Source of the DNA: Desulfurococcus sp.
GTDB taxonomy: Archaea; Thermoproteota; Thermoprotei_A; Sulfolobales; Desulfurococcaceae
Assembly: GCA_026626905.1 (NCBI GenBank)
Contig: JAPNUX010000006.1
Span: 1-64,000 of the forward strand
Length of the DNA: 64,000 bases
Reading direction: 5' to 3'
Shown: piece after piece, positions 1-64,000 of the stretch
How the letters are laid out: every line of letters starts with the position of its first letter
Numbering within the stretch: the stretch's first letter is position 1
The notes under the pieces: model-generated
Databases searched by the model: none
What the model was told of the DNA's origin: nothing
The model's input: only the letters and a program-made list of their open reading frames with translations
Made by a program: the position numbers and the translations under genes

Positions 1-1047
1 TTTGTTAATGGTGAAAGCTCCTACTATCTATCCATTAACAGGGGTAAGAAGAGTATTGTAGTCGACTTGAAGAGGGAGGAGGGTAGAGAGATCATATATA
101 GGCTGGTTGAGAAGAGTGATGTAGTTGTAGAGAACTTTAGACCCGGCGTGCCGGAGAAGCTGGGGGTAGACTATGAGAGCCTCGTTAAAGTAAACCCTAG
201 AGTAGTCTACGCTAGTATAAAAGGGTTTAGACAGGGGAGTAGATACCAGTTTAAGCCTGCATACGATCTCGTGATTCAAGGTATGAGCGGGCTCATGGCT
301 TCCACCGGGGAGGAGGGGCGTCCACCCGTCAGAGTTAGCTTCGCGCTCTTCGATGTTATAACAGGTCTTCTTCTTACAACATATATTCTAAGCGCTCTCT
401 ACGCTGGGAGAAGACCTGTTAAAATAGAGGTACCTATGTATGATGCAGCATTATTCTCAATGTGCTACGTGCCAGTTATGTACTTGACGACTGGGAGGAA
501 GCCTAGGAGGATGGGTCACGCCCACCCCTCCATGGTACCCTACCAGGCTTTCAGGGATAGAGATGGAAGATGGTTTATTGTAGCAGCCGCCAACGATAGA
601 TTATGGCAACTCCTCTGCCAGGCTCTAGGGAGAGAAGATCTCGCCAGCTACCCCCGCTTTAAGACTAATGCTGATAGAGTAGTAAATAGAGATGAACTAG
701 TAGGAATACTCCAGGAAATCTTCGAGAAGGATACGAGAGATAACTGGCTTAGGAAACTTGAGGAGGCTGGAGTCCCAGCTGCACCTGTCTACGAGCTGGA
801 TGAGGTCTTCAAAGACCCCTACGTCATCGAGGAAGGCTTAGTCTACAGAGTTAAACACTCAGTGCTAGGCGAGATCCCCCAGCTCTCCGAGCCAGGGCGC
901 TTTAATGATGTAAGGTATAACTCCCCGATTCCTCCACCCAGGCTGGGAGAGCATACGAGAGAAGTACTCAGGGAGCTCGGGTATAGCGATGAAGATATAG
1001 CTAGGCTTAAAGAGAAGGGAGTAGTATACTATCCTGAGCCTGCTTAA
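1..1047 (+). CDS. CaiB/BaiF family CoA transferase, 5'-truncated by the window edge
   Basis: Class III CoA transferases move CoA between carboxylic acids in the cytoplasm. The frame is open from the first base and reads through the family block YLSINRGKKSIVVDLK before any start codon, so the gene begins outside the window; the TTG at 67 is internal. Further family signatures are VVENFRPGVPEKLGVDY, PAYDLVIQGMSGLM and FALFDVITG, whose Asp is the likely catalytic residue. 348 codons are visible against a usual length near 400, so little is missing. It converges on the complex-I-like operon across a 157-base gap. The substrate cannot be told from sequence. Confidence 0.9.
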   Translation, partial: FVNGESSYYLSINRGKKSIVVDLKREEGREIIYRLVEKSDVVVENFRPGVPEKLGVDYESLVKVNPRVVYASIKGFRQGSRYQFKPAYDLVIQGMSGLMASTGEEGRPPVRVSFALFDVITGLLLTTYILSALYAGRRPVKIEVPMYDAALFSMCYVPVMYLTTGRKPRRMGHAHPSMVPYQAFRDRDGRWFIVAAANDRLWQLLCQALGREDLASYPRFKTNADRVVNRDELVGILQEIFEKDTRDNWLRKLEEAGVPAAPVYELDEVFKDPYVIEEGLVYRVKHSVLGEIPQLSEPGRFNDVRYNSPIPPPRLGEHTREVLRELGYSDEDIARLKEKGVVYYPEPA

Positions 1048-1204
1048 TTCTAGCGGTTGTTTAACCTAGACTTTCATGTCTTCCAGGATACTCCTTAACG
1101 CATCTGCAATCCTCTTACTCAATAGTCATGCTAGAAGCCTGGAAACAGCTCGGTTGCACTGCCTTATCAAGAGCGATTGAAAACTAGGGTTGAGGAAATT
1201 AAGT

Positions 1205-1597
1205 CTACCCACTACTGCTTCTTGCAAGAGGATCACCAATAAGGCTATCACGATTCCCTGTAGGTGGTGGGACTCTATTGCTTACATGGTAAGCGTGACG
1301 TGGGCAGATATCTACACAGTGATAGCAGAAAATGCATTGATCATAGTGTATGACAGGGTACTTACGTGGCTTCTCTCCAGCCTGGGCTGGAAGAGTCTTC
1401 ATTATTATAGCTCCTGGAGGGCATTCTATAGCGCAAAGACTACAGCCTATACATGCCCCAATATCCACTATGTGGAGGCCTCGATAGCTGTCACTAGGTG
1501 TAGGCTCCGTTTTCACCCCGTATTCAACGGTCACAGGCTTGCATGCTAGATTTGAGAGGAGGTCGCGAAGTAGGAGGAGTACCCGTGGCATACCCAT
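1205..1597 (-). CDS. Complex-I-like subunit I: 2x[4Fe-4S] ferredoxin protein
   Basis: Ferredoxin-like electron-transfer subunit of a NuoI/FpoI/MbhN-type complex, 130 aa. Two CxxCxxCxxxCP clusters are visible: Cys49/52/55/59 (GACIGCSLCAIECP) and Cys88/91/94/98 (CIFCYHCVDICP), the classic pair of tetranuclear clusters. The Pro/Ser-rich tail after residue 105 is not part of the fold. The start ATG lies one base past the nuoD-like stop, with AGAGGTG just upstream; ATG at 1591 is an equally good start. It is the last gene of the operon. It would carry electrons to the B-subunit cluster. Confidence 0.92.
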   Translation of the reverse strand: MGMPRVLLLLRDLLSNLACKPVTVEYGVKTEPTPSDSYRGLHIVDIGACIGCSLCAIECPPGAIIMKTLPAQAGEKPRKYPVIHYDQCIFCYHCVDICPRHAYHVSNRVPPPTGNRDSLIGDPLARSSSG

Positions 1598-1598
1598 G

Positions 1599-2774
1599 TC
1601 ACCTCTGTATCTTTCTTGCTGCCATTTGTGCTATCCTACGTATACTTTCCACGCGCTCGCATCCTGTACGCTTATCAACAATTATCATTCTCTCCATACA
1701 AGATATACAGGGATCGAAGCTAGCTAATATTACTGGAATGTCTGCAAGCGTCGCGGCATTGTACGCTACGAGACTATTCAGTATATTAGGGAAGCTCGGT
1801 GTCCTTATTTTCACTCGGTAGGGTTTAGCACCACCACGGCTTACTACATGGTATAGTAGCTCGCCTCTAGGCGCCTCTACTCTGGATATAGCTTCTCCCT
1901 CACGGAAGCTGCGTGGTAGAACTTTTAACCCCATTATGGAGCCGCTGGGTAGCTTCTCTAACACCTGGTGTATAATGCTTATAGACTCTAACATCTCTTC
2001 GAACCGGACTATTACGCGGGCTAGAGAATCGCCCTCTCTCCTTACCGGAATGTTGAAGTCTAGTTCATCATACAACGCGTAGGGGTTATCGCGCCGTACA
2101 TCAATGTTAACTCCGGAGCCGCGGGCTACAGGGCCTACAAGCCCGTGACTTACAGCATCTTTATAGGGGATGACGCCTACGCCCTCCAAGCGGCTTCGTA
2201 TAAGCGTGTCTGAGGTGTACACCTCCATGTAGTACTTTATACGTTGCTCTAGGAAGTTCATTACATGCTTAATTTTCTCAGCTGTCTCGGGATTTATGTC
2301 GCGGCGGACACCACCTGGCTGCACGTAGTCGGCTATTACTCTATTCCCAGTCAGTAACTCCTTCAACTGCATAACTTTTTCACGATCCCTCATTATCACC
2401 ATAAAGAGGCTCTCAAACCCCATTATCTCTGCAAGTACTGCTGCAAGCAGCATGTGGCTGTGAAGCCTTTCGAGTTCAAGGGCGAGGACACGGAGGGCTC
2501 GGGCTCGGGGTGGAGGCTCTATTCCCTGTATCTCCTCGAGAGCCTGAGTGTAGCATGTCGAGTGGGAGATATTACAGATACCGAAGACCCGTGTCACAAG
2601 ATAAAGTGTTTTAAGGAATGTATTGTTCTCAGCTAGCTTCTCTATACCACGGTGGTTGTAGCCTGTAGCAACATCTACTCCCACGACATCCTCGCCATCA
2701 ACATGAACTCGGAGCATTATAGGCTCGTGTAGAGCTGGATGCTGAGGTCCCACTGAGACCTCTATAATGGGCAT
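1599..2774 (-). CDS. Complex-I-like subunit D (49-kDa / NiFe-hydrogenase large-subunit homologue)
   Basis: Catalytic-core homologue of NuoD/FpoD/MbhL, 391 aa. Visible signatures are GPQHPALHEP (9-18), GYNHRGIEKLAE (38-49), the GNR...QPGGVRRD block, and a C-terminal DPCISC (354-359). The N-terminal hydrogenase motif RxCGxC reads RVFGIC (62-67): the first cysteine is Phe64 and Cys67 is kept. Three of the four NiFe-ligand cysteines therefore remain, and an active NiFe hydrogenase site is unlikely. It overlaps the C-subunit gene by 13 bases. The real reaction (quinone, sulfur or other acceptor) is not deducible. Confidence 0.9.
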   Translation of the reverse strand: MPIIEVSVGPQHPALHEPIMLRVHVDGEDVVGVDVATGYNHRGIEKLAENNTFLKTLYLVTRVFGICNISHSTCYTQALEEIQGIEPPPRARALRVLALELERLHSHMLLAAVLAEIMGFESLFMVIMRDREKVMQLKELLTGNRVIADYVQPGGVRRDINPETAEKIKHVMNFLEQRIKYYMEVYTSDTLIRSRLEGVGVIPYKDAVSHGLVGPVARGSGVNIDVRRDNPYALYDELDFNIPVRREGDSLARVIVRFEEMLESISIIHQVLEKLPSGSIMGLKVLPRSFREGEAISRVEAPRGELLYHVVSRGGAKPYRVKIRTPSFPNILNSLVAYNAATLADIPVILASFDPCISCMERMIIVDKRTGCERVESIRRIAQMAARKIQR

Positions 2775-3214
2775 GAGCCTTGACCCTCCTTCCAGTCCTT
2801 GCGGAGAGGGTATCCAGCTATATCAGGTGGCGTGAAAATCCGGCGGAGATCCTGGTTGCCTTCGAACACCACACCCATCAGGTCGAAGACCTCCTTCTCG
2901 TAGGCTGATGCACCGGGGAGAATGCTAGTAATGCTTGGAATACGGGGGTCTGATCGGGGTACTCGTGTCTTAAGTACTGCAATGGTCTTCTCTGGTATAA
3001 CATAGAAGATATAGTCTAATTCTATGTAGTTCTCCTCAGGGAGGTCTATTGCCGTTATAGCTGATATGTACATGTCACCTGAGTATGCCTCTACAAGGCT
3101 CTTAACAGCTTCTGGCATAGCCCGTGGATCCGTGATTCTCGCCTCGAGGCGGTGGGGTTTAATCTCGGTGAATACTATTTTCCGGCCATTAACCCCTAGT
3201 AACTTTTGCGTCAA
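2762..3214 (-). CDS. Complex-I-like subunit C (30-kDa subunit homologue)
   Basis: NuoC/FpoC-type structural subunit of the peripheral arm, 150 aa. The family signature near the C-terminus (FDLMGVVFEGNQDLRRIF, then GYPLRKDW) matches the LFGIxFxGHPDLRRL..GHPLRKD block. The start overlaps the B-subunit stop by 4 bases (ATGA), so translation is probably coupled. No cofactor is expected. It packs between B and D in known complexes. C and D are separate genes here, not fused as in E. coli. Confidence 0.88.
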   Translation of the reverse strand: MTQKLLGVNGRKIVFTEIKPHRLEARITDPRAMPEAVKSLVEAYSGDMYISAITAIDLPEENYIELDYIFYVIPEKTIAVLKTRVPRSDPRIPSITSILPGASAYEKEVFDLMGVVFEGNQDLRRIFTPPDIAGYPLRKDWKEGQGSCPL

Positions 3215-3669
3215 GCATCTTCAACCTCCTTTCTAACCTTCTTGAGGAGCTCGGTGATGCCTTGAACTATAGTGTCCGGGCGTGGAGGGCAGCCTGGAAT
3301 GTAGAGGTCAACTGGAACTACCTTATCCACTCCTCCGATAACACTATAACTATTCTTGAACATGTTGCCTGAGATGGCACATGTACCTACTGCTACCACG
3401 TATTTAGGGTTTGGTGTCTGCTTATATAGCCGTTGAAGTCTTTCAGCCGCTTTCTTAGTTAAAGCACCAGTTACTATTATTACATCAGCATGGCGGGGGT
3501 TGGGGGCTAATTTTACACCAAAGCGTTCTAGATCGTAGAGGGGGGTTAAAGCGGCTACGACTTCTATATCGCAACCGTTGCACGCCCCAGTATTAAAATG
3601 CATCACCCATGGTGAGCGTGCTATCATTCTCAGAGTAAACATTGTTCTCCGTCGTCTGTTCTTCGACAT
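3211..3669 (-). CDS. Complex-I-like subunit B (proximal [4Fe-4S] subunit)
   Basis: NuoB/PSST-family protein carrying the terminal [4Fe-4S] cluster, 152 aa. The ligands are Cys30 and Cys33 (GACNGCDIE), Cys97 (VGTCAISG) and Cys127 (PGCPPRP). True NADH dehydrogenases have adjacent cysteines (CC) at the first site. The CxxC here is the form seen in membrane hydrogenases and Mbx-type complexes. The start ATG is preceded by CAGGGG at 6 bases. It is the first gene after an AT-rich intergenic stretch with its own TATA boxes. Confidence 0.92.
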   Translation of the reverse strand: MSKNRRRRTMFTLRMIARSPWVMHFNTGACNGCDIEVVAALTPLYDLERFGVKLAPNPRHADVIIVTGALTKKAAERLQRLYKQTPNPKYVVAVGTCAISGNMFKNSYSVIGGVDKVVPVDLYIPGCPPRPDTIVQGITELLKKVRKEVEDA

Positions 3670-3730
3670 CAGTATCCCCTGTTTTCTGTTCTACATTTCC
3701 ACATACATTCTCATTGTATATACTGCTAGT

Positions 3731-3756
3731 TTTATATAAGATAAGTTTTTATATAA
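3731..3756 (-). promoter_or_regulatory. Internal promoter ahead of the peripheral-arm genes (two TATA elements)
   Basis: The 100 bases between the M-subunit stop and the B-subunit start hold two TATA-like octamers on the minus strand: TATATAAAAA (3747-3756) and TATATAAA (3731-3738). Initiation about 26 bases downstream would give leaders of roughly 40-57 nt, ending in the strong SD of subunit B. All other gene pairs in this operon overlap or are separated by 1-3 bases. Transcript starts are inferred. Confidence 0.6.
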
Positions 3757-3769
3757 GTGACTACTCGGC

Positions 3770-5125
3770 TCACGAGATTAGTAATTCTATGATAAGTGCT
3801 GGAGCTGCACCCAGGATTATAGAGATTATTGATAGAGCGATTAGTGGCATTAAGATCCTAATGGGCGGTTCCCTTGGCGGCGGCTTAGGGATAGTTATTT
3901 CGGGATGCCAGAAGATATTATGCCAGAATCGTAGAGCGTAAGCTGTGGAGGCGATCATGGCTAGAGCGAGCACAACTAAAATCTTAACACCCATTTTACC
4001 TCCTATACCTAGTGCAACTAGTAGCTCGCCGGGGAATAAGGCGAAAGGTGGCAGACCTGCCAGGCTCATGGCTGCTGTGAAGGCTGTGAAAGCTGTGAGA
4101 GGCATGTTGTAAGCGAAGAGGCCCATGCGTCTTATGTCATTCGTGCCGGCTCGATCCTTGAGTACGTCAGTGAGCAGGAAGAAAAGCGCTTTTACAATGC
4201 CGTTAGCGATTGCAAGTAGTATGCCTCCAGCTAGAGCTAGGCGATCCAATACAACTAGGCCAGCGTATACTACCCCCATATGGCTGACACTGCTGTAGGA
4301 TACTATGAGGTCGAGCTTGTTTGAGGCTAGAGCGCGCAGAGCACCAATGAGGGCTGAAACCACCCCTAGCCAGGCTGCAATGCTCTGGATACCGGTTAGA
4401 GCCTGTGGCCAGGTAAGATCTACTATGAATCTGTACATTCCGTAAGCCCCGATGTTTGTAACTACTCCAGCAATAATACCGGCTACGGATGAGGGTATAG
4501 CGGTGTAGGTCACGGGTACCCATGTGTGGAAGGGAAAGATGCCGAGTTTTATAGCGAAAGCTGTAAGAGCTAGTGCTAGTGCTAAGCCTGCTAGCCTAGC
4601 TGGAACGATTGCACCGAACACGGTTATACCCGAGGATAAGAGGAGGGATATTGATACCAAGAGCAGTAGCGAGCCTGCATGCATGTACACGAAGAACACT
4701 AGTGCTCTCCTCGGCTCCCATAACCATACAATTACAGTGGCGAGCAGTAAGGTGATCTCCCAGAACACATAAAATAATAGAAGGCTGAAAGAGTAGACGA
4801 GTCCTATCACTACTGCATGAAGCCCCACTACAACTGGCTGGAGTGCACCCTTTCTCAGCTTAGTCTCCCAGCTGTAAACTAGAACTGCGGTGATAACTAC
4901 GCTTGAAAGTATTGCAAAGAGCTTAGATACAAGATCTATTCCTAAGCAGAGTGGAATAGAATCAAGCCAGGGAACGCATGCAGGTCCATCGCTTGCAGTG
5001 AGGGTAACTAGCGTCGAGATTACCACTGTAGCAAATACTATTGAAGTAACCGAAAAAACTGAGGCAACAACACCTAGGCAAGCGGTAATCATTGAGACCA
5101 GGAACGCTACTTCAATTTCAACCAA
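3770..5125 (-). CDS. Complex-I-like subunit M (ND4-like antiporter subunit)
   Basis: Proton-channel subunit of the NuoM/ND4/MrpD family, 451 aa with about 13-14 membrane helices. Visible signatures are FYVFWEITLLL with the TM5 Glu123, AIKLGIFPFHTWVP with the TM7 Lys193, the block YSSVSHMG, KALFFLLTDVL, and GLPPFALFPGE. The TM8 segment GVVTNIGAYGMYRF has Asn224 where ND4/NuoM proteins have Lys (LLKxAAYG). It overlaps the N-subunit gene by 8 bases and starts with TTG. Assignment to M rather than L or N rests on the WEI, PFHTW and NDI motifs and on its position. Confidence 0.87.
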   Translation of the reverse strand: MVEIEVAFLVSMITACLGVVASVFSVTSIVFATVVISTLVTLTASDGPACVPWLDSIPLCLGIDLVSKLFAILSSVVITAVLVYSWETKLRKGALQPVVVGLHAVVIGLVYSFSLLLFYVFWEITLLLATVIVWLWEPRRALVFFVYMHAGSLLLLVSISLLLSSGITVFGAIVPARLAGLALALALTAFAIKLGIFPFHTWVPVTYTAIPSSVAGIIAGVVTNIGAYGMYRFIVDLTWPQALTGIQSIAAWLGVVSALIGALRALASNKLDLIVSYSSVSHMGVVYAGLVVLDRLALAGGILLAIANGIVKALFFLLTDVLKDRAGTNDIRRMGLFAYNMPLTAFTAFTAAMSLAGLPPFALFPGELLVALGIGGKMGVKILVVLALAMIASTAYALRFWHNIFWHPEITIPKPPPREPPIRILMPLIALSIISIILGAAPALIIELLIS

Positions 5126-6425
5126 TATTTATCACCTCGAGAACATCGATTACTTGAGGCCAGATACCGAGTACGAAAACCAGGACTGCATAGATGACAA
5201 GCGGGATTGATTCGAGACTACTGTTCTTCTTAACCTTAAAGCTACTTGAAAGCATGTAACGTATTATATAGGATGCTGCTACGAGGAAGAATGCTATGGT
5301 AGCGAGTGCTATCCAGATGCAGCCTGCCGATATAATTGTCATAAGCATAATTAGCTTCGCAGCAAACCCATAGAGCGGTGGTATACCTGCCATGCTGAGA
5401 AGCCCTACTACCTCAGCTATCTTACCGCATGGAGTATCCTGGTAGTACTGTGAGGCTACGACTAACGCTACTGACATGCTGCTCGCAGTCACAAGGTAGA
5501 CTATTGGGGTTAGAGTACTCCTACCTGCGAGAGCTAGTGCAAGTGCCAGTATAACCTTGTAGCCTGCCCCGCCTACGATGCTGTATCCCAGCATGCGACG
5601 CACACCATTCTGGGCAAGAGCGGAAAACTCGCCAATAAACATGCTTGCTACTGCCATCACGAGCATAATCAGTGTTATGCTGGTAGCGGTCCCCACACTA
5701 GCTATTAGGTGTAGCAATTTCAGTGTCACTGAAGCGTCAAGGAGAAGTAATGCTACTGCCACACTGAGCAGGCCAGCTCCTTCCACAACGTCGGGAAGCC
5801 ACATGTAGAATGGGGCGAGTCCTGCTTCAAGCGAGAGGCCTGCAACCAGGAATACTAGGCCAAGGAGTAGGTTGGTGTGAGAGTTGAGGATGTTCACGTT
5901 GCTATCCAGCTCGCTGAAATCGTGTATCCCGTTATTGTAAAAGAGGGCAGCAGCAAGAACAATAAACGCTACACCGAGCATTGAAGAGTAGAAGTACTTA
6001 ATTGCTGCCTCGGTTGCACGGTCTTCTCCTACACTGTAGAGAGCTGCTAGTGCTACTGCAGCTGTCTCCAGGCCAACGATGAGTGTTATAAAGCTCTCTG
6101 AGTAGAGTACTAGGAGGCTTCCAGCAGACATCAAGATGAGTAGCGGGCCATTCCTGCGATCAATATCTCTTATGAAGCTTAGAAGCACTAGTAGCTCCAA
6201 AGTTAGCAGGAGGATACCGGCAGCCTTATACCCCTCTACTACTTGCACTAAACCTAACCCCTCATAGCTGTATACGCTACCCCTAGGCAGTATTACCGTG
6301 AATATAAGCATCGCTGTAATACCGCTTAGAGTGACTACGCGTGAAGCTCTCTCAGGCAGTACTGCTGCTAGGGCTACTATAGTAAGTATAATTCCCACGT
6401 AGTCTACCAATTGCAGTACCACCAT
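5118..6425 (-). CDS. Complex-I-like subunit N (ND2-like antiporter subunit), key lysines replaced
   Basis: Membrane subunit of the NuoN/ND2 antiporter-like family, 435 aa and about 13-14 helices. The TM5 glutamate is present (GLETAAVAL, Glu120) and PFYMWLPDVVEG marks the TM7-TM8 loop. The TM7 lysine position (K..LAPFHxWxPD in the family) is Glu200, and the TM8 lysine position is Asp230 (LLLLDASV). Lys236 lies one and a half turns away. It starts three bases after the L-subunit stop. Family identity is clear, but the proton-path residues are not those of a standard antiporter-like subunit. Confidence 0.83.
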   Translation of the reverse strand: MVVLQLVDYVGIILTIVALAAVLPERASRVVTLSGITAMLIFTVILPRGSVYSYEGLGLVQVVEGYKAAGILLLTLELLVLLSFIRDIDRRNGPLLILMSAGSLLVLYSESFITLIVGLETAAVALAALYSVGEDRATEAAIKYFYSSMLGVAFIVLAAALFYNNGIHDFSELDSNVNILNSHTNLLLGLVFLVAGLSLEAGLAPFYMWLPDVVEGAGLLSVAVALLLLDASVTLKLLHLIASVGTATSITLIMLVMAVASMFIGEFSALAQNGVRRMLGYSIVGGAGYKVILALALALAGRSTLTPIVYLVTASSMSVALVVASQYYQDTPCGKIAEVVGLLSMAGIPPLYGFAAKLIMLMTIISAGCIWIALATIAFFLVAASYIIRYMLSSSFKVKKNSSLESIPLVIYAVLVFVLGIWPQVIDVLEVINIG

Positions 6426-6427
6426 AG

Positions 6428-8260
6428 CTATCCACCCACACTTATTAAAACTGTTATTACGAGCATGATGAGCCCAATTAGGTAAACAGTATAGTAGTAG
6501 CTGAGCTTACCTAGATGCATACCGCTTAAGATTCTCCCCAGCTGAAGCGAGAATCGAGCTAGTGAAGAAACCAGGATATCCACTGCTCTTATAAGCTTCC
6601 TAGCCAGTAACCTTGATGCGGAGAAGAGAGTGGGTGCGAGCAGCTTCATATAGACGCGGTCTACATAGAATCCTTCGAAAACCATGTGCTGGAGGCCTGC
6701 TGGAATACCGAGTCTCAGCTTACCTGAATACAGGAGAAAGCTTGCGAGAAGACCAACTAGAACAGCAGTAATGCTAGCAGCAACAGCCTTGATACCTGGC
6801 TCGGTCACCGGGAGCCTTAACTCTAAGAGTAGAGGAGAAATGAAGCATAACGCAACAAGTATAAGTAGTGGTAGAGACATTGCTAGAGGGATCCTCCTGA
6901 CCGCGATGTTCTTGTGCCTTGACTCAGCAAATACAAGGTAGTAGACTAGTTTAGTTGAGTAGAAGGCTGTGACAATAGATGCTGCTAGTAGTATGAGTGC
7001 TATAAGGATATTGTAATGGAGAACGGCGTCTATCACGGCTTCCTTGCTCCATGCCCCATTAAAGGGTGGTACACCAGCTAATGCTGCTGCTCCCACTATA
7101 AGGCTTGCTGCTAGCAGCTTGCTTCTGCGGGCAGTACCAGCAATATAATGTATATCCCTAGCCTTCTCAGGCCCGAAGAGATGCTCATGCTCATGTATTA
7201 AGACTCCTACCGCAAGGAAGAGTAGCGCTTTGAACACTGCATGACTTGCCACGTGTTCGAGTGCTGCAGTAAGCCCCTGGGATCCTATAGCCGCGATCAT
7301 GAAGCCCAGCTGACTCATTGTTGAGTAAGCTAGTAGTCTTTTAACATCGCGTTGAGCGGCTGCAGATAAAGCTGCATAGAGAGCTGTAGCAGCCCCTATC
7401 CCCGAAGATAACTGTATCACGCTGATTGGCAAAGTCCCTCCACTGGATAAAGCCAGTACTGTTATTCTTAAAAGCAGGTAGATGCCTGCCTTAACCATTG
7501 TTGCAGCATGTATTAATGCAGAGACTGGTGTAGGGCCTTCCATAGCGTCGGGAAGCCAGATGTGAAGTGGTAGCTGAGCACTTTTAGCGATAACCCCTAC
7601 AAGGAGAAGTAGCAGGGGGAGCTGCAAGGCCTGGAACCCGGTTCTTATAAGTGAGGGATATTCAAGTGAGCCTACAGTCAGGTATGCGTAGACTATGCCC
7701 ACTAGGAAGGCTACATCACCCACCCGCGTGGTTATAAGTGCCTTGATACCGGCCCTAGAGGCCCGTGGTGAGTAGTAGTGGTGAGCTATAAGGGTAAAGC
7801 TGCAAAGCCCCACAATCTCCCAGAAAATATATAGCTCTAGTAGCCCGCCAGTAAGCACTAGTCCCTCCATAGAGCCTATGAAGAGCGTGATCAAGCTATA
7901 GTACCTGGTGTAGCCGGGAGAATCCTCCATATAGCTGTAAGAGTATATGATAACTAATAAACCTATAAGCCCAACCACAATAGAGAAGAAGGCAGACAAT
8001 GTATCAATATAAAGGGAGAGGCCCACGGGGACGCCGGGCACGAGTGGTATACGAGGTCCCTCAACGTAGATAGTGCCTGCCGGGACCACATAAATGATAC
8101 ATGAGGCTATAAAAGTGATCAGGCTAGAGGCTAGGGCAAGAACCCATGAAACCTTACGGTTAAATAGCCGGCCTGCTACAGCTACTAGGGAAGATGCAGC
8201 TAATGGTACTAGGATTGCCGTGTAACCTGCCATAACCAGGTTAAACATCACGGGGATCAC
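6428..8260 (-). CDS. Complex-I-like subunit L (ND5-like antiporter subunit)
   Basis: Largest antiporter-like subunit (NuoL/ND5), 610 aa. Classic signatures are LYIFWEIVGLCSF, AKSAQLPLHIWLPDAMEGPTP, SALIHAATMVKAGIYLL, RLLAYSTMSQLG and SHAVFKALLFLAVG. The TM5 Glu and both TM7 and TM8 lysines are intact. The C-terminal 130 residues end in an amphipathic stretch and a last helix, consistent with the lateral helix HL of ND5, which clamps the membrane arm. The GTG start overlaps the K-subunit stop by 4 bases; ATG at 8248 is a possible alternative. Confidence 0.93.
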   Translation of the reverse strand: MIPVMFNLVMAGYTAILVPLAASSLVAVAGRLFNRKVSWVLALASSLITFIASCIIYVVPAGTIYVEGPRIPLVPGVPVGLSLYIDTLSAFFSIVVGLIGLLVIIYSYSYMEDSPGYTRYYSLITLFIGSMEGLVLTGGLLELYIFWEIVGLCSFTLIAHHYYSPRASRAGIKALITTRVGDVAFLVGIVYAYLTVGSLEYPSLIRTGFQALQLPLLLLLVGVIAKSAQLPLHIWLPDAMEGPTPVSALIHAATMVKAGIYLLLRITVLALSSGGTLPISVIQLSSGIGAATALYAALSAAAQRDVKRLLAYSTMSQLGFMIAAIGSQGLTAALEHVASHAVFKALLFLAVGVLIHEHEHLFGPEKARDIHYIAGTARRSKLLAASLIVGAAALAGVPPFNGAWSKEAVIDAVLHYNILIALILLAASIVTAFYSTKLVYYLVFAESRHKNIAVRRIPLAMSLPLLILVALCFISPLLLELRLPVTEPGIKAVAASITAVLVGLLASFLLYSGKLRLGIPAGLQHMVFEGFYVDRVYMKLLAPTLFSASRLLARKLIRAVDILVSSLARFSLQLGRILSGMHLGKLSYYYTVYLIGLIMLVITVLISVGG

Positions 8261-8541
8261 TTCTTCAACTTATTTAGTTCATCCACGCTTTGAGAACAAT
8301 ATCTTCTAGAAGCCTTAAGAGCTAGAGCCGCTGCCACGGCTACGGTACTCGTGTCCACCACCACTACGAGGATGAAGAAGCCTAGGCTACCACCCCATAA
8401 AACGAGAGATACCGCTGATGATGCTAATACAAGCTCCAACCCTACGAGTATGCGTAGAAAGCTGGAGTCTCGCGTAATGATTACAAGGCCTGACAACATT
8501 AACGTAGCTACAACTAGCGAGTAAGCTAGGTTAGCTTCCAC
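8257..8541 (-). CDS. Complex-I-like subunit K (ND4L-like)
   Basis: Three-helix NuoK/ND4L-type protein, 94 aa. The helix-2 motif GLELVLASSAVSL carries Glu36 at the same residue number as the E. coli essential glutamate. In helix 3 the usual second glutamate (AAxEAxIGL) is matched by Asp63 (VVVVDTSTVAVAAALAL). These acids belong to the central proton path near the quinone chamber. It overlaps the J gene by 11 bases, with GGAGAG as ribosome binding site ahead of the GTG. Confidence 0.82.
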   Translation of the reverse strand: MEANLAYSLVVATLMLSGLVIITRDSSFLRILVGLELVLASSAVSLVLWGGSLGFFILVVVVDTSTVAVAAALALKASRRYCSQSVDELNKLKK

Positions 8542-8977
8542 CGCTACTCTCCTCCATGAGAAGTTTCAACGCTAGAAGAGCTGCTGCAAGTGGTAGGGAA
8601 GCCATAGCTATAGCTAGTGGAACCCACTTCTCGTAATGGACAACCTGCGACTCAAGACGAGAACCTATGTATAGGAACACCATGAACAAGAGGAGTGCAC
8701 TAATAGCACCAAGGCCTGGTAGAACGCTGAGCTTTCTTCCCCGAAGCTCCGGGATCAAGAAGCCTGCAGCAGCAAGAAATCCACTGGCAAGCGAGAGCTG
8801 AACTACAGCTGCTAGTGGTTCCCCCATCTCGAGGAAGAGAAAGGCAATGACTACTAGAGTCATAGTGGATGAGAATAGAGCTCTTTCATCTTCACTTGTT
8901 AACGCGGCATAGAGCCCACCTAATGTAGTGGCAGCCGCGAGTAGTAGTGCTATACCACTCACAACTGACCACCTCAT
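8531..8977 (-). CDS. Complex-I-like subunit J (ND6-like)
   Basis: NuoJ/ND6-type membrane subunit, 148 aa with five predicted helices. The ND6-like core is TLVVIAFLFLEMGEPLAAVVQLSLASGFLAAAGFLI, in which EPLAAVVQ corresponds to the family's FLAVVQILVYAG segment. The sequence family is weakly conserved, so the call leans on this motif, the helix pattern and its position between H and K. The ATGA start overlaps the H stop. Confidence 0.75.
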   Translation of the reverse strand: MRWSVVSGIALLLAAATTLGGLYAALTSEDERALFSSTMTLVVIAFLFLEMGEPLAAVVQLSLASGFLAAAGFLIPELRGRKLSVLPGLGAISALLLFMVFLYIGSRLESQVVHYEKWVPLAIAMASLPLAAALLALKLLMEESSGGS

Positions 8978-9921
8978 ATAATCAAAGCTATAGTTGCAAG
9001 AAAAAGTGAGACTGGCACGAGTATACCCCAGGAAAATCTCCCTATATCCACCAGCCGTATCCTTGGAGAAGCAGCTGATATAAGAGCAATTAAGATGGCT
9101 ATGATTATCCCTGATACAAGAAGGAGGAGGAAACCGGGGAATCCGCTTAAAGGAGGCGCGATGAATAGTGAAGCGTAATAGAAGATGGCAGTAGCGAATT
9201 GCACTCTATGAGTGAGATGTGCGAAGGCTAGCCGGCGTCCGCTGAAATCTGCTACAATACCACCAGCCACTTCTGTCTTGGCCTCTGCTATATCGAAAGG
9301 TCCTTTTCCGCTCTCAAAGAGCAGTAGGAGGAAACCGAGTACCAGCCCAGCTAACCAGACCGGTATGAGCATGGGCTTGGATGCTAGGCTACTCCAAAGC
9401 TGTAGCCGTATCTCAGCTATCTCAAGCGAGCCTGTGATAGCGTAAGGGATCGCCAGCAATGATACGAAGGCTACTTCATAACTTGCTAGCAGTCCAAGGA
9501 GACGGAGACCACCAACTATGTTGAAGGGGCTGTGGGTCGAATAAGATGCCATGTAGAGAAGACCTGTGGATAAAACTAGAGAAGCGGGAACAAGGATTGC
9601 ATCACCCTGAAAGTCAAGTTCGGTAACCCCGCTCCAGGGCACGTAAAGTGCTGCGAAGACTGCAAGACTAAGACTTGCGATGAGCAGGGCTGGTACTATT
9701 GGGTCTTGACCTCTAGGTGGTAGATCCTCCTTACCGAGTAGCTTGATTACATCGAAAAAAGGTTGCAGGAACCCTCTAAGCCCGGTGTAAGCAGGCCCCA
9801 TCCTACTCTGGAGTCTTGCAACAAATTTCCGCTCAATACCTTCAATTAAAAGCGCAAGCAGTGCTATGAACATTAACCCAGGATATATTATGGATTCTAC
9901 TATGAGCTCGGGGGGGTTCAT
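8974..9921 (-). CDS. Complex-I-like subunit H (ND1-like)
   Basis: NuoH/FpoH/MbhM-type subunit that anchors the peripheral arm and forms the substrate tunnel, 315 aa with about 8-9 helices. Family signatures are the helix-1 end GIERKFVARLQSRMGPAYTGLRGFLQPFFDVIKLLGKED (31-69) and the acidic loop ESGKGPFDIAEAKTEVAGG (207-225), equivalent to AExNRxPFDLxExExELVxG. The acidic loop keeps several carboxylates but reads closer to the hydrogenase type. It overlaps the A gene by 4 bases. Confidence 0.93.
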   Translation of the reverse strand: MNPPELIVESIIYPGLMFIALLALLIEGIERKFVARLQSRMGPAYTGLRGFLQPFFDVIKLLGKEDLPPRGQDPIVPALLIASLSLAVFAALYVPWSGVTELDFQGDAILVPASLVLSTGLLYMASYSTHSPFNIVGGLRLLGLLASYEVAFVSLLAIPYAITGSLEIAEIRLQLWSSLASKPMLIPVWLAGLVLGFLLLLFESGKGPFDIAEAKTEVAGGIVADFSGRRLAFAHLTHRVQFATAIFYYASLFIAPPLSGFPGFLLLLVSGIIIAILIALISAASPRIRLVDIGRFSWGILVPVSLFLATIALII

Positions 9922-10241
9922 CCGTGTTCAGACCTCTTCTTAACACGAATTGAGCTAAAAGCTACTATGAAGAGGAAAACACCAGCTGTTACAAGAAGAA
10001 GTACCGCTATACCACCAGAGACGAACACTACTATAGGGACAGACTCAGTTGATGCAAATAGAAGGAGGAGCCAAGGATACGGTGAAGAAGCTCTGACTAC
10101 GGGTTCAGTTTTCTCTCCACACATGTAGGGGTCTATAGCATTATCTTCATTTCTTGAAGGCGGGGCTAGACTCCTTGATACAACATAGAGACTGCTAACT
10201 GCAATCACTACGGACACAAGTGCCAGTATAGGTGTAATCAT
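9918..10241 (-). CDS. Complex-I-like subunit A (ND3-like), first gene of the operon
   Basis: Three-helix protein of 107 aa. After helix 1 comes a loop with NAIDPYMCGEKTEP, matching the ND3/NuoA loop PYECGxxP whose Cys faces the quinone site. Helices 2 and 3 follow. Similarity elsewhere is low, so the call depends on this motif and on lying directly upstream of H, as in nuo and fpo operons. Membrane hydrogenases of the Mbh type lack this subunit, so its presence argues for a Nuo/Fpo-like architecture. Confidence 0.75.
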   Translation of the reverse strand: MITPILALVSVVIAVSSLYVVSRSLAPPSRNEDNAIDPYMCGEKTEPVVRASSPYPWLLLLFASTESVPIVVFVSGGIAVLLLVTAGVFLFIVAFSSIRVKKRSEHG

Positions 10242-10324
10242 GGCTCAGCACCAGGCAGGGCTCTTTAATCTTGATTCTCATTCTCCTCGTTCCCGGCTCC
10301 CAGGTAGTCTATACTAGGGTAGCT

Positions 10325-10334
10325 GCTTTTAAAA
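10325..10334 (-). promoter_or_regulatory. Probable promoter of the complex-I-like operon
   Basis: The minus-strand TATA-like TTTTTAAAAG lies about 85 bases ahead of the subunit A start. Initiation near 10303 would leave a leader of about 60 nt. This is the only convincing AT-rich element upstream. The remainder of the 469-base divergent gap (10242-10710) holds a 12-bp palindrome, a second promoter facing the other way, and no coding sequence that I can see. Confidence 0.5.
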
Positions 10335-10373
10335 ACATCAAGTTCTAAAGCGAAGAGTGAAGTCTCCTAGGAA

Positions 10374-10385
10374 CTTGCATGCAAG
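10374..10385. repeat. 12-bp perfect palindrome, candidate operator
   Basis: CTTGCATGCAAG is self-complementary over all 12 bases. It lies about 40 bases upstream of the TATA element for the complex-I-like operon, in otherwise featureless DNA. A dimeric transcription factor site is a reasonable reading, but a 12-mer palindrome can occur by chance. Confidence 0.35.
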
Positions 10386-10609
10386 AAGTAGAGGTAAAAG
10401 CGGTGAACTAGTCTTTCAAGGAGGCTTACTCCATATCTAAAGATTTACATTTTAGAGTAGCATCATTGATCATTATCGCTGAGATTATAACACCTAACGT
10501 TCATAGTTTGTTGAACTTTTACTAGGATATTCAAACGAATACAAGTAGGAAGGTAAATGTCCGAGAATCTCTGCACAATTAAGCGTAATGAAAGTCTCTT
10601 ACAACCACT

Positions 10610-10629
10610 TATAGCTAGCGCTATAAATA
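10610..10629 (+). promoter_or_regulatory. Probable promoter of the gamma-glutamyltransferase gene with overlapping inverted repeat
   Basis: CTATAAATA at 10621-10629 is a good archaeal TATA box. It is overlapped by an inverted repeat, TATAGC (10610-10615) and GCTATA (10620-10625). Initiation near 10650 would give a leader of about 60 nt ending in GGTGA six bases before the ATG at 10711. The overlap of repeat and TATA box suggests repressor control (inference). Confidence 0.5.
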
Positions 10630-10710
10630 GACCTCCCTATATACTGTGGTATAGAAGACGTAGAAAACCATGAAATACCCAAGCAACCATCAGGCCCTAA
10701 TGGTGAAATT

Positions 10711-12204
10711 ATGCCTGTAGCTAAGATAGGAGTGGGTGTTAAAGGTGTTACAGCAGACCATCCGCTGGCAGTTAAAGCTGGATTAGAAGTGCTCGAGGAG
10801 GGTGGTAACGCCTTTGATGCCGCTATAGCGGTTAGTGCTGTGCTATCAGTTGTTCAACCTCAAATGGGGGGTCCGGGAGGCGATGGCTTCCTCCTAGGTT
10901 TCATCGGGGATCAAGTGGTAGCGTACGCTTCATCCGGTCGATCCCCCAGTGGCTTTAATGCTGATAAATTCATTGAGGAGAAGCCTGTAAGAGGGCCTTT
11001 AACTGTGACAGTCCCTGGGCTAGTGTACCTCTGGGGTATTATAAACGAGGAGTACGGATCAATGGATCTATCAATCCTCCTCCGTCCAGCAATATCGCTA
11101 GCCTATAATGGCTTCCACGCCGGCTACACGCTAGCCGAGTCTGTTAAAGCCGTGGAAAAAGAGCTCTCAAGCTACAAGTGGGCTGACTACTATAAAGGGG
11201 TTAGACTAGGAGGCAGGGTAGTTAATAAGGATATGGCTAGAACCCTCCGGCTGATTGCTTCAAGAGGCTGGGAGGAGTTCTACCAGGGGGATCTCGCTGA
11301 GAGTATTGTAAGTGAACTACAGGAGCAGGGGGTTGATATCGGATTAGAGGATTTAATGGATCACTCGGGCTTTAAGACCACTCCCCTCAAGCTTGAGGTC
11401 GACGGCCGCATTCACTATGAACTGCCACCTAACACGCAGGGGGCTTCAACACTCCAGTTGATCAGTGCGTTATATGAGGAGGAGTTGAGTAAGCTTGATT
11501 TCAACGATCCTGAGCGCATTGAGGCCTGGAGCAAACCGGTTAGCGACGTATACTTGTTCAGGGACCTGTACTTAGGAGACCCTGACTACATGACCATAGA
11601 TGTTGAAAGCTATCTAACGTACAGTAGCGTGAAGAGGGCGTTGAAAGACGTGAGCAGCATGCAATCAGAGGTTAATACAGGTGATACAACATTCTTCATA
11701 GTATCAGATGGAGAATCAGTAATCGGGTTCATCCAGAGCCTCTTCTACCCCTTCGGCTCAGGCCTTATAGCGCAAGGGTTCCCAGTTCAGAATAGAGGTA
11801 TAGGCTTTGCTAGAAGCAGAGGACTCCCCAACTCCCCTGCACCACGGAAACTCCCACTCCACACGCTCTCAGTACTAGGCGTTGTAGACGACAGGAGGAA
11901 GTATATAATCGGCTGTGTTGGAGGAGACTATAGACCCCAGCTCCACTTGAGGGTCTATGAGAATATATTCGTCTACAACATGAATCTAGTTGACGCTGTG
12001 AAAGCCCCACGCTTCATATACACGGAACTCTATAACACTCAGAAAGTTGTTGTAGAGGAGCCGTTGAAGCCGCCTGGTAAAGTAAATACAAGTCTAGTAG
12101 GCTATCTCTCCAGCCATGGACATGTCCATGTAGCAGTAGTAGATGAAGATAGAGTTATACTAGTGAACGATCCACGCAGCGAAGGGGTAGCTATAGCTCT
12201 CTAG
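10711..12204 (+). CDS. Gamma-glutamyltransferase family protein (Ntn hydrolase)
   Basis: Homologue of gamma-glutamyltranspeptidase, an N-terminal-nucleophile enzyme that cleaves itself before a Thr. Visible blocks are DHPLAVKAGLEVLEEGGNAFDAAIA (15-39), PQMGGPGGDGFLL, SSGRSPSGF (likely substrate-binding Arg), and GDTTFFIVSDG, in which the first Thr is the expected nucleophile, followed by SLFYPFGSGL. 497 aa is shorter than bacterial enzymes (about 550-580). There is no signal peptide, so it is cytoplasmic. Archaea of this group lack glutathione, so the true substrate is uncertain. GGTGA precedes the ATG. Confidence 0.88.
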   Translation: MPVAKIGVGVKGVTADHPLAVKAGLEVLEEGGNAFDAAIAVSAVLSVVQPQMGGPGGDGFLLGFIGDQVVAYASSGRSPSGFNADKFIEEKPVRGPLTVTVPGLVYLWGIINEEYGSMDLSILLRPAISLAYNGFHAGYTLAESVKAVEKELSSYKWADYYKGVRLGGRVVNKDMARTLRLIASRGWEEFYQGDLAESIVSELQEQGVDIGLEDLMDHSGFKTTPLKLEVDGRIHYELPPNTQGASTLQLISALYEEELSKLDFNDPERIEAWSKPVSDVYLFRDLYLGDPDYMTIDVESYLTYSSVKRALKDVSSMQSEVNTGDTTFFIVSDGESVIGFIQSLFYPFGSGLIAQGFPVQNRGIGFARSRGLPNSPAPRKLPLHTLSVLGVVDDRRKYIIGCVGGDYRPQLHLRVYENIFVYNMNLVDAVKAPRFIYTELYNTQKVVVEEPLKPPGKVNTSLVGYLSSHGHVHVAVVDEDRVILVNDPRSEGVAIAL

Positions 12205-13131
12205 TCACCTAAGAAACCTGACTGTAGCGCCTTTATTTAGAGGTCTAGCAGCGAAAACCCTCCACCCCGGCCTGCTGACTTTTTCCACGATACGCTCTGC
12301 TTCTTCGTATCCGTAGACAACCCCGTAGACAGTAGGCCCCCACGAGCTCTGCCCTACACCCTCAACTCCAGCTTCTCTTAAAGCTTTAATAGCTTCAGCT
12401 GAGCTCGCTGAAAAAACTCCCCCCTGGTAGCTTGAAAACATTTCTCCAACAGTCTCCTGGAGGAGGCGGAGGGTTCTAGAAAACGAATTGAAATCCCTGT
12501 CAGCCACTGATGCTGAAAGCTCAAGCATGTAGTATGCAGCCTTCTGAACTAACTCTAATGGTACTTTAACTTCCTCCTTGAAGACTTGATCCTCGAGCTT
12601 CTCGTCGAGGCCTCCTCCAGGAGGAGTGACCACAATGAAAGCCCATTCTTCGGGGAATTCAAGCCTAGTTATAAGACGAGGGAATACTGTGGACCCCCCT
12701 CGACCAGCATCCATGACAAAGCCGCCGTGCTTAAATACGTATGTTCCTACACCAGAGTACTTACCTAGCTCGAGCTCCCTGGCTGCTTCAACTAGATCTA
12801 CTTCAAGATTATTCACAAGAGATAATCCGTATGCAGCTGCTAGTAGTAGCTGTGTCGTAGAACCTAAACCAATATGCTTAGGTATGCACTCTACGATCCT
12901 AACAGTACCCTTCAAGCCATGCCTTCTCGCGAAACCCGATATCCTCGAGGAGACTTCGCTGGCTCTACAGCCCTCGACTACTAGTGTATCGTCTTCCTCA
13001 ACTATTACGGTATTGTTTGGTCTAGCTATAGCTACGCCAGCCGAGATGTATAATCTCAGCTCTCTCGCGAAAGGGTTCACCATGCCGAAGTGCAGCCGTG
13101 AGGGTGTTACAATCTCTACTGCTCTAGCCAA
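12205..13131 (-). CDS. Beta-ribofuranosylaminobenzene 5'-phosphate synthase (beta-RFAP synthase)
   Basis: GHMP-kinase-fold enzyme that joins PRPP with p-hydroxy- or p-aminobenzoate, the first committed step of methanopterin-type cofactor synthesis. 308 aa. Signatures are TPSRLHFGMVNP (9-20), the GHMP loop PKHIGLGSTTQLLLA (84-98), and GKYSGVGTYVFKHGGFVMDAG. The TTG start is inside the end of the DUF447 gene (16-base overlap) with GGAG upstream, so the two are co-translated. The organism is not a methanogen, so the product is probably a sulfopterin-like C1 carrier (inference). Confidence 0.87.
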   Translation of the reverse strand: MARAVEIVTPSRLHFGMVNPFARELRLYISAGVAIARPNNTVIVEEDDTLVVEGCRASEVSSRISGFARRHGLKGTVRIVECIPKHIGLGSTTQLLLAAAYGLSLVNNLEVDLVEAARELELGKYSGVGTYVFKHGGFVMDAGRGGSTVFPRLITRLEFPEEWAFIVVTPPGGGLDEKLEDQVFKEEVKVPLELVQKAAYYMLELSASVADRDFNSFSRTLRLLQETVGEMFSSYQGGVFSASSAEAIKALREAGVEGVGQSSWGPTVYGVVYGYEEAERIVEKVSRPGWRVFAARPLNKGATVRFLR

Positions 13132-13727
13132 CTCTCAATCAACTCCCTTAAATCCCTAAGCAGATTCATGTAGCTGGAATCCCTACAGGTCTTTAAAGCT
13201 GTTGTAGTAGAAGACTCTACTCCTCTTAATACTTCAGTGCGTTCACTACTCGTGAGGTTTCTCCAAGCCTTTACCTTAGATGCATATATAATCAATTCTA
13301 TCAGAGAACTATAGCACCTCGTATAGGGTTCCAGTGTTTCCAGCTGGTTGACTCTCTCCTCGAGGACTTCATACCTGAATAAACTGTAGTCTTCGTGATC
13401 CTCAATATCCTTAAGCTTCAGAACTAGGTGCGCTTCAGCATTCTTGAGGTATACTAGACCTCTCACTTCATCCACTATGAAGTCCTCTAGACTTAAACCT
13501 CCTGTCTCAGCTTTAAAAGCAGCTTTGAAGAATACAGCTGGATCTCTTGTAATGTTTAAGACAGGGTTAAGGGTTTTCTCTAAGAGCTCGTGTGTTCTAT
13601 AGCCCTTGTAAAATCTTACTACTAGCTTGTCATCATTGATCTGGAAGCCTACTGGAGTAGCGTAAGGATGTCCCTGGTCTAGCATGGATATTATTGCCTC
13701 ATAGACTATACCCCTTTTAATAACCAC
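13116..13727 (-). CDS. DUF447 family protein (flavin-reductase-like fold)
   Basis: The family blocks are IVYEAIISMLDQGHPYATPVGF, LVVRFYKGYRTHELLEKT and VLNITRDPAVFFKAAF, matching DUF447 (COG2457). Its N-terminal half resembles FMN-binding split barrels. The start chosen is GTG 13727, preceded by GGTGGA at 6 bases; a longer ORF to 13763 has no ribosome site. It lies between and overlaps both the DUF1464 gene and beta-RFAP synthase. A role in pterin or C1-cofactor metabolism is suggested by this neighbourhood only. The product is 203 aa. Confidence 0.75.
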   Translation of the reverse strand: MVIKRGIVYEAIISMLDQGHPYATPVGFQINDDKLVVRFYKGYRTHELLEKTLNPVLNITRDPAVFFKAAFKAETGGLSLEDFIVDEVRGLVYLKNAEAHLVLKLKDIEDHEDYSLFRYEVLEERVNQLETLEPYTRCYSSLIELIIYASKVKAWRNLTSSERTEVLRGVESSTTTALKTCRDSSYMNLLRDLRELIESWLEQ

Positions 13728-14916
13728 TCTTACTCCACCACTCCATGTTGAATGCTCTTCCATCCACCACCCTCCTCAACCTAGTATACATTAAGCCAAG
13801 CCTTGAGTACTTGAAGCCTGGATGTAGTATGTAGTCTAGTGCAGTACCTCTAGCTCTCCTAATACCCACATGCTCCACGAGGTGCTTGAATACTCCTCCA
13901 GCCAAGCCGTCTGCGACGACAGCATACCCCTGAGCTGTCTCTTTAACTATGGATGCACCCGGCAGCCCCTTCATTACTCTGATAGGTGCTATATCTCCCA
14001 GTTTATCTTCAAGGTAGTCTCTTACAACTGGGTTCCTTGAAATCCTCCCAGATAGAAGTATCTCTTGGATGCCACCTACCACTGGTATCATAGAGTAGAC
14101 TGTTTTAACAATAGACTCCATCATCGCTTCAAAACATACACCAGCATAGATATCAGTGTCGACTCTACTAAACCATTCATCCGGGGTCAGGGAACCCGTG
14201 ATCAAGCTGCACCCAGTTGAGAAGACATCCATCTTTCTGATAACGCCTACAGCTTGAGCTACCTCTAAATCCATTGAGCCTGATGTAAGGAATGCTGGAC
14301 CCGGCATTAGAGTCCCGCCTACCCCATCAACTACTAGCCCATTTCTAACAGCTACTACAGCATTATAGCCGAAGCCCATTTCAACGTGAATATAGCTTAC
14401 TTTCTCGTATGGTAGATTGTGCTCGCTTGAAACCTCGTGGATTCCAAGTACAACTACTGCTAGCTTATCCGCTGTACCCATATCGATTTTATTCAGCTTC
14501 CTGTGTAATGGTACTGTATCAAGGTTTACCACGGATGGAATGAACACTCCTTTAACCTTCATTCGTTTCAACTCGACTATCATTTTAGCCATAGCATCAT
14601 AAATGAAGGCTCCCGTAGAATTCCTCTTTAATCCCTCCTCAATGTCTTCTCTTGTTGATGCCAGTATGAAAGTATAGTACCAGTCAGCTAGTAGTGATTC
14701 ATCTATGTCGTCCAGGCTGGTTACTCCAACACCATAACCTGATGGGAGAGCTATTAGATCCACGTGCTCAAACTCCTCTATAAGCTTGACAACTCTTCCT
14801 GGATCTCTACTAGCAGCTGAAGCCTCAATTGATCTCTCAAAACATATTTTTCCATCACAGAGGCCGCATAAATCTATACTCTTAGACCCTGGGTCTATGC
14901 CGAGTACCCTCACCAT
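13717..14916 (-). CDS. DUF1464 family ASKHA-fold kinase-like protein
   Basis: Starts MVRVLGIDPGSKSIDLCG, the phosphate-1 loop of the actin/acetate-kinase superfamily, and continues with LAVVVLGIHEV and GGTLMPGPAFLTSG. It matches DUF1464 (COG2441, once predicted to be butyrate kinase; no proven activity known to me). The ATG at 14916 is preceded by GGAGG at 9 bases and begins exactly at the conserved N-terminus, so it is preferred over the GTG at 14946. First gene of the DUF1464-DUF447-RFAP synthase operon, 399 aa. Confidence 0.75.
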   Translation of the reverse strand: MVRVLGIDPGSKSIDLCGLCDGKICFERSIEASAASRDPGRVVKLIEEFEHVDLIALPSGYGVGVTSLDDIDESLLADWYYTFILASTREDIEEGLKRNSTGAFIYDAMAKMIVELKRMKVKGVFIPSVVNLDTVPLHRKLNKIDMGTADKLAVVVLGIHEVSSEHNLPYEKVSYIHVEMGFGYNAVVAVRNGLVVDGVGGTLMPGPAFLTSGSMDLEVAQAVGVIRKMDVFSTGCSLITGSLTPDEWFSRVDTDIYAGVCFEAMMESIVKTVYSMIPVVGGIQEILLSGRISRNPVVRDYLEDKLGDIAPIRVMKGLPGASIVKETAQGYAVVADGLAGGVFKHLVEHVGIRRARGTALDYILHPGFKYSRLGLMYTRLRRVVDGRAFNMEWWSKSGY

Positions 14917-14961
14917 TGGGTCTACCCTCCGAGATTTAGAGTCCACTTGAGTGCAAAAAAC

Positions 14962-16380
14962 TCACTCGCGTTTAATTAGTGCTGTCTTCCTCAATGGTAT
15001 CTCTACTTCTTTAGTCTTAACTACAGGCGTAGTCCAGCCACCATAAAGGACCCATGGTATTGTTGCAAGACCAGCTATAAGGTTGCTTAAACTCATCGCA
15101 ATCCACACACCCATGGAGCCCAAGCCTGCATGGAATGCGAAAAGATATCCAAGAGCTATTCTGAGGAGCCATAAGCGTATGATGTCTAATACCGTCGGGT
15201 AGAGTGTGTGCCCAGAGCCTCTGCCAACACCCATGCCTACGAAGAATATAGCAAAGAATGTTAGTGTCGGCAGGAAAATAGAGACGAATCTATCAGCTTC
15301 AGCGACCACTATAGGATTGCTTGTAAACAAAGTGATAAACGAGTCCTCTAGTACTAGGGCGAGCAGGGAGCCAGCGGTAGTTGAAAGCCCGACGTAGAGG
15401 ATTGATCTTGAAGCTACCCTCCTAGCTCTCTCCTTTAAGCCGGCGCCTAGAGCCTGACCGACCATCACTGAAATGCTGCCGATGAAACCCCATAGTGTTG
15501 CATCAGCTAGATCCATTAAGATGAATCCTATTGCTGCCGCTGCTGCTACATATGCACCGAACTGGTTGATCAAGTTGTTTTGAAGCATGAATGCAAAACT
15601 ATTGGAAGCCATCATGAGTGATACCGGTGCACCTATCTTCACGCTGCTTACAACCCACTCTCTATCCAAGTGGAGGGTTAGCCTGGATTTAAGGTACGGG
15701 TACTTCTTAGACAACCTGTAGACTAGTAGTACCACGCCTACAAGCCTCGAGAGCACTGTAGCTACAGCTGCCCCAGCAGCCCCCATCGCCGGCAGGATAC
15801 CGTAGCCTAGAATGAATAAGGGATCTAGGATCACGTTTGCTGTTGCAGCCGCTAGATTTATCAATGCTGGGGTTCTAGTATCACCTATAGACTGAAGTAT
15901 CGTCGAATACGTTAACGTGACAGCTGAAAGCACCATATCGAACGCTATGATTCCAGAGTAATCGAGGACATCACTGTACAGCTCTGGAGGTGTAGCCACA
16001 ATATAGCGGAATATAAGCGGCCTTAAAACATAGTACGCTGATGCTAGAATAGTGTTGACGAGAAGCGTTGACGAGATAAAATACGAGATATACTTTTTAA
16101 CTTCACTATAATTACGGGCACCAATCAGCTGCGTTATTAATGCTAGGTTAGCTGCCATCAAGCCTTGAGCTACTGATGTCACCAGCATGAATGTAGGCAT
16201 AACCTGCCTTGGGACAGCGTAGGCTATATCACTATACCAGCTGAGCCAGTACGCGTCAACAATATTGTAGGATACGTTGACTAATTGAACCAGCATTAAA
16301 GGCAGCCCAAGCCATAGAAGGGTTCTCCCAATTGGACCGTACAGTATTCTCTCCCTGTTCTCCTCGATGCTCTTCATCAT
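14962..16380 (-). CDS. MATE family efflux transporter
   Basis: Cation-driven multidrug and toxin exporter of the cell membrane, 472 aa, 12 predicted helices in two six-helix halves. The N-terminal half shows LPLMLVQLVNVSYNIVDAYWLSWY and the linker SIGDTRTPALINLAAATANVILDPLFILGYG, both typical of MATE proteins. The C-terminal half has MVGQALGAGLKERARR. It starts with ATGATG; the second ATG is equally possible. No operon partner; the substrate is unknown. Confidence 0.9.
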   Translation of the reverse strand: MMKSIEENRERILYGPIGRTLLWLGLPLMLVQLVNVSYNIVDAYWLSWYSDIAYAVPRQVMPTFMLVTSVAQGLMAANLALITQLIGARNYSEVKKYISYFISSTLLVNTILASAYYVLRPLIFRYIVATPPELYSDVLDYSGIIAFDMVLSAVTLTYSTILQSIGDTRTPALINLAAATANVILDPLFILGYGILPAMGAAGAAVATVLSRLVGVVLLVYRLSKKYPYLKSRLTLHLDREWVVSSVKIGAPVSLMMASNSFAFMLQNNLINQFGAYVAAAAAIGFILMDLADATLWGFIGSISVMVGQALGAGLKERARRVASRSILYVGLSTTAGSLLALVLEDSFITLFTSNPIVVAEADRFVSIFLPTLTFFAIFFVGMGVGRGSGHTLYPTVLDIIRLWLLRIALGYLFAFHAGLGSMGVWIAMSLSNLIAGLATIPWVLYGGWTTPVVKTKEVEIPLRKTALIKRE

Positions 16381-16490
16381 TTGGTCTTCAACCTCTCTCA
16401 GCTACCCTGGATTCCACGTGTTAGGTGAGCTTACCCCGTCTTCGAATCCACTGTGCAGAGCACTTATAAACTTCAATTAGCTTTATTCCG

Positions 16491-17216
16491 CTACCTGCAC
16501 TTCCGTGCTGACACTCTACGATACAATCCTACTAGCTTATTCATGCTGTTTATTACTGCAGCATTCAGCTTCTCCACGTAGATGCTTCTGCCGGCATCTC
16601 TGTCAATTAGCACTGCTGTGAAGCCTGAGGATAAGGCTCCTCCTACATCCTCTATAATGTTATCCCCCACGTGTATTATGTTATCCGGCTTGAAGCCCGA
16701 GGCTTTTGCGAACTCGAGGAAGATGGCTCTATCGGGTTTAGCGTACCCGACTACATCTGAGAACACTGTTATCTTAAAGTACTCTGAGAGCCCTACCTCC
16801 TCTAGTAGTAGCATTGTATACTTGCTAGGCCAGAAGAGAACATTTCCTATTAAACCCATGTATACGTTTTCTTCTCTCAGCTTCTCGAGTACACCCGGTA
16901 CATCTGGGAATACTACCCTCCTAGTCTTGATGTCCTTGAAGGCCTCCTCTATAATTGAATTTAGCATCTCAGTGGTAGTTGAGAGGCTAGTAGCCATTAA
17001 ATCCCTAGACTTTGATAGTAGCTCCATTGGATTCAAGCTGGGATTTAGCCTCCTAAGCCTGCGGGCATTCGTGTACGAGTTGAACACGGCTTCCTGGGCT
17101 TTCTCTAAGCTAACCTGGAGCTTCCTCGAGGCTACCTCGGAAATAGATGTGAGAACCATGTTTAAATCCACTAGCGTACCCCATACATCGAAGCTTACTG
17201 CAATGCAACTACTCAA
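16491..17216 (-). CDS. HAD superfamily hydrolase
   Basis: Haloacid-dehalogenase-fold hydrolase, probably a small-molecule phosphatase, 241 aa. Motif I is SFDVWGTLVD, with nucleophile Asp10 and Trp at the position where most phosphatases have a second Asp. Motif II is GLIGN, the motif III Lys lies in VGYAKPD, and motif IV is HVGDNIIEDVGGA. The TTG at 17216 is chosen because GGTGA (the end of moaB) lies 7 bases upstream; an in-frame TTG at 17249 would overlap moaB with no ribosome site. Odd motif I makes phosphatase versus dehalogenase uncertain. Confidence 0.85.
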   Translation of the reverse strand: MSSCIAVSFDVWGTLVDLNMVLTSISEVASRKLQVSLEKAQEAVFNSYTNARRLRRLNPSLNPMELLSKSRDLMATSLSTTTEMLNSIIEEAFKDIKTRRVVFPDVPGVLEKLREENVYMGLIGNVLFWPSKYTMLLLEEVGLSEYFKITVFSDVVGYAKPDRAIFLEFAKASGFKPDNIIHVGDNIIEDVGGALSSGFTAVLIDRDAGRSIYVEKLNAAVINSMNKLVGLYRRVSARKCR

Positions 17217-17223
17217 CCTGTAT

Positions 17224-17712
17224 TCACCTGTCTCTATGGGGTCCTTCAAACCTGTCTACTTCCTCAATAACGTGGTTGATTACATCAAGAAGTATTTTTA
17301 AGCCTGTTTCAACAGCCTGCGGGGAACCTGGTAGCACTACGATTACTCTTCCATCGTGGAGGATGTAGAGTCCGGTTCTCGTGATTATCGCGCGGGCTCC
17401 AATACTCTCGAAAGATGCTCTCCTGAAGGCTTCACCAAAGCCTGGTAGCTCTCTCCACGCTATTGATTCAACGACATCTACTGTTATATCCCTGGGACTT
17501 GGTCCCGTGCCACCAATAAGCACTAGGACTCTACCTTTAACCTCACGTATAGCCTTAAGGATCTCCCTGTAGCTATTCCCTACAACAGTTTTACCGGTGA
17601 CTCTATAGCCTCTCCCCGATAAGTATTCAACTGCTTTCTCACCGCTGGTATCTACAGCCTCCCCTCTGGCTACTCTATCGCTAACAACTACAACATGGAA
17701 GTCAAGTATCAT
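17224..17712 (-). CDS. moaB: MoaB/MogA-type molybdenum cofactor protein
   Basis: Molybdopterin adenylyltransferase-family protein, 162 aa. Signatures are VVSDRVARGEAVDTSG, VLIGGTGPSPRDITVD and VLPGSPQAVETG, the MPT-binding motifs of MogA/MoaB. It adenylylates molybdopterin so that Mo or W can be inserted; W enzymes are usual in hyperthermophiles. Co-directional with the HAD gene, whose ribosome site sits in its stop region. Its start faces the alkyltransferase gene across a 45-base divergent gap. Confidence 0.9.
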   Translation of the reverse strand: MILDFHVVVVSDRVARGEAVDTSGEKAVEYLSGRGYRVTGKTVVGNSYREILKAIREVKGRVLVLIGGTGPSPRDITVDVVESIAWRELPGFGEAFRRASFESIGARAIITRTGLYILHDGRVIVVLPGSPQAVETGLKILLDVINHVIEEVDRFEGPHRDR

Positions 17713-17727
17713 AAACTAGCCACCACC

Positions 17728-17737
17728 CTATACTTAA
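17728..17737 (+). promoter_or_regulatory. TATA element placing the alkyltransferase transcript start at its start codon
   Basis: CTATACTTAA is centred about 25 bases before the GTG at 17758. Initiation would therefore fall at or next to that codon, giving a leaderless mRNA. This supports the longer of two candidate starts for the downstream gene. Confidence 0.45.
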
Positions 17738-17757
17738 TTACCGCGTGTTTTTAACTC

Positions 17758-18156
17758 GTGTTACAGGTCCCACAGCCATGGCTGGTGGGCGGTGTGATCG
17801 TTATTGAAGAGCAAAACGGGGTTTTAATACTGCGGAAGGCATCCCTTAGCGATATATGTGAAGCCGTGTACGCTGTAACCATGACTATACCTCCAGGTAG
17901 AGTATCAACATACTCTAGTATTGCTAGAGTGCTCGGCGTAAGCCCGCGGATTGTAGCCTACTGCCTCTCCAAGAATAAGGAGTTAATTAAGATACCGTGT
18001 CATAGAGTCGTGTACAGCAACAGGGGTTTAGGAGGCTTCTCGAACGGGGGGCCGCTACTCAAGAAGCGATTACTAGAGCTAGAGGGTGTCAGAGTTAAAG
18101 ATAACCGGGTTGAAAAGGAGTTCATAGTGGATGTGGGAGGGATGATATTAGAGTAA
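17758..18156 (+). CDS. ogt: Methylated-DNA--protein-cysteine methyltransferase (O6-alkylguanine repair)
   Basis: Suicide DNA-repair protein that takes alkyl groups from O6-guanine onto a cysteine. The active-site motif is IPCHRVV, preceded by the helix-turn-helix GRVSTYSSIARVLGVSPRIVAYCLSKN and followed by GLGGFSNGGPLLKKRLLELEGV. 132 aa is short: only the C-terminal catalytic domain is well developed. The GTG at 17758 suits a leaderless transcript. A GTG at 17794 with GGTGG upstream is the alternative start and would give 120 aa. Confidence 0.88.
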   Translation: MLQVPQPWLVGGVIVIEEQNGVLILRKASLSDICEAVYAVTMTIPPGRVSTYSSIARVLGVSPRIVAYCLSKNKELIKIPCHRVVYSNRGLGGFSNGGPLLKKRLLELEGVRVKDNRVEKEFIVDVGGMILE

Positions 18157-18216
18157 TAGGATTGAAGTGTATTCTTTAAGACTTTGATGATAACAGTGTT
18201 ATTAGAGGTGGTTAAC

Positions 18217-18588
18217 GTGAAGACGTTTTGCGAGGTGCTCAATAGGAAGATAGCTCCAGCAGTAAAATTCTACCTAGCTTGGAAGCTTGTAAGAGATTAC
18301 GGTTTAACTCAAGTGAAGGCTGCAAGAATACTGGGGTTAAAGCAGTCTGCAGTAAACTACGCTGCTACCGGTAGAAGGAAGCCTAGGTACTACGATGAGA
18401 TCCTAGGGGTTCCAGGTGTCAGAGAGATCCTTGATAGGCTGGTCGAAGGATTCATAGAGAAAGGGGAATTCGAGTTATGCACGCTGTGCTACCAGCTACT
18501 CTCAACTGGACTCTACACTAGGATCCTCGAAGCTGTTGGAGAGCCAGCTGGCAGCGTGAAGATTCCCCGTCAGACAGCAGGGGGATAA
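18217..18588 (+). CDS. Small HTH transcriptional regulator (COG2522-like)
   Basis: 123-aa DNA-binding protein. The first 55 residues contain a helix-turn-helix: YGLTQVKAARILGLKQSAV followed by NYAATGRRKPRYY. This is the pattern of archaeal XRE-like regulators of the COG2522 type. The C-terminal half is helical with Cys-Thr-Leu-Cys (CTLC), possibly a metal or redox site. GTG at 18217 has GAGGTG six bases upstream and begins with the family-like KTFCEVLNRKIAPAV; ATG at 18184 lacks a ribosome site. Target genes are unknown; the MFS gene follows. Confidence 0.8.
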   Translation: MKTFCEVLNRKIAPAVKFYLAWKLVRDYGLTQVKAARILGLKQSAVNYAATGRRKPRYYDEILGVPGVREILDRLVEGFIEKGEFELCTLCYQLLSTGLYTRILEAVGEPAGSVKIPRQTAGG

Positions 18589-18670
18589 TAGCCCTTGTAC
18601 TTTAAGGTGGCTTCAAGACCTTCTAGTTTTAATCCCTAGGGCTTCTAGGTAACCCTTGGTGGATGTGCTT

Positions 18671-19870
18671 ATGAAGAGCTCGCGGGGAAATAACATTCCA
18701 GTGGTAGTGGTGCTCCTAGCAGCCTACATGCTAGTCTACTTCCATAGGACGATGACAGGAGTGATGAAGCCTGAAATAGACTACTATTCAAGCTACTACG
18801 GGGTGGAGCCAAGCATGCTTCTAGCAGTAATGGCTTCAGCCTACTTCTACGGTTATGCTGCCAGCCAGGCTTTCACAGGCCCTCTACTAGACTACTACGG
18901 GGTTAGACGGGTTGGAAGCTTAATGCTAGCACTACTCGGCCTAGCTACACTAGTAATGAGCCTGCCAAACCCTCTCACTCTTGTAGCTGGCCGTATACTC
19001 ATAGGGGTTTCAGCTGCTGTAGCCTTCCTATCATACATGAGGACTTCAGCTCTTGGATTTGATATCAGCATGCAGGGGAGGCTGGCATCCTATGCTCTCT
19101 TTGCTGGAAGCCTGAGCACTATTCTAGCATCATATCCTCTAAGACTACTATTAAATGCTGCAGGGGTAGCACCCGCGCTAATAATACTTGCGCTGCTAGC
19201 ATTCATTCTAGCGGTAATGGTTTACGCTACATCAAGAGATGAAGGTAGAGGTAGAGATACTGGAAGCTCCCGCAACCCTCTCTCAACTCTAAGACTAGTC
19301 GCTGGAGACAGGCATATATGGGGGGCAGGCTTCGCAGGCATAGCCACTTATGGAGTCGGATTAGCCTATCAATCAGCATGGGGTCAGATACACCTGGAGA
19401 AGGCTTTCGCTATGGATAAGAACACTATCAGCATCTACATCATGGTGATAGCTGTAGTGTTCACAGTTAGCTGTATTCCAGCAGGATACCTCAGCGATAA
19501 GCTCAAGCGGAGGAAACCCTTCCTGATAGCCTCGGCTTCAGCCTCCGCAGCCTCATGGCTTCTCATGTACCTGTCAACTATACTACACTCAACCCAGCTA
19601 CTCCTAGCATCCCTAGTCACGCTTGGTGTCTCACTAGGACTACACATTGTTGCTCCAACCATGGCTAAAGAACCCTACGACCCGGGGATTTCAGGTACCG
19701 CAGTCTCATTCTTCAATATAATACTCTTCACAGGCATAGCAGTAATACAGAACACATTCACTATAATAGACCCAGTATGGTCTATCATAGCCAGCCTCCT
19801 AATAGCTCTAGCAGGGATCATCTCTACTATAGTATTAACAAAGGAAACATATAAAGCGGCAGGCACGTAA
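18671..19870 (+). CDS. Major facilitator superfamily transporter
   Basis: Secondary transporter of the cell membrane, 399 aa and 12 predicted helices. MFS signatures are the loop 2-3 motif GPLLDYYGVRRVGS, the helix-4 stretch GRILIGVSAAVAFLSYMR, and the loop 8-9 equivalent GYLSDKLKRRKPFL. A charged central loop (SRDEGRGRDTGSSRN) splits the halves. The ATG at 18671 has GGTGGA at about 7 bases and is preferred to the TTG at 18656. The substrate is unknown. Confidence 0.9.
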   Translation: MKSSRGNNIPVVVVLLAAYMLVYFHRTMTGVMKPEIDYYSSYYGVEPSMLLAVMASAYFYGYAASQAFTGPLLDYYGVRRVGSLMLALLGLATLVMSLPNPLTLVAGRILIGVSAAVAFLSYMRTSALGFDISMQGRLASYALFAGSLSTILASYPLRLLLNAAGVAPALIILALLAFILAVMVYATSRDEGRGRDTGSSRNPLSTLRLVAGDRHIWGAGFAGIATYGVGLAYQSAWGQIHLEKAFAMDKNTISIYIMVIAVVFTVSCIPAGYLSDKLKRRKPFLIASASASAASWLLMYLSTILHSTQLLLASLVTLGVSLGLHIVAPTMAKEPYDPGISGTAVSFFNIILFTGIAVIQNTFTIIDPVWSIIASLLIALAGIISTIVLTKETYKAAGT

Positions 19871-19988
19871 AATGACAACACTGGTCTTCGAGGAAGCCGT
19901 GAATTATATTTCGAGTGTAAGCACGATTAAACCAGAGGACAGAGTCTTAAAGTGAAGAAAGCTAAGAGTTTATCAGGGTTTACTCCAA

Positions 19989-20261
19989 GTGGGGTTTAAT
20001 GTAAGGGGGATTAAAGTGCTGGTGCCACTACTGTTAATCCTCGCTGGATTTGTTCTAGTGCTTACAGGTGTCACGCTGCTAATCCTCGGTATGCTTAGAG
20101 GAGAAAAAGAGGAAGTGAAGGGAGGAGTAGTTCTAGTAATCGGCCCTCTACCAGTAGTCTTCGGGAGCGACGAGAAAACCAGTAGTATACTAATGATTCT
20201 AGCTATAGTGCTAACACTCCTCGCTGTAATACTATTCCTGCTCCCGTGGTGGCGGCTATGA
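19989..20261 (+). CDS. DUF131 (TIGR00304) small membrane protein, copy 1
   Basis: 90-aa protein with two helices flanking a short loop with the family hallmark GGVVLVIGPLPVVFGSDEK. The function is unknown; the family is archaeal. A GTG at 20016 preceded by AGGGGG is a strong alternative start and would remove the first nine residues. It overlaps the next, related gene by 4 bases (ATGA), so the two are translated together. Confidence 0.8.
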   Translation: MGFNVRGIKVLVPLLLILAGFVLVLTGVTLLILGMLRGEKEEVKGGVVLVIGPLPVVFGSDEKTSSILMILAIVLTLLAVILFLLPWWRL

Positions 20262-20554
20262 GGGAGATCTCAAGGCTGGCATTCTTCCTCATTATTACAG
20301 GGATAATCTTTGTAGCTATTGGAAGCTTGGCTATTGCTCTCGAGGCTGCATTCAGTAGTGGCTCGTCAACAGTATCCACTGGAGGCTGCATAATAGTATT
20401 CTTCATACCTATATGCTTTGGCTCGGGTACTTATGGGAACATCCTTCTTCTAGCCTCAATAGTACTCAGCATTATTCTCACTCTTATACTACTAGTATTA
20501 AGCGTGATACACGCTAAGACACCTAGAGAACCGCCAGCCATGCTCTCTAGATGA
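20258..20554 (+). CDS. DUF131-like small membrane protein, copy 2 (divergent paralogue)
   Basis: 98-aa protein with the same plan as its upstream neighbour: helix, short loop GGCIIVFFIPICFGSGTYG, helix. The alignment of GGxxxxxxIPxxFGS with copy 1 shows that this is a paralogue. The loop has lost the GP and the acidic SDEK end. The ATG at 20258 overlaps the previous stop and has GGTGGCGG upstream, so it is chosen over GTG 20246. Function unknown; probably a heteromeric partner of copy 1 (inference). Confidence 0.72.
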   Translation: MREISRLAFFLIITGIIFVAIGSLAIALEAAFSSGSSTVSTGGCIIVFFIPICFGSGTYGNILLLASIVLSIILTLILLVLSVIHAKTPREPPAMLSR

Positions 20555-20766
20555 AAGGCTCTACCAGGACTACTAAACAGTCTCGCTATGGTTTCATATT
20601 AAAGCTCTAAATTATAGCGGGTTCATGATAGCAGTAATATACGCTGTATTGAGGCTTGAAGCGCATAAAACCTGTCTGAGGCTCCCCGCCTCCTTCAAGT
20701 ATTGTGAAGCATAGGGTAAGGTAGCCTGCTATTAGAGTATAGAGAAAATTATAGTTGATTTTCAAG

Positions 20767-20789
20767 GTAGATCAATAGTATTGATCTAC
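20767..20789. repeat. 23-bp near-perfect palindrome just past the lpd-like stop
   Basis: Half-sites GTAGATCAATA (20767-20777) and TATTGATCTAC (20779-20789) are exact reverse complements around a single base. It begins two bases beyond the stop codon of the lpd-like gene. It could be a regulator site or, on the minus strand, a 3'-end hairpin followed by an AT-rich run. It is too symmetric to be coding. Confidence 0.6.
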
Positions 20790-20791
20790 TT

Positions 20792-22162
20792 TCACTGCTT
20801 TCTTAGTAGGTGTATTGGTTCTCCTAGTATGTATTCAGCGAGGTCTCTAAGCGACTCTGATACTGTTAGATGCGGGTATGCTGTTATTGCAGCCTCAGTG
20901 AAGCTTAGCTTACCGAGGTATAGTGGCATGTACGCTGATATCACCTCGGAGGCATTAGGGGCTACTATTTGTATCCCGAGAACCCTCTCCCTTTTCTCGT
21001 CTAGCAGTACTTTTATAAAGGACTGCTTTCCTCCCTTAATCTTCACTGCTGAGAGATAGTATGCTGGAATCCTCACTTTCACGTACTTTACTCCCTTCTC
21101 AGTGAGAGCTTTCTCCGTGTAGCCTATGGTTGATACTTCAAGTCCTGTGAATATTGTTAATGGTATACTAGAGTAGTCTACGGGGAAACCAGTCTCACCA
21201 TTCATCCATCTCGCTGCTGAGATGCTTTCAAGTATAGCTTTATGGGCTAGCAGAGGTTCCCCGACAACGTCTCCTGTAGCATAGATGCCTGGAACACTAG
21301 TCTCAAACCTGTTATTTACTTTCACGAACCCTTTCCCGTATAGCTCAATGCCGTTTTCCACGAGCCCCACTCCACTCGTCCTCGGGGTTCTACCGGCTGC
21401 AACAACTATCTTCTCTGCTCTAACCTCCATGCCGCTGGATAGTTTAACAGTATACTCTCCATTAGACCTGCTGACGGATACTACTGTTTCCCCCTCCAGT
21501 ACTTTTACTCCTTTTGATGTAAGATGCAACTTTAATGCTTGAGCTACATCTCTATCTAGGTCTGATAGTATCTGTCTCCTTGTAACCAACACTACATTAA
21601 CCTTTAATGCTGAGAAAGCGTTAGCTATTTCCACGCCTACTACTCCACCACCAATTATCAGCATGCTTTCAGGCTTCTCGTCAAGGTAGAATACATCCCT
21701 GTTACTCAGGATTCCTCTGCCATCGAACTCTACGCCTGGTAGCATAGAGGGGTTAGTGCCTAAGGCTAGAAGTATTCTCTCCGCTTCTAGAAGCTTTCTC
21801 CCGCCCGCGTTTTCAACGAGTACCTCGCGGGGACTTTTTAGCACGGCTTTTCCTTCAATTAACTCCACATTATGTGATTCAAAGAGTCCTTTAATCCCCT
21901 CCCTACTCTCCTTGACGACTCCTCTAGCCCATTCTACGAGACTCTCCCATTTAACAGAGGCTTCACCACCGATTTTCTCAAGGCTTCGAATGGCCTCGGC
22001 TATATTGTAGAATGCTTTGCTCGGCACGCAGCCATAATTAGTGCATTCTCCTCCGATTAAGTGTTCTTCGACTACAGCTACCTTTAAGCCCCTGCTAGCC
22101 AGGTATACTGCAGCAGGGTATCCCCCGGTGCCTGAACCCACTACTACTGCATTGTACCTCAC
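20792..22162 (-). CDS. Dihydrolipoamide-dehydrogenase-like flavoprotein (glycine cleavage L-protein candidate)
   Basis: Class I pyridine-nucleotide disulfide oxidoreductase, 456 aa. The FAD site is VVGSGTGGYPAA (7-18), the redox-active disulfide is Cys40-TNYG-Cys45 in GGECTNYGCVPSK, the NAD site is IIGGGVVGVEIA, and the second FAD motif is YATGDV. In the C-terminal active-site motif the usual HxHPTxSE reads TAYPHLTVSE: Tyr429 stands where the catalytic His is expected, and His431 is nearby. It starts inside the gcvPB stop (ATGA), so it is the third gene of gcvPA-gcvPB-L. Role as GcvL is inferred from this linkage. Confidence 0.83.
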   Translation of the reverse strand: MRYNAVVVGSGTGGYPAAVYLASRGLKVAVVEEHLIGGECTNYGCVPSKAFYNIAEAIRSLEKIGGEASVKWESLVEWARGVVKESREGIKGLFESHNVELIEGKAVLKSPREVLVENAGGRKLLEAERILLALGTNPSMLPGVEFDGRGILSNRDVFYLDEKPESMLIIGGGVVGVEIANAFSALKVNVVLVTRRQILSDLDRDVAQALKLHLTSKGVKVLEGETVVSVSRSNGEYTVKLSSGMEVRAEKIVVAAGRTPRTSGVGLVENGIELYGKGFVKVNNRFETSVPGIYATGDVVGEPLLAHKAILESISAARWMNGETGFPVDYSSIPLTIFTGLEVSTIGYTEKALTEKGVKYVKVRIPAYYLSAVKIKGGKQSFIKVLLDEKRERVLGIQIVAPNASEVISAYMPLYLGKLSFTEAAITAYPHLTVSESLRDLAEYILGEPIHLLRKQ

Positions 22163-23718
22163 TGGATCTCCCCTCGAATTCTCTTAACATGGATCCTCCA
22201 TGTCGGAGTTGCGTATTTAGGGTGATTAGCCCTGGTTACATCTACTCTCCCTACACTAGTATTCCTCGGCCACTTTTTAAGCTCATCTGGATTACTGTAC
22301 GCAATTCTACTTATCTCCTTCAGTCTCTCAGCATACCTCTCAACATTCTCGGGGGTTTCAGACTCTGTGAACTCCACCATTAGAGCCTCCTTAACTATCA
22401 GAGGGAAGTATATAGTTGGAGCGTAGAAGCCGGCATCTAGTAGTCCTTTCGCTACATCTTCAGCTGTAACCCCTGTCTCCTCCATCATTGGTTGAGCACT
22501 TAGAACAACCTCATGCTTCCTAAATCTACCTTTACCATAAGGTATACTATAGCCTCTAACACCCTCCACTAGCTTCATAAAGTAGTTGGTTACTAGGACA
22601 GCGTGCTCTGCAACTCTTCTTAATCCCTGAGGCCCCATGCTTAGAATATACACGTACCCCCATACCAGTGGTGTTATATTAGCTAGAAACGCCTTCAGCA
22701 ATCCCGCGCTATGCTCACCGGGAGCTTTCACTCTGTAGAGGCCTGCCTCCTCATCGTAGATGACTCTGTAGCCGGGGGCTAAATCCGATAACCTTATATT
22801 CCTCTTCTCGTCGACTACTCTATCCTTAATGCATATTGGTCCAGCGCCAGGACCTCCCCCGCCATGGGGGGCAGCGAAGGTTTTATGTATGTTTAAGTGA
22901 GCTATGTCGAAGCCCATGTCGCCGGGTCTAGCGTAGCCTATTATCCCATTGAGGTTTGCTCCATCATAGTATAGTAGGGCGTCATGCTCGTGTAGCAGTC
23001 TTGCTATGTCGAGGATGTGTTCTTCGAACAAGCCTAGAGTGCTTGGATTCGTTATCATTAATCCAGCAGTTGAATCCCCTACCACGGATTTCAATGCCTC
23101 CATGTCTATGTTGCCGTCCTCAGCTGAGGGTACTTCTACAACCTTGAAGCCAGCCATTGCTGCACTAGCTGGATTGGTTCCATGAGCACTGTCAGGTATA
23201 ATTATCTCGGTTTTCCTGTCTACCTGTCCTTTCACCTCATGGTACCTTCTAATCACTAGGACTCCAGCAAGCTCTCCGTGAGCACCTGCAGCTGGATGAA
23301 GAATACATGTATCCATCCCGGTGATGCTTGCAAGCCACTTCTGAAGCTCGTACAGGATCTCCAGGATACCCTGTACTGTCCTCTCATCCTGCAGGGGGTG
23401 GAGGTTCACTATCCTCTGATCGCTAGCTACCTCTAACGCGATCTTAGGGTTATACTTCATAGTGCAGGATCCAAGGGGGACTGGGCCGTTGTCAACCCCG
23501 TATGCCATATGGGTTAGATTAGTGAAGTGTCTTGCTACTTCTATCTCGCTTAGCTCTGGAAGGCTGGGCTCACTACTCCTCCTCATCTCTGATGGCACGT
23601 TGATCCCGTCTACCAGTCTCCGCACCTCCTCTTCGGGTTCAGGTATAAGTATCCCTACTCTGCCTTTCCCGCCTATCTCGAAGATTAAGGGTTCCTTGAA
23701 GCCTGCCTGCCTATACAC
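22159..23718 (-). CDS. gcvPB: Glycine dehydrogenase (decarboxylating) subunit 2 (P-protein, PLP subunit)
   Basis: PLP-binding half of the glycine cleavage P-protein, which decarboxylates glycine and passes the aminomethyl group to lipoyl-H protein. 519 aa. The N-terminus MYRQAGFKEPLIFEIG is typical. The PLP lysine is in LNIHKTFAAPHGGGGPGAGP, and GSCTMKYNPK and HGTNPASAAM are further family blocks. It overlaps gcvPA by 8 bases and the L-like gene by 4. The length is full for the two-subunit form. Confidence 0.96.
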   Translation of the reverse strand: MYRQAGFKEPLIFEIGGKGRVGILIPEPEEEVRRLVDGINVPSEMRRSSEPSLPELSEIEVARHFTNLTHMAYGVDNGPVPLGSCTMKYNPKIALEVASDQRIVNLHPLQDERTVQGILEILYELQKWLASITGMDTCILHPAAGAHGELAGVLVIRRYHEVKGQVDRKTEIIIPDSAHGTNPASAAMAGFKVVEVPSAEDGNIDMEALKSVVGDSTAGLMITNPSTLGLFEEHILDIARLLHEHDALLYYDGANLNGIIGYARPGDMGFDIAHLNIHKTFAAPHGGGGPGAGPICIKDRVVDEKRNIRLSDLAPGYRVIYDEEAGLYRVKAPGEHSAGLLKAFLANITPLVWGYVYILSMGPQGLRRVAEHAVLVTNYFMKLVEGVRGYSIPYGKGRFRKHEVVLSAQPMMEETGVTAEDVAKGLLDAGFYAPTIYFPLIVKEALMVEFTESETPENVERYAERLKEISRIAYSNPDELKKWPRNTSVGRVDVTRANHPKYATPTWRIHVKRIRGEIQ

Positions 23719-25132
23719 GTCTACCAGCCTCCTCTAGTATCTCCTTCAGAGAGTTGATTAGTCGATCTATAGCTTTAGCGGTGTGAAGCTCTGTGAACGC
23801 GTAGAGGGCTGTTTCACCCAGCTCCGGATAGTATCCTCCTATGTAGAGCCCTCCATGGATCCCGCGTTTAAGTAGCTCTTCGTGCACGAACCTGTAGCTG
23901 ACGCCAGTATTGTTGAAGGAGATAGGGAACTCGTTGAAGAAGTCGGCTTTGAATACTCTCGTTAAGCCGATCTCCCTCATTCTCTGCGACGCGTAGTGTG
24001 CTCTCATATACATCAGCTCAGCGAGGCGTTTAAGCCCGCTCCAGCCGACTAGTGAGAGGTAGACGGCGACTGCTACAGCCATTAAGGCTTCATTAGTGCA
24101 TATATTCGATGTAGCCTTCTCCCTCCTGATATGCTGCTCTCTCGCCTGCCATATCATTGCGAAGGCTCTCTCACCACCATCTACTGTTGTCGTTAAACCT
24201 ATAATTCTACCCGGCATCTGCCTGATCAAGCTAGCATCGTACCTGACGGCAAAGATACCTAGATACGGTCCACCATAGTTTAATCCAAGCCCGAAGGGTT
24301 GTCCATCGCCTACTGCTATATCAGCACCCAGCTCTCCAGGCGGCTTGAGCAGGCCTAGAGCCATAGGGTACACGCCTGTAATGAAGATGGCATTCTTCTC
24401 GTGGGCTAGCTCTCCAATAGCCTTGACATTGGGTTCTATAATCCCGAAGAAGTTAGGGTACTGGATGTAGACGGCGGCTGTATCACTATCAACCAAGGAT
24501 TTAACAGCTTCAATACTGGTTGCACCGGTCTCTGCATCGTAGGGTATAGTATCTACTCTAACACTATGGGGTTTAACATAGGTTTCAACAACCTTTCTGT
24601 GGAGGGGGTTCATAGCAGCTGGAAGCAGGATCTTCCTCCTCCCCTTTCTAACTCTGAGCGACATGAGGACTGCTTCAGCTGCAGCTGAAGCCCAATCATA
24701 CATAGACGCGTTGACTACGTCCATATCCAGCAGCTCGGCTATTAAGCTCTGATACTCGAAGAGCGCTTGCATGAGACCCTGAGATATCTCGGCTTGGTAA
24801 GGCGTGTAGGCTGTAAGGAACTCTCCTCTCGATATAATATACTTTACGAGCGGGGGTATGTAGTGAGGGTAGACGCCGCCACCCATGAATGGCGGTGGAT
24901 TAAACACCTTGTTTCGTGCTAGCTTCTCATCAACAATTCCTTTAACCTCTATCTCTGAGAGAGGCCTTCCTGCTCCAATCTCAAGCTTACTCCAGGCTTC
25001 CTCGTCGAGAAGGATCTCTCTAGGTATATCATTAAAGAGCTCGCTGACATCTCTAACCCCGATTACCTCTAGCATTCTTCTAACAGACTCACTTGTTAAG
25101 CTTGGAATCCAGGGATGGCTTAACGTATCCAC
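23711..25132 (-). CDS. gcvPA: Glycine dehydrogenase (decarboxylating) subunit 1 (P-protein)
   Basis: Non-PLP half of the heteromeric P-protein. Signatures are FNPPPFMGGGVYPHYIPP, FLTAYTPYQAEISQGLMQALFEYQ and NASMYDWASAAAEA. The start is taken as one of three consecutive GTGs (25138, 25135, 25132) leading into DTLSHPWIPSLT. The frame is open 70 bases further up, but that stretch contains the promoter and encodes no conserved sequence. About 473 aa, the usual size. First gene of the operon, divergent from gcvT. Confidence 0.94.
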   Translation of the reverse strand: MDTLSHPWIPSLTSESVRRMLEVIGVRDVSELFNDIPREILLDEEAWSKLEIGAGRPLSEIEVKGIVDEKLARNKVFNPPPFMGGGVYPHYIPPLVKYIISRGEFLTAYTPYQAEISQGLMQALFEYQSLIAELLDMDVVNASMYDWASAAAEAVLMSLRVRKGRRKILLPAAMNPLHRKVVETYVKPHSVRVDTIPYDAETGATSIEAVKSLVDSDTAAVYIQYPNFFGIIEPNVKAIGELAHEKNAIFITGVYPMALGLLKPPGELGADIAVGDGQPFGLGLNYGGPYLGIFAVRYDASLIRQMPGRIIGLTTTVDGGERAFAMIWQAREQHIRREKATSNICTNEALMAVAVAVYLSLVGWSGLKRLAELMYMRAHYASQRMREIGLTRVFKADFFNEFPISFNNTGVSYRFVHEELLKRGIHGGLYIGGYYPELGETALYAFTELHTAKAIDRLINSLKEILEEAGRRV

Positions 25133-25160
25133 CACCACGTCAACATGATATAATGTCCTG

Positions 25161-25170
25161 TAAATATTTA
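25161..25170. promoter_or_regulatory. Symmetric TATA element shared by divergent gcvPA and gcvT
   Basis: TAAATATTTA is a perfect 10-bp palindrome in the 73-base gap between the two start codons. Read either way it is a usable TATA box: about 26 bases to the left leads to the gcvPA GTG codons (near-leaderless), and to the right leads to a short leader with GGTG before the gcvT ATG. A second AT-rich element, GATATATA at 25182-25189, may serve gcvT instead. Confidence 0.5.
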
Positions 25171-25205
25171 TGCTATGTATCGATATATAGGTAGTGGTGT
25201 AGTGC

Positions 25206-26321
25206 ATGCCTAGGATACCATTACTCGAATACTATACCGGGATAGGAGCTGAGACAGGCTTCTTCGGTGACTGGGAGGTCCCTTACAGGTTTACCAACGC
25301 GCTTGAAGAACACGTTAACGTGAGAAGCAACGCTGGATTCTTCGATGTATCCCATATGGGCCGGATATCACTAAAAGGACCTGACGCGCTACCTCTAGCA
25401 CAGTACGTTTACACCAGGGATATCAGTAAGACGAGAGAGTACTTTATGAGCGGGCCAACCCTAGCTTTAAACCAGTGGGCTAGAGTTAAAGATGATGAAA
25501 TGCTATACAAGATAAGCGATGAAGAGTGGCTGGTAGTTGTAAATGCTCTAGCTAGAGAAGCAATGCTAGGGCACCTTGAGGCTGTAAGAAGAGAGAAGAA
25601 CTTTAAGGTTGAAATCTCCGACTTAACCTTCACGTACTCCATGATAGCTCTTCAAGGCCCTCGTGCAGCAGAAATCCTAGAGGATCTAGGTGCTAAGTGG
25701 GCTGGGGACTTAAAACCCCTCGAGTTCCGGTTGAATGAGGAGATCCATGGTGTTAGAGTATTCCTTGTCAGTAGAAGCGGGTGGACGGGTGAAGATGGAT
25801 TCGAGATATGGGGGGATCACGGAGAGATCAGGAGGCTGGTAGATACTTTAATCTCGAGAGGTGTAAAGCCCGCCGGGTTGATCGCTAGAGATACACTACG
25901 CATTGAAATGGGGTTTGTTCTCGGAGGACACGAGTATGGGGAGGACCCCGTCAGATACCCTTGTGCTGTAAGCCTTAGGTATGGAATGGGAGCTATTACA
26001 TGGGGGAAGAAGGGGTTCATCGGCGAGGAAGCATTAAGAGCTTGCAGGCGTGAAGGCGTGAGATGGGTGAGAGTCGGCTTGAAGATGGGGAAGGAGGCTG
26101 GTAGACTCTTCCCTCGCCAGGGAGCCAGTGTCCACGTAGAGGACTTATGGATTGGATGGGTGACTAGTGGCGCGTACTCGCCTATCCTGAATAGAGGTAT
26201 TGCAATGGCTTACCTTGACACCCGGTACGCGTTGCTCGGCGAGGAGGTTGAAGTAGATATTAGAGGAAAGAAGTATCCTGCTAGAATAGTGGACTTCCCC
26301 TTCATCCAGAAGCAAAGGTAG
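25206..26321 (+). CDS. gcvT: Aminomethyltransferase (glycine cleavage T-protein)
   Basis: Transfers the methylene group from H-protein-bound aminomethyl to a tetrahydropterin and releases ammonia. 371 aa. Typical blocks are RSNAGFFDVSHMGRI, MLYKISDEEWLVVVN, IALQGPRAAEIL, SRSGWTGEDGFEIW and GLIARDTLRIEMG, with the C-terminal barrel ending at IGWVTSGAYSP. The family's catalytic Asp falls in VKDDEMLYKI. First gene of a rightward set with glyA and gcvH. The pterin used is probably the methanopterin-type product made via the beta-RFAP synthase of this window (inference). Confidence 0.95.
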   Translation: MPRIPLLEYYTGIGAETGFFGDWEVPYRFTNALEEHVNVRSNAGFFDVSHMGRISLKGPDALPLAQYVYTRDISKTREYFMSGPTLALNQWARVKDDEMLYKISDEEWLVVVNALAREAMLGHLEAVRREKNFKVEISDLTFTYSMIALQGPRAAEILEDLGAKWAGDLKPLEFRLNEEIHGVRVFLVSRSGWTGEDGFEIWGDHGEIRRLVDTLISRGVKPAGLIARDTLRIEMGFVLGGHEYGEDPVRYPCAVSLRYGMGAITWGKKGFIGEEALRACRREGVRWVRVGLKMGKEAGRLFPRQGASVHVEDLWIGWVTSGAYSPILNRGIAMAYLDTRYALLGEEVEVDIRGKKYPARIVDFPFIQKQR

Positions 26322-26359
26322 TTATAGGGGGTAGACAAGTAGATACAGTGGTGTAGGAT

Positions 26360-27706
26360 ATGGCATACGAGTCCGGCGAGTCGCTTGGCCTCGAGGCTCT
26401 AATGGAGATGTACCCTGACCTTAAGGAGGTACTAGATCTCACAATAAATCACACTATATGGCGTAAGCGCCAAACAGTAAACTTGATTGCAAGCGAGAAC
26501 GTGATGTCGCCTCTAGCTATGCTCGTATACTTAAATGACATGATGCACAGGTATGCTGAAGGCAAGCCATTCAAGAGATTCTACCAGGGACTCACTTACG
26601 TTGATGAATTAGAAGTCAAAGCCCAAGAGTTAATGGGCAAGCTCCTCGACACTAAGTACGTTGATTTAAGGCCTATAAGCGGTACTACGGCTAATGCATC
26701 AGCTTTCAGAGCATTCACGAAGCCAGGGGATAAAGCTGTAGTAGCACCTGTACAGGCAGGTGCTCACGTCAGCCATACGAGGTACGGGACTCTAGGAGCA
26801 CTAGGCATAGAGCAAATCGACATGCCATTCGACATAGAGGAGTGGAATATCGATGTAGATAAAGCGAGGAAGCTCATAGAGGAGGTTAAACCTAAAATCG
26901 TAACACTTGGAGGCTCCCTCTACCTCTTCCCGCATCCAACTAAGGAGATAGCTGAAGCTGCTCACAGCGTGGGCGCTAAAGTAGTACACGACGTCGCCCA
27001 CGTTCTAGGCTTGATCACAGGGAGAGTGTGGGAGAACCCGTTAAAGCTTGGTGCCGATATAATTACTTCATCAACACATAAAACATTCCCAGGGCCACAG
27101 GGAGGTATTATAGCGACAGCTAGTGAAGAAGACTACAAGGAGATCGGGAAAGTAGTATTCCCAATGTTCGTTTCAAACCACCATCTCCACAGGCTTGCTG
27201 CAACATCTGTAACAGCAATCGAGATGAAGCTGTGGGGAGCTGAGTACGCTAAGCAGGTTGTTAGAAACGCTAAAGCTCTAGCAGAAGCCCTAGCAGCTGA
27301 AGGATTAAAAGTAGTAATGGAGTCGAAAGGCTATACTTCAAGCCACCAGGTTGTTGTAGATGTAGCTGATCTAGGAAGGGGAACAAAGGCAGCCAAGAAA
27401 CTTGAAGAAGCGTACATAATAGTCAACAAGAATATGCTGCCATGGGATAAACCCGAGGACGTCAAGGATCCAAGCGGCTTAAGGCTTGGAACACAGGAGC
27501 TAACCAGGTGGGGTATGAGGGAGAGCGAAATGAAGGAGATAGCAGGCTTCATTAGAATGGTTCTCATAGACAAGAAGGATCCAGTTGAAGTTAGAGAGAA
27601 GGTTATAGAATTCAGGAGAAACTATATTGAAGTTCACTACGGCTTCAAGCTAACTAGAGAAGATGAAGTTAAATTATTGAAGATAATGCTCCACGCAGAA
27701 AAATAG
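26360..27706 (+). CDS. glyA: Serine hydroxymethyltransferase
   Basis: PLP enzyme interconverting serine and glycine with a C1-carrying pterin. 448 aa. The PLP Lys241 lies in [13 protein letters not shown], with the Asp211 of [10 protein letters not shown] contacting the cofactor, and [13 protein letters not shown] near the N-terminus. The order gcvT-glyA-gcvH puts serine synthesis and glycine cleavage under common control, and the two share one C1 carrier. ATG at 26360 follows GGTG. Archaeal SHMTs may use methanopterin derivatives in place of folate (known for the family). Confidence 0.96.
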
Positions 27707-27754
27707 TTTTTATCTAGCTTCCGCATACACGATGTAGCCTGGCAGGTGGATACT

Positions 27755-28186
27755 ATGAGCGAGATCACAGTAGAGGTTAAAGGGAGAAAGTACATTATTA
27801 AAACTGATAGAAGATACACTGAGAGCGATGAATGGGCCCTCCTCGAGGGCGGCCGCGTGAAGATCGGTATAACAGACTACGCTCAGAAGGAACTCAAGGA
27901 TATAGTATCAGTCGAGCTACCTGAGGTAGGGAGGACTGTAGAGAAAGGAGGAGAACTAGGCATTGTAGACTCAATTAAATCTTCATCATCATACTACGCG
28001 CCTGTAAGCGGAAGAATTGTAGAGGTTAATGAGAAACTGCTAACTGCTCCAGAGCTCATTAATAAAGACCCTTATGGTGAAGGCTGGATAGCTGTAATAG
28101 AACCCTCTAATCCAGGCGAGTACACGCAGCTACTCGACGCTGAAAAATACGCTGAGTCAATTAAGAGGAGAATTCAGCAGCATTAA
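27755..28186 (+). CDS. gcvH: Glycine cleavage H-protein (lipoyl carrier)
   Basis: Shuttles the aminomethyl group between P, T and L proteins on a lipoyl arm. 143 aa from ATG 27755, which is preceded by GCAGGTGG; the GTG at 27746 is less likely. The lipoylation site is Lys75 in VDSIKSSSSYYAPVSG. The opening KTDRRYTESDEWALLEGG and the closing ELINKDPYGEGWIAVI are family signatures. It is preceded by a T-rich stretch after glyA that could hold a promoter or terminator. Confidence 0.95.
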   Translation: MSEITVEVKGRKYIIKTDRRYTESDEWALLEGGRVKIGITDYAQKELKDIVSVELPEVGRTVEKGGELGIVDSIKSSSSYYAPVSGRIVEVNEKLLTAPELINKDPYGEGWIAVIEPSNPGEYTQLLDAEKYAESIKRRIQQH

Positions 28187-28215
28187 TGTAAATACTTTTA
28201 CTCTAGAAGGTAGTC

Positions 28216-28935
28216 TTGGTGTCAGGCTTGCTTGAAGACTTAGTGGAGAGAATGAATGCTAGAACCCTGGCAGGCATGATTGACCACACACTACTCAAGC
28301 CGGATGCTGATTTAAGGATGCTTGAAAAATACATTGAGGATACTAGGAAATACGGGTTTAAGCTACTCATGATACCGCTTTCACTTGTAGATAGGGTTCG
28401 AGAGCTTGCCGGGAGAACAATTGAAGTTGGAGTAGTAGTAGGCTTCCCACTAGGTAACACGTCCACCAGGGTGAAAGTCGCTGAGGCCGTGGAAGCAGCT
28501 GAGTTAGGCGCTAGTGAAGTAGACATGGTGATGAACATAAACTTGTTCAAGTCCAGGGACTACAGGTATGTTGAAAAAGATATCGTGGAAGTCGTGAAAG
28601 CCGCTAAATCAAGTGGCGTGAAAGTAGTCAAAGTAATCATTGAAACCGGGCTACTGAGCGATGAGGAGAAGAAGAAGGCAACTGATATTATTGTTTCATC
28701 AGGAGCAGACTTCGTTAAAACGTCAACGGGATTCCTAGGTACAGGTGCAACAGTACACGACGTCACCCTGCTATACAAGGCATCAAGCGGTAGGATAGGC
28801 GTGAAGGCTGCAGGAGGTATAAGACGCGGGCTCGACGCGCTAGCATTAATAGCGGCCGGGGCATCTAGGATCGGGTCGAGCTCAGGCGATAAGATAGTAG
28901 AGGACTTTATAGCGATTAAAGAGGGGAGAACATGA
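28216..28935 (+). CDS. deoC: Deoxyribose-phosphate aldolase
   Basis: Class I aldolase joining acetaldehyde and glyceraldehyde 3-phosphate to 2-deoxyribose 5-phosphate, used in deoxynucleoside salvage or breakdown. 239 aa. The Schiff-base Lys168 is in DFVKTSTGF, with Asp103 in ASEVDMVMN and the second Lys in VKAAGGIR; MIDHTLLKPD is the N-terminal signature. TTG 28216 or GTG 28219 can start it, after AAGGT. It shares a 4-base overlap with the aminopropyltransferase gene. Confidence 0.94.
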   Translation: MVSGLLEDLVERMNARTLAGMIDHTLLKPDADLRMLEKYIEDTRKYGFKLLMIPLSLVDRVRELAGRTIEVGVVVGFPLGNTSTRVKVAEAVEAAELGASEVDMVMNINLFKSRDYRYVEKDIVEVVKAAKSSGVKVVKVIIETGLLSDEEKKKATDIIVSSGADFVKTSTGFLGTGATVHDVTLLYKASSGRIGVKAAGGIRRGLDALALIAAGASRIGSSSGDKIVEDFIAIKEGRT

Positions 28936-29804
28936 GTTGTGAGGGATTATACTTAGTTGAGCCTGCCGGCAGAAAGTTTAGAATGATGCTCCATGTAACC
29001 AAGGTGTACGCAGTGGAGAAATCACCCTACCAGGAGGTAATGCTCGTAGAGCTCGAGGGCTTCGGTAGAGCACTCGTCATAGATAACTTTGTGCAGAGCA
29101 CAGAGCTGGATGAATACTTATACCACGAGCTGCTCGTCCATCCCCCCATGATAGTGCATCCTGCTCCATCCAGGATACTAATCATTGGAGGAGGTGAAGG
29201 CGCAACCCTCAGAGAAGTATTAAAGCATGCAACCGTGAAGGAAGCTGTAATGGTGGATATAGACTCCGTAGTTGTAGAGTTCTCGAAAAAATACCTCGAG
29301 TACATGCATCAAGGAAGCTTCAACGACCCAAGAGCTAGAGTAGTCATAATGGATGGAGCCAGGTATGTAAGAGAGGCCCCAAGCGGATACTTCGATGTAG
29401 TATTAATGGATCTAACAGACCCCTACGCTGGCGATGCAGCTAAACCCCTCTATAGTGAGGACTTCTACAGGGAGGTTAAGAGGGTGCTTAGAGAAAACGG
29501 GGTGATAGCAACACAAGCTGGAAGCAGCTACTTCTACCCGAGGGAGTACGACTATGTTCTCGAAAACGTGAAAAAAGTATTCAAGTACATAGTTGAATAC
29601 GATACATGGATACCCAGCTTCGGATTAAACGTTAACTTCATAGTAGCATCTGATGCATTTAACCCAGGCTTAATTACCCCAGAGGAGTTTGATGCAAGAC
29701 TAGCAGCTAGAAACGTAAAAGTAAAGTACATTAATGGAAGAAGGTATAAGGGGCTTATAGATAAGGGTATTACAAGGCCTGCATCAAGTATTTACTTCGA
29801 GTAA
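28932..29804 (+). CDS. speE: Polyamine aminopropyltransferase (spermidine synthase family)
   Basis: Adds an aminopropyl group from decarboxylated S-adenosylmethionine to a diamine acceptor. 290 aa. Motifs are YQEVMLVE, STELDEYLYHE, the nucleotide loop ILIIGGGEGATLREVL, VMVDIDSVVVE, and DVVLMDLTDPYAGDAAKPLY. Thermophilic archaeal enzymes often use agmatine or accept several acceptors, so the product (spermidine, N1-aminopropylagmatine or longer) is open. Translationally coupled to deoC. Polyamines made here would feed the deoxyhypusine synthase in this window. Confidence 0.92.
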   Translation: MSCEGLYLVEPAGRKFRMMLHVTKVYAVEKSPYQEVMLVELEGFGRALVIDNFVQSTELDEYLYHELLVHPPMIVHPAPSRILIIGGGEGATLREVLKHATVKEAVMVDIDSVVVEFSKKYLEYMHQGSFNDPRARVVIMDGARYVREAPSGYFDVVLMDLTDPYAGDAAKPLYSEDFYREVKRVLRENGVIATQAGSSYFYPREYDYVLENVKKVFKYIVEYDTWIPSFGLNVNFIVASDAFNPGLITPEEFDARLAARNVKVKYINGRRYKGLIDKGITRPASSIYFE

Positions 29805-29848
29805 GTTTTTAATTCACTACCCTGTAAGTATAAGTAGTGTGATGCAAC

Positions 29849-31342
29849 GTGAGGTACTACTATCCTCAGAGATATGGGCCTGAATGGGGTAGTGGCGGGA
29901 TATTCGGGTTAACATACCATAAAGGAGTCCTCTACTATACAGTATCCATGGAAGCTGAAGCATTCTTCTCTCGTGGAGATGATACTGAAGAAGTATATAG
30001 ATTCCAGTATCTAGGGCCAGGGCCGTCCTCCGGTGGCGACACATATAATGCCGTTGACTTCGTGGATGACGAGATATTCTTTGGTGGATGGGTTCACAAT
30101 CCCGCAGTATTCAAAGGTAAAGTTAACGGCTCCGGTGAAATAGACTTCAGGAACAAGTATAGTCACGTCCACGTATACAATATTTCAGAGCACAGTATTC
30201 GATTACTGTGGAGTGAAAGCATTCACGATGAATACAAGTGGGCAGGCGAGATCTCCCAGATCATATATGACCCAATAGGTGATAGACTCCTGTTAGGAAG
30301 AGCTGATGGCCACGTGAATCTAGGTATATACTCTCTTCCACGTAGAGGAGGAAAGCCTACTGTAATTAGCGATACACCCGGGTTGAAAGGCTCGCTGTTC
30401 CTCGACTATGCGTGCTTTGACATGCAGCCTGACTGGAGGCGCGGTATAGATGGAGTTCAATGCGTAGACTTAGTTAACGGCAGGCTCTTAAAGCACACTA
30501 TTGAATCCTGGAGCAGGATATCTGTTGATGGAGGCCCGGTTGAACTACGGGGAAGCGGCTATGCTGTAAGCGCGTATACAAGATACTTCCACTTCATCCG
30601 GGGTGGAGTGCTTGTAGGCAACCCTGTTGAACCCTGGATCGAGGAACCCAGATTCGTAAGACTCTTCGACTTTGGTAGAAACCCATATGCACCTCATAGA
30701 AGCAACGCTATTATACTTGGAGGCGGTATACTAGCCCCCTTTAACGCCTACACTCACGGCCTCCTCCACGGCTTTGGTCTAAGCCTCGAGGAGCCCGGCA
30801 GCCAGTCAGTCTCGCTGGCAAGATACTATAATACTATTGTAGGCCCCTCGGTACTAGTGTATATAACTCCACCTGAAGCCAGGATAGTTGCAGCTCTAGG
30901 GGCAAGAGTCACCAGTATGACAGTGAAGGGGGATGAAGTTATTCTAGGCTACTCCTCAGCTCCTAATCTAGGAGGCCGGGACGCCATGCCTGTGGACGCT
31001 GGTGTCAAAGGATTAATGTTTATCAGGAAGGATGCACTGCTTACTGGTAGCCCGCCTCCCTTAGTATTCAAGGTCTACGGATGGATGATCAATAATAGCT
31101 ATTTCGGGGGGATACCGTTAACAGGCTACAGGGAGCCTCGTCTAGTAGCCTACCTGAGTAAACCTAATAAGCTGGTAGTCTACCACTATGATCTAAGCCT
31201 TCCACCAGAGCTTCTAGAACAGGATACCATAGCTCTCAGTAAAGGCAAGAACACTATTGACCTCAAAGGATACTGGAGCATTGTCTCCTTCAAGCTTGAG
31301 GAGAGCGACCCAGAGGCAAGGATACACTTAATTCTTAACTAG
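29849..31342 (+). CDS. DUF2139-like crenarchaeal protein, probable beta-propeller
   Basis: 497-aa soluble protein without signal peptide or membrane helix. Many short strand-turn units (GGIFGLTYHKGVLYYTV, NAVDFVDDEIFFGGWVHNP, GEISQIIYDPIGDRLLLGR) suggest a beta-propeller. The overall sequence resembles the archaeal DUF2139 family; I know of no function. It is the last rightward gene before the convergent nfeD-like gene, which it overlaps by 15 bases. A GTG start is used. Whether it shares a transcript with speE, 45 bases upstream, is unclear; an AT-rich TTTTTAAT lies between. Confidence 0.65.
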   Translation: MRYYYPQRYGPEWGSGGIFGLTYHKGVLYYTVSMEAEAFFSRGDDTEEVYRFQYLGPGPSSGGDTYNAVDFVDDEIFFGGWVHNPAVFKGKVNGSGEIDFRNKYSHVHVYNISEHSIRLLWSESIHDEYKWAGEISQIIYDPIGDRLLLGRADGHVNLGIYSLPRRGGKPTVISDTPGLKGSLFLDYACFDMQPDWRRGIDGVQCVDLVNGRLLKHTIESWSRISVDGGPVELRGSGYAVSAYTRYFHFIRGGVLVGNPVEPWIEEPRFVRLFDFGRNPYAPHRSNAIILGGGILAPFNAYTHGLLHGFGLSLEEPGSQSVSLARYYNTIVGPSVLVYITPPEARIVAALGARVTSMTVKGDEVILGYSSAPNLGGRDAMPVDAGVKGLMFIRKDALLTGSPPPLVFKVYGWMINNSYFGGIPLTGYREPRLVAYLSKPNKLVVYHYDLSLPPELLEQDTIALSKGKNTIDLKGYWSIVSFKLEESDPEARIHLILN

Positions 31343-32674
31343 TTTTCTCACCTTCAATAAACCGCCTTCAAGCACATCTTCTACAACTACTTCCTCACCG
31401 GGCATTACATGCTCCTCGGAGACAGCCCTCCAATACTCTCCTTCAACCATCACATAGCCTACCGAACCAGGCTTTAATTCATCAAGTGCTCTCCCCTTCT
31501 TCCCCTTTGGGAGGAATTCAATTGGCCTCCTACGCTTCACTGCAACCACCTTGTAGATTACAACACCGAATACACCACCAAGTATTGTTGAAACCGTGAT
31601 CAAATATACTCTTAGGGTAGTAATATACTCCTCAGCAGGTATAATGCCTACTGGCACATACATCGGCAGCAGCATGAATCCAAGAGCTAAGAGTATTATC
31701 CCGCTTACACCTACCACGCCGAAACCAGGTATCACGAACATCTCTACTGCAAGTAATATCGACCCTAGGAGAATAAGGAATACCGATACTATGTTGGCAT
31801 TTAAGCCTGTACCTATTAAGCCGAGTAAGAGTAACCCGATTGTCAATGGGAGGATGGATAGTTTACCTGCAACTAAAGCAAATATTGATGCAAGCATTCC
31901 TATGGTGACAAGAATGTTTGCAAGATAGCTGTTGGAGAGAAGCGATATGAATCTAGATCTAATACTACAGCTAAACGTTTTCATTGATGATACATTCAAA
32001 ACGTACTCGGTGCCGCCGAGCTTTACATGCATGCCTCTTAAGGCTTCCAGCAGGTCGCTAAAGCTGTCGACTTCTAAGTCTGCTACACCCAGCTCGACAG
32101 CCTTCGAGGAGTTCAGTGTTAAAGCGTACCTTACAAAGTCTTCTATTACACTCTGATTCCTGTTGCCTCTAGTAGCATAGGTCTTCGCCTTCTCTATTAT
32201 CGGGTTAAGTATCTTCGATTCATTAACGAACTGTATGCTCCCTGTTAGTGGATCCACTATAACAGGCTGCATGCTTCCTATGGTTGACCCTTTCTGTAAG
32301 ACTATGATATCCGCTGGCAGAATTATCAGCGTGCCAGCGCTTAAAGCCTTGCTCTCCACGTATGCTACAACAGGTATCTTCGAGTGCATTACTGCATCAC
32401 CTATATCAAAGCCTGCGTCAAGAAGCCCTCCATAAGAGTTCACACGGTATACTAGCAGAGAGCCGGATGCTTCAGCTGTCTTCAATGCTTCCTTGAAGCA
32501 CTCAGCAACTCCGCTGTCAATAGTGTCGAATGGCGGAGTTATATCGAGTAGTATAGCTTTATCTACAACTACAGTACTGGAGGACTCGCTTCCAGACGCT
32601 AATGATAGTGTAGCAGTAATCACTGCGAGCTGTAGTATCAATAGAAGAAAAAACAGTAGCTTCCTCCAGTACAC
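31328..32674 (-). CDS. NfeD-type membrane serine protease (ClpP class)
   Basis: Membrane protease of 448 aa. An N-terminal signal/anchor (LLFFLLLILQLAVITATLSLA) precedes a ClpP/SppA-like protease domain with RVNSYGGLLDAGFDIGDA and the nucleophile Ser112 in ALSAGTLIILPAD. Four membrane helices (residues about 245-375) follow, and an OB-fold tail (GRALDELKPGSVGYVMVEGEYW). This is the long NfeD1b form. The adjacent SPFH gene is its known partner and substrate family in Pyrococcus. The two genes are 18 bases apart and co-directional, with the SPFH gene upstream. Confidence 0.9.
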   Translation of the reverse strand: MYWRKLLFFLLLILQLAVITATLSLASGSESSSTVVVDKAILLDITPPFDTIDSGVAECFKEALKTAEASGSLLVYRVNSYGGLLDAGFDIGDAVMHSKIPVVAYVESKALSAGTLIILPADIIVLQKGSTIGSMQPVIVDPLTGSIQFVNESKILNPIIEKAKTYATRGNRNQSVIEDFVRYALTLNSSKAVELGVADLEVDSFSDLLEALRGMHVKLGGTEYVLNVSSMKTFSCSIRSRFISLLSNSYLANILVTIGMLASIFALVAGKLSILPLTIGLLLLGLIGTGLNANIVSVFLILLGSILLAVEMFVIPGFGVVGVSGIILLALGFMLLPMYVPVGIIPAEEYITTLRVYLITVSTILGGVFGVVIYKVVAVKRRRPIEFLPKGKKGRALDELKPGSVGYVMVEGEYWRAVSEEHVMPGEEVVVEDVLEGGLLKVRKLVKN

Positions 32675-32692
32675 TCTTTAACCGCCCCTTTT

Positions 32693-33505
32693 TCATTTGC
32701 TCTTCTCTTCTCCTCCAGCCCCTTTCTCCATCTCCCTTAAAGCCTTATATACGCCTATCATGGATCCCGTGGGTGAAGCGCCAGTCTCTGTTACAACTAC
32801 GAGGGCCTTCTCCCTGGCAACCTCGATTAGAGTCTGAAGCTCCCTGAGTCTTAATGCAACCGGGTGCTCCTCGTATATCTTTGCTGCTTCACCTAGGATC
32901 TGAGATGCCTGTCTCTCTCCCTCTGCCTCTATGATCCTGGCTCTCCTCCACCTCTCAGCTTCCGCCTGCTTAGCCATAGCTCTCATTAATCCCTCAGGCA
33001 ACTCTACGGACTTGATTGTCACAGATGACACCTTGATCCCCCAGGGCATTGTTAGCTCATCGAGAATCCCTGTTATCTTCTTGTTGAGTTCTTCCCTCTT
33101 CTCAAGGAGGTCGTCTAGCTCTGACTGCCCTAGAACATCTCTCAGCACGGTCTGCCCGAGCAGGCTTACCGAGTAGTGGTAGTTGGCTACTTTGGTTACA
33201 GCTGCTATTGGATCAATTACTCTGTAGTATATTACAGCGTCAACCTTAACGCTCACGTTATCCTTGGTTATGACCTCCTGGCTGGGTACATCAACTGTAA
33301 CTATTCTTAAATCAATCTTAGACACCTGGTCTATGAATGGTATTACGAAGATTAGCCCCGGCCCTTTAGCACCTACAAGCCTCCCTAGCCTGAAGACCAC
33401 GACTCTCTCATACTCTCTTATGATTTTAATAGAAGCTGAGAGCAGTGGAATAACTATAAAGAGCAGGAATACCACAAGAAGTATTAGCGTGATTAATTCC
33501 ATCAT
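32693..33505 (-). CDS. SPFH/stomatin-like membrane protein
   Basis: Stomatin-type protein with one N-terminal membrane helix (LITLILLVVFLLFIVIPLL), the SPFH domain (EYERVVVFRLGRLVGAKGPGL, then VDVPSQEVITKDNVSVKVDAVIYYR) and a charged coiled-coil region (AMAKQAEAERWRRARIIEAEGERQAS). The start is ATG 33505, five bases after TTGGTG; ATG 33502 is adjacent; the frame upstream to 33535 lacks a ribosome site. Products of this family are cleaved by their NfeD neighbour. About 270 aa. Confidence 0.92.
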   Translation of the reverse strand: MMELITLILLVVFLLFIVIPLLSASIKIIREYERVVVFRLGRLVGAKGPGLIFVIPFIDQVSKIDLRIVTVDVPSQEVITKDNVSVKVDAVIYYRVIDPIAAVTKVANYHYSVSLLGQTVLRDVLGQSELDDLLEKREELNKKITGILDELTMPWGIKVSSVTIKSVELPEGLMRAMAKQAEAERWRRARIIEAEGERQASQILGEAAKIYEEHPVALRLRELQTLIEVAREKALVVVTETGASPTGSMIGVYKALREMEKGAGGEEKSK

Positions 33506-33581
33506 GTACACCAAGCTAATATATTCTGAATTCACAGCTTAAAAAACTACCTAAAACCATCCGTTAAACTCGGTGGTAGTA

Positions 33582-34457
33582 ATGGCGCTAGACGTGCTTA
33601 CTGGTTTAACCTATGTGAGTATCAGTGTGGTTTTATGGTCTCTTACACCCCTACTCATATCGATGGATAGTGATAGCTATAGTAGCTTCACAGCTAACGG
33701 GCTGAGAGCACTTTTAGCCGGCTTACTACTCCTCCCTCTATCACTCGGGGAACTACTCGCTAATCCCGTTAAGTACCTGGCTGCTGGCACTGTAATCGGG
33801 TTAACAGGTATAGTGGTAGGTGACTCTCTCTACCTACTAGCAATTAGGAGGTTGAGGCCATCTCTGGCTGTTGTAATCTGCTACTCTTATGTTGCTACAA
33901 CACTTGTTTTTAAGCAGATTCTACTACCAGGCTCTAGAAGTCTACTTGCATGGATCCCAGTTCTAATAGCTGTAGCAGGCGTTTATACCGCGATGTATGG
34001 TAGAGGAATGCTTCTAACAGTTAATAGGAGTGGATTAATTGCGGCGCTACTAGCTAATCTCTTCTGGGCTATCTGGAGTATTCTCGCATGGATCTACGTG
34101 GGCAGGCTTAACCTGGATGTGCTAGCACTAGCTTCATCTAGGCTCCTAGTATCTGGTGTCCTCCTGCTAGCCTACTCTATTAGAAGATACGGGTTAACAG
34201 AAGTACTAGTTAAAGCACCTATGAAGCTTAAGTACACTATGCTTACAGGTTTAACAGGATACCTAGTGGGAGGCACACTCTACTTTGAGTCACTAAAGTA
34301 CATTGATGTATCACAGGCTACGATAGCTACAGCAGCTGTACCAGTCTTAAGCCAAGCTTTCTCCCTTAAAACTGGAGGTAGAAAGGTTAGTAGAAACGAG
34401 CTAGCTGGAGGAGTACTCGTGGCTCTCTCAATAGCTCTCTCAGTATTATACAAGTAA
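33582..34457 (+). CDS. EamA/DMT family membrane transporter
   Basis: Ten predicted helices in two repeats of about 145 residues (291 aa). The repeat ends with the typical GIVVGDSLYLLAIRRLRPSLAVVICYSYV block, mirrored by GYLVGGTLYFESLKYIDVSQATIATAAVPVLSQ in the second half, the drug/metabolite exporter pattern. ATG 33582 follows GGTGG at 6 bases; GTG 33573 lies inside the ribosome site. It diverges from the SPFH gene. The substrate is unknown. Confidence 0.88.
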   Translation: MALDVLTGLTYVSISVVLWSLTPLLISMDSDSYSSFTANGLRALLAGLLLLPLSLGELLANPVKYLAAGTVIGLTGIVVGDSLYLLAIRRLRPSLAVVICYSYVATTLVFKQILLPGSRSLLAWIPVLIAVAGVYTAMYGRGMLLTVNRSGLIAALLANLFWAIWSILAWIYVGRLNLDVLALASSRLLVSGVLLLAYSIRRYGLTEVLVKAPMKLKYTMLTGLTGYLVGGTLYFESLKYIDVSQATIATAAVPVLSQAFSLKTGGRKVSRNELAGGVLVALSIALSVLYK

Positions 34458-34472
34458 CCCAGCAGCTTTTAG

Positions 34473-34557
34473 TGCGGGGGGTGGGATTTGAACCCACGCA
34501 GGCCTACGCCATCGGGTCCTGAGCCCGACCCCTTTGACCAAGCTCGGGCACCCCCGC
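34473..34557 (-). tRNA. tRNA-Leu, anticodon CAG
   Basis: 85-nt class II tRNA on the minus strand. The acceptor GCGGGGG pairs with CCCCCGC, followed by discriminator A. The anticodon stem TCGGG/CCCGA encloses the loop CTCAGGA, giving anticodon CAG (codon CUG). The 14-base variable arm forms a short GGC/GCC stem, and the T arm is GTGGG-TTCAAAT-CCCAC. No intron and no encoded CCA. All stems pair without mismatch. Confidence 0.96.
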
Positions 34558-34565
34558 ACCGTGAA

Positions 34566-35993
34566 TCACTGAATTAAACTTGCTGGATTATAAAGGTAGA
34601 GAGCTGGATCCCTAGCTATACTCTCAGCCGTCTTCATCGCGTGATCACATAGCTGATGGCTGAGCAATCCCTTCGAGCAGGCATCTTCAAGTCTATCTAC
34701 GTCTATAATCCTAGCTTCTAACTGAGGTGATACTACTACATCCACAAGAAGGTCGTGATACTTTAAAAGTCCCGGGGAAACCTCGGGTGGAGTGTTGACG
34801 TTTATGTACGAGCCCAGCCACACGCCATCTCTATAGTAGTTGTGCGAGATGAAGGATTCACCTAGAGGGATGAGCGCGTAGTCAACATCACCCGGCTTCT
34901 TCTCCACGTTCAAGCCGTCATAGAATCCGCCTCCAGCTATAACACGCTTAACTAGTATCCTCCTGGATCCACGTGCTTCAACCACACTTTCAATTCTCCC
35001 GGGAGTTAACTCTAATACTTCACCTGTAGGCTTGATGTGCCTAATATGAATTACATTTTTCTCTCTAATCTTGAGGAGAACATACTCCAGTAGGCTTCTT
35101 GAGATGTTACTTCTATCGCACCCGTAGGTGATGGCATGCTCTGCTAGCTCCACTAGATCCCCGAGGTTCATGGAGCGAAGAGAGTGATGCCCTATTACAG
35201 TCGGCACTATGGTATTTCTCACCTCATCGAGGAAGCTCTTCGAAAGGCTAGTGAAGCCTATATAGCCTACCAGCTCTCCACTATACAGTTTAAGCGGGGG
35301 TTCTGAATCTCTAGCCCGGGATAGCAGTCTACTATATTCTCCTAGCAGGAAGTCTATTTCAGCTCGTACATCCTCGACTCCAGCAAACCGAGAGCTACTC
35401 CTGAAGTGCACGCCGAGACCACTACCGGCGATGCGTGAGGCTGCAATAGCTGTTAGCCTCGCCTTCAACTCAGGATCCCTGATATGCTTCGAGAAATATA
35501 CTCTCGAGTCACCGTGGATTAATGCTACTAGCCGGCCTGTAAGCCTAAAGCTCCTCGATACAATTATCCTCTCACCAGGGTATAAGGGGGCCCTTCTCAC
35601 ACCTATTATGAGCTTTCCACCGGGTCTCTCAGAGCACGGGGTGACCTGTGCCTTAAAGTCACCAGCGTCTACAGTGCACTCTCCACCCTTATTCTCCTCT
35701 ACTTTAGCCAGGTAGACTGAATACAGTTCTATCTTCGATAGGGCTCTAATAGTGTAGGGTATCATGTTGGTCAGGTAGTCGAATACTTCTCTGGTTTCAG
35801 CTGGGAAGCCCACTACTATTACTCCGTCGCCGTCATCGCTGTCCTTGACTGTTACATCACTAGGTGAGTTATCGAAGCTTAAACCCAGCCTGCTCATAAT
35901 CTTCTCGCTAGCCTGGACTATCCTATACCCTTTCTCGGCGAGCATTTTAGTTATTGCCGTAGAGTATATGCCTCTAACTCTAACCCGAATCAA
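34566..35993 (-). CDS. fau-1: FAU-1 family RNA-binding protein / probable ribonuclease
   Basis: 475-aa archaeal protein related to the AU-rich-RNA-binding FAU-1, which is reported to process rRNA ends. The N-terminal two-thirds resembles the RNase E/G family S1-like region (SRSFRLTGRLVALIHGDSRVYFSKHIRD, FAGVEDVRAEIDFL). The C-terminal DUF402-type domain shows GGFYDGLNVEKKPGDVDY, GVWLGSYINVNTPPEV and YHDLLVDVVVSP. It starts with TTG. The promoter of the downstream tRNA-Leu gene lies inside its last codons. Confidence 0.88.
   Translation of the reverse strand: MIRVRVRGIYSTAITKMLAEKGYRIVQASEKIMSRLGLSFDNSPSDVTVKDSDDGDGVIVVGFPAETREVFDYLTNMIPYTIRALSKIELYSVYLAKVEENKGGECTVDAGDFKAQVTPCSERPGGKLIIGVRRAPLYPGERIIVSRSFRLTGRLVALIHGDSRVYFSKHIRDPELKARLTAIAASRIAGSGLGVHFRSSSRFAGVEDVRAEIDFLLGEYSRLLSRARDSEPPLKLYSGELVGYIGFTSLSKSFLDEVRNTIVPTVIGHHSLRSMNLGDLVELAEHAITYGCDRSNISRSLLEYVLLKIREKNVIHIRHIKPTGEVLELTPGRIESVVEARGSRRILVKRVIAGGGFYDGLNVEKKPGDVDYALIPLGESFISHNYYRDGVWLGSYINVNTPPEVSPGLLKYHDLLVDVVVSPQLEARIIDVDRLEDACSKGLLSHQLCDHAMKTAESIARDPALYLYNPASLIQ
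34588..34595 (-). promoter_or_regulatory. TATA box of tRNA-Leu, inside the 3' end of fau-1
   Basis: On the minus strand CTTTATAATC lies within the final fau-1 codons encoding LYLYNPA. Its centre is about 26 bases before 34566, so transcription would begin about nine bases ahead of the mature tRNA 5' end at 34557. Only nine bases separate the fau-1 stop from the tRNA, so the tRNA promoter has to be in the coding sequence unless the two are co-transcribed. Confidence 0.55.
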
Positions 35994-36007
35994 CCGGCCC
36001 TGCCTCG

Positions 36008-36277
36008 TTAATCATGTATTGTCTCGAGTATTGCTATAACCTGCCATATCTTTGTCCTAGCGCTTAAAGGCATGTTTGGATCCTGGCTTACCTGGTCTAA
36101 TGCTCCTACAGCGTTCGCTGCTCTAACTCCAAGAGTATACCGCTCATCGCGTAAATGATTTAACGCCTCAGTAGCAGCTCTCCTAATATTTCTTGGAACA
36201 GCAGTATCATTAATAATACTCATTAAAAGGTATATAGCGCTCCTTAATTTAACCTCGTTGTCAGGAGCCCGGCTCAA
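36008..36277 (-). CDS. UPF0147 family helical protein
   Basis: Small all-helical archaeal protein (89 aa from TTG 36277) of unknown role. The family sequence is clear: SIINDTAVPRNIRRAATEA, LRDERYTLGVRAANAVGALDQVSQDPNMPL and TKIWQVIAILETI. The GTG at 36286 is another start, but GAGAGGTG six bases ahead of TTG 36277 favours the shorter form. It lies just ahead of fau-1 and is probably co-transcribed with it (14-base gap). Confidence 0.9.
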   Translation of the reverse strand: MSRAPDNEVKLRSAIYLLMSIINDTAVPRNIRRAATEALNHLRDERYTLGVRAANAVGALDQVSQDPNMPLSARTKIWQVIAILETIHD

Positions 36278-36396
36278 GCCTCCCACCTCTCCACAACAGC
36301 TTTACTTATTATCAGATTCAATTGAGTTGCAACCTCCAAATTAAAATCTTGATTAAGCTTTAAGCTTATGTTAATGTAGTCTTAGAGGTGGTTTAA

Positions 36397-36774
36397 GTGT
36401 CATCAAAAGACCCAGTTAAAATCATGGCTGAACTCCTTAAGTCCGGTGCAGTAATGCTCCCGGAGACCTGTCCTGTTGAGGGATGCAACCTCCCTCTCTT
36501 CAAGTTGAAGAGTGGTGAGATCGTATGCCCTATCCACGGTAAAGTACACGTGGTTAGAACAGAAGAAGAGGTTAAAGAAGTATACTCTAAGACCTCGTTG
36601 TCAGCACTCCTCGATCGAGTGGAGGCAGCAGCTATTAAAGCTGTAAGCTCACTAGTGGAGGAAGTAGACGTAGATGCCGCTGACATCGTGAAATGGCTTG
36701 AGGTGCTAGAGAGAGTCCAAAGGCTGAAGTCTATGCTGAGAAAAGAGCAGTACATTCCCCCCTCAAGATCATAG
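36397..36774 (+). CDS. Sjogren/scleroderma autoantigen 1 family zinc protein (UPF0148)
   Basis: 125-aa archaeal protein. The N-terminal helix KIMAELLKSGAVMLPETCP leads into a zinc ribbon with CPVEGC and, after a beta-hairpin, CPIHGKVHVV. A long helical C-terminus follows. The human homologue is autoantigen p27; the archaeal role is unknown. GTG start with GAGGTGG five bases upstream. Divergent from UPF0147, with TATA-like elements for both in the 119-base gap. Confidence 0.88.
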   Translation: MSSKDPVKIMAELLKSGAVMLPETCPVEGCNLPLFKLKSGEIVCPIHGKVHVVRTEEEVKEVYSKTSLSALLDRVEAAAIKAVSSLVEEVDVDAADIVKWLEVLERVQRLKSMLRKEQYIPPSRS

Positions 36775-36881
36775 CTTTAATCTTACAGCTTCTATCCTCC
36801 AGTGGCTTGAAGCCGGTATTCACGTAGAGAGATTGTAGTTCAGAGTTTACTACCTCATAAGTCTACCAGGTAAGTGATCGT

Positions 36882-37196
36882 CTAGCATATCCTCCATTCT
36901 CTTCCTATTCTCTGATACTTCTTCATTACTATCTCCCTTGCTTTCATCAGTAATCCTTCTTTATCATACATTATTATTCCATCAGCTAGCGCATCTAGTA
37001 TTACACCCCAACCTCCTTCCACTGCGCCTAGAAGTTCTCGAGGTGTTAACCATATATCTTCTATTACCCCTATGTCAGCCTTATATTCTAGAGTAGTAAA
37101 CCACCTAATAGAGGGGTTTTTCAGGAAGGCTTTCTACTATAATGAGCACACCTATATCGCTTTCAGGAAATGGTTTCTCCTCACCTCTCGCAATTC
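36882..37196 (-). pseudogene. Broken MNT-type nucleotidyltransferase (antitoxin of an MNT/HEPN pair)
   Basis: Minus-strand reading gives RIARGEEKPFPESDIGVLIIVESLPEKP, the MNT metal-site region (GSxARGExxxxSDIDVLV in the family), then a stop at a one-base frameshift in an A5C4 run. The other frame then continues with WFTTLEYKADIGVIEDIWL and ALADGIIMYDKEGLLM to a stop at 36882. The second catalytic Asp is Gly (SDIG), and the normal N-terminus with the Gly-Ser motif is missing, replaced by the foreign segment at 37197. The three lesions together indicate a dead gene. Confidence 0.72.
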
Positions 37197-37297
37197 TCTT
37201 ATGGAGTAGCGAGATCCCGGTTTACACAGTGAAGTTTATAGGTGATATACGGCCACAAGGCTAAACCCACGTGACTCCAAGAGAGATAAAGTGGCTG
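37197..37297 (+). pseudogene. 101-bp displaced copy of the Clp1-type kinase gene
   Basis: The plus strand here translates as LWSSEIPVYTVKFIGDIRPQG, stop, THVTPREIKWLG. The intact kinase gene at 41109-42371 encodes LWSSEIPVYAMKFIGDIRPQG then YTHVIPREIKWLL. At DNA level the segment matches 41805-41905 in inverted orientation, with 7 differences in 101 bases by my hand alignment (one creates a stop) and no gaps. Similarity ends abruptly on both sides, exactly where the MNT and HEPN remnants begin. It is a dead fragment, not a gene. Confidence 0.9.
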
Positions 37298-37299
37298 GG

Positions 37300-37560
37300 T
37301 TAAGGACCCCCCCGGCTCCATATACTACAAGCAACACCTAGTTGAAGAAGTAATAGTGGAACCGGTAAGTCAACAATTCTACTGGAGATTAAAGCTTTTA
37401 ACACAACTGTCGGCCTATGTGTCTTACCAGGCTCAAAGCCTGAAGCAGCTATTAATGCCTTCACCGCCTTCTGCGATGCAAGCTCAGCGTAGAAGACCGA
37501 TGCAGCATGTTGATCACTGTTGAAGATGCTGTATGCAACACTTAAGTCTTCACGAGCCAT
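37300..37560 (-). pseudogene. C-terminally truncated HEPN domain protein
   Basis: 86 aa from an ATG at 37560. The HEPN signature is DQHAASVFYAELASQKAVKALIAASG followed by GKTHRPTVVLKAL. Full HEPN proteins have about 120-135 residues and end with the second half of the bundle, which carries the RxxxxH nuclease motif; that half is missing. The reading ends two codons after the junction with the 101-bp Clp1-type segment (SIWSRGGP). It lies directly upstream of the broken MNT gene, the usual partner. Probably inactive. Confidence 0.75.
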
Positions 37561-37666
37561 AGTAATCCAGTCACACGCTTTATCTATTCTTTACCATGGA
37601 GGCCACGCTACCAGAGGTTCTCACACTAAGTGTAAGTATAAATAATCTAATAAGAGTCAAAGTAGT

Positions 37667-38269
37667 TTACATCCCACGTGATATTAAGCTGTATACAGCC
37701 CTCCATACATCCTCGTATACGTGTTCTAGGGGTCTCGACGCATTAATACTCAGGAGTAACCCCATCCCCACCATCCTAAGATAGGCTTCTCGCACCCTTC
37801 TGAGGAACTCTACCTCCTCGTACTCAGGGAATCTAGATGACGCGCTGGCTTTTCTTGAGAGCCCCTCCTGGGGATCCACATCCAGGTATACTGCTAGATC
37901 TGGTTTAAGAGCATACTTGTTTACCTCTAGGATCCATTCGAATGGTGCTCCACTAGCTGACTGGTAGGCTACACTACTATAGAAGTATCTATCAGAGACT
38001 ACTATAGCGTGCTCCTCGAGGAGAGGCTTAATCTTCTCCTTAATGTGTAGTAGCCTGTCGAGCGCGAAGGTTAATGCATCTATGTATGGGTCCCTCAGGT
38101 TATTGTAGCGTGACTTAATTACTTTAACTATCTCGGAGTCTGTTGGCTCATAGGTGTAGGCTGCCTTGAACCCCATTCTATTAAGCTCGCTGACTAGTCT
38201 TAAAGCTATGCTTGTCTTACCAGCTCCATCAACCCCCTCTAGCACTATAAAGTATCCCTTATTCAGCAT
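37667..38269 (-). CDS. tmk: Thymidylate kinase
   Basis: Phosphorylates dTMP to dTDP. 200 aa. The P-loop is LEGVDGAGKTS, with YTYEPTDSEI, the DRY motif in VVSDRYFYSSVAYQ, and the Asp-rich YLDVDPQEGL. The ATG overlaps the stop of the phosphomevalonate dehydratase small-subunit gene by 11 bases, so it is the last gene of the mevalonate-type operon. The kinase has no obvious biochemical link to isoprenoids, but co-expression is built in. Confidence 0.94.
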   Translation of the reverse strand: MLNKGYFIVLEGVDGAGKTSIALRLVSELNRMGFKAAYTYEPTDSEIVKVIKSRYNNLRDPYIDALTFALDRLLHIKEKIKPLLEEHAIVVSDRYFYSSVAYQSASGAPFEWILEVNKYALKPDLAVYLDVDPQEGLSRKASASSRFPEYEEVEFLRRVREAYLRMVGMGLLLSINASRPLEHVYEDVWRAVYSLISRGM

Positions 38270-38654
38270 AGATTACACCTGAGCCCCGCTTATACCTCAA
38301 CAGCTTCTTTCCTTTCAAAAAAATCTTGAATTCCTCGTAGTCTACTGCGATTAGCAGGGGTATCTCAGCTATAATGCATCCTGCTATCAGTATGGGTTCA
38401 ACTTCCTTCACGATCATGCAGGCTGGTGACTTACCGTGACGCTTCAGCGCGTAGATTATGTAGGAGCCTACAGTACTCCCTCTACTCCCCTTGAATACTA
38501 GGACTTTACCACTAATAGATACCTCTTCCCCCTCCGTTTTCACAACTCCTCTAGCAGGTTCTACCTCTCCTAGGAAGCTTAGGTACTGGTCTACGAGTAC
38601 TGGCTCCCCCTCGCAGTCACCGTCGACTACTACTTTAACCCGCCAGCTCTCCAT
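38259..38654 (-). CDS. Phosphomevalonate dehydratase small subunit (AcnX swivel domain)
   Basis: Small subunit of the aconitase-X-type enzyme that dehydrates mevalonate 5-phosphate to trans-anhydromevalonate 5-phosphate in the archaeal mevalonate pathway. The DUF126 signature is GKVLVFKGSRGSTVGSYIIYAL, whose Ser is the proposed catalytic residue, then EPILIAGCIIAEIPLL. About 131 aa. Either ATG 38654 or the TTG at 38666 can start it; both lie within the end of the large-subunit gene, so the two are translated together. The large subunit is immediately upstream. Confidence 0.9.
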   Translation of the reverse strand: MESWRVKVVVDGDCEGEPVLVDQYLSFLGEVEPARGVVKTEGEEVSISGKVLVFKGSRGSTVGSYIIYALKRHGKSPACMIVKEVEPILIAGCIIAEIPLLIAVDYEEFKIFLKGKKLLRYKRGSGVIYAE

Positions 38655-39822
38655 AGACAGCTTCAACCACCTCTCTAAGCCCTGCTATCTTAACCCGCAG
38701 CCCATGTATTCTCCTAAGGTAGAATGCAGCCTTACCGCTATTAGTTACAACTACATCGTACCTCCTGCGTAGCACTGATACTACCGGGCAGGTGCCTGCA
38801 GCTATTTCAACACCTCTTGAGACCAGCTCGCTCACAATCCACTTAAATCTTGAAGGGTACTCTGCTGGAATTGTTATCAAGAGCTTCCCTCTCCTAGGGG
38901 CCCGGTAGCCTCTCCTCCTTAGAATCCTGGCTACCTCCATGATCTCCTCTAAGCTTAAATGAGGGCACCCAGTATACCCTAGTATCTCGCCGTTAAGCGA
39001 GTACTCTCCTCCAATATACTTCTCGAGATCGCCTGCTTCAATAGTTATATTCTCCCTGACATCCAAACTGTATGTTCCTTGAGGGGTCCAGCCTGGTATA
39101 ACAGCCAGTGCATGGCTGCCCGAGGCAGCCATCGCTGCTAACAGAACTTTAAGCTCTAGTAGACTAAGCCTCCTGGCGAAGGTGAGCAACGGTTTCTCAC
39201 GGATGTTCTCACCTATCCAGAGGCCGATCGCCCCACTAGGGTAGCCGCTGGCTTCACGTGAAACCTCAATACTTACCTCTATAACACGGTTCTCCAGCTT
39301 GTGTAGTCCAGCATCATAGGTGAAGCCTGTGAGAGCTGCAGCTAGAGTTACAGGTCCTCCTTCTCTATTCGTGAATCCACCGTAGATGGAGTTTGCTACT
39401 ATAACAGCACTACTCTCACCCCATGCTAAGTGCTCGCCGGGAGCCGGGGGCCTATACCAGTATGGGATGCAGGTGAAGACAGGCTTGAAGCCCATCCCGG
39501 TGAGAGCACTATCTATTACAGCCTGCTGGGTCATTAAGCTGTTATCTATAATTGATTGCAGGCTGCTGTAGTCCACGCCTCCAGGATTCACGGTTGTGTA
39601 TACTCTAGCCCTTCCTCCCTTCTCGTAGAGCTCTCTAATGAACTCGGCACCGTAGACACCTATATTACTAAATGATACACCGGAGACGTGCGCGTGGACT
39701 ATCTCAATTAGTCTCTCAGCACCCATGGATTCCCCGACTTTAACTAGTATCTCTACAGCTTTAGCAGTACTCCAACCGTACTCTCCTTTAAGCATGGCTT
39801 CCTGGAGGCGTGTTAAATACAA
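38635..39822 (-). CDS. Phosphomevalonate dehydratase large subunit (AcnX, [4Fe-4S])
   Basis: 395-aa aconitase-X catalytic subunit (DUF521). Three cysteines expected to hold the iron-sulfur cluster are visible: Cys118 in FTCIPYW, one in GYTGCPHLSLEE, and one in AAGTCPVV. Other blocks are TTVNPGGVDYSS, GEHLAWGESSAVIVANSIYG and TNREGGP. A TTG start with GAGGT at 8 bases lies two bases beyond the stop of the UbiD-type gene. Works with the overlapping small subunit; the next enzyme, the decarboxylase, is encoded just upstream. Confidence 0.93.
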   Translation of the reverse strand: MYLTRLQEAMLKGEYGWSTAKAVEILVKVGESMGAERLIEIVHAHVSGVSFSNIGVYGAEFIRELYEKGGRARVYTTVNPGGVDYSSLQSIIDNSLMTQQAVIDSALTGMGFKPVFTCIPYWYRPPAPGEHLAWGESSAVIVANSIYGGFTNREGGPVTLAAALTGFTYDAGLHKLENRVIEVSIEVSREASGYPSGAIGLWIGENIREKPLLTFARRLSLLELKVLLAAMAASGSHALAVIPGWTPQGTYSLDVRENITIEAGDLEKYIGGEYSLNGEILGYTGCPHLSLEEIMEVARILRRRGYRAPRRGKLLITIPAEYPSRFKWIVSELVSRGVEIAAGTCPVVSVLRRRYDVVVTNSGKAAFYLRRIHGLRVKIAGLREVVEAVYGELAG

Positions 39823-39823
39823 T

Positions 39824-41119
39824 CTACGGGACCTCGACTCTCCTATACTTACTCCAAGGCTCGTTAAACGGCTTGACAGCCACGAAGACGACTTTATCTC
39901 CTACTCCATCCTTGCTCCTAGGATCCAGCGTGCTCCCCTTGAGGTCGCGGAGTACTATTATATCCTCTGAACCCTTCATTCTTGTTGCTAAAGCCCATTC
40001 AACCATTAATGGATTATCTACATCTATGTCGTCATCAACCACGATGACGTGCTTGACGCTTGGGTGGGCTGTTATAGCTGCAAGACCGGCTAGCCTGGCT
40101 TCCCCCGGCGACTGTTGTCTCAGCGAGATAACTACGTGGAGCCAGCTTGACCCGCCCTCTGTTAACCTCACAGACTTTAAGCCTGGTGCAACCTTCTTCA
40201 CCTGGCTGTATATGACTGGCTCCCTAGGAAAGCCCATTAGAAACTGGTGTTCCCATGAACCTGGGACTATTGCATGAAAGACTGGATCCTCTACTCTAGA
40301 CACGTATACAGCGAGAGGCTTGAAGACAGGCTCCATTCGCTCCTCGTCGACTAGCATTAGAATGTCTGTGAAGGGCCCTTCTCTATCTCTTTCACGTGTT
40401 ATTAAGCCTTCAACCACTATGCTGGAGTCAACTGGAACTGGTATCTTGAATAAGGGTGTCTCAGCGACTAGGTCGCCGCCACCAAGGGCTGCTCCCACGC
40501 TAATCTCGAATACCCCTAGAGGCGGTGTCATAGCTGATGCTATCTCCTGGAACGGGTTAACACCTAGGACTACTGCCACCGGGGTATCCCGGCCTTCCTC
40601 ACTGTTCTTTGAGACAATATAGTGGAGGTGCCTGGGTACTATTCTAATTGTTGCCTTCCCTCTCTCGTGATACATTATCCTGTGGAAGCTACTATTGCAG
40701 AACTCCCTAGTGCATGCTATTACAATAGAGCTTGTGAGGTATGACCCCCCGTCTTCCCTGTAGTACCTTATGAATGGGAGGGTTTCAAGTAGTCCTTCAG
40801 CACGCTTAAAATACTTGTCGAAGTCATCTTTTCTCAGAGTGGCAGGCTTATTTAAGGCGGCATCTAGAATTCCATATAGTTCCTCATCGCTTTTAGAATT
40901 GAAGAGCCCATGTAAATCCTGTCTTCTAGTGACTAGATTCGAGTAGCCTACAATCCATTCTTTACCTCTTACTCTGAAGACTACGACCTTATCTCTATTA
41001 CTCCATGCTGCTCTAGTGACCTCGTAGCCTTCCTCCACTAAGCCTATGTCAACTATGTTTTTACCCAGCCTGCCGGCTAGTTCTTCGAGAGTCTTCAGAT
41101 TCAAGCTCTCAGGCCCCAA
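39824..41119 (-). CDS. UbiD-family decarboxylase, probable trans-anhydromevalonate 5-phosphate decarboxylase
   Basis: 431-aa prenylated-FMN-dependent decarboxylase. UbiD signatures are HYIVSKN, VVLGVNPFQEIASAM, RDREGPFTDIL (the Glu-Arg-Glu region) and VVDDDIDVDNP. UbiD proteins act on many acids; the direct linkage to both phosphomevalonate dehydratase genes identifies the substrate as anhydromevalonate phosphate, giving isopentenyl phosphate. Prenyl-FMN would need a UbiX enzyme, not in this window. The TTG start overlaps the Clp1-type kinase stop by 11 bases with GAGGAG upstream. Confidence 0.88.
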   Translation of the reverse strand: MGPESLNLKTLEELAGRLGKNIVDIGLVEEGYEVTRAAWSNRDKVVVFRVRGKEWIVGYSNLVTRRQDLHGLFNSKSDEELYGILDAALNKPATLRKDDFDKYFKRAEGLLETLPFIRYYREDGGSYLTSSIVIACTREFCNSSFHRIMYHERGKATIRIVPRHLHYIVSKNSEEGRDTPVAVVLGVNPFQEIASAMTPPLGVFEISVGAALGGGDLVAETPLFKIPVPVDSSIVVEGLITRERDREGPFTDILMLVDEERMEPVFKPLAVYVSRVEDPVFHAIVPGSWEHQFLMGFPREPVIYSQVKKVAPGLKSVRLTEGGSSWLHVVISLRQQSPGEARLAGLAAITAHPSVKHVIVVDDDIDVDNPLMVEWALATRMKGSEDIIVLRDLKGSTLDPRSKDGVGDKVVFVAVKPFNEPWSKYRRVEVP

Positions 41120-42371
41120 TGTACTCCTCGCTGTAGTCTTCTCTAAGCCTTATAGGTGACAGCTTTAAGATATCTATCTTTCCCTGGAATCCTGTTCTAA
41201 CTAGAACCTGCTTACTCTCGAAGTCCAGCTTCTCTAGGAGGCAAGGGTAGTCTCCTCCTCTTAGAGAGCCTACACTACAGTAGACTCCTTTCTCAAAGCC
41301 TAAATTATGGACTCTCACCTCGCTTACCCCTAGCTTCTTAGCTAGTTCCTCCCTGCTGACAGCTTTAATAGATCCATAGATGTTCAGTTCGCCGTGGATC
41401 CGTGAAGCATAGACTACTTTGCCCTCTACTAGGCCTTCAAGCATAGATGCATCAACAGGGTACCCGTGGAATAGTGGATGGCCATTAATGAGTATGGAGT
41501 CCATGGGGATCCTCCTTAAAGGCGCGTTCGCCAGGAAATCCCTATACTTCATGCTTCTCAGCAGTCTTCTCTCCTCTCTGCTGCGAATTTTTCTTGCTGA
41601 GGGTTCTGGTAGCTCATATACCTCAACACCAATCAACTTGTACCGCTTAAAGTACTGGCTTAAACCCTCACCGAAAACTACTATGACATCTGGTTCCACT
41701 ACTTCAACCAGGTGTTGCTTGTAGTATACGGCGCCGGGGTCCTTAACCCAGCCATCAGTATCCACTACTGTAATATTACATCCAGCAGACTCTGCGAGAT
41801 TAAGCAGCCACTTTATCTCCCTGGGAATCACGTGGGTATAGCCTTGCGGCCGTATATCACCTATAAACTTCATTGCGTAAACCGGGATCTCGCTACTCCA
41901 TAAGACTGGCTTCTCAGGTACCCCAAGAGAGATAAACCCGGGAGGACCTATATTAGACTGGCCGAGGTCACCGTCTACCAAGCCTGGCTTTAAGCCTGTT
42001 GACATAGCTATATTCACGAGTAGAGTTGAAAAAGATGATTTCCCTGAATCCGTGCCCCCAATAACCACTATTCTCTTAAATCCTCTTGAAACCACGTCTA
42101 GTGCTAGATTAACCCTCATCCTATAGGGGTCCTGTTCATCTAGTGGCTGTATAGTGGATTCATTACTCATGTTAACATCGAGCTCTGAGTCTTCTAAGGC
42201 TTCAATAATATAGTTTCTCGATTTGTGGACAACTAGGCTCTCTCCTTCCCTAAAAGTCCTCCAGAGGATACTCACTGATCCCTTAGTGATAGTTATATGC
42301 ATAGGGCCGTATACCTTAACAAACTCGCCTCTAGCGAGGCTTAAACGCGGAATCTTACCCCACCTCAACAC
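41109..42371 (-). CDS. Clp1/Grc3-type polynucleotide 5'-hydroxyl kinase
   Basis: RNA 5'-OH kinase of the Clp1 family, 420 aa. The P-loop is VVIGGTDSGKSSFS (103-116), followed by LVDGDLGQSNIGPPG, the family's Walker-B-like block. The N-terminal beta domain and C-terminal domain (about 300-420) are both present, so it is full length and intact. It probably phosphorylates RNA ends during tRNA or rRNA processing. It starts with GTG, overlapping the upstream gene by 17 bases. Residues 157-189 correspond to the displaced copy at 37197-37297. Confidence 0.92.
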   Translation of the reverse strand: MLRWGKIPRLSLARGEFVKVYGPMHITITKGSVSILWRTFREGESLVVHKSRNYIIEALEDSELDVNMSNESTIQPLDEQDPYRMRVNLALDVVSRGFKRIVVIGGTDSGKSSFSTLLVNIAMSTGLKPGLVDGDLGQSNIGPPGFISLGVPEKPVLWSSEIPVYAMKFIGDIRPQGYTHVIPREIKWLLNLAESAGCNITVVDTDGWVKDPGAVYYKQHLVEVVEPDVIVVFGEGLSQYFKRYKLIGVEVYELPEPSARKIRSREERRLLRSMKYRDFLANAPLRRIPMDSILINGHPLFHGYPVDASMLEGLVEGKVVYASRIHGELNIYGSIKAVSREELAKKLGVSEVRVHNLGFEKGVYCSVGSLRGGDYPCLLEKLDFESKQVLVRTGFQGKIDILKLSPIRLREDYSEEYIGA

Positions 42372-42999
42372 CCTTCTTTAAAGCTATCTTGTATGCTGCA
42401 TAGACATCCTTCTCCCTGTAGGGCTTTACCCTCCTTAACCTCGACTCGAAGACCTTCATCTCCCCGGTTTTAAGAGGGTTAGGAGTTGTATCGTCTTCAT
42501 CTACAACTTCAACTCTTAACCCAGTATCCTTTCTAATTAGGAGGGCGGTCTCCACTCCTTTATGCTTGGATCCCACTCTCACAACTAACTTCCCCGCGGG
42601 TATGCAGCTAGCCACGTAGGATAGCGTGTTGAGGAGGTCTACATAGTCTCCTGACCCATGCATTACGTACTCGCCGTCACCTATTACTATGTAGCCTAAG
42701 CGTCTCCCGGGGTCAACGCCTACAACAAGCTCGGAATACTGCTCCTTCAAGTGGCTGGCTAGAATAGCCTTCTCCAGGTTAACGCATTCATGGCCTGGGT
42801 CGTAGACGACTAGTAAATCCTTTCTCTCTGAGGCTTCTCTTAGGAATAAAGGGTGGTCAGTGTACACTACGCTACCGTATGGTACTTCACTGCTCGAGTA
42901 GTAGTGAGTGAAGTAGACTCCCCTCTCACGGAGAATATCGAGGACCCTGATAAACCATCTAGGCTCGTATACTGCTATCACCAGCGGGCGCTTCTGCAA
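42355..42999 (-). CDS. Conserved archaeal protein, RNase-H-like fold candidate
   Basis: 214-aa protein of unknown function. The middle reads ELVVGVDPGRRLGYIVIGDGEYV, the strand-Asp-Pro-Gly-strand pattern of RuvC/YqgF-type RNase H folds, followed by a helical stretch, LVVRVGSKHKGVETALLI and LRVEVVDEDDTTP. The tail RRVKPYREKDVYAAYKIAL also fits a nuclease-like fold. No membrane segment. It is the first gene of the operon leading to the Clp1 kinase and mevalonate genes. A role in RNA or DNA end processing is a guess from fold and neighbour. Confidence 0.6.
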   Translation of the reverse strand: MQKRPLVIAVYEPRWFIRVLDILRERGVYFTHYYSSSEVPYGSVVYTDHPLFLREASERKDLLVVYDPGHECVNLEKAILASHLKEQYSELVVGVDPGRRLGYIVIGDGEYVMHGSGDYVDLLNTLSYVASCIPAGKLVVRVGSKHKGVETALLIRKDTGLRVEVVDEDDTTPNPLKTGEMKVFESRLRRVKPYREKDVYAAYKIALKKGVEVG

Positions 43000-43060
43000 G
43001 CCTATGGGTCACCAGGTTTAATCCTAATTAGATATCCTGATATTATGATTAACTCTTAGG

Positions 43061-43687
43061 GTGATTTTTATAGGATTATACACAGGGAACCCCGAGATAG
43101 ATGAACTCATAGATAAGTCTACAGTAGCCACATTCTACGGTGTAGCCGGGGCTGGGAAAACCATTATGCTGCTAGTAATAGCAAGCAGGTTCTGCAGGAA
43201 CAAGGAGTGCATCTACATTTCAACTGAGGGGACACTCCACTACGAGAGAGTAGCTGCTAGTCCAGAAGACTACGAGTGGAGTCTCTTTACTGAAGTATAT
43301 GATCTCGAGAAGCTTGTAGATCTAGCTACATTTATCCGCCTTCAGGGCTTTCAGGGAGTCTTCGTGGATAGCGTTAACTCGCTCTTCAGGCTTAAAGCAC
43401 TCAATGAGGGAGCACTCTCCAAACTAGCATACATCATGGCGTCTCTGAGAAAAAGTGTCGAGGAGACTGGCGGTAAAGCCTTCATGTCCGCTAAGGTGAA
43501 GGCTGAGGAGGGGGAAGATACGCCTGTAGGTGAATCCGTCTTAAAATACTACTCGGATCTAGTAGTGCATCTAGGTTTAATGGGCGATAAAAGATACGCC
43601 AGGATAGTTAAGCCGGAAGGTAGTGGAAGAAAATACCTGTACGTGATTACTGAGAGGGGTATTACATGGCTCTCGGAGAATACATAG
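43061..43687 (+). CDS. RadB-like RecA-superfamily ATPase
   Basis: 208-aa RecA-core protein without the N-terminal HhH domain of RadA. The Walker A motif is GVAGAGKT (27-34) and the Walker B region is FQGVFVDSVNSLF. CIYISTEGT and the C-terminal VGESVLKYYSDLVVHL, RYARIVKPEGSGRKYLYVITERGI match RadB/KaiC-like archaeal paralogues. RadB is thought to assist or modulate RadA during recombination. It overlaps the carS gene by 22 bases. A GTG start is used, divergent from the RNase-H-like gene. Confidence 0.85.
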   Translation: MIFIGLYTGNPEIDELIDKSTVATFYGVAGAGKTIMLLVIASRFCRNKECIYISTEGTLHYERVAASPEDYEWSLFTEVYDLEKLVDLATFIRLQGFQGVFVDSVNSLFRLKALNEGALSKLAYIMASLRKSVEETGGKAFMSAKVKAEEGEDTPVGESVLKYYSDLVVHLGLMGDKRYARIVKPEGSGRKYLYVITERGITWLSENT

Positions 43688-44178
43688 TGTGGGCTGCGAA
43701 ATACTACCTCCCAGGCATGATTGCTAACGCATCCCCCCTCCTCGTGAAGGGTACTAAGCTGATTGACGGGGGAAAGCGATTCATCGATGGAAAACCAGTT
43801 TTCGGTGGACACAAGACATGGGAGGGTTTTGCTATAGGGGTAGTCAATGCATATATCACTGGGGCAGCACTAGGATTCATCCTCGGAGACCCATGGATCC
43901 AGGTGCTATCAGTAATCACGGGGGCTTCGGCAATGACCGGGGATTTAATCGGAGCCTTCGTGAAGCGCAGGCTGAGTATACCACCAGGCAGGCCTCTGCC
44001 AGTAGTAGACCAGCTCTCTTTTGCTTTAACGATAACACTTGTCTACTTCATATTGGGTGTAGAGGAGGTAGTTAAACACTTAGACTTCATCGCGGCGACA
44101 CTTATCCTCATATTCATACTACACGTGTTAACCAATTATGTAGCCTATATACTTGGCATTAAAGACGAGAAGTTGTAG
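43666..44178 (+). CDS. carS: CDP-archaeol synthase
   Basis: Membrane enzyme activating digeranylgeranylglyceryl phosphate with CTP before polar head groups are added to archaeal lipids. 170 aa, five predicted helices. The DUF46 signature is LIDGGKRFIDGKPVFGGHKTWEG, followed by GDLIGAFVKRRLSIPPGRPLPVVDQLSF, both diagnostic. It sits 4 kb from the genes that make its isoprenoid precursors. ATG is within the end of the RadB-like gene. Confidence 0.95.
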   Translation: MALGEYIVWAAKYYLPGMIANASPLLVKGTKLIDGGKRFIDGKPVFGGHKTWEGFAIGVVNAYITGAALGFILGDPWIQVLSVITGASAMTGDLIGAFVKRRLSIPPGRPLPVVDQLSFALTITLVYFILGVEEVVKHLDFIAATLILIFILHVLTNYVAYILGIKDEKL

Positions 44179-44246
44179 CTGTGTTTCACATCCCCGCTAT
44201 TAGCCTTCCAGGTCTATACTGCTAGCCGTGGACTGGGCTCGGGATT

Positions 44247-45470
44247 TCAACCTGTAGCGTTCTTAGCGATCATATCTAGGAGTCTCTCAACTTCTTTTCT
44301 AACCGGTAGTGGTATGCCCGGCACGCTGATACTCATGAAGCCTCTCACTAGCACAGATTTAGCTTCACTCTCAGTGAACCCTTTGCTCATCAGGTAGTGA
44401 ATTTCCCTCTCAGCTATCATGCCTATAGCTGCCTCATGGGTTAGAATTGAGCCCGGCTTCCTCGATGTTATTGCTGGTAGTGATGAAACCACTGCTTTCT
44501 CGGAGAGCTGTAATCCAAGGCATTCTATATGGCCTCTCGCTTCAGCCTCATAGGCCTCAATACTACTTCTAGCATATACTTCAGCACTATCAGTTGCAAC
44601 TACACGAGAGATTATTTCAGCAGAGCTCCCCCTCCCCTTCAGCAGCACCATGGATCCTTGATCATATACTCCACTCCCGCTACCAGCTATTATTGATGCA
44701 AGATAGGCTTTAGCGCCGGCAGAGAGCTCGACTCTAGGATACGTTTGAAGGCTAGCGATCTTACTGTAAATCATGTAGTAGCTAACATACTCGCCGTCTT
44801 CATCAACCCATACTGCTGTCCGAGGTCTCACATGCATTCCTTCAGCCCATGCATGTATCATTGTAAACGTGAGCCTAGCCCTCCTTGAAACATAGAATTC
44901 TGAGACCCCTATGTGAACTCCCTCACTGACACCATGGGGTACACTACACCCTGTTACCAGGTGTGCTTCAGCCCCCTCATCGATGAATACAATGTTGTGA
45001 GCATACTGTATTCTCCTATTCGCGGTTATCGCGAGGCAAGTGTATATGGGTATAGGGACTTTAACACCTTTAGGCACGTATATGAAGTAGCCTAACTCGC
45101 CTCCATGAAGGAATACTGAAGCAGTGTACTTATCGCTCCTGGGATCCACGAGCCTCCACGCGAGGCTCCTAGCAATCTCTGTCTTCTCGAGGGCTAGACG
45201 AGTAGGCATAATTCTCACACCATACTTTCCAAGCGTTCTCTCCAGTATACGGTACAAGGCTAGCTCGTTGACCTGAATGTATGCTGCTGAAGAAGCATCT
45301 ATGCCTATTCTCCCGCCGGCATTCACGGCTTCTCCGGGAACCTCTCCCCCACTTTTAATTTCCGCTGACTGCGACTCTCCGGTTGAATAGTCATCTAGGT
45401 TAATGTCAGGGCCGTACTCAGCTGGCTTTAAAAGAGCTCTTCTAACCTCCTCTAAACTATACCCTTCCAC
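44247..45470 (-). CDS. SufB/SufD family Fe-S scaffold protein
   Basis: Beta-helix scaffold for Fe-S cluster assembly, 407 aa. The C-terminal core has ARGHIECLGLQLSEKAVVSSLPAI, whose Cys is at the position of the SufB cluster-transfer cysteine, then GSILTHEAAIGMIAEREIHYLMSKGFTESEAKSVLVRGF, the Suf signature. With only one SufB/D gene next to sufC, it probably forms a homodimer on SufC2 and does both jobs. A GTG start within the sufC end (19-base overlap), GGTGG upstream. Confidence 0.92.
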   Translation of the reverse strand: MEGYSLEEVRRALLKPAEYGPDINLDDYSTGESQSAEIKSGGEVPGEAVNAGGRIGIDASSAAYIQVNELALYRILERTLGKYGVRIMPTRLALEKTEIARSLAWRLVDPRSDKYTASVFLHGGELGYFIYVPKGVKVPIPIYTCLAITANRRIQYAHNIVFIDEGAEAHLVTGCSVPHGVSEGVHIGVSEFYVSRRARLTFTMIHAWAEGMHVRPRTAVWVDEDGEYVSYYMIYSKIASLQTYPRVELSAGAKAYLASIIAGSGSGVYDQGSMVLLKGRGSSAEIISRVVATDSAEVYARSSIEAYEAEARGHIECLGLQLSEKAVVSSLPAITSRKPGSILTHEAAIGMIAEREIHYLMSKGFTESEAKSVLVRGFMSISVPGIPLPVRKEVERLLDMIAKNATG

Positions 45471-46192
45471 TCTCTACCACCTCTAAGTGCTTCCACCCCT
45501 TTTCTATACCCAAGCTTGAATATCACGGGTAAGACTTCATCAGGGGAACCTGTGTATACTACTGATCCGTCAATGAGCACGTGAACACTGGTTATCCGGC
45601 TGAGCTTGTTAGCCATTAAGCCTGTATGAGTGACTAGTAGTATCGAGCCACCTTTACGGAGGATTAAGTCGGTGACTCTAGCAATACTTTCAATGCTCTC
45701 TACGTCAACACCGCTATCGGGTTCATCAAGCATTGCTAGCTTCGGCGACTGGAGGAGAGATAGGAATAACTCGGCTCTCTTTCTCTCACCGCCACTAAAA
45801 CCTACAAACAAATCTCTCTCGAGTAGCGGGTCTACTGAGAGCATCTTTGACACGAAGCCTGAATCCTCGCATCCAAACTTACTGATAATGAATCTAGCAA
45901 TATCCTTGAGTTTCACCCCCTTGATTTCAGGCGGGTTTTGATAGGCTAGAGCTATACCCAGCCGTGCTCTCTCATAGGCTGGTAGCTCTGTGATATCTCT
46001 TCCATTAAAGTATATTCTACCCGACACCACCTTCAAGTAGGGTAACCCCATTATTGACGCTAGAAGTGTTGATTTACCACTACCATTAGGCCCCATTACT
46101 AAGTGGAGCTCACCCTGCTTGATGGATAACGAGATACCTCTAAGCACAATCCTACCGCCAACCTCAACAGTGAGATTCTGAACCTCCAGCAT
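45452..46192 (-). CDS. sufC: SufC Fe-S assembly ATPase
   Basis: ABC-type soluble ATPase powering the Suf scaffold, 246 aa. The Walker A motif is GPNGSGKST, the signature is FSGGERKRAE, Walker B is LAMLDEPDSGVDVE, and the His switch is LLVTHT. The DSGVD after the Walker Glu is specific to SufC. ATG preceded by GGGGG; first gene of a two-gene operon. No SufS or SufU is nearby, so the sulfur source is elsewhere. Confidence 0.96.
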   Translation of the reverse strand: MLEVQNLTVEVGGRIVLRGISLSIKQGELHLVMGPNGSGKSTLLASIMGLPYLKVVSGRIYFNGRDITELPAYERARLGIALAYQNPPEIKGVKLKDIARFIISKFGCEDSGFVSKMLSVDPLLERDLFVGFSGGERKRAELFLSLLQSPKLAMLDEPDSGVDVESIESIARVTDLILRKGGSILLVTHTGLMANKLSRITSVHVLIDGSVVYTGSPDEVLPVIFKLGYRKGVEALRGGREWKGIV

Positions 46193-46234
46193 ACCCCCCG
46201 ACCTCAGTAAAACGGAATAAACTCTCCTCCTAGT

Positions 46235-48943
46235 TTAAGCTAGCATGCCGGGTGACTTATCTTGAATACTCGAGGTAACTTGAATATAGTGGCCCACTGG
46301 TTTAAAGCCTGCCTGCTCAGCCAGCTTCTTCTCAACGAGCTCGTGTAGCTTCGCCAGCATTCTTCTTATATCCTCCATTAAAACTACATCGCTGTACCCG
46401 TGTACTACTATACTGTGGGCGAAGGGGCTTGGCACGTCCTCCGGGCCTACTAGCGCTACCTTTATATCGCCTCTTCTAACCTTCTCCAGAATCTCTACTG
46501 CTTCATCAATATGCATGTAGTCCATTAGTATCTCCCTGTAGGTTTCCTTGAGGACGGGAAATCCAGGTATTTCCTCAACAGCCTTTAAAAGCTCCTCTGC
46601 ATTCACCTGTAGTTTCTCCACGCTTCTCTCTGTATCCCTATACTTTCTCAGTAGCATGAAGCTCCTGGCTGCTACATGCCTGAATCTCCTCTTGAAGAGG
46701 TCAGTTTTCCTTACAACTTTCTCGAGGATCCCCCATGCACTCTCAACTGGTATTGAAGTGAACCATTCAAGCCATCTACCCTCTGGATGACCTGGCAGTG
46801 TAAGCATGAAGCCGGTATCAGTCACGGTTAGCCTGATGTTAACTCCCAGCTCCCTGCTCACAGTGTAAGCGTAGAGTCTTGCTAAAGCATCATTAGCTTT
46901 ACGCCCGAAGACCGAGTGGACTATTATATTCCTGTGGGAGGATTCATCGTATACCTCGATTAATATGAGGTTGTCTGAAGGGATAAGCCCATTAGTGTAG
47001 AGTTTCTGCTCCATTATGTAATCGCAGACTGCTTCAGCAGCATGCTTTTGCAGCCTGTACTCTCTAACGAGGAATTCAATAGTCTTCTCCCTCCCCTGTA
47101 CCTCAAGCATCTCAGAGATAATCCTTCTAAACTTCCCTACCTCTACAGCTGAATCGTATGCTAGTGGAAGCATCTCACTAAACCATGATGGAACTGTAGG
47201 CTTCTGACCGTCAGCAGGCTCCACGTAGACCTTAAAGCCTTTAGAGTACAAGTACCTGTATACTCGTCCACCGAGAACAAAGAGGTCTCCTTGTGTAAGG
47301 TATTCTACAAAAGCTTCCTCTAAATCTCCAACATACCGGCCTTCAAGAGTGTAGACGCTTGCTTTACTCTCATCTGGTATAACACCAATGTTCTGGTAGT
47401 ATATCATCCTCGTATTCCTCTTCCTCCCGAAGACCCCTTCGCTCTCGTCAAGCCAGATTTTAGAGTAGACTTTTTGATACTCGTAGAAGTCGCCCAGCCT
47501 AGCTGCTAGGTATCTTACTACTGAGAGAAAATCCTCGTAGCTGAGATCGTGGAATGTATAAGTTCTCCTTACAAGCCTGTAGGCTTCCTCCAGCCTCCAC
47601 TTTCTCTCTAAAGCCATGCCTACTACATGCTGGGCAAGGACGTCGAGAGGATTACGGGGTATTCGAACTCTATCTATCTTCCTCTCGAGAGCCAGCTTTG
47701 CTAGCACTACGGATTCAACTAGATCATCGCGGTCTACAGCTATAATCCTACCCTTGCTAACCTCCCTTATATGGTGTCCAGCTCTACCAACCCGTTGGAG
47801 GAGTCTTGTGACACTTTTAGGAGAGCTGAGCAGTACTACCAGGTCTATGTAGCCTATGTCTATTCCAAGCTCTAGTGATGTAGAGCTTACTATGGCTTTA
47901 AGCTCTCCTTTCTTTAATTTCTCCTCTACTTCAAGTCTTACACTTCTGCTTAGACTACTATGATGAGCTTCAATATCATCTACATCTAGTACTCCCTCCT
48001 TCTCAAAGATCTTTCTGAGCCTGAATACTACTCTCTCAGTAGCACTCCGAGTGTTAGTGAAGACTAGCGTAGAACGGTGCTTTTTTATAGCCTCCTTCAG
48101 CTCCCTGTATATGGCTTCATTTATTTCTTCGGCTGAAGCTTTAACCACATCTCCCACAGGCACTACCACACGTATATCCATTTTCTTATCGAATCTAGCA
48201 TCCACTATTATGCAGTCTCTCGGCTCGCCGTTATCCTTGTAGCCTACTAGAAACAACGCTACATCTTCTAGTGGTGATATAGTGGCGCTAAGCCCGATTC
48301 TCTGTAGTGGTCTACTAGCGAGCTCCTCTAGTCTCTCAATACTTAAAGCCAGGTGGCTTCCTCTCTTACTGGATGCTAATTCGTGTATCTCATCGACAAT
48401 TACTACTCTAGTGTTAGCTAGCTTCTCGCGGAATCTAGGGGCGTTTAAAGCTATCGCCAGGCTCTCCGGGGTTGTAATAAGTATGTGGGGTGGGTCTCTA
48501 GTCATTCGCTGCTTTTCTCCCGGGCTAGTGTCACTTGTCCTTACAGAGATCTTGATTGAGGGGAGCTTGATGCCTAGAGCCTCAGCCTCTCTTCTGATAC
48601 CCTCTACTGCTTCAAGTAGATTCTTCCTCATATCGTTGTTTAAGGCTCTGAGGGGGCTCACGTATACTACGTGCACACCTTCAGGTAGAACACCTTTCTC
48701 CTCATACTCCCTGTACATGCTGTCTAACACGCCAAGGAATACTGCTAGAGTCTTCCCGGTTCCAGTAGGACTGGAAACAAGGATATTGAATCCTTTCTTG
48801 ACGAGAGGTAGGGTTCGCCTCTGGACGGGAGTCAAGTCACCATACTTCTTGATAAGCCATTCTCTGATGTAGGGTCTCAGCTCCCCTAGTACTTCGCGAC
48901 TGGAGTAATCGTTTACGGCGTATTCTACTGGCGTTTCCCTCAC
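46235..48943 (-). CDS. lhr: Lhr-type DNA/RNA helicase
   Basis: 902-aa superfamily 2 helicase of the archaeal Lhr group. Motifs in order: LTPVQRRTLPL (Q-like), SSPTGTGKTLA (I), YVSPLRALNNDM (Ia), TTPESLAIAL, VDEIHELASSKRG (II), LSATISP (III), VFTNTRSATERVV (IV), SSTSLELGIDIG (V) and LLQRVGRAGH (VI). Winged-helix and Lhr-core C-terminal domains follow, with GHPEGRWLEWF. These act in DNA repair and RNA metabolism. It has a GTG start and appears monocistronic with a TATA-rich upstream stretch. Confidence 0.94.
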   Translation of the reverse strand: MRETPVEYAVNDYSSREVLGELRPYIREWLIKKYGDLTPVQRRTLPLVKKGFNILVSSPTGTGKTLAVFLGVLDSMYREYEEKGVLPEGVHVVYVSPLRALNNDMRKNLLEAVEGIRREAEALGIKLPSIKISVRTSDTSPGEKQRMTRDPPHILITTPESLAIALNAPRFREKLANTRVVIVDEIHELASSKRGSHLALSIERLEELASRPLQRIGLSATISPLEDVALFLVGYKDNGEPRDCIIVDARFDKKMDIRVVVPVGDVVKASAEEINEAIYRELKEAIKKHRSTLVFTNTRSATERVVFRLRKIFEKEGVLDVDDIEAHHSSLSRSVRLEVEEKLKKGELKAIVSSTSLELGIDIGYIDLVVLLSSPKSVTRLLQRVGRAGHHIREVSKGRIIAVDRDDLVESVVLAKLALERKIDRVRIPRNPLDVLAQHVVGMALERKWRLEEAYRLVRRTYTFHDLSYEDFLSVVRYLAARLGDFYEYQKVYSKIWLDESEGVFGRKRNTRMIYYQNIGVIPDESKASVYTLEGRYVGDLEEAFVEYLTQGDLFVLGGRVYRYLYSKGFKVYVEPADGQKPTVPSWFSEMLPLAYDSAVEVGKFRRIISEMLEVQGREKTIEFLVREYRLQKHAAEAVCDYIMEQKLYTNGLIPSDNLILIEVYDESSHRNIIVHSVFGRKANDALARLYAYTVSRELGVNIRLTVTDTGFMLTLPGHPEGRWLEWFTSIPVESAWGILEKVVRKTDLFKRRFRHVAARSFMLLRKYRDTERSVEKLQVNAEELLKAVEEIPGFPVLKETYREILMDYMHIDEAVEILEKVRRGDIKVALVGPEDVPSPFAHSIVVHGYSDVVLMEDIRRMLAKLHELVEKKLAEQAGFKPVGHYIQVTSSIQDKSPGMLA

Positions 48944-49057
48944 CTGCTATATAGAATATACACTATTCTTTATACCAGTATATAGATAGCGCTTATTATT
49001 GCTACATTAATGCGTGGCTGAAGTAGTATGCTAGGGCCACCTAGAACTCTAAGCAGG

Positions 49058-50479
49058 CTAGCTGAGGATCACGTCCCGGGGCCACCTGTAGGCTACGTAA
49101 GCATACCCCAGCGTGTTTACGAGGATCCATAGCCCTGTCACCACAACCCCATGCATTAAACACCATACACTACTAGCTGCAAAGAATACTGCAATTATTA
49201 TCTCCCATGGTATTCTAAGCCTCTTATACTCCCATTGGTATGCTCCTTTAGGTGTTCTAGCATACTTTACTTTAATTCTCAGTATTGCTTTAATAGTATT
49301 ATAGAAGTAGTATGGTGAGAGAGCTGTTGTAACAGCAGATGCCCTTCCCATGTTTACCAGCGTCCTCCACGCTGAGCTATTGTACTCTCTGATGCTCTTA
49401 TAGTAGAACCAGCCGAATAACCCCTCGGCGAGAAGTAAAGCTGTAATCAAGTATAGGTATCTCGCTAGAATATCCACGGGGTTCACAAGGGTATAGACTG
49501 CTAGCACTAGAGTTCCAAGGAAAACTAGTGAGGGTACAATGTACTGTGAGAGGAAGAATAAGGCTTCTATCTTACCTAGCAGTCGCTGCCTGGATGCAAC
49601 TATATGCTTAAACCTTGATACTAGTGTATCAGCAGCACCGTAAGCCCACCTAGACTGCTGGATCCGTAGTGCTTTATAGGTGGATGGGTTTTCAACGTAT
49701 ATAGCACAGGAGTCAAGGTATACTATGTTGAAGCCATGGTATATTATTCTCGACCCGATCTCCATGTCATCCTGAAGTCTCTCTTGATCCCATCCCCCGA
49801 GAACATTCTTGAGAACTCTAGTCTTATAGAGGGTTCCAGTTCCCAGTGGGAAGACGCTTAAACCAAGGCTACTTCTACCACGGTATATAGCGTTAACTAT
49901 GAACTTCATTGAGTATCCTAGTGCCTCCCCAAGCCTTGAATTAGTGTTTAAGGGCTCCCATCTACCCACCACAGCTATGGTATCCTCGCTGCCCTCGAGT
50001 AATGCAACCCCGTTATCAAAGAAGCACTTCTCAGGCCTGGAATCCACGTCCATCACGTAGATGTAGTCTTTATTCGAGAGATTCAAGCCTGTATTCAAGG
50101 CGCCAGTGCGGAAGCCTACAGGCATACTCCTCCACACCAGCCATACATTTAAGCCGCTCCTCCTCCACTCATCCAGCCTCCTGTAGAGCTCTTGTTTAAC
50201 GCTTTCATCATCATCTGATACTACTATAATCTCGTAGCCTGGAATACCCAGGCTGTGAACGTATCTAACTGCCTCATCAAGGTACTCTACAGGTTCTCTT
50301 CTAACAGGTATTATGAACGATATGTCACGGGCCATCCGGCCGCCCTGTGGAGTAGGAGGTTTATACTTGAGAGCCCTCCACGAGAGTAAAGCGTAAGTAG
50401 TGTAGAAGAGTAGCTGAGGTATTGAAATCATTAATGCTAGAACTGCTTCCAGTAATACTATTGTGTCTACTGTAGGCAT
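49058..50479 (-). CDS. Membrane-bound family 2 glycosyltransferase
   Basis: 473-aa processive-type glycosyltransferase: one N-terminal helix, a GT-A domain on the inside (ISFIIPVRREPVEYLDEAVRYVHSLG), and 3-4 C-terminal helices. Catalytic signatures are DVDSRPE (DxD), QDDMEIGSRI (acidic base region) and QQSRWAYG (QxxRW), the cellulose/hyaluronan synthase pattern. The start at ATG 50479 has AGGGAT upstream, while the GTG at 50506 has none. Divergent from the MBL gene. The sugar and acceptor are unknown. Confidence 0.88.
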   Translation of the reverse strand: MPTVDTIVLLEAVLALMISIPQLLFYTTYALLSWRALKYKPPTPQGGRMARDISFIIPVRREPVEYLDEAVRYVHSLGIPGYEIIVVSDDDESVKQELYRRLDEWRRSGLNVWLVWRSMPVGFRTGALNTGLNLSNKDYIYVMDVDSRPEKCFFDNGVALLEGSEDTIAVVGRWEPLNTNSRLGEALGYSMKFIVNAIYRGRSSLGLSVFPLGTGTLYKTRVLKNVLGGWDQERLQDDMEIGSRIIYHGFNIVYLDSCAIYVENPSTYKALRIQQSRWAYGAADTLVSRFKHIVASRQRLLGKIEALFFLSQYIVPSLVFLGTLVLAVYTLVNPVDILARYLYLITALLLAEGLFGWFYYKSIREYNSSAWRTLVNMGRASAVTTALSPYYFYNTIKAILRIKVKYARTPKGAYQWEYKRLRIPWEIIIAVFFAASSVWCLMHGVVVTGLWILVNTLGYAYVAYRWPRDVILS

Positions 50480-50522
50480 ATAAGCATCCCTGTGACTTAG
50501 ATACACTAAGATGGTGGAATAA

Positions 50523-51167
50523 ATGGTTGAAGTAGCCTGGCATGGACATGCTTGTGTATCACTTCGTAGAAGAGACGGCTACACGATAGTCATAGACCCA
50601 CACGACGGGTACAGTATAGGGGTTAAGAGACCAGAGGTTAAAGCCGACCTAGTACTCGTCACACACGACCACTTCGACCATAATGCTGTAAGCGTAGTAT
50701 CAGGGGATAAAACAAGAGTTGTTAAATCATTTAGAGGGGAAATGGTGGTTGATAACATAAAGGTCACAGGACTCCTCACATATCACGATAAACTCAAGGG
50801 TAGAGCTAGAGGAGAGAATACAGTTTACATCGTGGAAGTAGATGGCAAGCGGGTAGCTCACCTAGGTGATTTAGGTGAGATACCTGGATCCAGTGTAATC
50901 TCAGCGCTTAAAGGCGTAGACCTGCTAGCCATACCGGTTGGCGGCACCTTTACAATAGAGCCGGGTGAAGCATGGAGGCTTATAGAGGAGGTTAAACCCG
51001 TGAACATTCTACCAATACACTACTGGATAACAGGTGTAACACTCCCGTTAAAGCCTCTCAGCGAGTTCCTCAAGCATGTAAAAGACTACAGGATTGTAGA
51101 GCTCGACACCAATAAGTTCACGCTCGAAGACTACACTAACAGCGTTATTAAGCCACGCTACATGTAG
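50523..51167 (+). CDS. Metallo-beta-lactamase-fold hydrolase (UlaG-like)
   Basis: 214-aa metal-dependent hydrolase of COG2220. The metal motif is THDHFDH (48-53), with AWHGHAC at the N-terminus, AHLGDLG, and the final His in ILPIHYWITG. Members include UlaG and many uncharacterised proteins; the substrate is not known. ATG has GGTGGA four bases upstream. The C/D box sRNA gene lies 36 bases past its stop. Confidence 0.87.
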   Translation: MVEVAWHGHACVSLRRRDGYTIVIDPHDGYSIGVKRPEVKADLVLVTHDHFDHNAVSVVSGDKTRVVKSFRGEMVVDNIKVTGLLTYHDKLKGRARGENTVYIVEVDGKRVAHLGDLGEIPGSSVISALKGVDLLAIPVGGTFTIEPGEAWRLIEEVKPVNILPIHYWITGVTLPLKPLSEFLKHVKDYRIVELDTNKFTLEDYTNSVIKPRYM

Positions 51168-51202
51168 TAGCTTAGCCTGAAAGCATCCCGTTACATGCTT
51201 AA

Positions 51203-51267
51203 AGCCTGTTTGTGATGAGTCACACCCCCTGAAGCATGATGAGGGATCAACCGGCTGAGGTGGCTTA
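51203..51267 (+). ncRNA. C/D box guide sRNA, D guide matches the 5' end of 16S rRNA
   Basis: All four boxes are present and perfect: C GTGATGA (51213-51219), D' CTGA (51230-51233), C' ATGATGA (51237-51243), D CTGA (51256-51259). The guides are 10 nt (GTCACACCCC) and 12 nt (GGGATCAACCGG); the D'-C' spacer is 3 nt. AAGCC (51203-51207) and GGCTT (51263-51267) close a terminal stem. The D guide is complementary over 11 bases to CCGGUUGAUCC, the universal archaeal 16S 5' end, and by the N+5 rule would direct 2'-O-methylation of the first U. The D' target is not identified. Confidence 0.9.
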
Positions 51268-51305
51268 CACTGGCTTACACATGGGAGCCTAAATGGGAGC
51301 CCTAT
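51262..51305 (+). repeat. Two abutting short tandem duplications
   Basis: TGGCTTACAC occurs twice in tandem (51262-51281), directly followed by a 12-base unit beginning ATGGGAGCCTA twice (51282-51305, one mismatch). The first unit includes the 3' strand of the sRNA terminal stem; the second supplies the GGGAG ribosome site of the next gene. Replication slippage is the simplest explanation. Confidence 0.8.
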
Positions 51306-51308
51306 AAA

Positions 51309-51554
51309 GTGGAAGCCCATGGAATCTCGTTCACAACCTGTAGAGACAGGGTTACAGGGCTGATAGCCTGCCCTATCTGCATACACGCATCCTCAAAATG
51401 CCTTGGCGGGAAGCCTCCAGCAGGAGACTACAGGTTCGAGAACTCCTTCTTCTACACGCTTGATGATCTAATTCAGCACTTGAAGGCCTACCACTTGAGG
51501 GGATGGCATAAGAGAATAGAGAAGATTGCTAGCATGGATAGCATGGAGGAGTAA
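51309..51554 (+). CDS. Small zinc-finger-like protein
   Basis: 81-aa protein of unknown function. It holds CRDR...ACPICIHASSKCLGG in the first half and FYTLDDLIQHLKAYHLRGWHKRI in the second. The paired Cys and HxxxxH resemble a C2H2-type zinc finger. GTG at 51309 has GGGAG at 9 bases. It is followed after 3 bases by the PfkB kinase gene, so they form an operon. Composition and codon use look native. A DNA- or RNA-binding role is a guess. Confidence 0.65.
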   Translation: MEAHGISFTTCRDRVTGLIACPICIHASSKCLGGKPPAGDYRFENSFFYTLDDLIQHLKAYHLRGWHKRIEKIASMDSMEE

Positions 51555-51557
51555 TGC

Positions 51558-52400
51558 TTGCTGGAGGTATGCGTCTACGGGAACCCGACGCTAGACTGGA
51601 TAGTAGCAGGTAGTGAGAGTACAACTGCGTATGGAGGTGGTGTATACTATTCAACTCTACCTTTCCAAGGCAGTAGTCTCTACAAGGTCAGCGTGTATAC
51701 AGTTTACTCTCCTAGAATACACGGGCATCCAGTCTACAGGCTTCCCGGAGTACTTCAATACTCGTCTGCAGCAACGGTATTCAAGCTAGTATACAATGGA
51801 GCATCACGTACCCTGTATTTAAAGGAGAAGGCTCCCCCGCTATACCCCTGGAATCTCAGTAGTAGTCTCTGCCATATAGCAATAGTCAACCCGGTCTTCC
51901 ACGAGGTGAATGAATCTCATTTAACTGCTATAAGCTCCCGTACACTACTACTCGCAGGGGACATCCAGGGATTCATAAGAGTTTCCGAGAGCAATGGAAA
52001 AATAACTTACGCGTCCTGCAGTAGCAGTTTAATAAGACTCCTCAGATTCTTCCACTTAATCCACATGGATCTAGACGAGCTGAAAGCCTTCACGTGCACT
52101 AGCAGTATTGATGAAGCAGTCGACAAGCTAAAAGATACCGTGGGTGGAACAATAGTCGTAGTAACAGGTAGGCTAAAGCCTATTAGAGTAGTATACAATA
52201 AAGCATCCTACAGTATTAGTGTAGATGACTCCCCTCTAGTGAATGATAAGACAGGAGCAGGCGACTTCTTCATTGGAGCCACCGCTAAGTACTTCTGGAG
52301 CACTTGGGATCCAGTGAGGGCGGTTGAGAAAGCACACGAAGAGACAACGAGATGGCTGCTAGAGAAAAATGCTTCATCGCCGCCTGCCACCCTGAAGTAA
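51558..52400 (+). CDS. PfkB-family carbohydrate/nucleoside kinase
   Basis: 280-aa ribokinase-fold protein. The N-terminal CVYGNPTLDWIVAGSE and the C-terminal signature LVNDKTGAGDFFIGATAKYF, with the catalytic Asp in GAGD, are clear. The central lid region is short and poorly conserved, so the substrate cannot be told. TTG start with GGAGGAG at 6 bases, immediately after the zinc-finger gene. Confidence 0.82.
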   Translation: MLEVCVYGNPTLDWIVAGSESTTAYGGGVYYSTLPFQGSSLYKVSVYTVYSPRIHGHPVYRLPGVLQYSSAATVFKLVYNGASRTLYLKEKAPPLYPWNLSSSLCHIAIVNPVFHEVNESHLTAISSRTLLLAGDIQGFIRVSESNGKITYASCSSSLIRLLRFFHLIHMDLDELKAFTCTSSIDEAVDKLKDTVGGTIVVVTGRLKPIRVVYNKASYSISVDDSPLVNDKTGAGDFFIGATAKYFWSTWDPVRAVEKAHEETTRWLLEKNASSPPATLK

Positions 52401-52713
52401 ATACTGGTACTTGATAGTGCTTCATCCACAGGGTCTGCACCATCCTGCTCGTATTACTAGTCTACTTGACTTGCTGGAAATACTGAAAATTGCTGTATCC
52501 GCTTTAAAAACACACCGTGTGCTAGGTGCTACTCAAACCCTCTTCGAGTGGCAGGCGGCTCTGCGATTATAACTTTTTCTAAATCCCCTTATATATCTTC
52601 AAGCGGTAGTCGTCATGATTTAACGCTATGCCATGGTTTTCTTAGCATTCTGGTTCTCTAAGAGTTATCGATATTAAGTGTTTCTGAACTAAGGGTATGC
52701 ATGGTGTGTGTAA
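52401..52713 (+). other. 313-base gap with a candidate small RNA and the dppA promoter
   Basis: No coding sequence is seen. A TATA-like TTTAAAAA at 52503-52510 is followed by a hairpin TGCTACTC / GAGTGGCA (8 pairs, one G-U), a second small hairpin GCAG/CTGC, and an oligo-T run at 52574-52578, the layout of a short independent transcript. Further on, CTTATATAT (52588-52596) and CGATATTAA (52669-52677) are candidate TATA boxes for the downstream peptidase gene. All are inferred. Confidence 0.35.
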
Positions 52714-53562
52714 ATGAAGGCGTATGTGTCAGTAGATCTCGAGGGCCTCCCGGGTGTTCCATCACCGACAATGCTTAATCCATGGGGTTCCCAGTTCAAT
52801 AGGGCTGCTAGTATCGTCACAAAACTGGTTAATGTTGTTGTTGAAGAACTCTACAAGAAGGGCTTTAATGAAGTTTACGTAGCTGATAGCCACGGCTTAA
52901 TGACTAACATAGACTACCTTGAACTGGATAGCAGGGTTCAACTGATTCAAGGCTACCCGCGCTCGATCAGCATGATGTCCCTCCTAGACTCCAGTTTCAA
53001 CGCAGTCCTCTTCCTCGGCTATCATTCAGCAGCTGGAACAATGCACGGTATCTTCGACCATACCTTCAGCGGTAGAACATTCGCTGAGGTGAGAGTTAAC
53101 GGTAGAAGAGCTAGCGAGTTCATATTAAACAGCCTGTATGCTGGAGAACACGGTGTTCCAGTAATTCTTCTAGCAGGGGATGAATACCTTAATACTGAGG
53201 TCGAAGAGTACTCTCCCTGGACTGTATTCGTGGCTTTAAAGAAAGGTGTATCAAGGTATAGCGCTATCTACCCTGGATTAAGCAGCGTGATCCAGCGGCT
53301 TAGAGAAGGAGTGAGCGAAGCTGTTGAAAGATTAAAGAAGGGGGTTGCTAAGCCGCTCGCGTGGCAAACCCCATACAGAGTCGAGTTGACTCTTAGAGAC
53401 TCCCTGGTAGCCGATGTACTTGAAGCTCTACCAGTATTCAAGAGGATTGATGCATATAGGGTTGAATTCACTGCGAGTACTGCGAGAGAGCTACTAGGCT
53501 TCATAGAGCTAGTTGCACATGTAGGCTATGGTATAGACGCGCTGAAAAATAGTATTAAGTGA
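52714..53562 (+). CDS. DppA-like D-aminopeptidase (peptidase family M55)
   Basis: 282-aa zinc peptidase. Metal and active-site residues fall almost exactly as in Bacillus DppA: Asp8 and Glu10 (SVDLEG), His60 (ADSHG), His104 (LGYHSAAG), His116 in FDHTFS, and Glu135 in the RRASEF segment. It releases N-terminal D-amino acids from short peptides, probably in scavenging. ATG with GGTGTG upstream. Its last 8 bases overlap the convergent HD gene. Confidence 0.9.
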   Translation: MKAYVSVDLEGLPGVPSPTMLNPWGSQFNRAASIVTKLVNVVVEELYKKGFNEVYVADSHGLMTNIDYLELDSRVQLIQGYPRSISMMSLLDSSFNAVLFLGYHSAAGTMHGIFDHTFSGRTFAEVRVNGRRASEFILNSLYAGEHGVPVILLAGDEYLNTEVEEYSPWTVFVALKKGVSRYSAIYPGLSSVIQRLREGVSEAVERLKKGVAKPLAWQTPYRVELTLRDSLVADVLEALPVFKRIDAYRVEFTASTARELLGFIELVAHVGYGIDALKNSIK

Positions 53563-54112
53563 ACTGCGCTAGGTACTCTTCAACAATACTCTCTAGGATA
53601 CCTCTAAGTTTTTCATCAGCCTGCTTACGGATTAATTCGTAGAGGTGTCTTCTAGTGCTTTCAACTATCTCTTTAACGCCACGGTAACCGGTTTCAATGA
53701 GTCTTAAGCCTTCAAGCACTGTTGCAATATCATCGGAGACTTTGACTACAAGCGCCTCCAGGCTTTCAGCTCTCTCCAGCTCGCTGAGCAGCGGGGTGTA
53801 CTCCTTCAGGCCTAACTCCTCCATAGCCTTTAACTCTAGTGCTGAGAAACCCTCCTTAAAGTTCTCTTTAACACCTCTTACAACATCACCTGTAACAGCC
53901 TCGGCAGCATCGTGAATAAGGCTCATTGAGAGGACACGGGTGTAGTCCAGCTGGAAGCCTCTTAGAGATAGCTTTCTAGCAATATCCATTGATATAAGGG
54001 ATACCAGAAACGAGTGGTCGGCGACACTTTCAGCTATTGAGGGTGGAACCCCTCTCATCACCCAACCGCTTCTAGGTATATAGCGCAGGTTGAGGATAAG
54101 TCTCACGTTCAC
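53555..54112 (-). CDS. HD-domain 5'-deoxynucleotidase-like phosphohydrolase
   Basis: 185-aa YfbR-type HD protein (COG1896). The metal site is His33 (VADHSF), His67-Asp68 (LIHDAAEAVTGD) and a later Asp in VKVSDDIATVLEG. E. coli YfbR dephosphorylates deoxynucleoside monophosphates, and this homologue may do likewise. GTG start, 22 bases after the upstream carboxyltransferase gene ends, so the two are probably co-transcribed. Confidence 0.87.
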   Translation of the reverse strand: MNVRLILNLRYIPRSGWVMRGVPPSIAESVADHSFLVSLISMDIARKLSLRGFQLDYTRVLSMSLIHDAAEAVTGDVVRGVKENFKEGFSALELKAMEELGLKEYTPLLSELERAESLEALVVKVSDDIATVLEGLRLIETGYRGVKEIVESTRRHLYELIRKQADEKLRGILESIVEEYLAQFT

Positions 54113-54134
54113 TGCGGGATCTCCCAGTAACCTG

Positions 54135-55544
54135 CTAGTAGCCTAGTATTTCATCCCATAGATCTCTGCTTCTACTACTCCTACCTGTGCTTGAGGCTTC
54201 AATGACAGCAGGCTTCCCCCTGGTCTCCTCGAAGAACTTTAAAGCTATCTCCGGGAATAAGCAGTATGTTAGCACATCCTCCTCTCTACTATAGTATCCT
54301 TTCTCCACGAGTGTTCTAAAGCACTCATCATACATGGGCTTTAAGAGGTCGGCTGGACGCACATCTATCGGCTTCTCATCCCCCAGTACAAGCTTGATTA
54401 CCTCTTCTTTTATTGGTGCTGGCGGCCTACCGTAGAATCCCTTCACGTAGTCTCTTACCTCCTTAGTCACCACCTTGTAGCGACCATGGATAACGTTGAG
54501 GACGGCTTGAACCCCTACTATTTGTGATGTCGGCGTGACTAGTGGAGGCCACCCGAGATCCTCTCTCACTCGTTTTACCTCTTCAAGTACTTCTCCGAGC
54601 TTGTCTTCAGCGCCAACCTCCTTCAGCTGCACTAGGAAGTTAGATATCATTCCTCCAGGTATCTGGTGCTCAAGGACATTAGGATCTGGCAGGAATATCT
54701 TTGGGTGAATTAACTCCTTGTATTTCTCGAAAACAATTTTCTCAAGGTATATGCTGATCTCCTTTACAGCTGAGAGGTCTATGTGGGGTCTACTCCCATG
54801 TGGGAGAGCATAGTACATTGTCTGAATGCTGGGGTGTGATGTCCCGAATGCTAGAGGGCTGATAGCTGTATCAATAAAGTCGGCTCCAGCTTCAACAGCC
54901 TTCAAGTATGTTGCAACAGCTAGTCCTCCAGTGTAATGTGAGTGCACGTCGACCGGTATCTTGAACTCCTTTTTAAGCGCGCTGACGAGATGGAAGGCTG
55001 TCTCCGGGTCTAGGATACCCGACATATCCTTGATGGCTATGTGGTCTACTTCCAGGGCGACAAGTTCCTCGGCAACTTTCAAGTAGTGCTCGATTGTGTG
55101 GACAGGACTTATCGTGTAGGTTAGTGTACCCTGAACTACTCCTCCCACCTGCTTTGCTTTCCTTATAGAAGTCTTCATGTTCCTTACATCGTTGAGGGCG
55201 TCGAAGACCCTGAAAACATCTATCCCGTTTTTATAGGATAATTCAACGAATTTCTCGACGAGGTCGTCTGGGTAGTGTCTGTACCCGACTATATTCTGGC
55301 CTCTGAGGAGCATTTGAAGCTTGGTTCTCTTAACTCTCTCACGTATAATTCTCAGCCTTTCCCATGGATCCTCTTTTAAGTATCGGATCATGACGTCGAA
55401 TGTAGCGCCTCCCCACATCTCAATGCTGTAAAAGCCGGCTTTATCGATCTTATCGAGTATTGGGATCATATCCTCTGTTCTCAAACGGGTTGCAAGAAGA
55501 GACTGGTGGGCGTCTCTAAGCGTTAAATCAACAATCTCAACCAT
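54135..55544 (-). CDS. pycB: Pyruvate carboxylase subunit B / oxaloacetate decarboxylase alpha (carboxyltransferase)
   Basis: 469-aa carboxyltransferase domain protein. The signatures are IVDLTLRDAHQSLLATR, the metal-site HSHYTGG, EMWGGATFDV, HIAIKDMSG and FGTSHPSIQTMYYAL. The C-terminal PYC_OADA region ends at about residue 445 with no biotinyl MKM domain, so biotin carrier and biotin carboxylase must be elsewhere. It makes or cleaves oxaloacetate. ATG with GGGGGT at 6 bases; first gene of the pair with the HD protein. Confidence 0.9.
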   Translation of the reverse strand: MVEIVDLTLRDAHQSLLATRLRTEDMIPILDKIDKAGFYSIEMWGGATFDVMIRYLKEDPWERLRIIRERVKRTKLQMLLRGQNIVGYRHYPDDLVEKFVELSYKNGIDVFRVFDALNDVRNMKTSIRKAKQVGGVVQGTLTYTISPVHTIEHYLKVAEELVALEVDHIAIKDMSGILDPETAFHLVSALKKEFKIPVDVHSHYTGGLAVATYLKAVEAGADFIDTAISPLAFGTSHPSIQTMYYALPHGSRPHIDLSAVKEISIYLEKIVFEKYKELIHPKIFLPDPNVLEHQIPGGMISNFLVQLKEVGAEDKLGEVLEEVKRVREDLGWPPLVTPTSQIVGVQAVLNVIHGRYKVVTKEVRDYVKGFYGRPPAPIKEEVIKLVLGDEKPIDVRPADLLKPMYDECFRTLVEKGYYSREEDVLTYCLFPEIALKFFEETRGKPAVIEASSTGRSSRSRDLWDEILGY

Positions 55545-55668
55545 TCATACCCCCTGAACTACTCTAAATAGATGTAGCTTGCTCTATAACTAGGCTTGCA
55601 GAGGATTATTAACTCTTCCATTACCTGTCATAATAAAGGAAAAATCAGCTGTTCTCGTATCATCTAGA

Positions 55669-56868
55669 CTACGATTCGCCGACAAACTCAGCTAGTAGTT
55701 TAATTCCCTCGGCGAGATCGCTTTCACTCATTGTAACAAATGTCACTCTGAGATGGTTTCTCCCTGCTTCACCGAATATCGAGCCTGGTAGCATGGCAAC
55801 AGCCTTTTCTTCCACGAGTTTTAATGTGAACTCCACATCGCTTGATACCCCCTTCCTCTTCATGTAGTAGCTTATATCTGGGAATAGATACATGCTTGCA
55901 ATAGGCTTATGGAGTTTCGCCATGGGTAGGCTTCTAGCGAAGGCTTCGTAGGCTGCATCACGGCGTCTCCGGTATACTGGTAGTACTTCACGTAGATACT
56001 TATCCTTGATGCCTAATGTAAGATAGTAGTATGCAAGCCACTGCATGGGGACTGGTGCTACTATCCCTAGTACTCCTTTAAGCTTCACCATCTCAGCTAC
56101 TATATCGCTAGGACCGTACACGTATCCCAGCCTGCCTCCAGGTATCGCTAGGTCTTTACTGAAGGAGCCTACAACCACCAGGTAGTCCATTGAGGGTGCA
56201 AGCTTCTCAAGCCATACATGCTCGCCCTCGTAGACTATATGCTTGTACGCTACATCATATATGACCCACGCCTTCTTCTCGTAGGCTACATCTATAATAG
56301 TCTCTGCAACCTCTCTACTTATAATCCTGCTTGTAGGGTTATCAGGGCTGGCGAAGAGGATGGCTTTAGCCTTCGAGCCAAGCTTGCTTTTAATGCATTC
56401 AGGGTCAGGGTTGAAGCCTGTCTCAAAGCTCTGCTTGCAGGTCTCTACTTTTAAGCCTAGTAGCCTGGCTAGATCCCAGTAGACGCTGTACGAGGGGTCT
56501 AGGAGGAGGAGTGTGTCGCCTTCATCGAGGAGCGTGATTAGGGAGATAACAAGTCCATCGGAACCTCCCGCGGTAATCAAGATGTCCTTTGGTTGAACCT
56601 CTATTCCCCCATACTTCTTTAAGTCCTCTGAGATAGCTGTCCTCAACTCTAGGAGGCCTTGTGTAGGAACGTACTTGAAGTGCTTGAATGGATCCCTTCT
56701 AGTCATCTCGATGAAGTATTCGAGGGCAGTGGTATCAGGTGGGAGCCCGGGTTGACCAGCAGTATAATTGTAGACTTTTACACCCCGTCTTGCAAGCTCA
56801 TCAGCTTTAGCTATTAGCACTCTTTGAGGGTTGACCGGGAGGCTTGATGCACGCTTCGAGGCTCTCAA
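55669..56868 (-). CDS. Class I/II PLP aminotransferase
   Basis: 399-aa aspartate-aminotransferase-fold enzyme. The PLP lysine is in GSFSKDLAIPGGRLGY, with the cofactor-binding ITAGGSDGLV, ASPDNPTSRI and YDVAYKHIVY, and the C-terminal Arg in NHLRVTFV. Likely substrates are aspartate or aromatic amino acids; specificity cannot be read. TTG start with GGTGAT at 6 bases. Flanked by intergenic gaps on both sides, probably monocistronic. Confidence 0.9.
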   Translation of the reverse strand: MRASKRASSLPVNPQRVLIAKADELARRGVKVYNYTAGQPGLPPDTTALEYFIEMTRRDPFKHFKYVPTQGLLELRTAISEDLKKYGGIEVQPKDILITAGGSDGLVISLITLLDEGDTLLLLDPSYSVYWDLARLLGLKVETCKQSFETGFNPDPECIKSKLGSKAKAILFASPDNPTSRIISREVAETIIDVAYEKKAWVIYDVAYKHIVYEGEHVWLEKLAPSMDYLVVVGSFSKDLAIPGGRLGYVYGPSDIVAEMVKLKGVLGIVAPVPMQWLAYYYLTLGIKDKYLREVLPVYRRRRDAAYEAFARSLPMAKLHKPIASMYLFPDISYYMKRKGVSSDVEFTLKLVEEKAVAMLPGSIFGEAGRNHLRVTFVTMSESDLAEGIKLLAEFVGES

Positions 56869-56929
56869 TACTCGATCACCCGTACAGCTTATAGTTAGGC
56901 CACGTTAAAGTAAGGATGGGTGAAGTAAT

Positions 56930-58285
56930 TTAAGGTTTCCACACGAATGGTTGAACGAGCTCCTCTTCGGTGAAAACCCTGTTCCTTGGTGCTCTCTCGA
57001 GAGGCCTCATTAGATGCTTGAAAACGCTGAAAGGCGGCTGGTAGCACTTACTCTCGAGTCTTCTCGCAACTACAAGCTTCTCCTTTTCAAGTGTAGTTGA
57101 CTTAAAACCACAGTACCTACACTTGAAGCCCTTACCTCTACCAGCACTCTCCATTCGTCTACCGCACCTAGGGCACAGCGGGTTGCGGGTAATCACCTTG
57201 ACAGCGAGATCTAGAATGCATATCTTTTCGAGGTTGAGAGTAGGGCCATGCAGGCTGCTACCAGGCCTCACACACCCCATTATTTCAACTCTATCACCCG
57301 GCTCAAGCTCCTCTACTATACTCCTGAATCGCTTAGCTGGCTCGTAGACTGCTACATCAATACAGCAGGAGTCACCACATACCTTGAAGATCACGTGGCC
57401 TCCCTGTATTCTACGAGGCTTCACGGATACAGTGGCAGTAGTTCTCACGCACATATACGGGTGGATACTACACACTGAGTCCACTGCGTGGAGATGGCTG
57501 TCAGTATGCTGGTTAGTACGGTAGATCGCCATGTACTCTACCGGCTCCTCGACTTCAATATACCTGCTTGCTTCGATTACATCACTGGGGGTTTCACCTC
57601 TAACCCCATAGAGGACGGGGTCAGGCCCCCTGGGTATTATCAACGGTCTCCCCGACTCGTAATCATAGTTTAGAATAGTTCTCCCTTTCATTAGCGCATC
57701 CATTCTAATAATACTCTCCTCGTTAATCATTCTTGGTTTACCAATGCGCTCTCGCAGCCTGTAGGCTAGCAGCTCATACGTGTAGTCTCCGGTGAGCATC
57801 TGGTTCCCTACTGCTGCTAGAGACCCTATTACCCCTCTCTTACCGGCAGGAGCGTATACCTTGATGTCCTCCCCGAGCTTCTCAACTACTCTTAAAGCAA
57901 GGCTTAAGGGGATGAAGTCGTAGAGTGCTCTCTTACCGTAGACCTCTAGGTAACCTGGTATACTGCCTTTAACAACTACTAGTGAGGGTTGATGCTTCGG
58001 GTTACGGTACTCAGCGATGTACTCGTCTACCTCTGACTCCAGGAAGCCTACTATATCGTTCAATCTTCCTTCATCCGCAACCTCGAGTCTTAAGGCTACA
58101 GCACCATTACCCCTGGTCTTCCAGGGTACAGCCGGGTTAAGCCTAACTAGGTTCGGGTAGTCCAGGAATCTTACTCCACTCATACCAGCAAGCTTGAATG
58201 CTATTCTAGTGGCTAGATGAGTTGTACAGCCTCCTAGAGGTGAGTCAACGTCATCTAGCCCCACGTGTATTCTAATTCCACTCAA
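56930..58285 (-). CDS. tiaS: tRNA(Ile2) 2-agmatinylcytidine synthetase
   Basis: Modifies C34 of tRNA-Ile(CAU) with agmatine and ATP so that it reads AUA. 451 aa. The N-terminal catalytic block is HVGLDDVDSPLGGCTTHLA, followed by TRGNGAVALRL and ALYDFIPLSLALRV. An OB domain (PRRIQGGHVIFKVCGD) and a C-terminal zinc ribbon (CPRCGRRMESAGRGKGFKCRYCG) follow. The ATG overlaps the deoxyhypusine synthase stop by 4 bases. Confidence 0.96.
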   Translation of the reverse strand: MSGIRIHVGLDDVDSPLGGCTTHLATRIAFKLAGMSGVRFLDYPNLVRLNPAVPWKTRGNGAVALRLEVADEGRLNDIVGFLESEVDEYIAEYRNPKHQPSLVVVKGSIPGYLEVYGKRALYDFIPLSLALRVVEKLGEDIKVYAPAGKRGVIGSLAAVGNQMLTGDYTYELLAYRLRERIGKPRMINEESIIRMDALMKGRTILNYDYESGRPLIIPRGPDPVLYGVRGETPSDVIEASRYIEVEEPVEYMAIYRTNQHTDSHLHAVDSVCSIHPYMCVRTTATVSVKPRRIQGGHVIFKVCGDSCCIDVAVYEPAKRFRSIVEELEPGDRVEIMGCVRPGSSLHGPTLNLEKICILDLAVKVITRNPLCPRCGRRMESAGRGKGFKCRYCGFKSTTLEKEKLVVARRLESKCYQPPFSVFKHLMRPLERAPRNRVFTEEELVQPFVWKP

Positions 58286-59265
58286 CTACCAGCCCTCTTC
58301 TTCATTAAGCAGAGTGCTCCAGCCACTATTAACGGTAGGGCTATGGTTGCATCAGAGTAGACTACAATGCTCTTACTGGATGGTTTTACTTTACCCCAGC
58401 TTACCGCTTCCCTCGGATGCGCTCCGCTAAGGCTTCCATCGTATTCTACTGCAGTGGTCACGTATATTGTGTAGTCTAATCCCTCCTTTAGCTGAGCCCA
58501 CCATATTGTATGGTGCTTGCTTATCCCTCCCCCTATGATCAGAGCTCCAAGCCTTCTAGATGAGAATACCATTTCAGCAATCTTCTTCTCATCGCTTACT
58601 AAGTCAACTTCTAAGCCTATTGAAGCCTGCGTGAATACTAACTGGGATCCAAAGCTGCCGTCAAGTAAGCCTGGGACGAAGACAGGTATACTTTTCTCGA
58701 AAGCTGCTCGGAGAATGCTGTTTTCATCGCTGATCCTCCTGCCTACCTCGTAGAGGAGCTCGCTCACACTCCACTTCTTCTTAGTTTTAACTAACTCCTC
58801 GAACAGTCTTCTAGCGAACTTCTCGATTGCAGGCCCGTAGTTCTCTAATGGTATCAGTATATTGCCTAGTCTATGTATCTCCAGGGCTTTAAGCATGGCG
58901 TCATCGTAGAACCAGTCGCCCTTATAGTACGAGTGCCCGGTCCCCCTAGCTATATCGTGGTCTACTGCCCCGCATGTTGTTATAACAGCGTGGAAGAAGC
59001 CTTCCCTCAGCATCTGGGCTAGAATGCCTCGAATCCCGGTTGAAACTATGTTACCAGTGAAAGCGAGGAACCTAATTGCATCTTCATCAGTAATCATCTC
59101 GTAGAGTATCCGTGATGCCTTATAGATGTGTCCAGCCATGAATCCATGGGAGTCTCCAAGCTTTTCTACAAGCTCGCAGACACTTATATCACTTGAGACT
59201 CTTACATCTCTCACAGCATCCTTTAAGAGACTTAACCTCATCTCATCCAGGTTTAAGTTGCTCAA
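58282..59265 (-). CDS. dys: Deoxyhypusine synthase
   Basis: Transfers the aminobutyl group of spermidine to a lysine of aIF5A, the first step of hypusine formation. 327 aa. The imine-forming Lys250 is in GGGISKHHTIWW, with the NAD-site TGNIVSTGIRG, TTCGAVDHDIARG, and VEYDGSLSGAHPREAVSWGK. First gene of a tightly coupled pair with tiaS. Both consume a polyamine to modify a component of translation. Confidence 0.96.
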   Translation of the reverse strand: MSNLNLDEMRLSLLKDAVRDVRVSSDISVCELVEKLGDSHGFMAGHIYKASRILYEMITDEDAIRFLAFTGNIVSTGIRGILAQMLREGFFHAVITTCGAVDHDIARGTGHSYYKGDWFYDDAMLKALEIHRLGNILIPLENYGPAIEKFARRLFEELVKTKKKWSVSELLYEVGRRISDENSILRAAFEKSIPVFVPGLLDGSFGSQLVFTQASIGLEVDLVSDEKKIAEMVFSSRRLGALIIGGGISKHHTIWWAQLKEGLDYTIYVTTAVEYDGSLSGAHPREAVSWGKVKPSSKSIVVYSDATIALPLIVAGALCLMKKRAGS

Positions 59266-59356
59266 TAAACCCCACCCGTGCTTCCTGTCAAGTAATCCAT
59301 GCTATCTAAGCCAATATTATCTCGCAGGATTAATACTTTAGAAGTGGTAGACCCTC

Positions 59357-60034
59357 ATGATGAGTGTTGAGAGAAGCATCCTACTCAAGATACTTGAGTT
59401 TAGGAGGATGCTTATAGATGAGCTTTCATCACTACACGGGATCTCGGAGGAGAGGCTCCGTGAAATCCTAGAGAAGTATAGCGGCCTAGTGGATATTAAT
59501 GGTAGAATAGTAGTAGCCGTGAAACCCTTGGAGCTAGCTCTCAAGCTACTAGAGCAGGGTGTTAGTGTTGAGAGGATTAGTAGAGTAGTCAGCTGGAGGG
59601 ACTTCGAGAGGCTTGCAGCCTACATTATGAGCGAGAATAAATATCTTGTTGAATCAAATATGACTCTAACAGCACCCGTGAGACTTGAAGTAGATGTTAC
59701 TGGAGTAGACCCTGCCAGCGGGCTCACTGTAATCGTGGACTGCAAGCACTGGTCGCATAACACTAGAGGGAGGCTTATAGAAGCTGGAGTCAGGCACTTA
59801 GAGCGCGTAGCTAAAATAATACAATACTATGACCACTTGAAGAGTAAGTATAGAATACTAGAGTACGCGAGGAGCGTTATACCAGTCATACTAACCCTCC
59901 AGACACCCCCGTTAAGAGTTTATGAGGGGGTGCTCTACGTTAATGCTAGGGAATTCAATGAGTTCCTCGTTAACATCAGGTATGTAATGGATGTATTCGA
60001 AGTAAAACCTCTCCATCTTCCATCCAGGCTTTAA
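59357..60034 (+). CDS. PD-(D/E)XK nuclease-like protein with N-terminal HTH
   Basis: 225 aa. Residues 1-60 look like a winged helix (FRRMLIDELSSLHGISEERLREILEKY). The second part has WRDFERLAAYIM, then LEVDVTGVDPASGLTVIVDCKHW, the D...(D/E)xK layout of Mrr/RecB-like nucleases with Asp and Lys in VDCKHW. No target is known. It lies 136 bases before pcn and is co-directional; pcn has its own promoter. ATGATG start. Confidence 0.75.
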   Translation: MMSVERSILLKILEFRRMLIDELSSLHGISEERLREILEKYSGLVDINGRIVVAVKPLELALKLLEQGVSVERISRVVSWRDFERLAAYIMSENKYLVESNMTLTAPVRLEVDVTGVDPASGLTVIVDCKHWSHNTRGRLIEAGVRHLERVAKIIQYYDHLKSKYRILEYARSVIPVILTLQTPPLRVYEGVLYVNAREFNEFLVNIRYVMDVFEVKPLHLPSRL

Positions 60035-60117
60035 CGAAAAGTTACTCTCAGCTTCAAGTTTACGAGTCCAGAGTGGAAGAGCAGGCTTTCAGATGCTAGG
60101 ATGGTTCCTCCTTCGAG

Positions 60118-60126
60118 CTATAAAAG
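60118..60126 (+). promoter_or_regulatory. Promoter of the PCNA gene
   Basis: CTATAAAAG is a near-consensus archaeal TATA box. Initiation about 26 bases on, near 60148, leaves a leader of about 22 nt that includes the GGAGG ribosome site (60156-60160), 9 bases before the ATG at 60170. Confidence 0.6.
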
Positions 60127-60169
60127 TTAAATATATCATGATAATATTACCTTATGGAGGCTGAATGCC

Positions 60170-60910
60170 ATGGCCAGGCTTGTTTTACCTGAAGCTAAAG
60201 TATTCAAGGAGATAATTGGAGCTGTCGGCAAGCTAGCCGACGAAGTAGCATTAAGGATTACAGGTGAGGGTGTTTCACTGAAAGCCCTCGACATAGATCA
60301 GTCATCATACATTGAGGTCCTACTCCCCAGCGACATGTTCCTCGAGTACAATGTTAGCGAGGAGGAAATAGTAGGGGTTTCAACCAGTAATCTCAAGAAG
60401 GTGTTGAAGAACCTGAAGAAAGGTGAAAACTTAATCGTGGAGAGCAGTGGGGACTACGTTAGCTTTACAGTGGGAGCTATAGCAAGGAGAGTATATAGGT
60501 TTAGAAACCTCGAGGTCTCACTACCCGAGATACCCGAATTCAACTTAGAGTTTAATGCTTCAGCACAGCTTACATCATCAAGTATCAAGAAGATACTGGA
60601 GGATGCTGAAAGCGTTAGCAGCGTGGTTGAGATAGATGCTTCTTCAAGCGATATGCTAGTATTCAGGGCGAAAGGAACTGGGAAAGTCGAAGTGAAGCTA
60701 ACCCTAGGCTCCCTAGCCCTTATATCACTAGACGTTAAAAAACCATCGAAATCCACGTATGATATTGCGAAGCTGTCAACAGTACTAGGCCTTACAAGCA
60801 TCTCGGATACAGTGCTCCTTGAGCTGTCAGATAAAGCTCCCCTTAAACTGGAATTCAAGATAGGCTCCGGCAGAGTCACATACCTCCTAGCACCCATAGA
60901 AGAAGGGTAG
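60170..60910 (+). CDS. pcn: DNA polymerase sliding clamp (PCNA)
   Basis: Ring-forming processivity clamp, 246 aa with two PCNA folds. Signatures are FKEIIGAVGKLADEVALRITGEGVSLKALDIDQSSYIEVLLP and the interdomain LEFNASAQLTSSSIKKIL; the C-terminal tail is YLLAPIEEG. Crenarchaea commonly carry several PCNA paralogues forming heterotrimers; which one this is cannot be told from one sequence. It is preceded by its own promoter and strong SD. Confidence 0.95.
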   Translation: MARLVLPEAKVFKEIIGAVGKLADEVALRITGEGVSLKALDIDQSSYIEVLLPSDMFLEYNVSEEEIVGVSTSNLKKVLKNLKKGENLIVESSGDYVSFTVGAIARRVYRFRNLEVSLPEIPEFNLEFNASAQLTSSSIKKILEDAESVSSVVEIDASSSDMLVFRAKGTGKVEVKLTLGSLALISLDVKKPSKSTYDIAKLSTVLGLTSISDTVLLELSDKAPLKLEFKIGSGRVTYLLAPIEEG

Positions 60911-60979
60911 TCCTACTGCAGGAGGCTTCAGCACACGCATATTTTACCCTCGGGCTCCCCCGCTTGGGAGTGTACCTCT

Positions 60980-61726
60980 ATGACCTCCCCTAGTAGTATA
61001 AATGAGGCTAAACTAAACGCATCAGAGTACACGTGCCGCTATTTGAGCACAGCTTTCAGCGAATCCGTGATAATAGGTGTGGGTACGGGTTCAACAGTCA
61101 AGGTATTCATTGAGAAATGCAGGGATTTCCTAAGGAGTAGACTGCTCGTGCCATCCTCACTGGATACTGCTATTACTCTAGCATCCATGGGTTTCACCAG
61201 TATAGCTGATCCAGCCGTAGTTGATGAAATAGACGTGTATGTTGATGGAGCCGATGAAGTATCCAGGAGACTCGACCTTGTAAAAGGAAGAGGTGGGGCA
61301 TTCCTGAGAGAAAAGACGCTTGCATTGAGAAGCAAGATGAGAGTATACATCGTGGATTACACGAAGTACACTGGGGCCAGCTACCTCTACGCGAAGCCTA
61401 TCCCAATAGAGATTATACCTATCTCTGTGAAGTACACTCTAAGGAAACTCAAAGAGCTGGGTTACGGCGAACCAGTGATACGTGCAGGTTCAGGTAAAGA
61501 CGGCCCTATAGTCTCAGATAACGGCAACCTTATAGTAGACTACCACCTGGTTAAGCCAGTCGAGAACCCCCTAGCCTTCCACAACACCTTAAAGCTTATC
61601 CATGGTGTTGTGGAAACAGGAATCTTCCCCTCAGAGCAGCTGGTTGATATGGTTGTAGTAGGGGAGCCGGTATCCGTGAGAGTTTTAAAGCCGGCGGGAG
61701 AATACACTGGAGGGCAGGTGGCTTAA
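60980..61726 (+). CDS. rpiA: Ribose-5-phosphate isomerase A
   Basis: Interconverts ribose 5-phosphate and ribulose 5-phosphate. 248 aa. Signatures are IGVGTGSTVKVFI (the phosphate loop), the catalytic Asp cluster VDVYVDGADEV-like DEIDVYVDGADEV, and KGRGGAFLREK with the catalytic Glu. C-terminal VVETGIFPSEQLVDMVVVGEP. ATG with GGGAG at 9 bases. The stop abuts the DUF457 gene without a gap. It supplies ribose phosphate for nucleotide and PRPP synthesis, PRPP being the substrate of beta-RFAP synthase. Confidence 0.95.
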   Translation: MTSPSSINEAKLNASEYTCRYLSTAFSESVIIGVGTGSTVKVFIEKCRDFLRSRLLVPSSLDTAITLASMGFTSIADPAVVDEIDVYVDGADEVSRRLDLVKGRGGAFLREKTLALRSKMRVYIVDYTKYTGASYLYAKPIPIEIIPISVKYTLRKLKELGYGEPVIRAGSGKDGPIVSDNGNLIVDYHLVKPVENPLAFHNTLKLIHGVVETGIFPSEQLVDMVVVGEPVSVRVLKPAGEYTGGQVA

Positions 61727-62173
61727 GTGAGAAAGGATACTCATGTACTGCTAGGCTTTGCTGTGGGAATGTACCTAGGCTGGGATCTCGAGTCATCTAT
61801 GATTGCAGCAGTGGTCTCCAGCATAGGAGCCTCTATCCCAGATATAGACTTGAAGTTTAAGCATAGGAAGACTCTTCACAACATCTTCGCTATGGCTGTG
61901 CTCGTTACTATAGTCTTGCTAGTATCATGGTTCACGGGTTCCCCGAGACATGAAAGCCTCCTGGTAGTTTCAGCACTAGCAGCTGGATGGCTGTCCCATG
62001 TTCTCTCAGATATGCTGAACTATCAGAAAGTGTTCATCTTCTACCCGTTCTCGGATTTCTCAGTAGCCTTAGGAGTAGCGAGGAGTAATAATCCAGTTTT
62101 AAACATGCTGTTGTCGGCTGGAGCTGCTGCACTAATATACTTGAGGCTCCGAGAGCTAGGAGTTGTAGTTTAG
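61727..62173 (+). CDS. DUF457-type membrane-bound metal-dependent hydrolase-like protein
   Basis: 148-aa protein with four predicted helices. The N-terminal THVLLGFAVGMYLG and the first-loop SSIGASIPDIDLKFKHRKTLHN carry the His/Asp residues of the YdjM/DUF457 family, and GWLSHVLSDMLN supplies a second His-Asp pair. These resemble the bacterial LexA-regulated YdjM proteins; function unknown. GTG directly after the rpiA stop, with GGTGG five bases upstream, so it is coupled to rpiA. Confidence 0.8.
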   Translation: MRKDTHVLLGFAVGMYLGWDLESSMIAAVVSSIGASIPDIDLKFKHRKTLHNIFAMAVLVTIVLLVSWFTGSPRHESLLVVSALAAGWLSHVLSDMLNYQKVFIFYPFSDFSVALGVARSNNPVLNMLLSAGAAALIYLRLRELGVVV

Positions 62174-62185
62174 CGGGAAAGAATC

Positions 62186-63667
62186 CTAGCTGTGTTTTCT
62201 CCGAGCGACTTGACGTGAGAGTAATCCTAGTGCTACAGCTACTGTAAGTGTGACCGCTAACCCTATAGTAGCATACGTGTGGGCTTGATCACGGAGCTCT
62301 CGGATTCTATTGAGTTCCTCGTTAATCCTGGTTGTATTGGCTTTAAGAAGAATATTCTCTGAGGAGCACGTGGCTAGCTTATCATTCAACTCGCTGACTG
62401 TCTGGTTTAACGTTGAAATCGTGTTGTTCAACTCGTATATCTTGGTATTCAACTCTGAGATGTTAATATCTCTCTCTGAGATAGCTTTCAACACGCTACT
62501 ATACCCTAGCGGGGTTATTGAGCTACTAGCTAGAAGCAGGGAGACTAGCTGGCTGCTCGTAAGCGTTAAATCCACCTGCTGTACTCCACTGCCTACTAGA
62601 GCTAGATACCCGCATCCACTAGTACTACCTCCAGGATCAAATACTGCTATTAAAGCGTTCCCTCGGCTGGCTCTAACTGATGCAAGAAGCATTCTAAAGC
62701 CCTCGTATACTGTATCTAAGTATTTCTGCGGTATACTCCCTCCTGTAATGCTCTTTAAGACTGATAGCTGAGGCACATACACGTGTACCACTGGCGTGCT
62801 AGGATTACTTAAAGCTAGCTTTAAGACATCTATTAGAGACAGCATGGTTTGATTAAGCCACCAGGATGCTGCATCCTCAGGTAGCTCTAGGAAGAGCCTG
62901 CTGTAATCTAGTACTAGATTCCATGCTACAGTGTCTGCAATAACGCTCTTTAAACCGCTACCCATGCCCACCCCGATCATAATACTACCTGGATAGAATA
63001 GAGTGATGTTCCCTTCACTTGCCTGGATCACGTAGAACGTCATAGTGTAGTTCCCAGCCTCCACTCTCCCCGTGCTGTTCTCGAGAACGTATATTCTGGG
63101 AGGTGTGAGCTCTCTACTCTGAGAGGTATTCAGCTGCCATATGTACTCTCCAACCTCTATTGTTAGCACGCCGCCAGTAAGGTTTACACGCATGCTCACG
63201 CCTATATCATCCCAGTAGATGCTTTCATTAGCTCTTAGAGTTAGGAGCCTGGGTGGAATATACTTGCCTGTGAGATTGTAGAGTGGGTTGTATGAGTATG
63301 AATTGATGGAGGGGTCTACTAGAGGATTGTTCACCATGGCAGTATTATTCCATAATACTAGTACTCTCGACTGATTGACATCCCTGTACGTGACAGTTTC
63401 TTCATGCGGCTTAACACCTGTAGTCAGCCAGTACAAGTAGTAGAGGGGGCTTAAATTCTCTTGGGGTTCCACTAGGTAGAATCCTACTGGAGTTGTGTTG
63501 CCGTATACTTCTCTTATAATGTTGAGGACTACTTGATGATTCGAGTCGGGTAGGTAAATGTATACTACAGCGCTGGGTGTGACTTGAGCTGAGACTGAAT
63601 TCCCGTAAGCGAGCACTAGTATTAGAGATAAGAGTGAAACAGCCAATATAGATTTAGCTGCACTCAT
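62186..63667 (-). CDS. Secreted, C-terminally anchored surface protein with coiled-coil stalk
   Basis: 493 aa from ATG 63667. A signal peptide (SILAVSLLSLILVLAYGNSVSA-Q) begins it. A large beta-rich extracellular domain with many N-x-S/T sequons follows. A heptad coiled coil covers about residues 405-468 (ISELNTKIYELNNTI, TLNQTVSELNDKL), and a final helix TIGLAVTLTVAVALGLL ends in RRKHS, a typical archaeal stalk and anchor. Segments near VVHVYVPQLS and NALIAVFDPGG hint at an alkaline-phosphatase-like or type I phosphodiesterase fold, but catalytic residues are not recognised. The frame extends upstream to 63727, past the TATA box. Confidence 0.75.
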   Translation of the reverse strand: MSAAKSILAVSLLSLILVLAYGNSVSAQVTPSAVVYIYLPDSNHQVVLNIIREVYGNTTPVGFYLVEPQENLSPLYYLYWLTTGVKPHEETVTYRDVNQSRVLVLWNNTAMVNNPLVDPSINSYSYNPLYNLTGKYIPPRLLTLRANESIYWDDIGVSMRVNLTGGVLTIEVGEYIWQLNTSQSRELTPPRIYVLENSTGRVEAGNYTMTFYVIQASEGNITLFYPGSIMIGVGMGSGLKSVIADTVAWNLVLDYSRLFLELPEDAASWWLNQTMLSLIDVLKLALSNPSTPVVHVYVPQLSVLKSITGGSIPQKYLDTVYEGFRMLLASVRASRGNALIAVFDPGGSTSGCGYLALVGSGVQQVDLTLTSSQLVSLLLASSSITPLGYSSVLKAISERDINISELNTKIYELNNTISTLNQTVSELNDKLATCSSENILLKANTTRINEELNRIRELRDQAHTYATIGLAVTLTVAVALGLLSRQVARRKHS

Positions 63668-63705
63668 ATGTATCGCCCTTGATATATAGAATATAGGGGG
63701 TGAAG

Positions 63706-63713
63706 TTTTTATA
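63706..63713 (-). promoter_or_regulatory. TATA box of the surface-protein gene
   Basis: TATAAAAA on the minus strand is centred about 26 bases ahead of 63683, leaving a leader of about 16 nt before the ATG at 63667. It falls inside the longer open frame (to 63727), which is the reason for choosing the shorter protein. Confidence 0.55.
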
Positions 63714-63938
63714 GGATAGTCTACCACGCGTCGACCCTCACCCTATAGTATCTCGAACCCCGGGCTTCCTGAAGTATAGTTTTATGAGGGCTCTGAGAGC
63801 CTTCTATACGCTTAATGTAGAAGGTAGAGGACTGGTAAGAGGGCTTGGCTATCTAAGATAAACCAGATGAAATTGAAGAGTGCTTTTCAAGCCCTATATA
63901 CTCTATGAGGGTGTAGAAGGAGCTCGAGGCTGAATTAA

Positions 63939-64000
63939 TTGCATGTGCTTGTAGTCGGCTTGCTACCACAGGATTCTGGTAAAACAACTGTAGCTAGAGC
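63939..64000 (+). CDS. P-loop ATPase/GTPase, N-terminal fragment cut by the window edge
   Basis: The frame opens after a stop at 63936 and reads LHVLVVGLLPQDSGKTTVAR to the end of the window. GLLPQDSGKTT is a Walker A motif in the form (GxLPxDSGKT) seen in some archaeal P-loop proteins. TTG 63939 has GAGG about nine bases upstream; GTG 63945 is the alternative. Too little is visible to name a function. The gap before it (63728-63938) holds no recognised gene. Confidence 0.7.
   Translation, partial: MHVLVVGLLPQDSGKTTVAR

Follow-up and report, generated by a model that had tools for sequence, protein, structure and literature searches.

How a piece of a Clp1-type RNA kinase gene came to lie, inverted, inside the remains of a HEPN/MNT gene pair is the question raised by a locus of Desulfurococcus sp. 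The window analysed here is 64,000 nucleotides long and corresponds to positions C6:1-64000 of a 1.272-Mb genome assembled in 8 contigs and scored 99.9% complete. The sequence-only reading had described the locus as a HEPN/MNT toxin-antitoxin relic split by a fragment of the intact kinase gene nearby, and this description was supported by the features collected in Table 1.

Table 1 Features of the HEPN/MNT locus, its flanks and the source of the captured segment (positions of the window)
Feature	Position	Strand	Basis
Left flank: p27-like (PF06677) gene, convergent with tmk	36397..36774	+	Pfam, genus-mates
MNT remnant, C-terminal ~100 residues; frameshift near 37105	36882..37194	-	Alignment with six relatives
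Captured part of Clp1-type kinase gene, inverted relative to source; one in-frame stop	37197..37363	+	Alignment
TGGCTG hexamer at internal deletion junction; twice in source, 56 bp apart	37292..37297	+	Alignment
HEPN remnant, first ~half of protein; +1 frameshift near 37582	37363..37597	-	PF05168, alignment with relatives
Right flank: thymidylate kinase gene (tmk), last of conserved Clp1-UbiD-AcnX-tmk row	37667..38269	-	Pfam, genus-mate order
Intact Clp1-type (CLP1_P) kinase gene	41109..42371	-	Pfam; 420 aa, E 7.7e-39
Source segment inside Clp1-type kinase gene	41692..41905	-	Joint alignment

The 101-bp inverted match reported earlier was recovered in a search of the own genome (37197-37297 on the forward strand against 41805-41905 on the reverse strand, E ~1e-37, a value that rules out chance similarity). 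The two stretches are identical at 94 of 101 positions, and one of the seven substitutions turns a TAT codon into the stop TAA, as had been stated. A second match, of 88% identity, adjoins the first (37292-37351(+) against 41698-41754(-)), and the order and strand of both pieces are those of the source. Thus the 101-bp match is real but is part of a larger piece, in which 167 bp of copy correspond to 214 bp of source with 10 substitutions in 158 aligned columns and three indels. The latter are a 56-bp deletion, with TGGCTG repeats of the source at its borders, and two insertions, one of 3 bp (a run of C) and one of 6 bp. The insert therefore has a locatable source that is still in place, as is expected of a templated insertion.

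The source gene is intact, in agreement with the earlier claim, and a Clp1-type gene was present in 40 of the 41 genomes searched (the own genome and 40 relatives), while a short and near-identical ectopic piece of it occurred only in the own genome. A search of the genome contigs with the kinase returned one distant locus. NCBIfam gave no match for the HEPN, MNT or kinase proteins, and Rfam found nothing near the locus but one tRNA. At 37667-42371 the genes for the Clp1-type kinase, a UbiD-like protein, the large and small AcnX subunits and Tmk form a row on one strand, with ends that overlap or abut, and the Clp1-UbiD-AcnX-tmk order is kept in both genus-mates.

Across the stretch, the codons of the copy follow those of the own kinase gene and not those of the genus-mates, which rules out a genus-mate as donor. 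Six of the ten substitutions alter an amino acid or create a stop and four are silent. The expected fraction of altering changes is 0.74-0.79 with no coding constraint (P 0.15-0.25) and 0.22 under strong constraint (omega 0.1; P 0.01), the poorer fit of the two. These small numbers, in which some changes may belong to the source, fit a copy that drifts with no sign of coding constraint, and the drift without selection proposed from the sequence alone is upheld to this extent.

On one side of the copy, the 86-aa open reading frame at 37300-37560(-) matches PF05168 (E 1.2e-9, residues 2-58) and continues into antisense kinase sequence. Alignment with relatives places the original HEPN start at about 37597, upstream of the +1 frameshift, a lesion absent from the earlier reading. 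On the other side, the part of the MNT remnant tested (36885-37115) had no Pfam match, and the identity of the remnant rests on alignment with relatives that do match PF01909. Its N-terminus is missing through the GS motif, and it reads SDIG where the relatives have SDID; of the GS...DXD signature of an adjacent PF01909 MNT, GS is gone and DXD has become DIG. The N-terminal truncation, the frameshift and the loss of a catalytic Asp claimed for MNT were thus all found, and both genes are truncated as described, but the damage is wider, as HEPN is frameshifted too. Judged by its sequence, the locus is a relic of a Class II HEPN-MNT cassette and no longer a functional one. The lesions show that both cassette genes are dead and that the copy and the remnants have drifted since.

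The further claim that the lost end of HEPN is the one carrying the nuclease motif was not supported. The RX4HXY motif, a mark of Class I HepT/MntA systems, was found in none of the 14 HEPN proteins checked (seven from relatives and seven from the own genome). A looser R-x4-6-H pattern occurred in six of the seven relatives, there only in the first half of the protein, and in three of the seven own paralogues at varying places. PMC7641770 agrees, describing Class II (PF05168) HEPNs as lacking RX4HXY; when it appeared, neutralisation of the toxin by the antitoxin still awaited validation in Class II. "Toxin-antitoxin" is therefore used here as a family label.

The structure of the original cassette was deduced from related loci. 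HEPN was searched for in 398 genomes of the phylum, and 22 of these, the own genome included, had a match at E 1e-4 or better. The eight best matches other than the own one are 48-72% identical over 55-66 of 66 residues and all lie outside this order. At six of the eight loci (L093, L094, L095, L097, L098 and L099) MNT comes after HEPN, the two genes overlapping by 7 bp. Pfam confirmed PF05168 in the four relatives' HEPN proteins tested, and PF01909 in the three MNT proteins tested (L093, L095 and L098). L092, in which MNT is decayed, and L096, where no such pair was seen, were left out of the measurement of the deletion. From the point corresponding to the end of the HEPN remnant to that corresponding to the start of the MNT remnant the distance is 314-323 bp in all six relatives measured versus 171 bp here, which means that the cassette is short of about 315 bp and that the kinase piece now occupies the gap. 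The comparison thus shows the kinase piece as a replacement of the HEPN end and MNT start; the insertion proposed earlier is present, but it replaced DNA and was not merely added.

The closest HEPN relative (72%), at L092:1288-1785 in G515, a genome from a different order of the class, is open, whereas the MNT gene beside it decays soon after its start, so a HEPN of this type can persist without MNT. Another truncated HEPN gene was seen in the own genome at C1:68057-68212.

The comparison with sister genomes advised by the sequence-only reading showed that the site is empty in both genus-mates, intact relatives being found in other orders of the phylum. The p27-like gene and tmk abut in these two genomes, overlapping by 4 bp in G002 and lying about 10 bp apart in G001, whereas they are 892 bp apart here. 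The same arrangement encoding a conserved protein was not seen in the sister genomes. At the DNA level, none of the 40 relatives searched along with the own genome had a homologous locus, and searches of the order with HEPN and MNT gave no close relative (40 of 197 genomes, the own included, at E 0.01 or better, with 52% as the best non-own identity, and 3 of 214, again with the own, at E 0.001). From the empty sites and the lack of a close relative in the order it follows that the cassette was either horizontally acquired or lost in all other genomes searched, and horizontal transfer into this lineage is the simpler of the two.

A repeat search of 36775-37670 disclosed neither inverted repeats nor direct repeats around the insert, as had been asserted, and with the empty site in the genus-mates this rules out insertion by a transposon or an integrase. 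The earlier preference for a repair event over a transposon is thus supported. The HEPN-MNT cassette would have entered between the two convergent genes after the split from the genus-mates, a direction suggested by the empty sites. The cassette may then have suffered a break or a stalled fork, the repair of which entailed the loss of about 315 bp seen in the comparison with relatives. In this repair, local template switching would have let a DNA end copy about 214 bp of the kinase gene, which lies on the opposite strand at a distance of 4.3 kb, before it rejoined. As to the 56 bp missing between the TGGCTG repeats, the repair itself may have included a further switch, or slippage may have deleted them later. 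Local template switching is preferred since the source is close and inverted, the copy replaces DNA, no hallmark of a mobile element is seen and Ku was not detected. The whole scenario of cassette entry, break repair, template switch from the kinase gene and subsequent decay is considered probable. It describes a well-resolved genomic scar and no new system.

As to the agent of the switch, the gene for the primase small subunit was found in the own genome. PriSL of Saccharolobus islandicus is reported to anneal by as few as 2-4 GC pairs, to extend across discontinuous templates and to mediate end joining, the archaeal repair products being mostly indels of 1-2 bp (PMC12019639). PriSL as the agent is plausible but unproven. 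At the outer junctions here microhomology may amount to 1-2 nt at most, a weak sign that would agree with template switching and with the joining of a free fragment alike.

It is possible, though clearly less probable than the scenario above, that the capture came later and struck a cassette that was dead by then, having had no part in its inactivation. Both remnants are frameshifted away from the insert, and the G515 locus from another order also has a decayed MNT beside its open HEPN. Against this, the lesions outside the insert are few and are consistent with decay after one inactivating event.

Less likely still is the ligation of a free kinase-gene fragment, whether a breakdown product or DNA taken up from a nearby conspecific cell, into a break of the cassette. 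Such an origin would agree with the want of clear microhomology at the outer junctions and with the four silent differences out of ten, which allow part of the 6% to be strain divergence. However, the source starts only 4.3 kb from the copy, and a randomly placed source would fall within 4.7 kb in 0.7% of cases. Ku was, moreover, not detected in the own genome, by a search that, among 14 control genomes, passed its cut-off in only one. Taken together, local template switching is favoured over capture of a random fragment.

It is very improbable that the arrangement has been kept because the dead cassette is a natural source of antisense RNA that lowers kinase expression. The copy sits immediately past tmk, with which the kinase-led row closes, and on the tmk strand it reads as the antisense of the kinase gene, so that RNA read from the tmk side would be antisense to the kinase message. 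If this were true, transcripts spanning the row from the kinase gene to tmk would contain the segment together with its inverted counterpart; pairing could then take place in trans, or within one molecule folded on itself along about 150 bp. The predicted duplex energy is -276 kcal/mol. However, such an energy is expected of any long inverted copy, the arrangement is not conserved and is absent in the genus-mates, and the copy drifts with no sign of coding constraint.

An artefact of whole-genome amplification or assembly, suggested by the inverted orientation, the intramolecular source and the intervening deletion that PMC1855051 gives as typical of nearby MDA chimeras, has a negligible likelihood. 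An amplification chimera was ruled out, since it would be identical or nearly so to its source, unlike a copy diverged by 6% with ten substitutions including a stop and three indels, and since HEPN and MNT bear separate lesions of their own and the genes on either side are ordered as in the genus-mates.

The search for other short ectopic gene copies, also advised earlier, was run as a self-comparison of 460,980 bases, 36% of the own genome, at E 1e-6 or better. It gave 15 matches, two of which belong to the kinase-copy event. Nine others were taken to be tRNA genes or a tRNA fragment (three), ABC-transporter-like genes (three), the tails of ribosomal P0/L12-like genes (one), two neighbouring initiation-factor-like genes (one) and a dispersed repeat (one). 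The remaining four (65-665 bp at 76-85%) were judged paralogue-like without inspection. No further capture of this kind was recognised among the inspected matches in this 36% of the genome.

Among these matches, a 188-bp one of 95% identity links C1:28821-29006 (L077:8821-9006) with C6:103095-103281 (L073:19095-19281), beside a tRNA-Lys gene. It was considered as a parallel capture and dropped, as parts of it recur on C2 and C4; for this reason it is regarded as a dispersed repeat, leader-like or other. A 24-bp sequence within it (CTTTCAG...GCTTC) resembles a crenarchaeal CRISPR repeat, and the C1 copy of the 188-bp repeat supplies the last codons of a retropepsin-like reading frame. Separately, an identical stretch of 43 bases in two adjacent genes (C6:65618-65660 and C6:66613-66655) suggests recent gene conversion. 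At C1:64339-64384, between open reading frames, 46 bp resemble a tRNA-Ser gene of C8 (89% identity) and represent either part of a tRNA gene or a whole one that escaped detection.

As the locus shows, a single step that deletes the end of the toxin-like gene along with the beginning of its partner is enough to eliminate a toxin-antitoxin-like cassette. It also offers a well-bounded natural example for seeking templated repair in archaea in which Ku is not detectable.

With regard to known systems, the product resembles what archaeal primase microhomology end joining could yield, namely very short GC annealing followed by extension on a new template, but the accessible text of PMC12019639 deals mainly with indels of 1-2 bp and has no 200-nt templated insert of the kind seen here. 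In Class II HEPN/MNT modules (PF05168/PF01909), which PMC7641770 describes as widespread in hyperthermophiles, HEPN is followed directly by MNT with an overlap of a few bp, as in the six relatives. The own genome has seven further HEPN-MNT pairs in 1.27 Mb, and the intact ones keep this order. By contrast, both genes of the present locus are truncated and frameshifted, and MNT has lost GS and one Asp. Eukaryotes are well known for long templated insertions, and it is mostly from them that template-switch repair (MMBIR, polymerase-theta-like joining) is known; no description of a templated insertion in a hyperthermophilic archaeon was found in open-licence full texts. The present case differs from the MMBIR or polymerase-theta-like ones in its hyperthermophilic archaeal host and in that homology at the outer junctions is not demonstrable. 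It shares with them a short inverted copy of nearby DNA, put in place of a deleted stretch, and microhomology at the inner junction.

What the first reader, a model, noticed from the sequence alone, without database searches (positions are those of the whole stretch)
51203..51267. Unannotated C/D box sRNA aimed at the extreme 5' end of 16S rRNA
Four exact boxes (GTGATGA, CTGA, ATGATGA, CTGA), guides of 10 and 12 nt, a 3-nt D'-C' spacer and a 5-bp closing stem fit the archaeal symmetric design with no deviation. The D guide GGGATCAACCGG pairs over 11 bases with CCGGUUGAUCC, the conserved start of archaeal 16S rRNA. The N+5 rule predicts 2'-O-methylation of the U after CCGG. This segment forms the central-pseudoknot region, so pairing could also act as a folding chaperone for nascent pre-rRNA. 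The D' guide would need a target with GGGGUGUGAC, which I cannot place.
Basis: partly seen in the sequence, partly recalled or inferred. Interest (0 to 1): 0.72.

Follow-up and report, generated by a model that had tools for sequence, protein, structure and literature searches.

The report
Conserved archaeal guide RNA for 16S start
A short non-coding RNA gene in this archaeon carries a 12-letter guide that matches the very start of its own 16S ribosomal RNA; the same guide recurs in the same register across two archaeal phyla, so it probably directs a methyl group there and may delay folding of the ribosome's central knot, much as the U3 RNA does in eukaryotes.

Summary
Window 51212-51258 (+) is a canonical box C/D sRNA: GTGATGA-(10)-CTGA-(3)-ATGATGA-(12)-CTGA. 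None of 60 simulated windows gave such an arrangement. The D guide pairs with own 16S nt 4-14 (11 Watson-Crick pairs plus one G-U). By the N+5 rule it targets U8 (E. coli U13).

Comparative evidence is strong. The guide and its spacing to box D recur in at least 18 of 22 same-family genomes, elsewhere in Thermoproteota, and in Thermococcus. Of 32 strict hits in 84,980 species genomes, 31 are archaeal. When the guide-to-box spacing was left free, the N+5 register dominated (30 of 68). Within the genus the 5' half is scrambled while the C'-D half stays intact.

The D' guide (GTCACACCCC) has no convincing target in 16S, 23S or tRNAs. In other lineages the partner guide, where it can be placed, pairs with 16S central-domain segments around helices 19, 25 or 27, next to the central pseudoknot. 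This resembles U3 snoRNA, which pairs with the homologous 18S 5' end and which reviews call absent from archaea. Thermococcus copies match Rfam sR14.

A new member of a known kind, with a conserved, unusually placed target. Methylation and chaperone activity are inferred, not shown.

The parts
51202..51206 (+). 5' arm (AAGCC) of a possible terminal stem, 5 nt before box C
   Evidence: sequence and fold; not conserved in relatives by eye
51212..51218 (+). box C, GTGATGA
   Evidence: conserved position in relatives
51219..51228 (+). D' guide GTCACACCCC, no target above chance; best is 16S 35-44 (one mismatch, one G-U)
51229..51232 (+). box D', CTGA
51233..51235 (+). 3-nt D'-C' spacer
51236..51242 (+). 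box C', ATGATGA (often TGAAGA/TGAGGA in same-family relatives)
51243..51254 (+). D guide GGGATCAACCGG, pairs with own 16S nt 4-15; A five nt before box D faces U8
   Evidence: conserved in register
51255..51258 (+). box D, CTGA
51262..51266 (+). 3' arm (GGCTT) of the possible terminal stem, 3 nt after box D
51270..51554 (+). small downstream gene (AYTWEPKWEP...), no Pfam match; neighbour, not part of the sRNA; its start lies 5-12 nt after box D in genera g1, g7 and L042

Best explanation
An archaeal box C/D guide sRNA. L7Ae, Nop5 and fibrillarin assemble on the C/D and C'/D' motifs; the D guide pairs with nt 4-14 of nascent 16S rRNA; fibrillarin 2'-O-methylates U8 (E. coli U13), at the end of helix 1's 5' strand. 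While bound, the sRNA necessarily occupies helix 1's 5' strand and the 5' strand of helix 2 (central pseudoknot), so it would also delay those helices until release. Shown here: boxes, pairing, register, conservation. Inferred: protein assembly, transcription, methylation, folding delay. The D' guide in this genus looks like a drifting, possibly orphan, guide.
For: Exact boxes and spacing, none in 60 simulated windows. 11 WC + 1 GU pairs with the mature 16S 5' end, 0/400 shuffles, duplex about -22 kcal/mol against -6.4 for the helix-1 hairpin at 37 C. Same guide and register in 20 of 21 matches over 398 Thermoproteota genomes, 31 archaeal of 32 matches in 84,980 species, 21 of 101 Thermococci and relatives, all in the same register. 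With the guide-to-box distance free (0-8 nt), 30 of 68 matches in the order sit at 2 nt; the four matches at spacing 0 that were inspected lack boxes. In the genus, the C'-guide-D half is invariant while the C-D' half cannot be aligned. Genomes with other neighbours keep the sRNA. Thermococcus copies belong to Rfam's C/D family sR14.
Against: No transcript or methylation data. Genus g6 and G014 of the same family lack the pattern, and it was not seen in this register in the largest other families (f11, f15), so the modification is not essential to all hyperthermophiles. C' boxes are degenerate in many relatives. No Rfam family at gathering score in the window.
Confidence: 0.87

Rival explanations
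1. It works mainly as a U3-like folding chaperone of the central pseudoknot: the guide keeps the 16S 5' end unpaired, in many lineages while the second guide holds a segment next to the other strand (helix 19, 25 or 27), and methylation is secondary.
For: Second guides that can be placed pair with E. coli 560-571, 566-577, 816-827, 878-889 or 898-909, all around the central-domain root. Two different guide sequences serve overlapping stretches of helix 19. U3 boxes A'/A pair with 18S nt 6-22, the homologous place, exclusively of the pseudoknot (PMC4340053). A chaperone role for dual-guide sRNAs has been proposed before (PMC4644070).
Against: In the window's own genus the second guide has no clear target. 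The strictly kept N+5 register is what methylation needs and pure pairing would not. Individual second-guide matches have modest shuffle p values (0 to 0.4). Grouping them as 'near the pseudoknot' was done after seeing them.
Confidence: 0.3
2. A cis-acting kink-turn in the 5' untranslated region of the downstream small gene, bound by L7Ae to control its translation.
For: Box D ends 5-12 nt before the start codon in nine genomes; GAGGTG overlapping the window's box D looks like a ribosome-binding site; L7Ae regulation through k-turns is reported in archaea (PMC5539422, title and abstract only).
Against: The sRNA exists in many genomes with unrelated neighbours, and the conserved letters are those that pair with 16S, not only the boxes.
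Confidence: 0.06
3. A chance match or decayed sRNA with no function.
For: The D' half is unconserved in the genus and GUGAUGAGUCAC can fold on itself.
Against: Conservation of guide and register over two phyla.
Confidence: 0.03

Closest known systems
Archaeal box C/D methylation-guide sRNAs
   Same: C, D', C', D boxes, two guides of about 10-12 nt, N+5 register
   Different: Target is the extreme 5' end of 16S; published hotspots are helices 3, 18 and 27 (PMC4644070, PMC7994747); the D' guide seems orphan
Rfam RF01145 sR14 (C/D box family)
   Same: Thermococcus sRNAs with the same guide score 51-62 bits against a cut-off of 38
   Different: There the guide sits in the D' half; Rfam's consensus guide (CgGAUCuACGg) differs from GGATCAACCGG by one deletion and one substitution; the window scores only 15 bits
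U3 snoRNA (eukaryotes)
   Same: C/D-type RNA that pairs with the homologous 5' end of the small-subunit rRNA (18S nt 6-22), exclusively of the central pseudoknot (PMC4340053)
   Different: No leader pairing found, 47-nt symmetric guide design, predicted methylation; no evidence of common descent
N. equitans sR15 and sR17 proposed folding chaperones
   Same: C/D sRNAs whose two guides hold distant 16S strands (PMC4644070)
   Different: They target helices 28 and 30, not helices 1 and 2

Membership tests
Archaeal box C/D guide sRNA | Boxes C/C' RUGAUGA and D/D' CUGA in order | tested here: met
Archaeal box C/D guide sRNA | Guide of about 10-12 nt ending at box D/D' that pairs with a stable RNA with a WC pair at position 5 | tested here: met
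   D guide:
Archaeal box C/D guide sRNA | Second (D') guide with a target | tested here: inconclusive
   16S p about 0.4, 23S p about 0.46, tRNAs p 0.97
Archaeal box C/D guide sRNA | Conservation of guide and register in relatives | tested here: met
Archaeal box C/D guide sRNA | Expressed, bound by L7Ae/Nop5/fibrillarin, methylates target | not testable with these tools
   no reads or pull-downs for this organism
Rfam RF01145 sR14 | Score at or above gathering cut-off 38 | tested here: not met
   window 15.2 bits; Thermococcus relatives meet it
U3 snoRNA | Pairs with the 5' end of SSU rRNA, exclusively of helices 1 and 2 | tested here: met
   16S nt 4-14
U3 snoRNA | Pairs with the 5' external leader | tested here: not met
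   neither guide pairs with the 500 nt before 16S beyond weak scores
U3 snoRNA | Needed for pre-rRNA cleavage and released by a helicase | not testable with these tools
   requires genetics

The most novel reading that the evidence does not exclude
Archaea have a functional counterpart of U3: a widely conserved C/D sRNA whose one guide holds the 16S 5' end and whose other guide, in many lineages, holds a strand at the far side of the central pseudoknot, timing its formation; methylation of U8 marks completion. In the window's genus only the first guide has been kept.
Probability: 0.22. Interest if true: 0.85.

Novelty: new member of a known kind. Interest (0 to 1): 0.52.

Why it matters
[quoted passage not shown] A conserved guide on the homologous rRNA site, present in Thermococcus (a genus for which gene deletion is established, PMC9014305), makes that question directly testable: delete one small RNA and look at 16S U8 and 30S assembly.

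Tried and rejected
Target for the D' guide in 16S, 23S, 44 tRNAs, leader, spacer and 23S trailer: nothing above shuffles; best 16S 35-44 (local p 0.11) and 23S 2006-2015 (8 bp). The third genomic copy of CCGGTTGATCC (C1:185338) lies in what reads as coding sequence and is treated as chance. Matches with 0 nt between guide and box D (12 cases): four inspected, no boxes around them. Covariation of guide with 16S: the 16S 5' end hardly varies, so no test was possible. Literature search by guide sequence: no relevant paper.

Full report
OBSERVATION. The window holds one box C/D sRNA, 51212-51258 on the + strand: GTGATGA GTCACACCCC CTGA AGC ATGATGA GGGATCAACCGG CTGA. A scan for four boxes with guide lengths of 9-13 nt finds this site only, and 60 simulated windows of the same dinucleotide make-up give none. 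A 5-bp terminal complementarity exists (AAGCC/GGCTT) but is set off from the boxes by 5 and 3 nt; folding energy is unremarkable. Rfam gives weak generic C/D matches below cut-off.

TARGET. The genome's 16S gene begins ACTCCGGTTGATCCTG. The D guide pairs with nt 4-14 by 11 Watson-Crick pairs, plus G-U at 15; 0 of 400 shuffled guides match 16S as well. The fifth guide nucleotide before box D (A) faces U8, which aligns with E. coli U13. The paired stretch covers helix 1's 5' strand and loop and reaches E. coli 17-19, the 5' strand of helix 2 (helix numbering from general knowledge). Nearest-neighbour energies favour the guide duplex over the helix-1 hairpin.

THE OTHER GUIDE. GTCACACCCC has no target above chance in 16S, 23S, 44 tRNAs, leader or spacers. 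The best 16S site (35-44, N+5 at U39) is close to the D target, as dual guides often are, but has a mismatch and a local p of 0.11. The two other genomes of the genus have unrelated D' guides, also without clear targets. Alignment of the three shows the C'-guide-D half nearly invariant (guide and box D fully so) and the first half unalignable. I conclude that only the D guide is under visible selection in this genus.

CONSERVATION. A pattern with free distances (C' to guide 0-8, guide to D 0-8) found 21 matches in 20 of 398 Thermoproteota genomes; 20 have exactly two nt between GATCAACC and CTGA, which is the N+5 register for U8. A strict pattern over 84,980 species genomes gave 32 matches: 31 archaeal (Desulfurococcales, Wolframiiraptor and Geocrenenecus, Culexarchaeia, Methanomethylicota, Bathyarchaeota, Thermococcus and others) and one bacterium, Duganella, treated as chance. 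Without requiring box C', the order gave 68 matches with spacings 0 to 8 nt in the numbers 12, 4, 30, 5, 1, 2, 10, 3, 1; spacing 2 is far above an even share (binomial 6e-12, though relatives are not independent). In the window's family at least 18 of the 22 genomes listed have it; genus g6 and G014 do not.

ARCHITECTURE IN RELATIVES. In family f2 and in Thermococcus the same guide sits in the first (D') half, so the two halves have changed places. Thermococcus copies match Rfam RF01145 sR14 at 51-62 bits, cut-off 38, although Rfam's consensus guide differs from GGATCAACCGG. So a described C/D family overlaps with this group; whether its 16S 5'-end target was ever listed I could not find out.

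SECOND GUIDES ELSEWHERE. Against their own or a near 16S, the partner guides pair with: E. coli 560-571 (G005, G027, L048), 566-577 (G008, G010, G020, G021, G040, L042), 816-827 (several Wolframiiraptor-type genomes and Thermococci), 878-889 with one mismatch (f2), and 898-909 (Culexarchaeia, Methanomethylicota and others). These segments belong to helices 19, 25 and 27, at the root of the central domain beside helix 2 (general knowledge of the 16S fold). Several guides (window genus, g5, g14, g15, some Thermococci) have no clear target or were not placed. Single p values range from 0 to 0.4; the strength lies in different guide sequences meeting the same small region, but the grouping was made after the fact.

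MECHANISM. Most likely a methylation guide for U8: the conserved register is what fibrillarin placement needs. Binding also excludes helices 1 and 2, so a timing or chaperone effect follows from the pairing if it persists during transcription. This is how U3 is understood to act in yeast: boxes A'/A pair with 18S nt 6-22, the homologous stretch, exclusively of the central pseudoknot (PMC4340053). Reviews say U3-like sRNAs are absent or unknown in archaea (PMC8339473; PMC3608112), while allowing chaperone roles for C/D sRNAs (PMC4644070). In T. kodakarensis, deleting the RNA ligase that circularises C/D sRNAs leads to 16S 5'-end fragments (PMC9014305); this is suggestive at most.

CONTEXT. The sRNA lies between a metallo-beta-lactamase-fold gene (50523-51167) and a small gene of unknown family; its box D is 5-12 nt before that gene's start in nine genomes of genera g1, g7 and L042. 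Elsewhere the neighbours differ, so the sRNA does not depend on them.

VERDICT. Real, correctly interpreted, a new member of a known kind. The wider point, a conserved guide on U3's site with partners near the other side of the pseudoknot, is worth an experiment.

Noticed in passing
window 51260-51284: TGGCTTACAC occurs twice in tandem around the start of the downstream gene; the codon aligned with the relatives' GTG/ATG start is CTG (51270-51272), so the gene may start at CTG or its start may be damaged.
   Followed up: partly
G000:C4 16S gene, own nt about 510 (E. coli 548); L005: A 37-nt insertion (ATCAGGGGCTCCGCCTCACAGCGGACCCCGACGCGAA) in the 16S gene, absent from the congener G001; possibly a very small intron.
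   Followed up: partly
L122, L104, L105, L106, L108, L123, L119, L089: In several same-family genomes a second C/D-like sRNA (such as ATGATGA CCTTTCAGCGGC CTGA) lies on the opposite strand just downstream of the 16S-5' sRNA.
   Followed up: no
L033 (G330): An sRNA whose one guide partly matches the 16S 5' end and whose other guide pairs with the 16S 3' end (CTGGATCACCTC, p 0.005): a possible bridge between the two ends of 16S.
   Followed up: partly
L147, L148, L150 (Thermococci): The 16S-5' sRNA lies several hundred nt upstream of the H/ACA RNA HgcG in three Thermococci.
   Followed up: no
window 51212-51223: GUGAUGAGUCAC: box C and the start of the D' guide can form a small hairpin, which may disfavour use of the D' guide.
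   Followed up: partly
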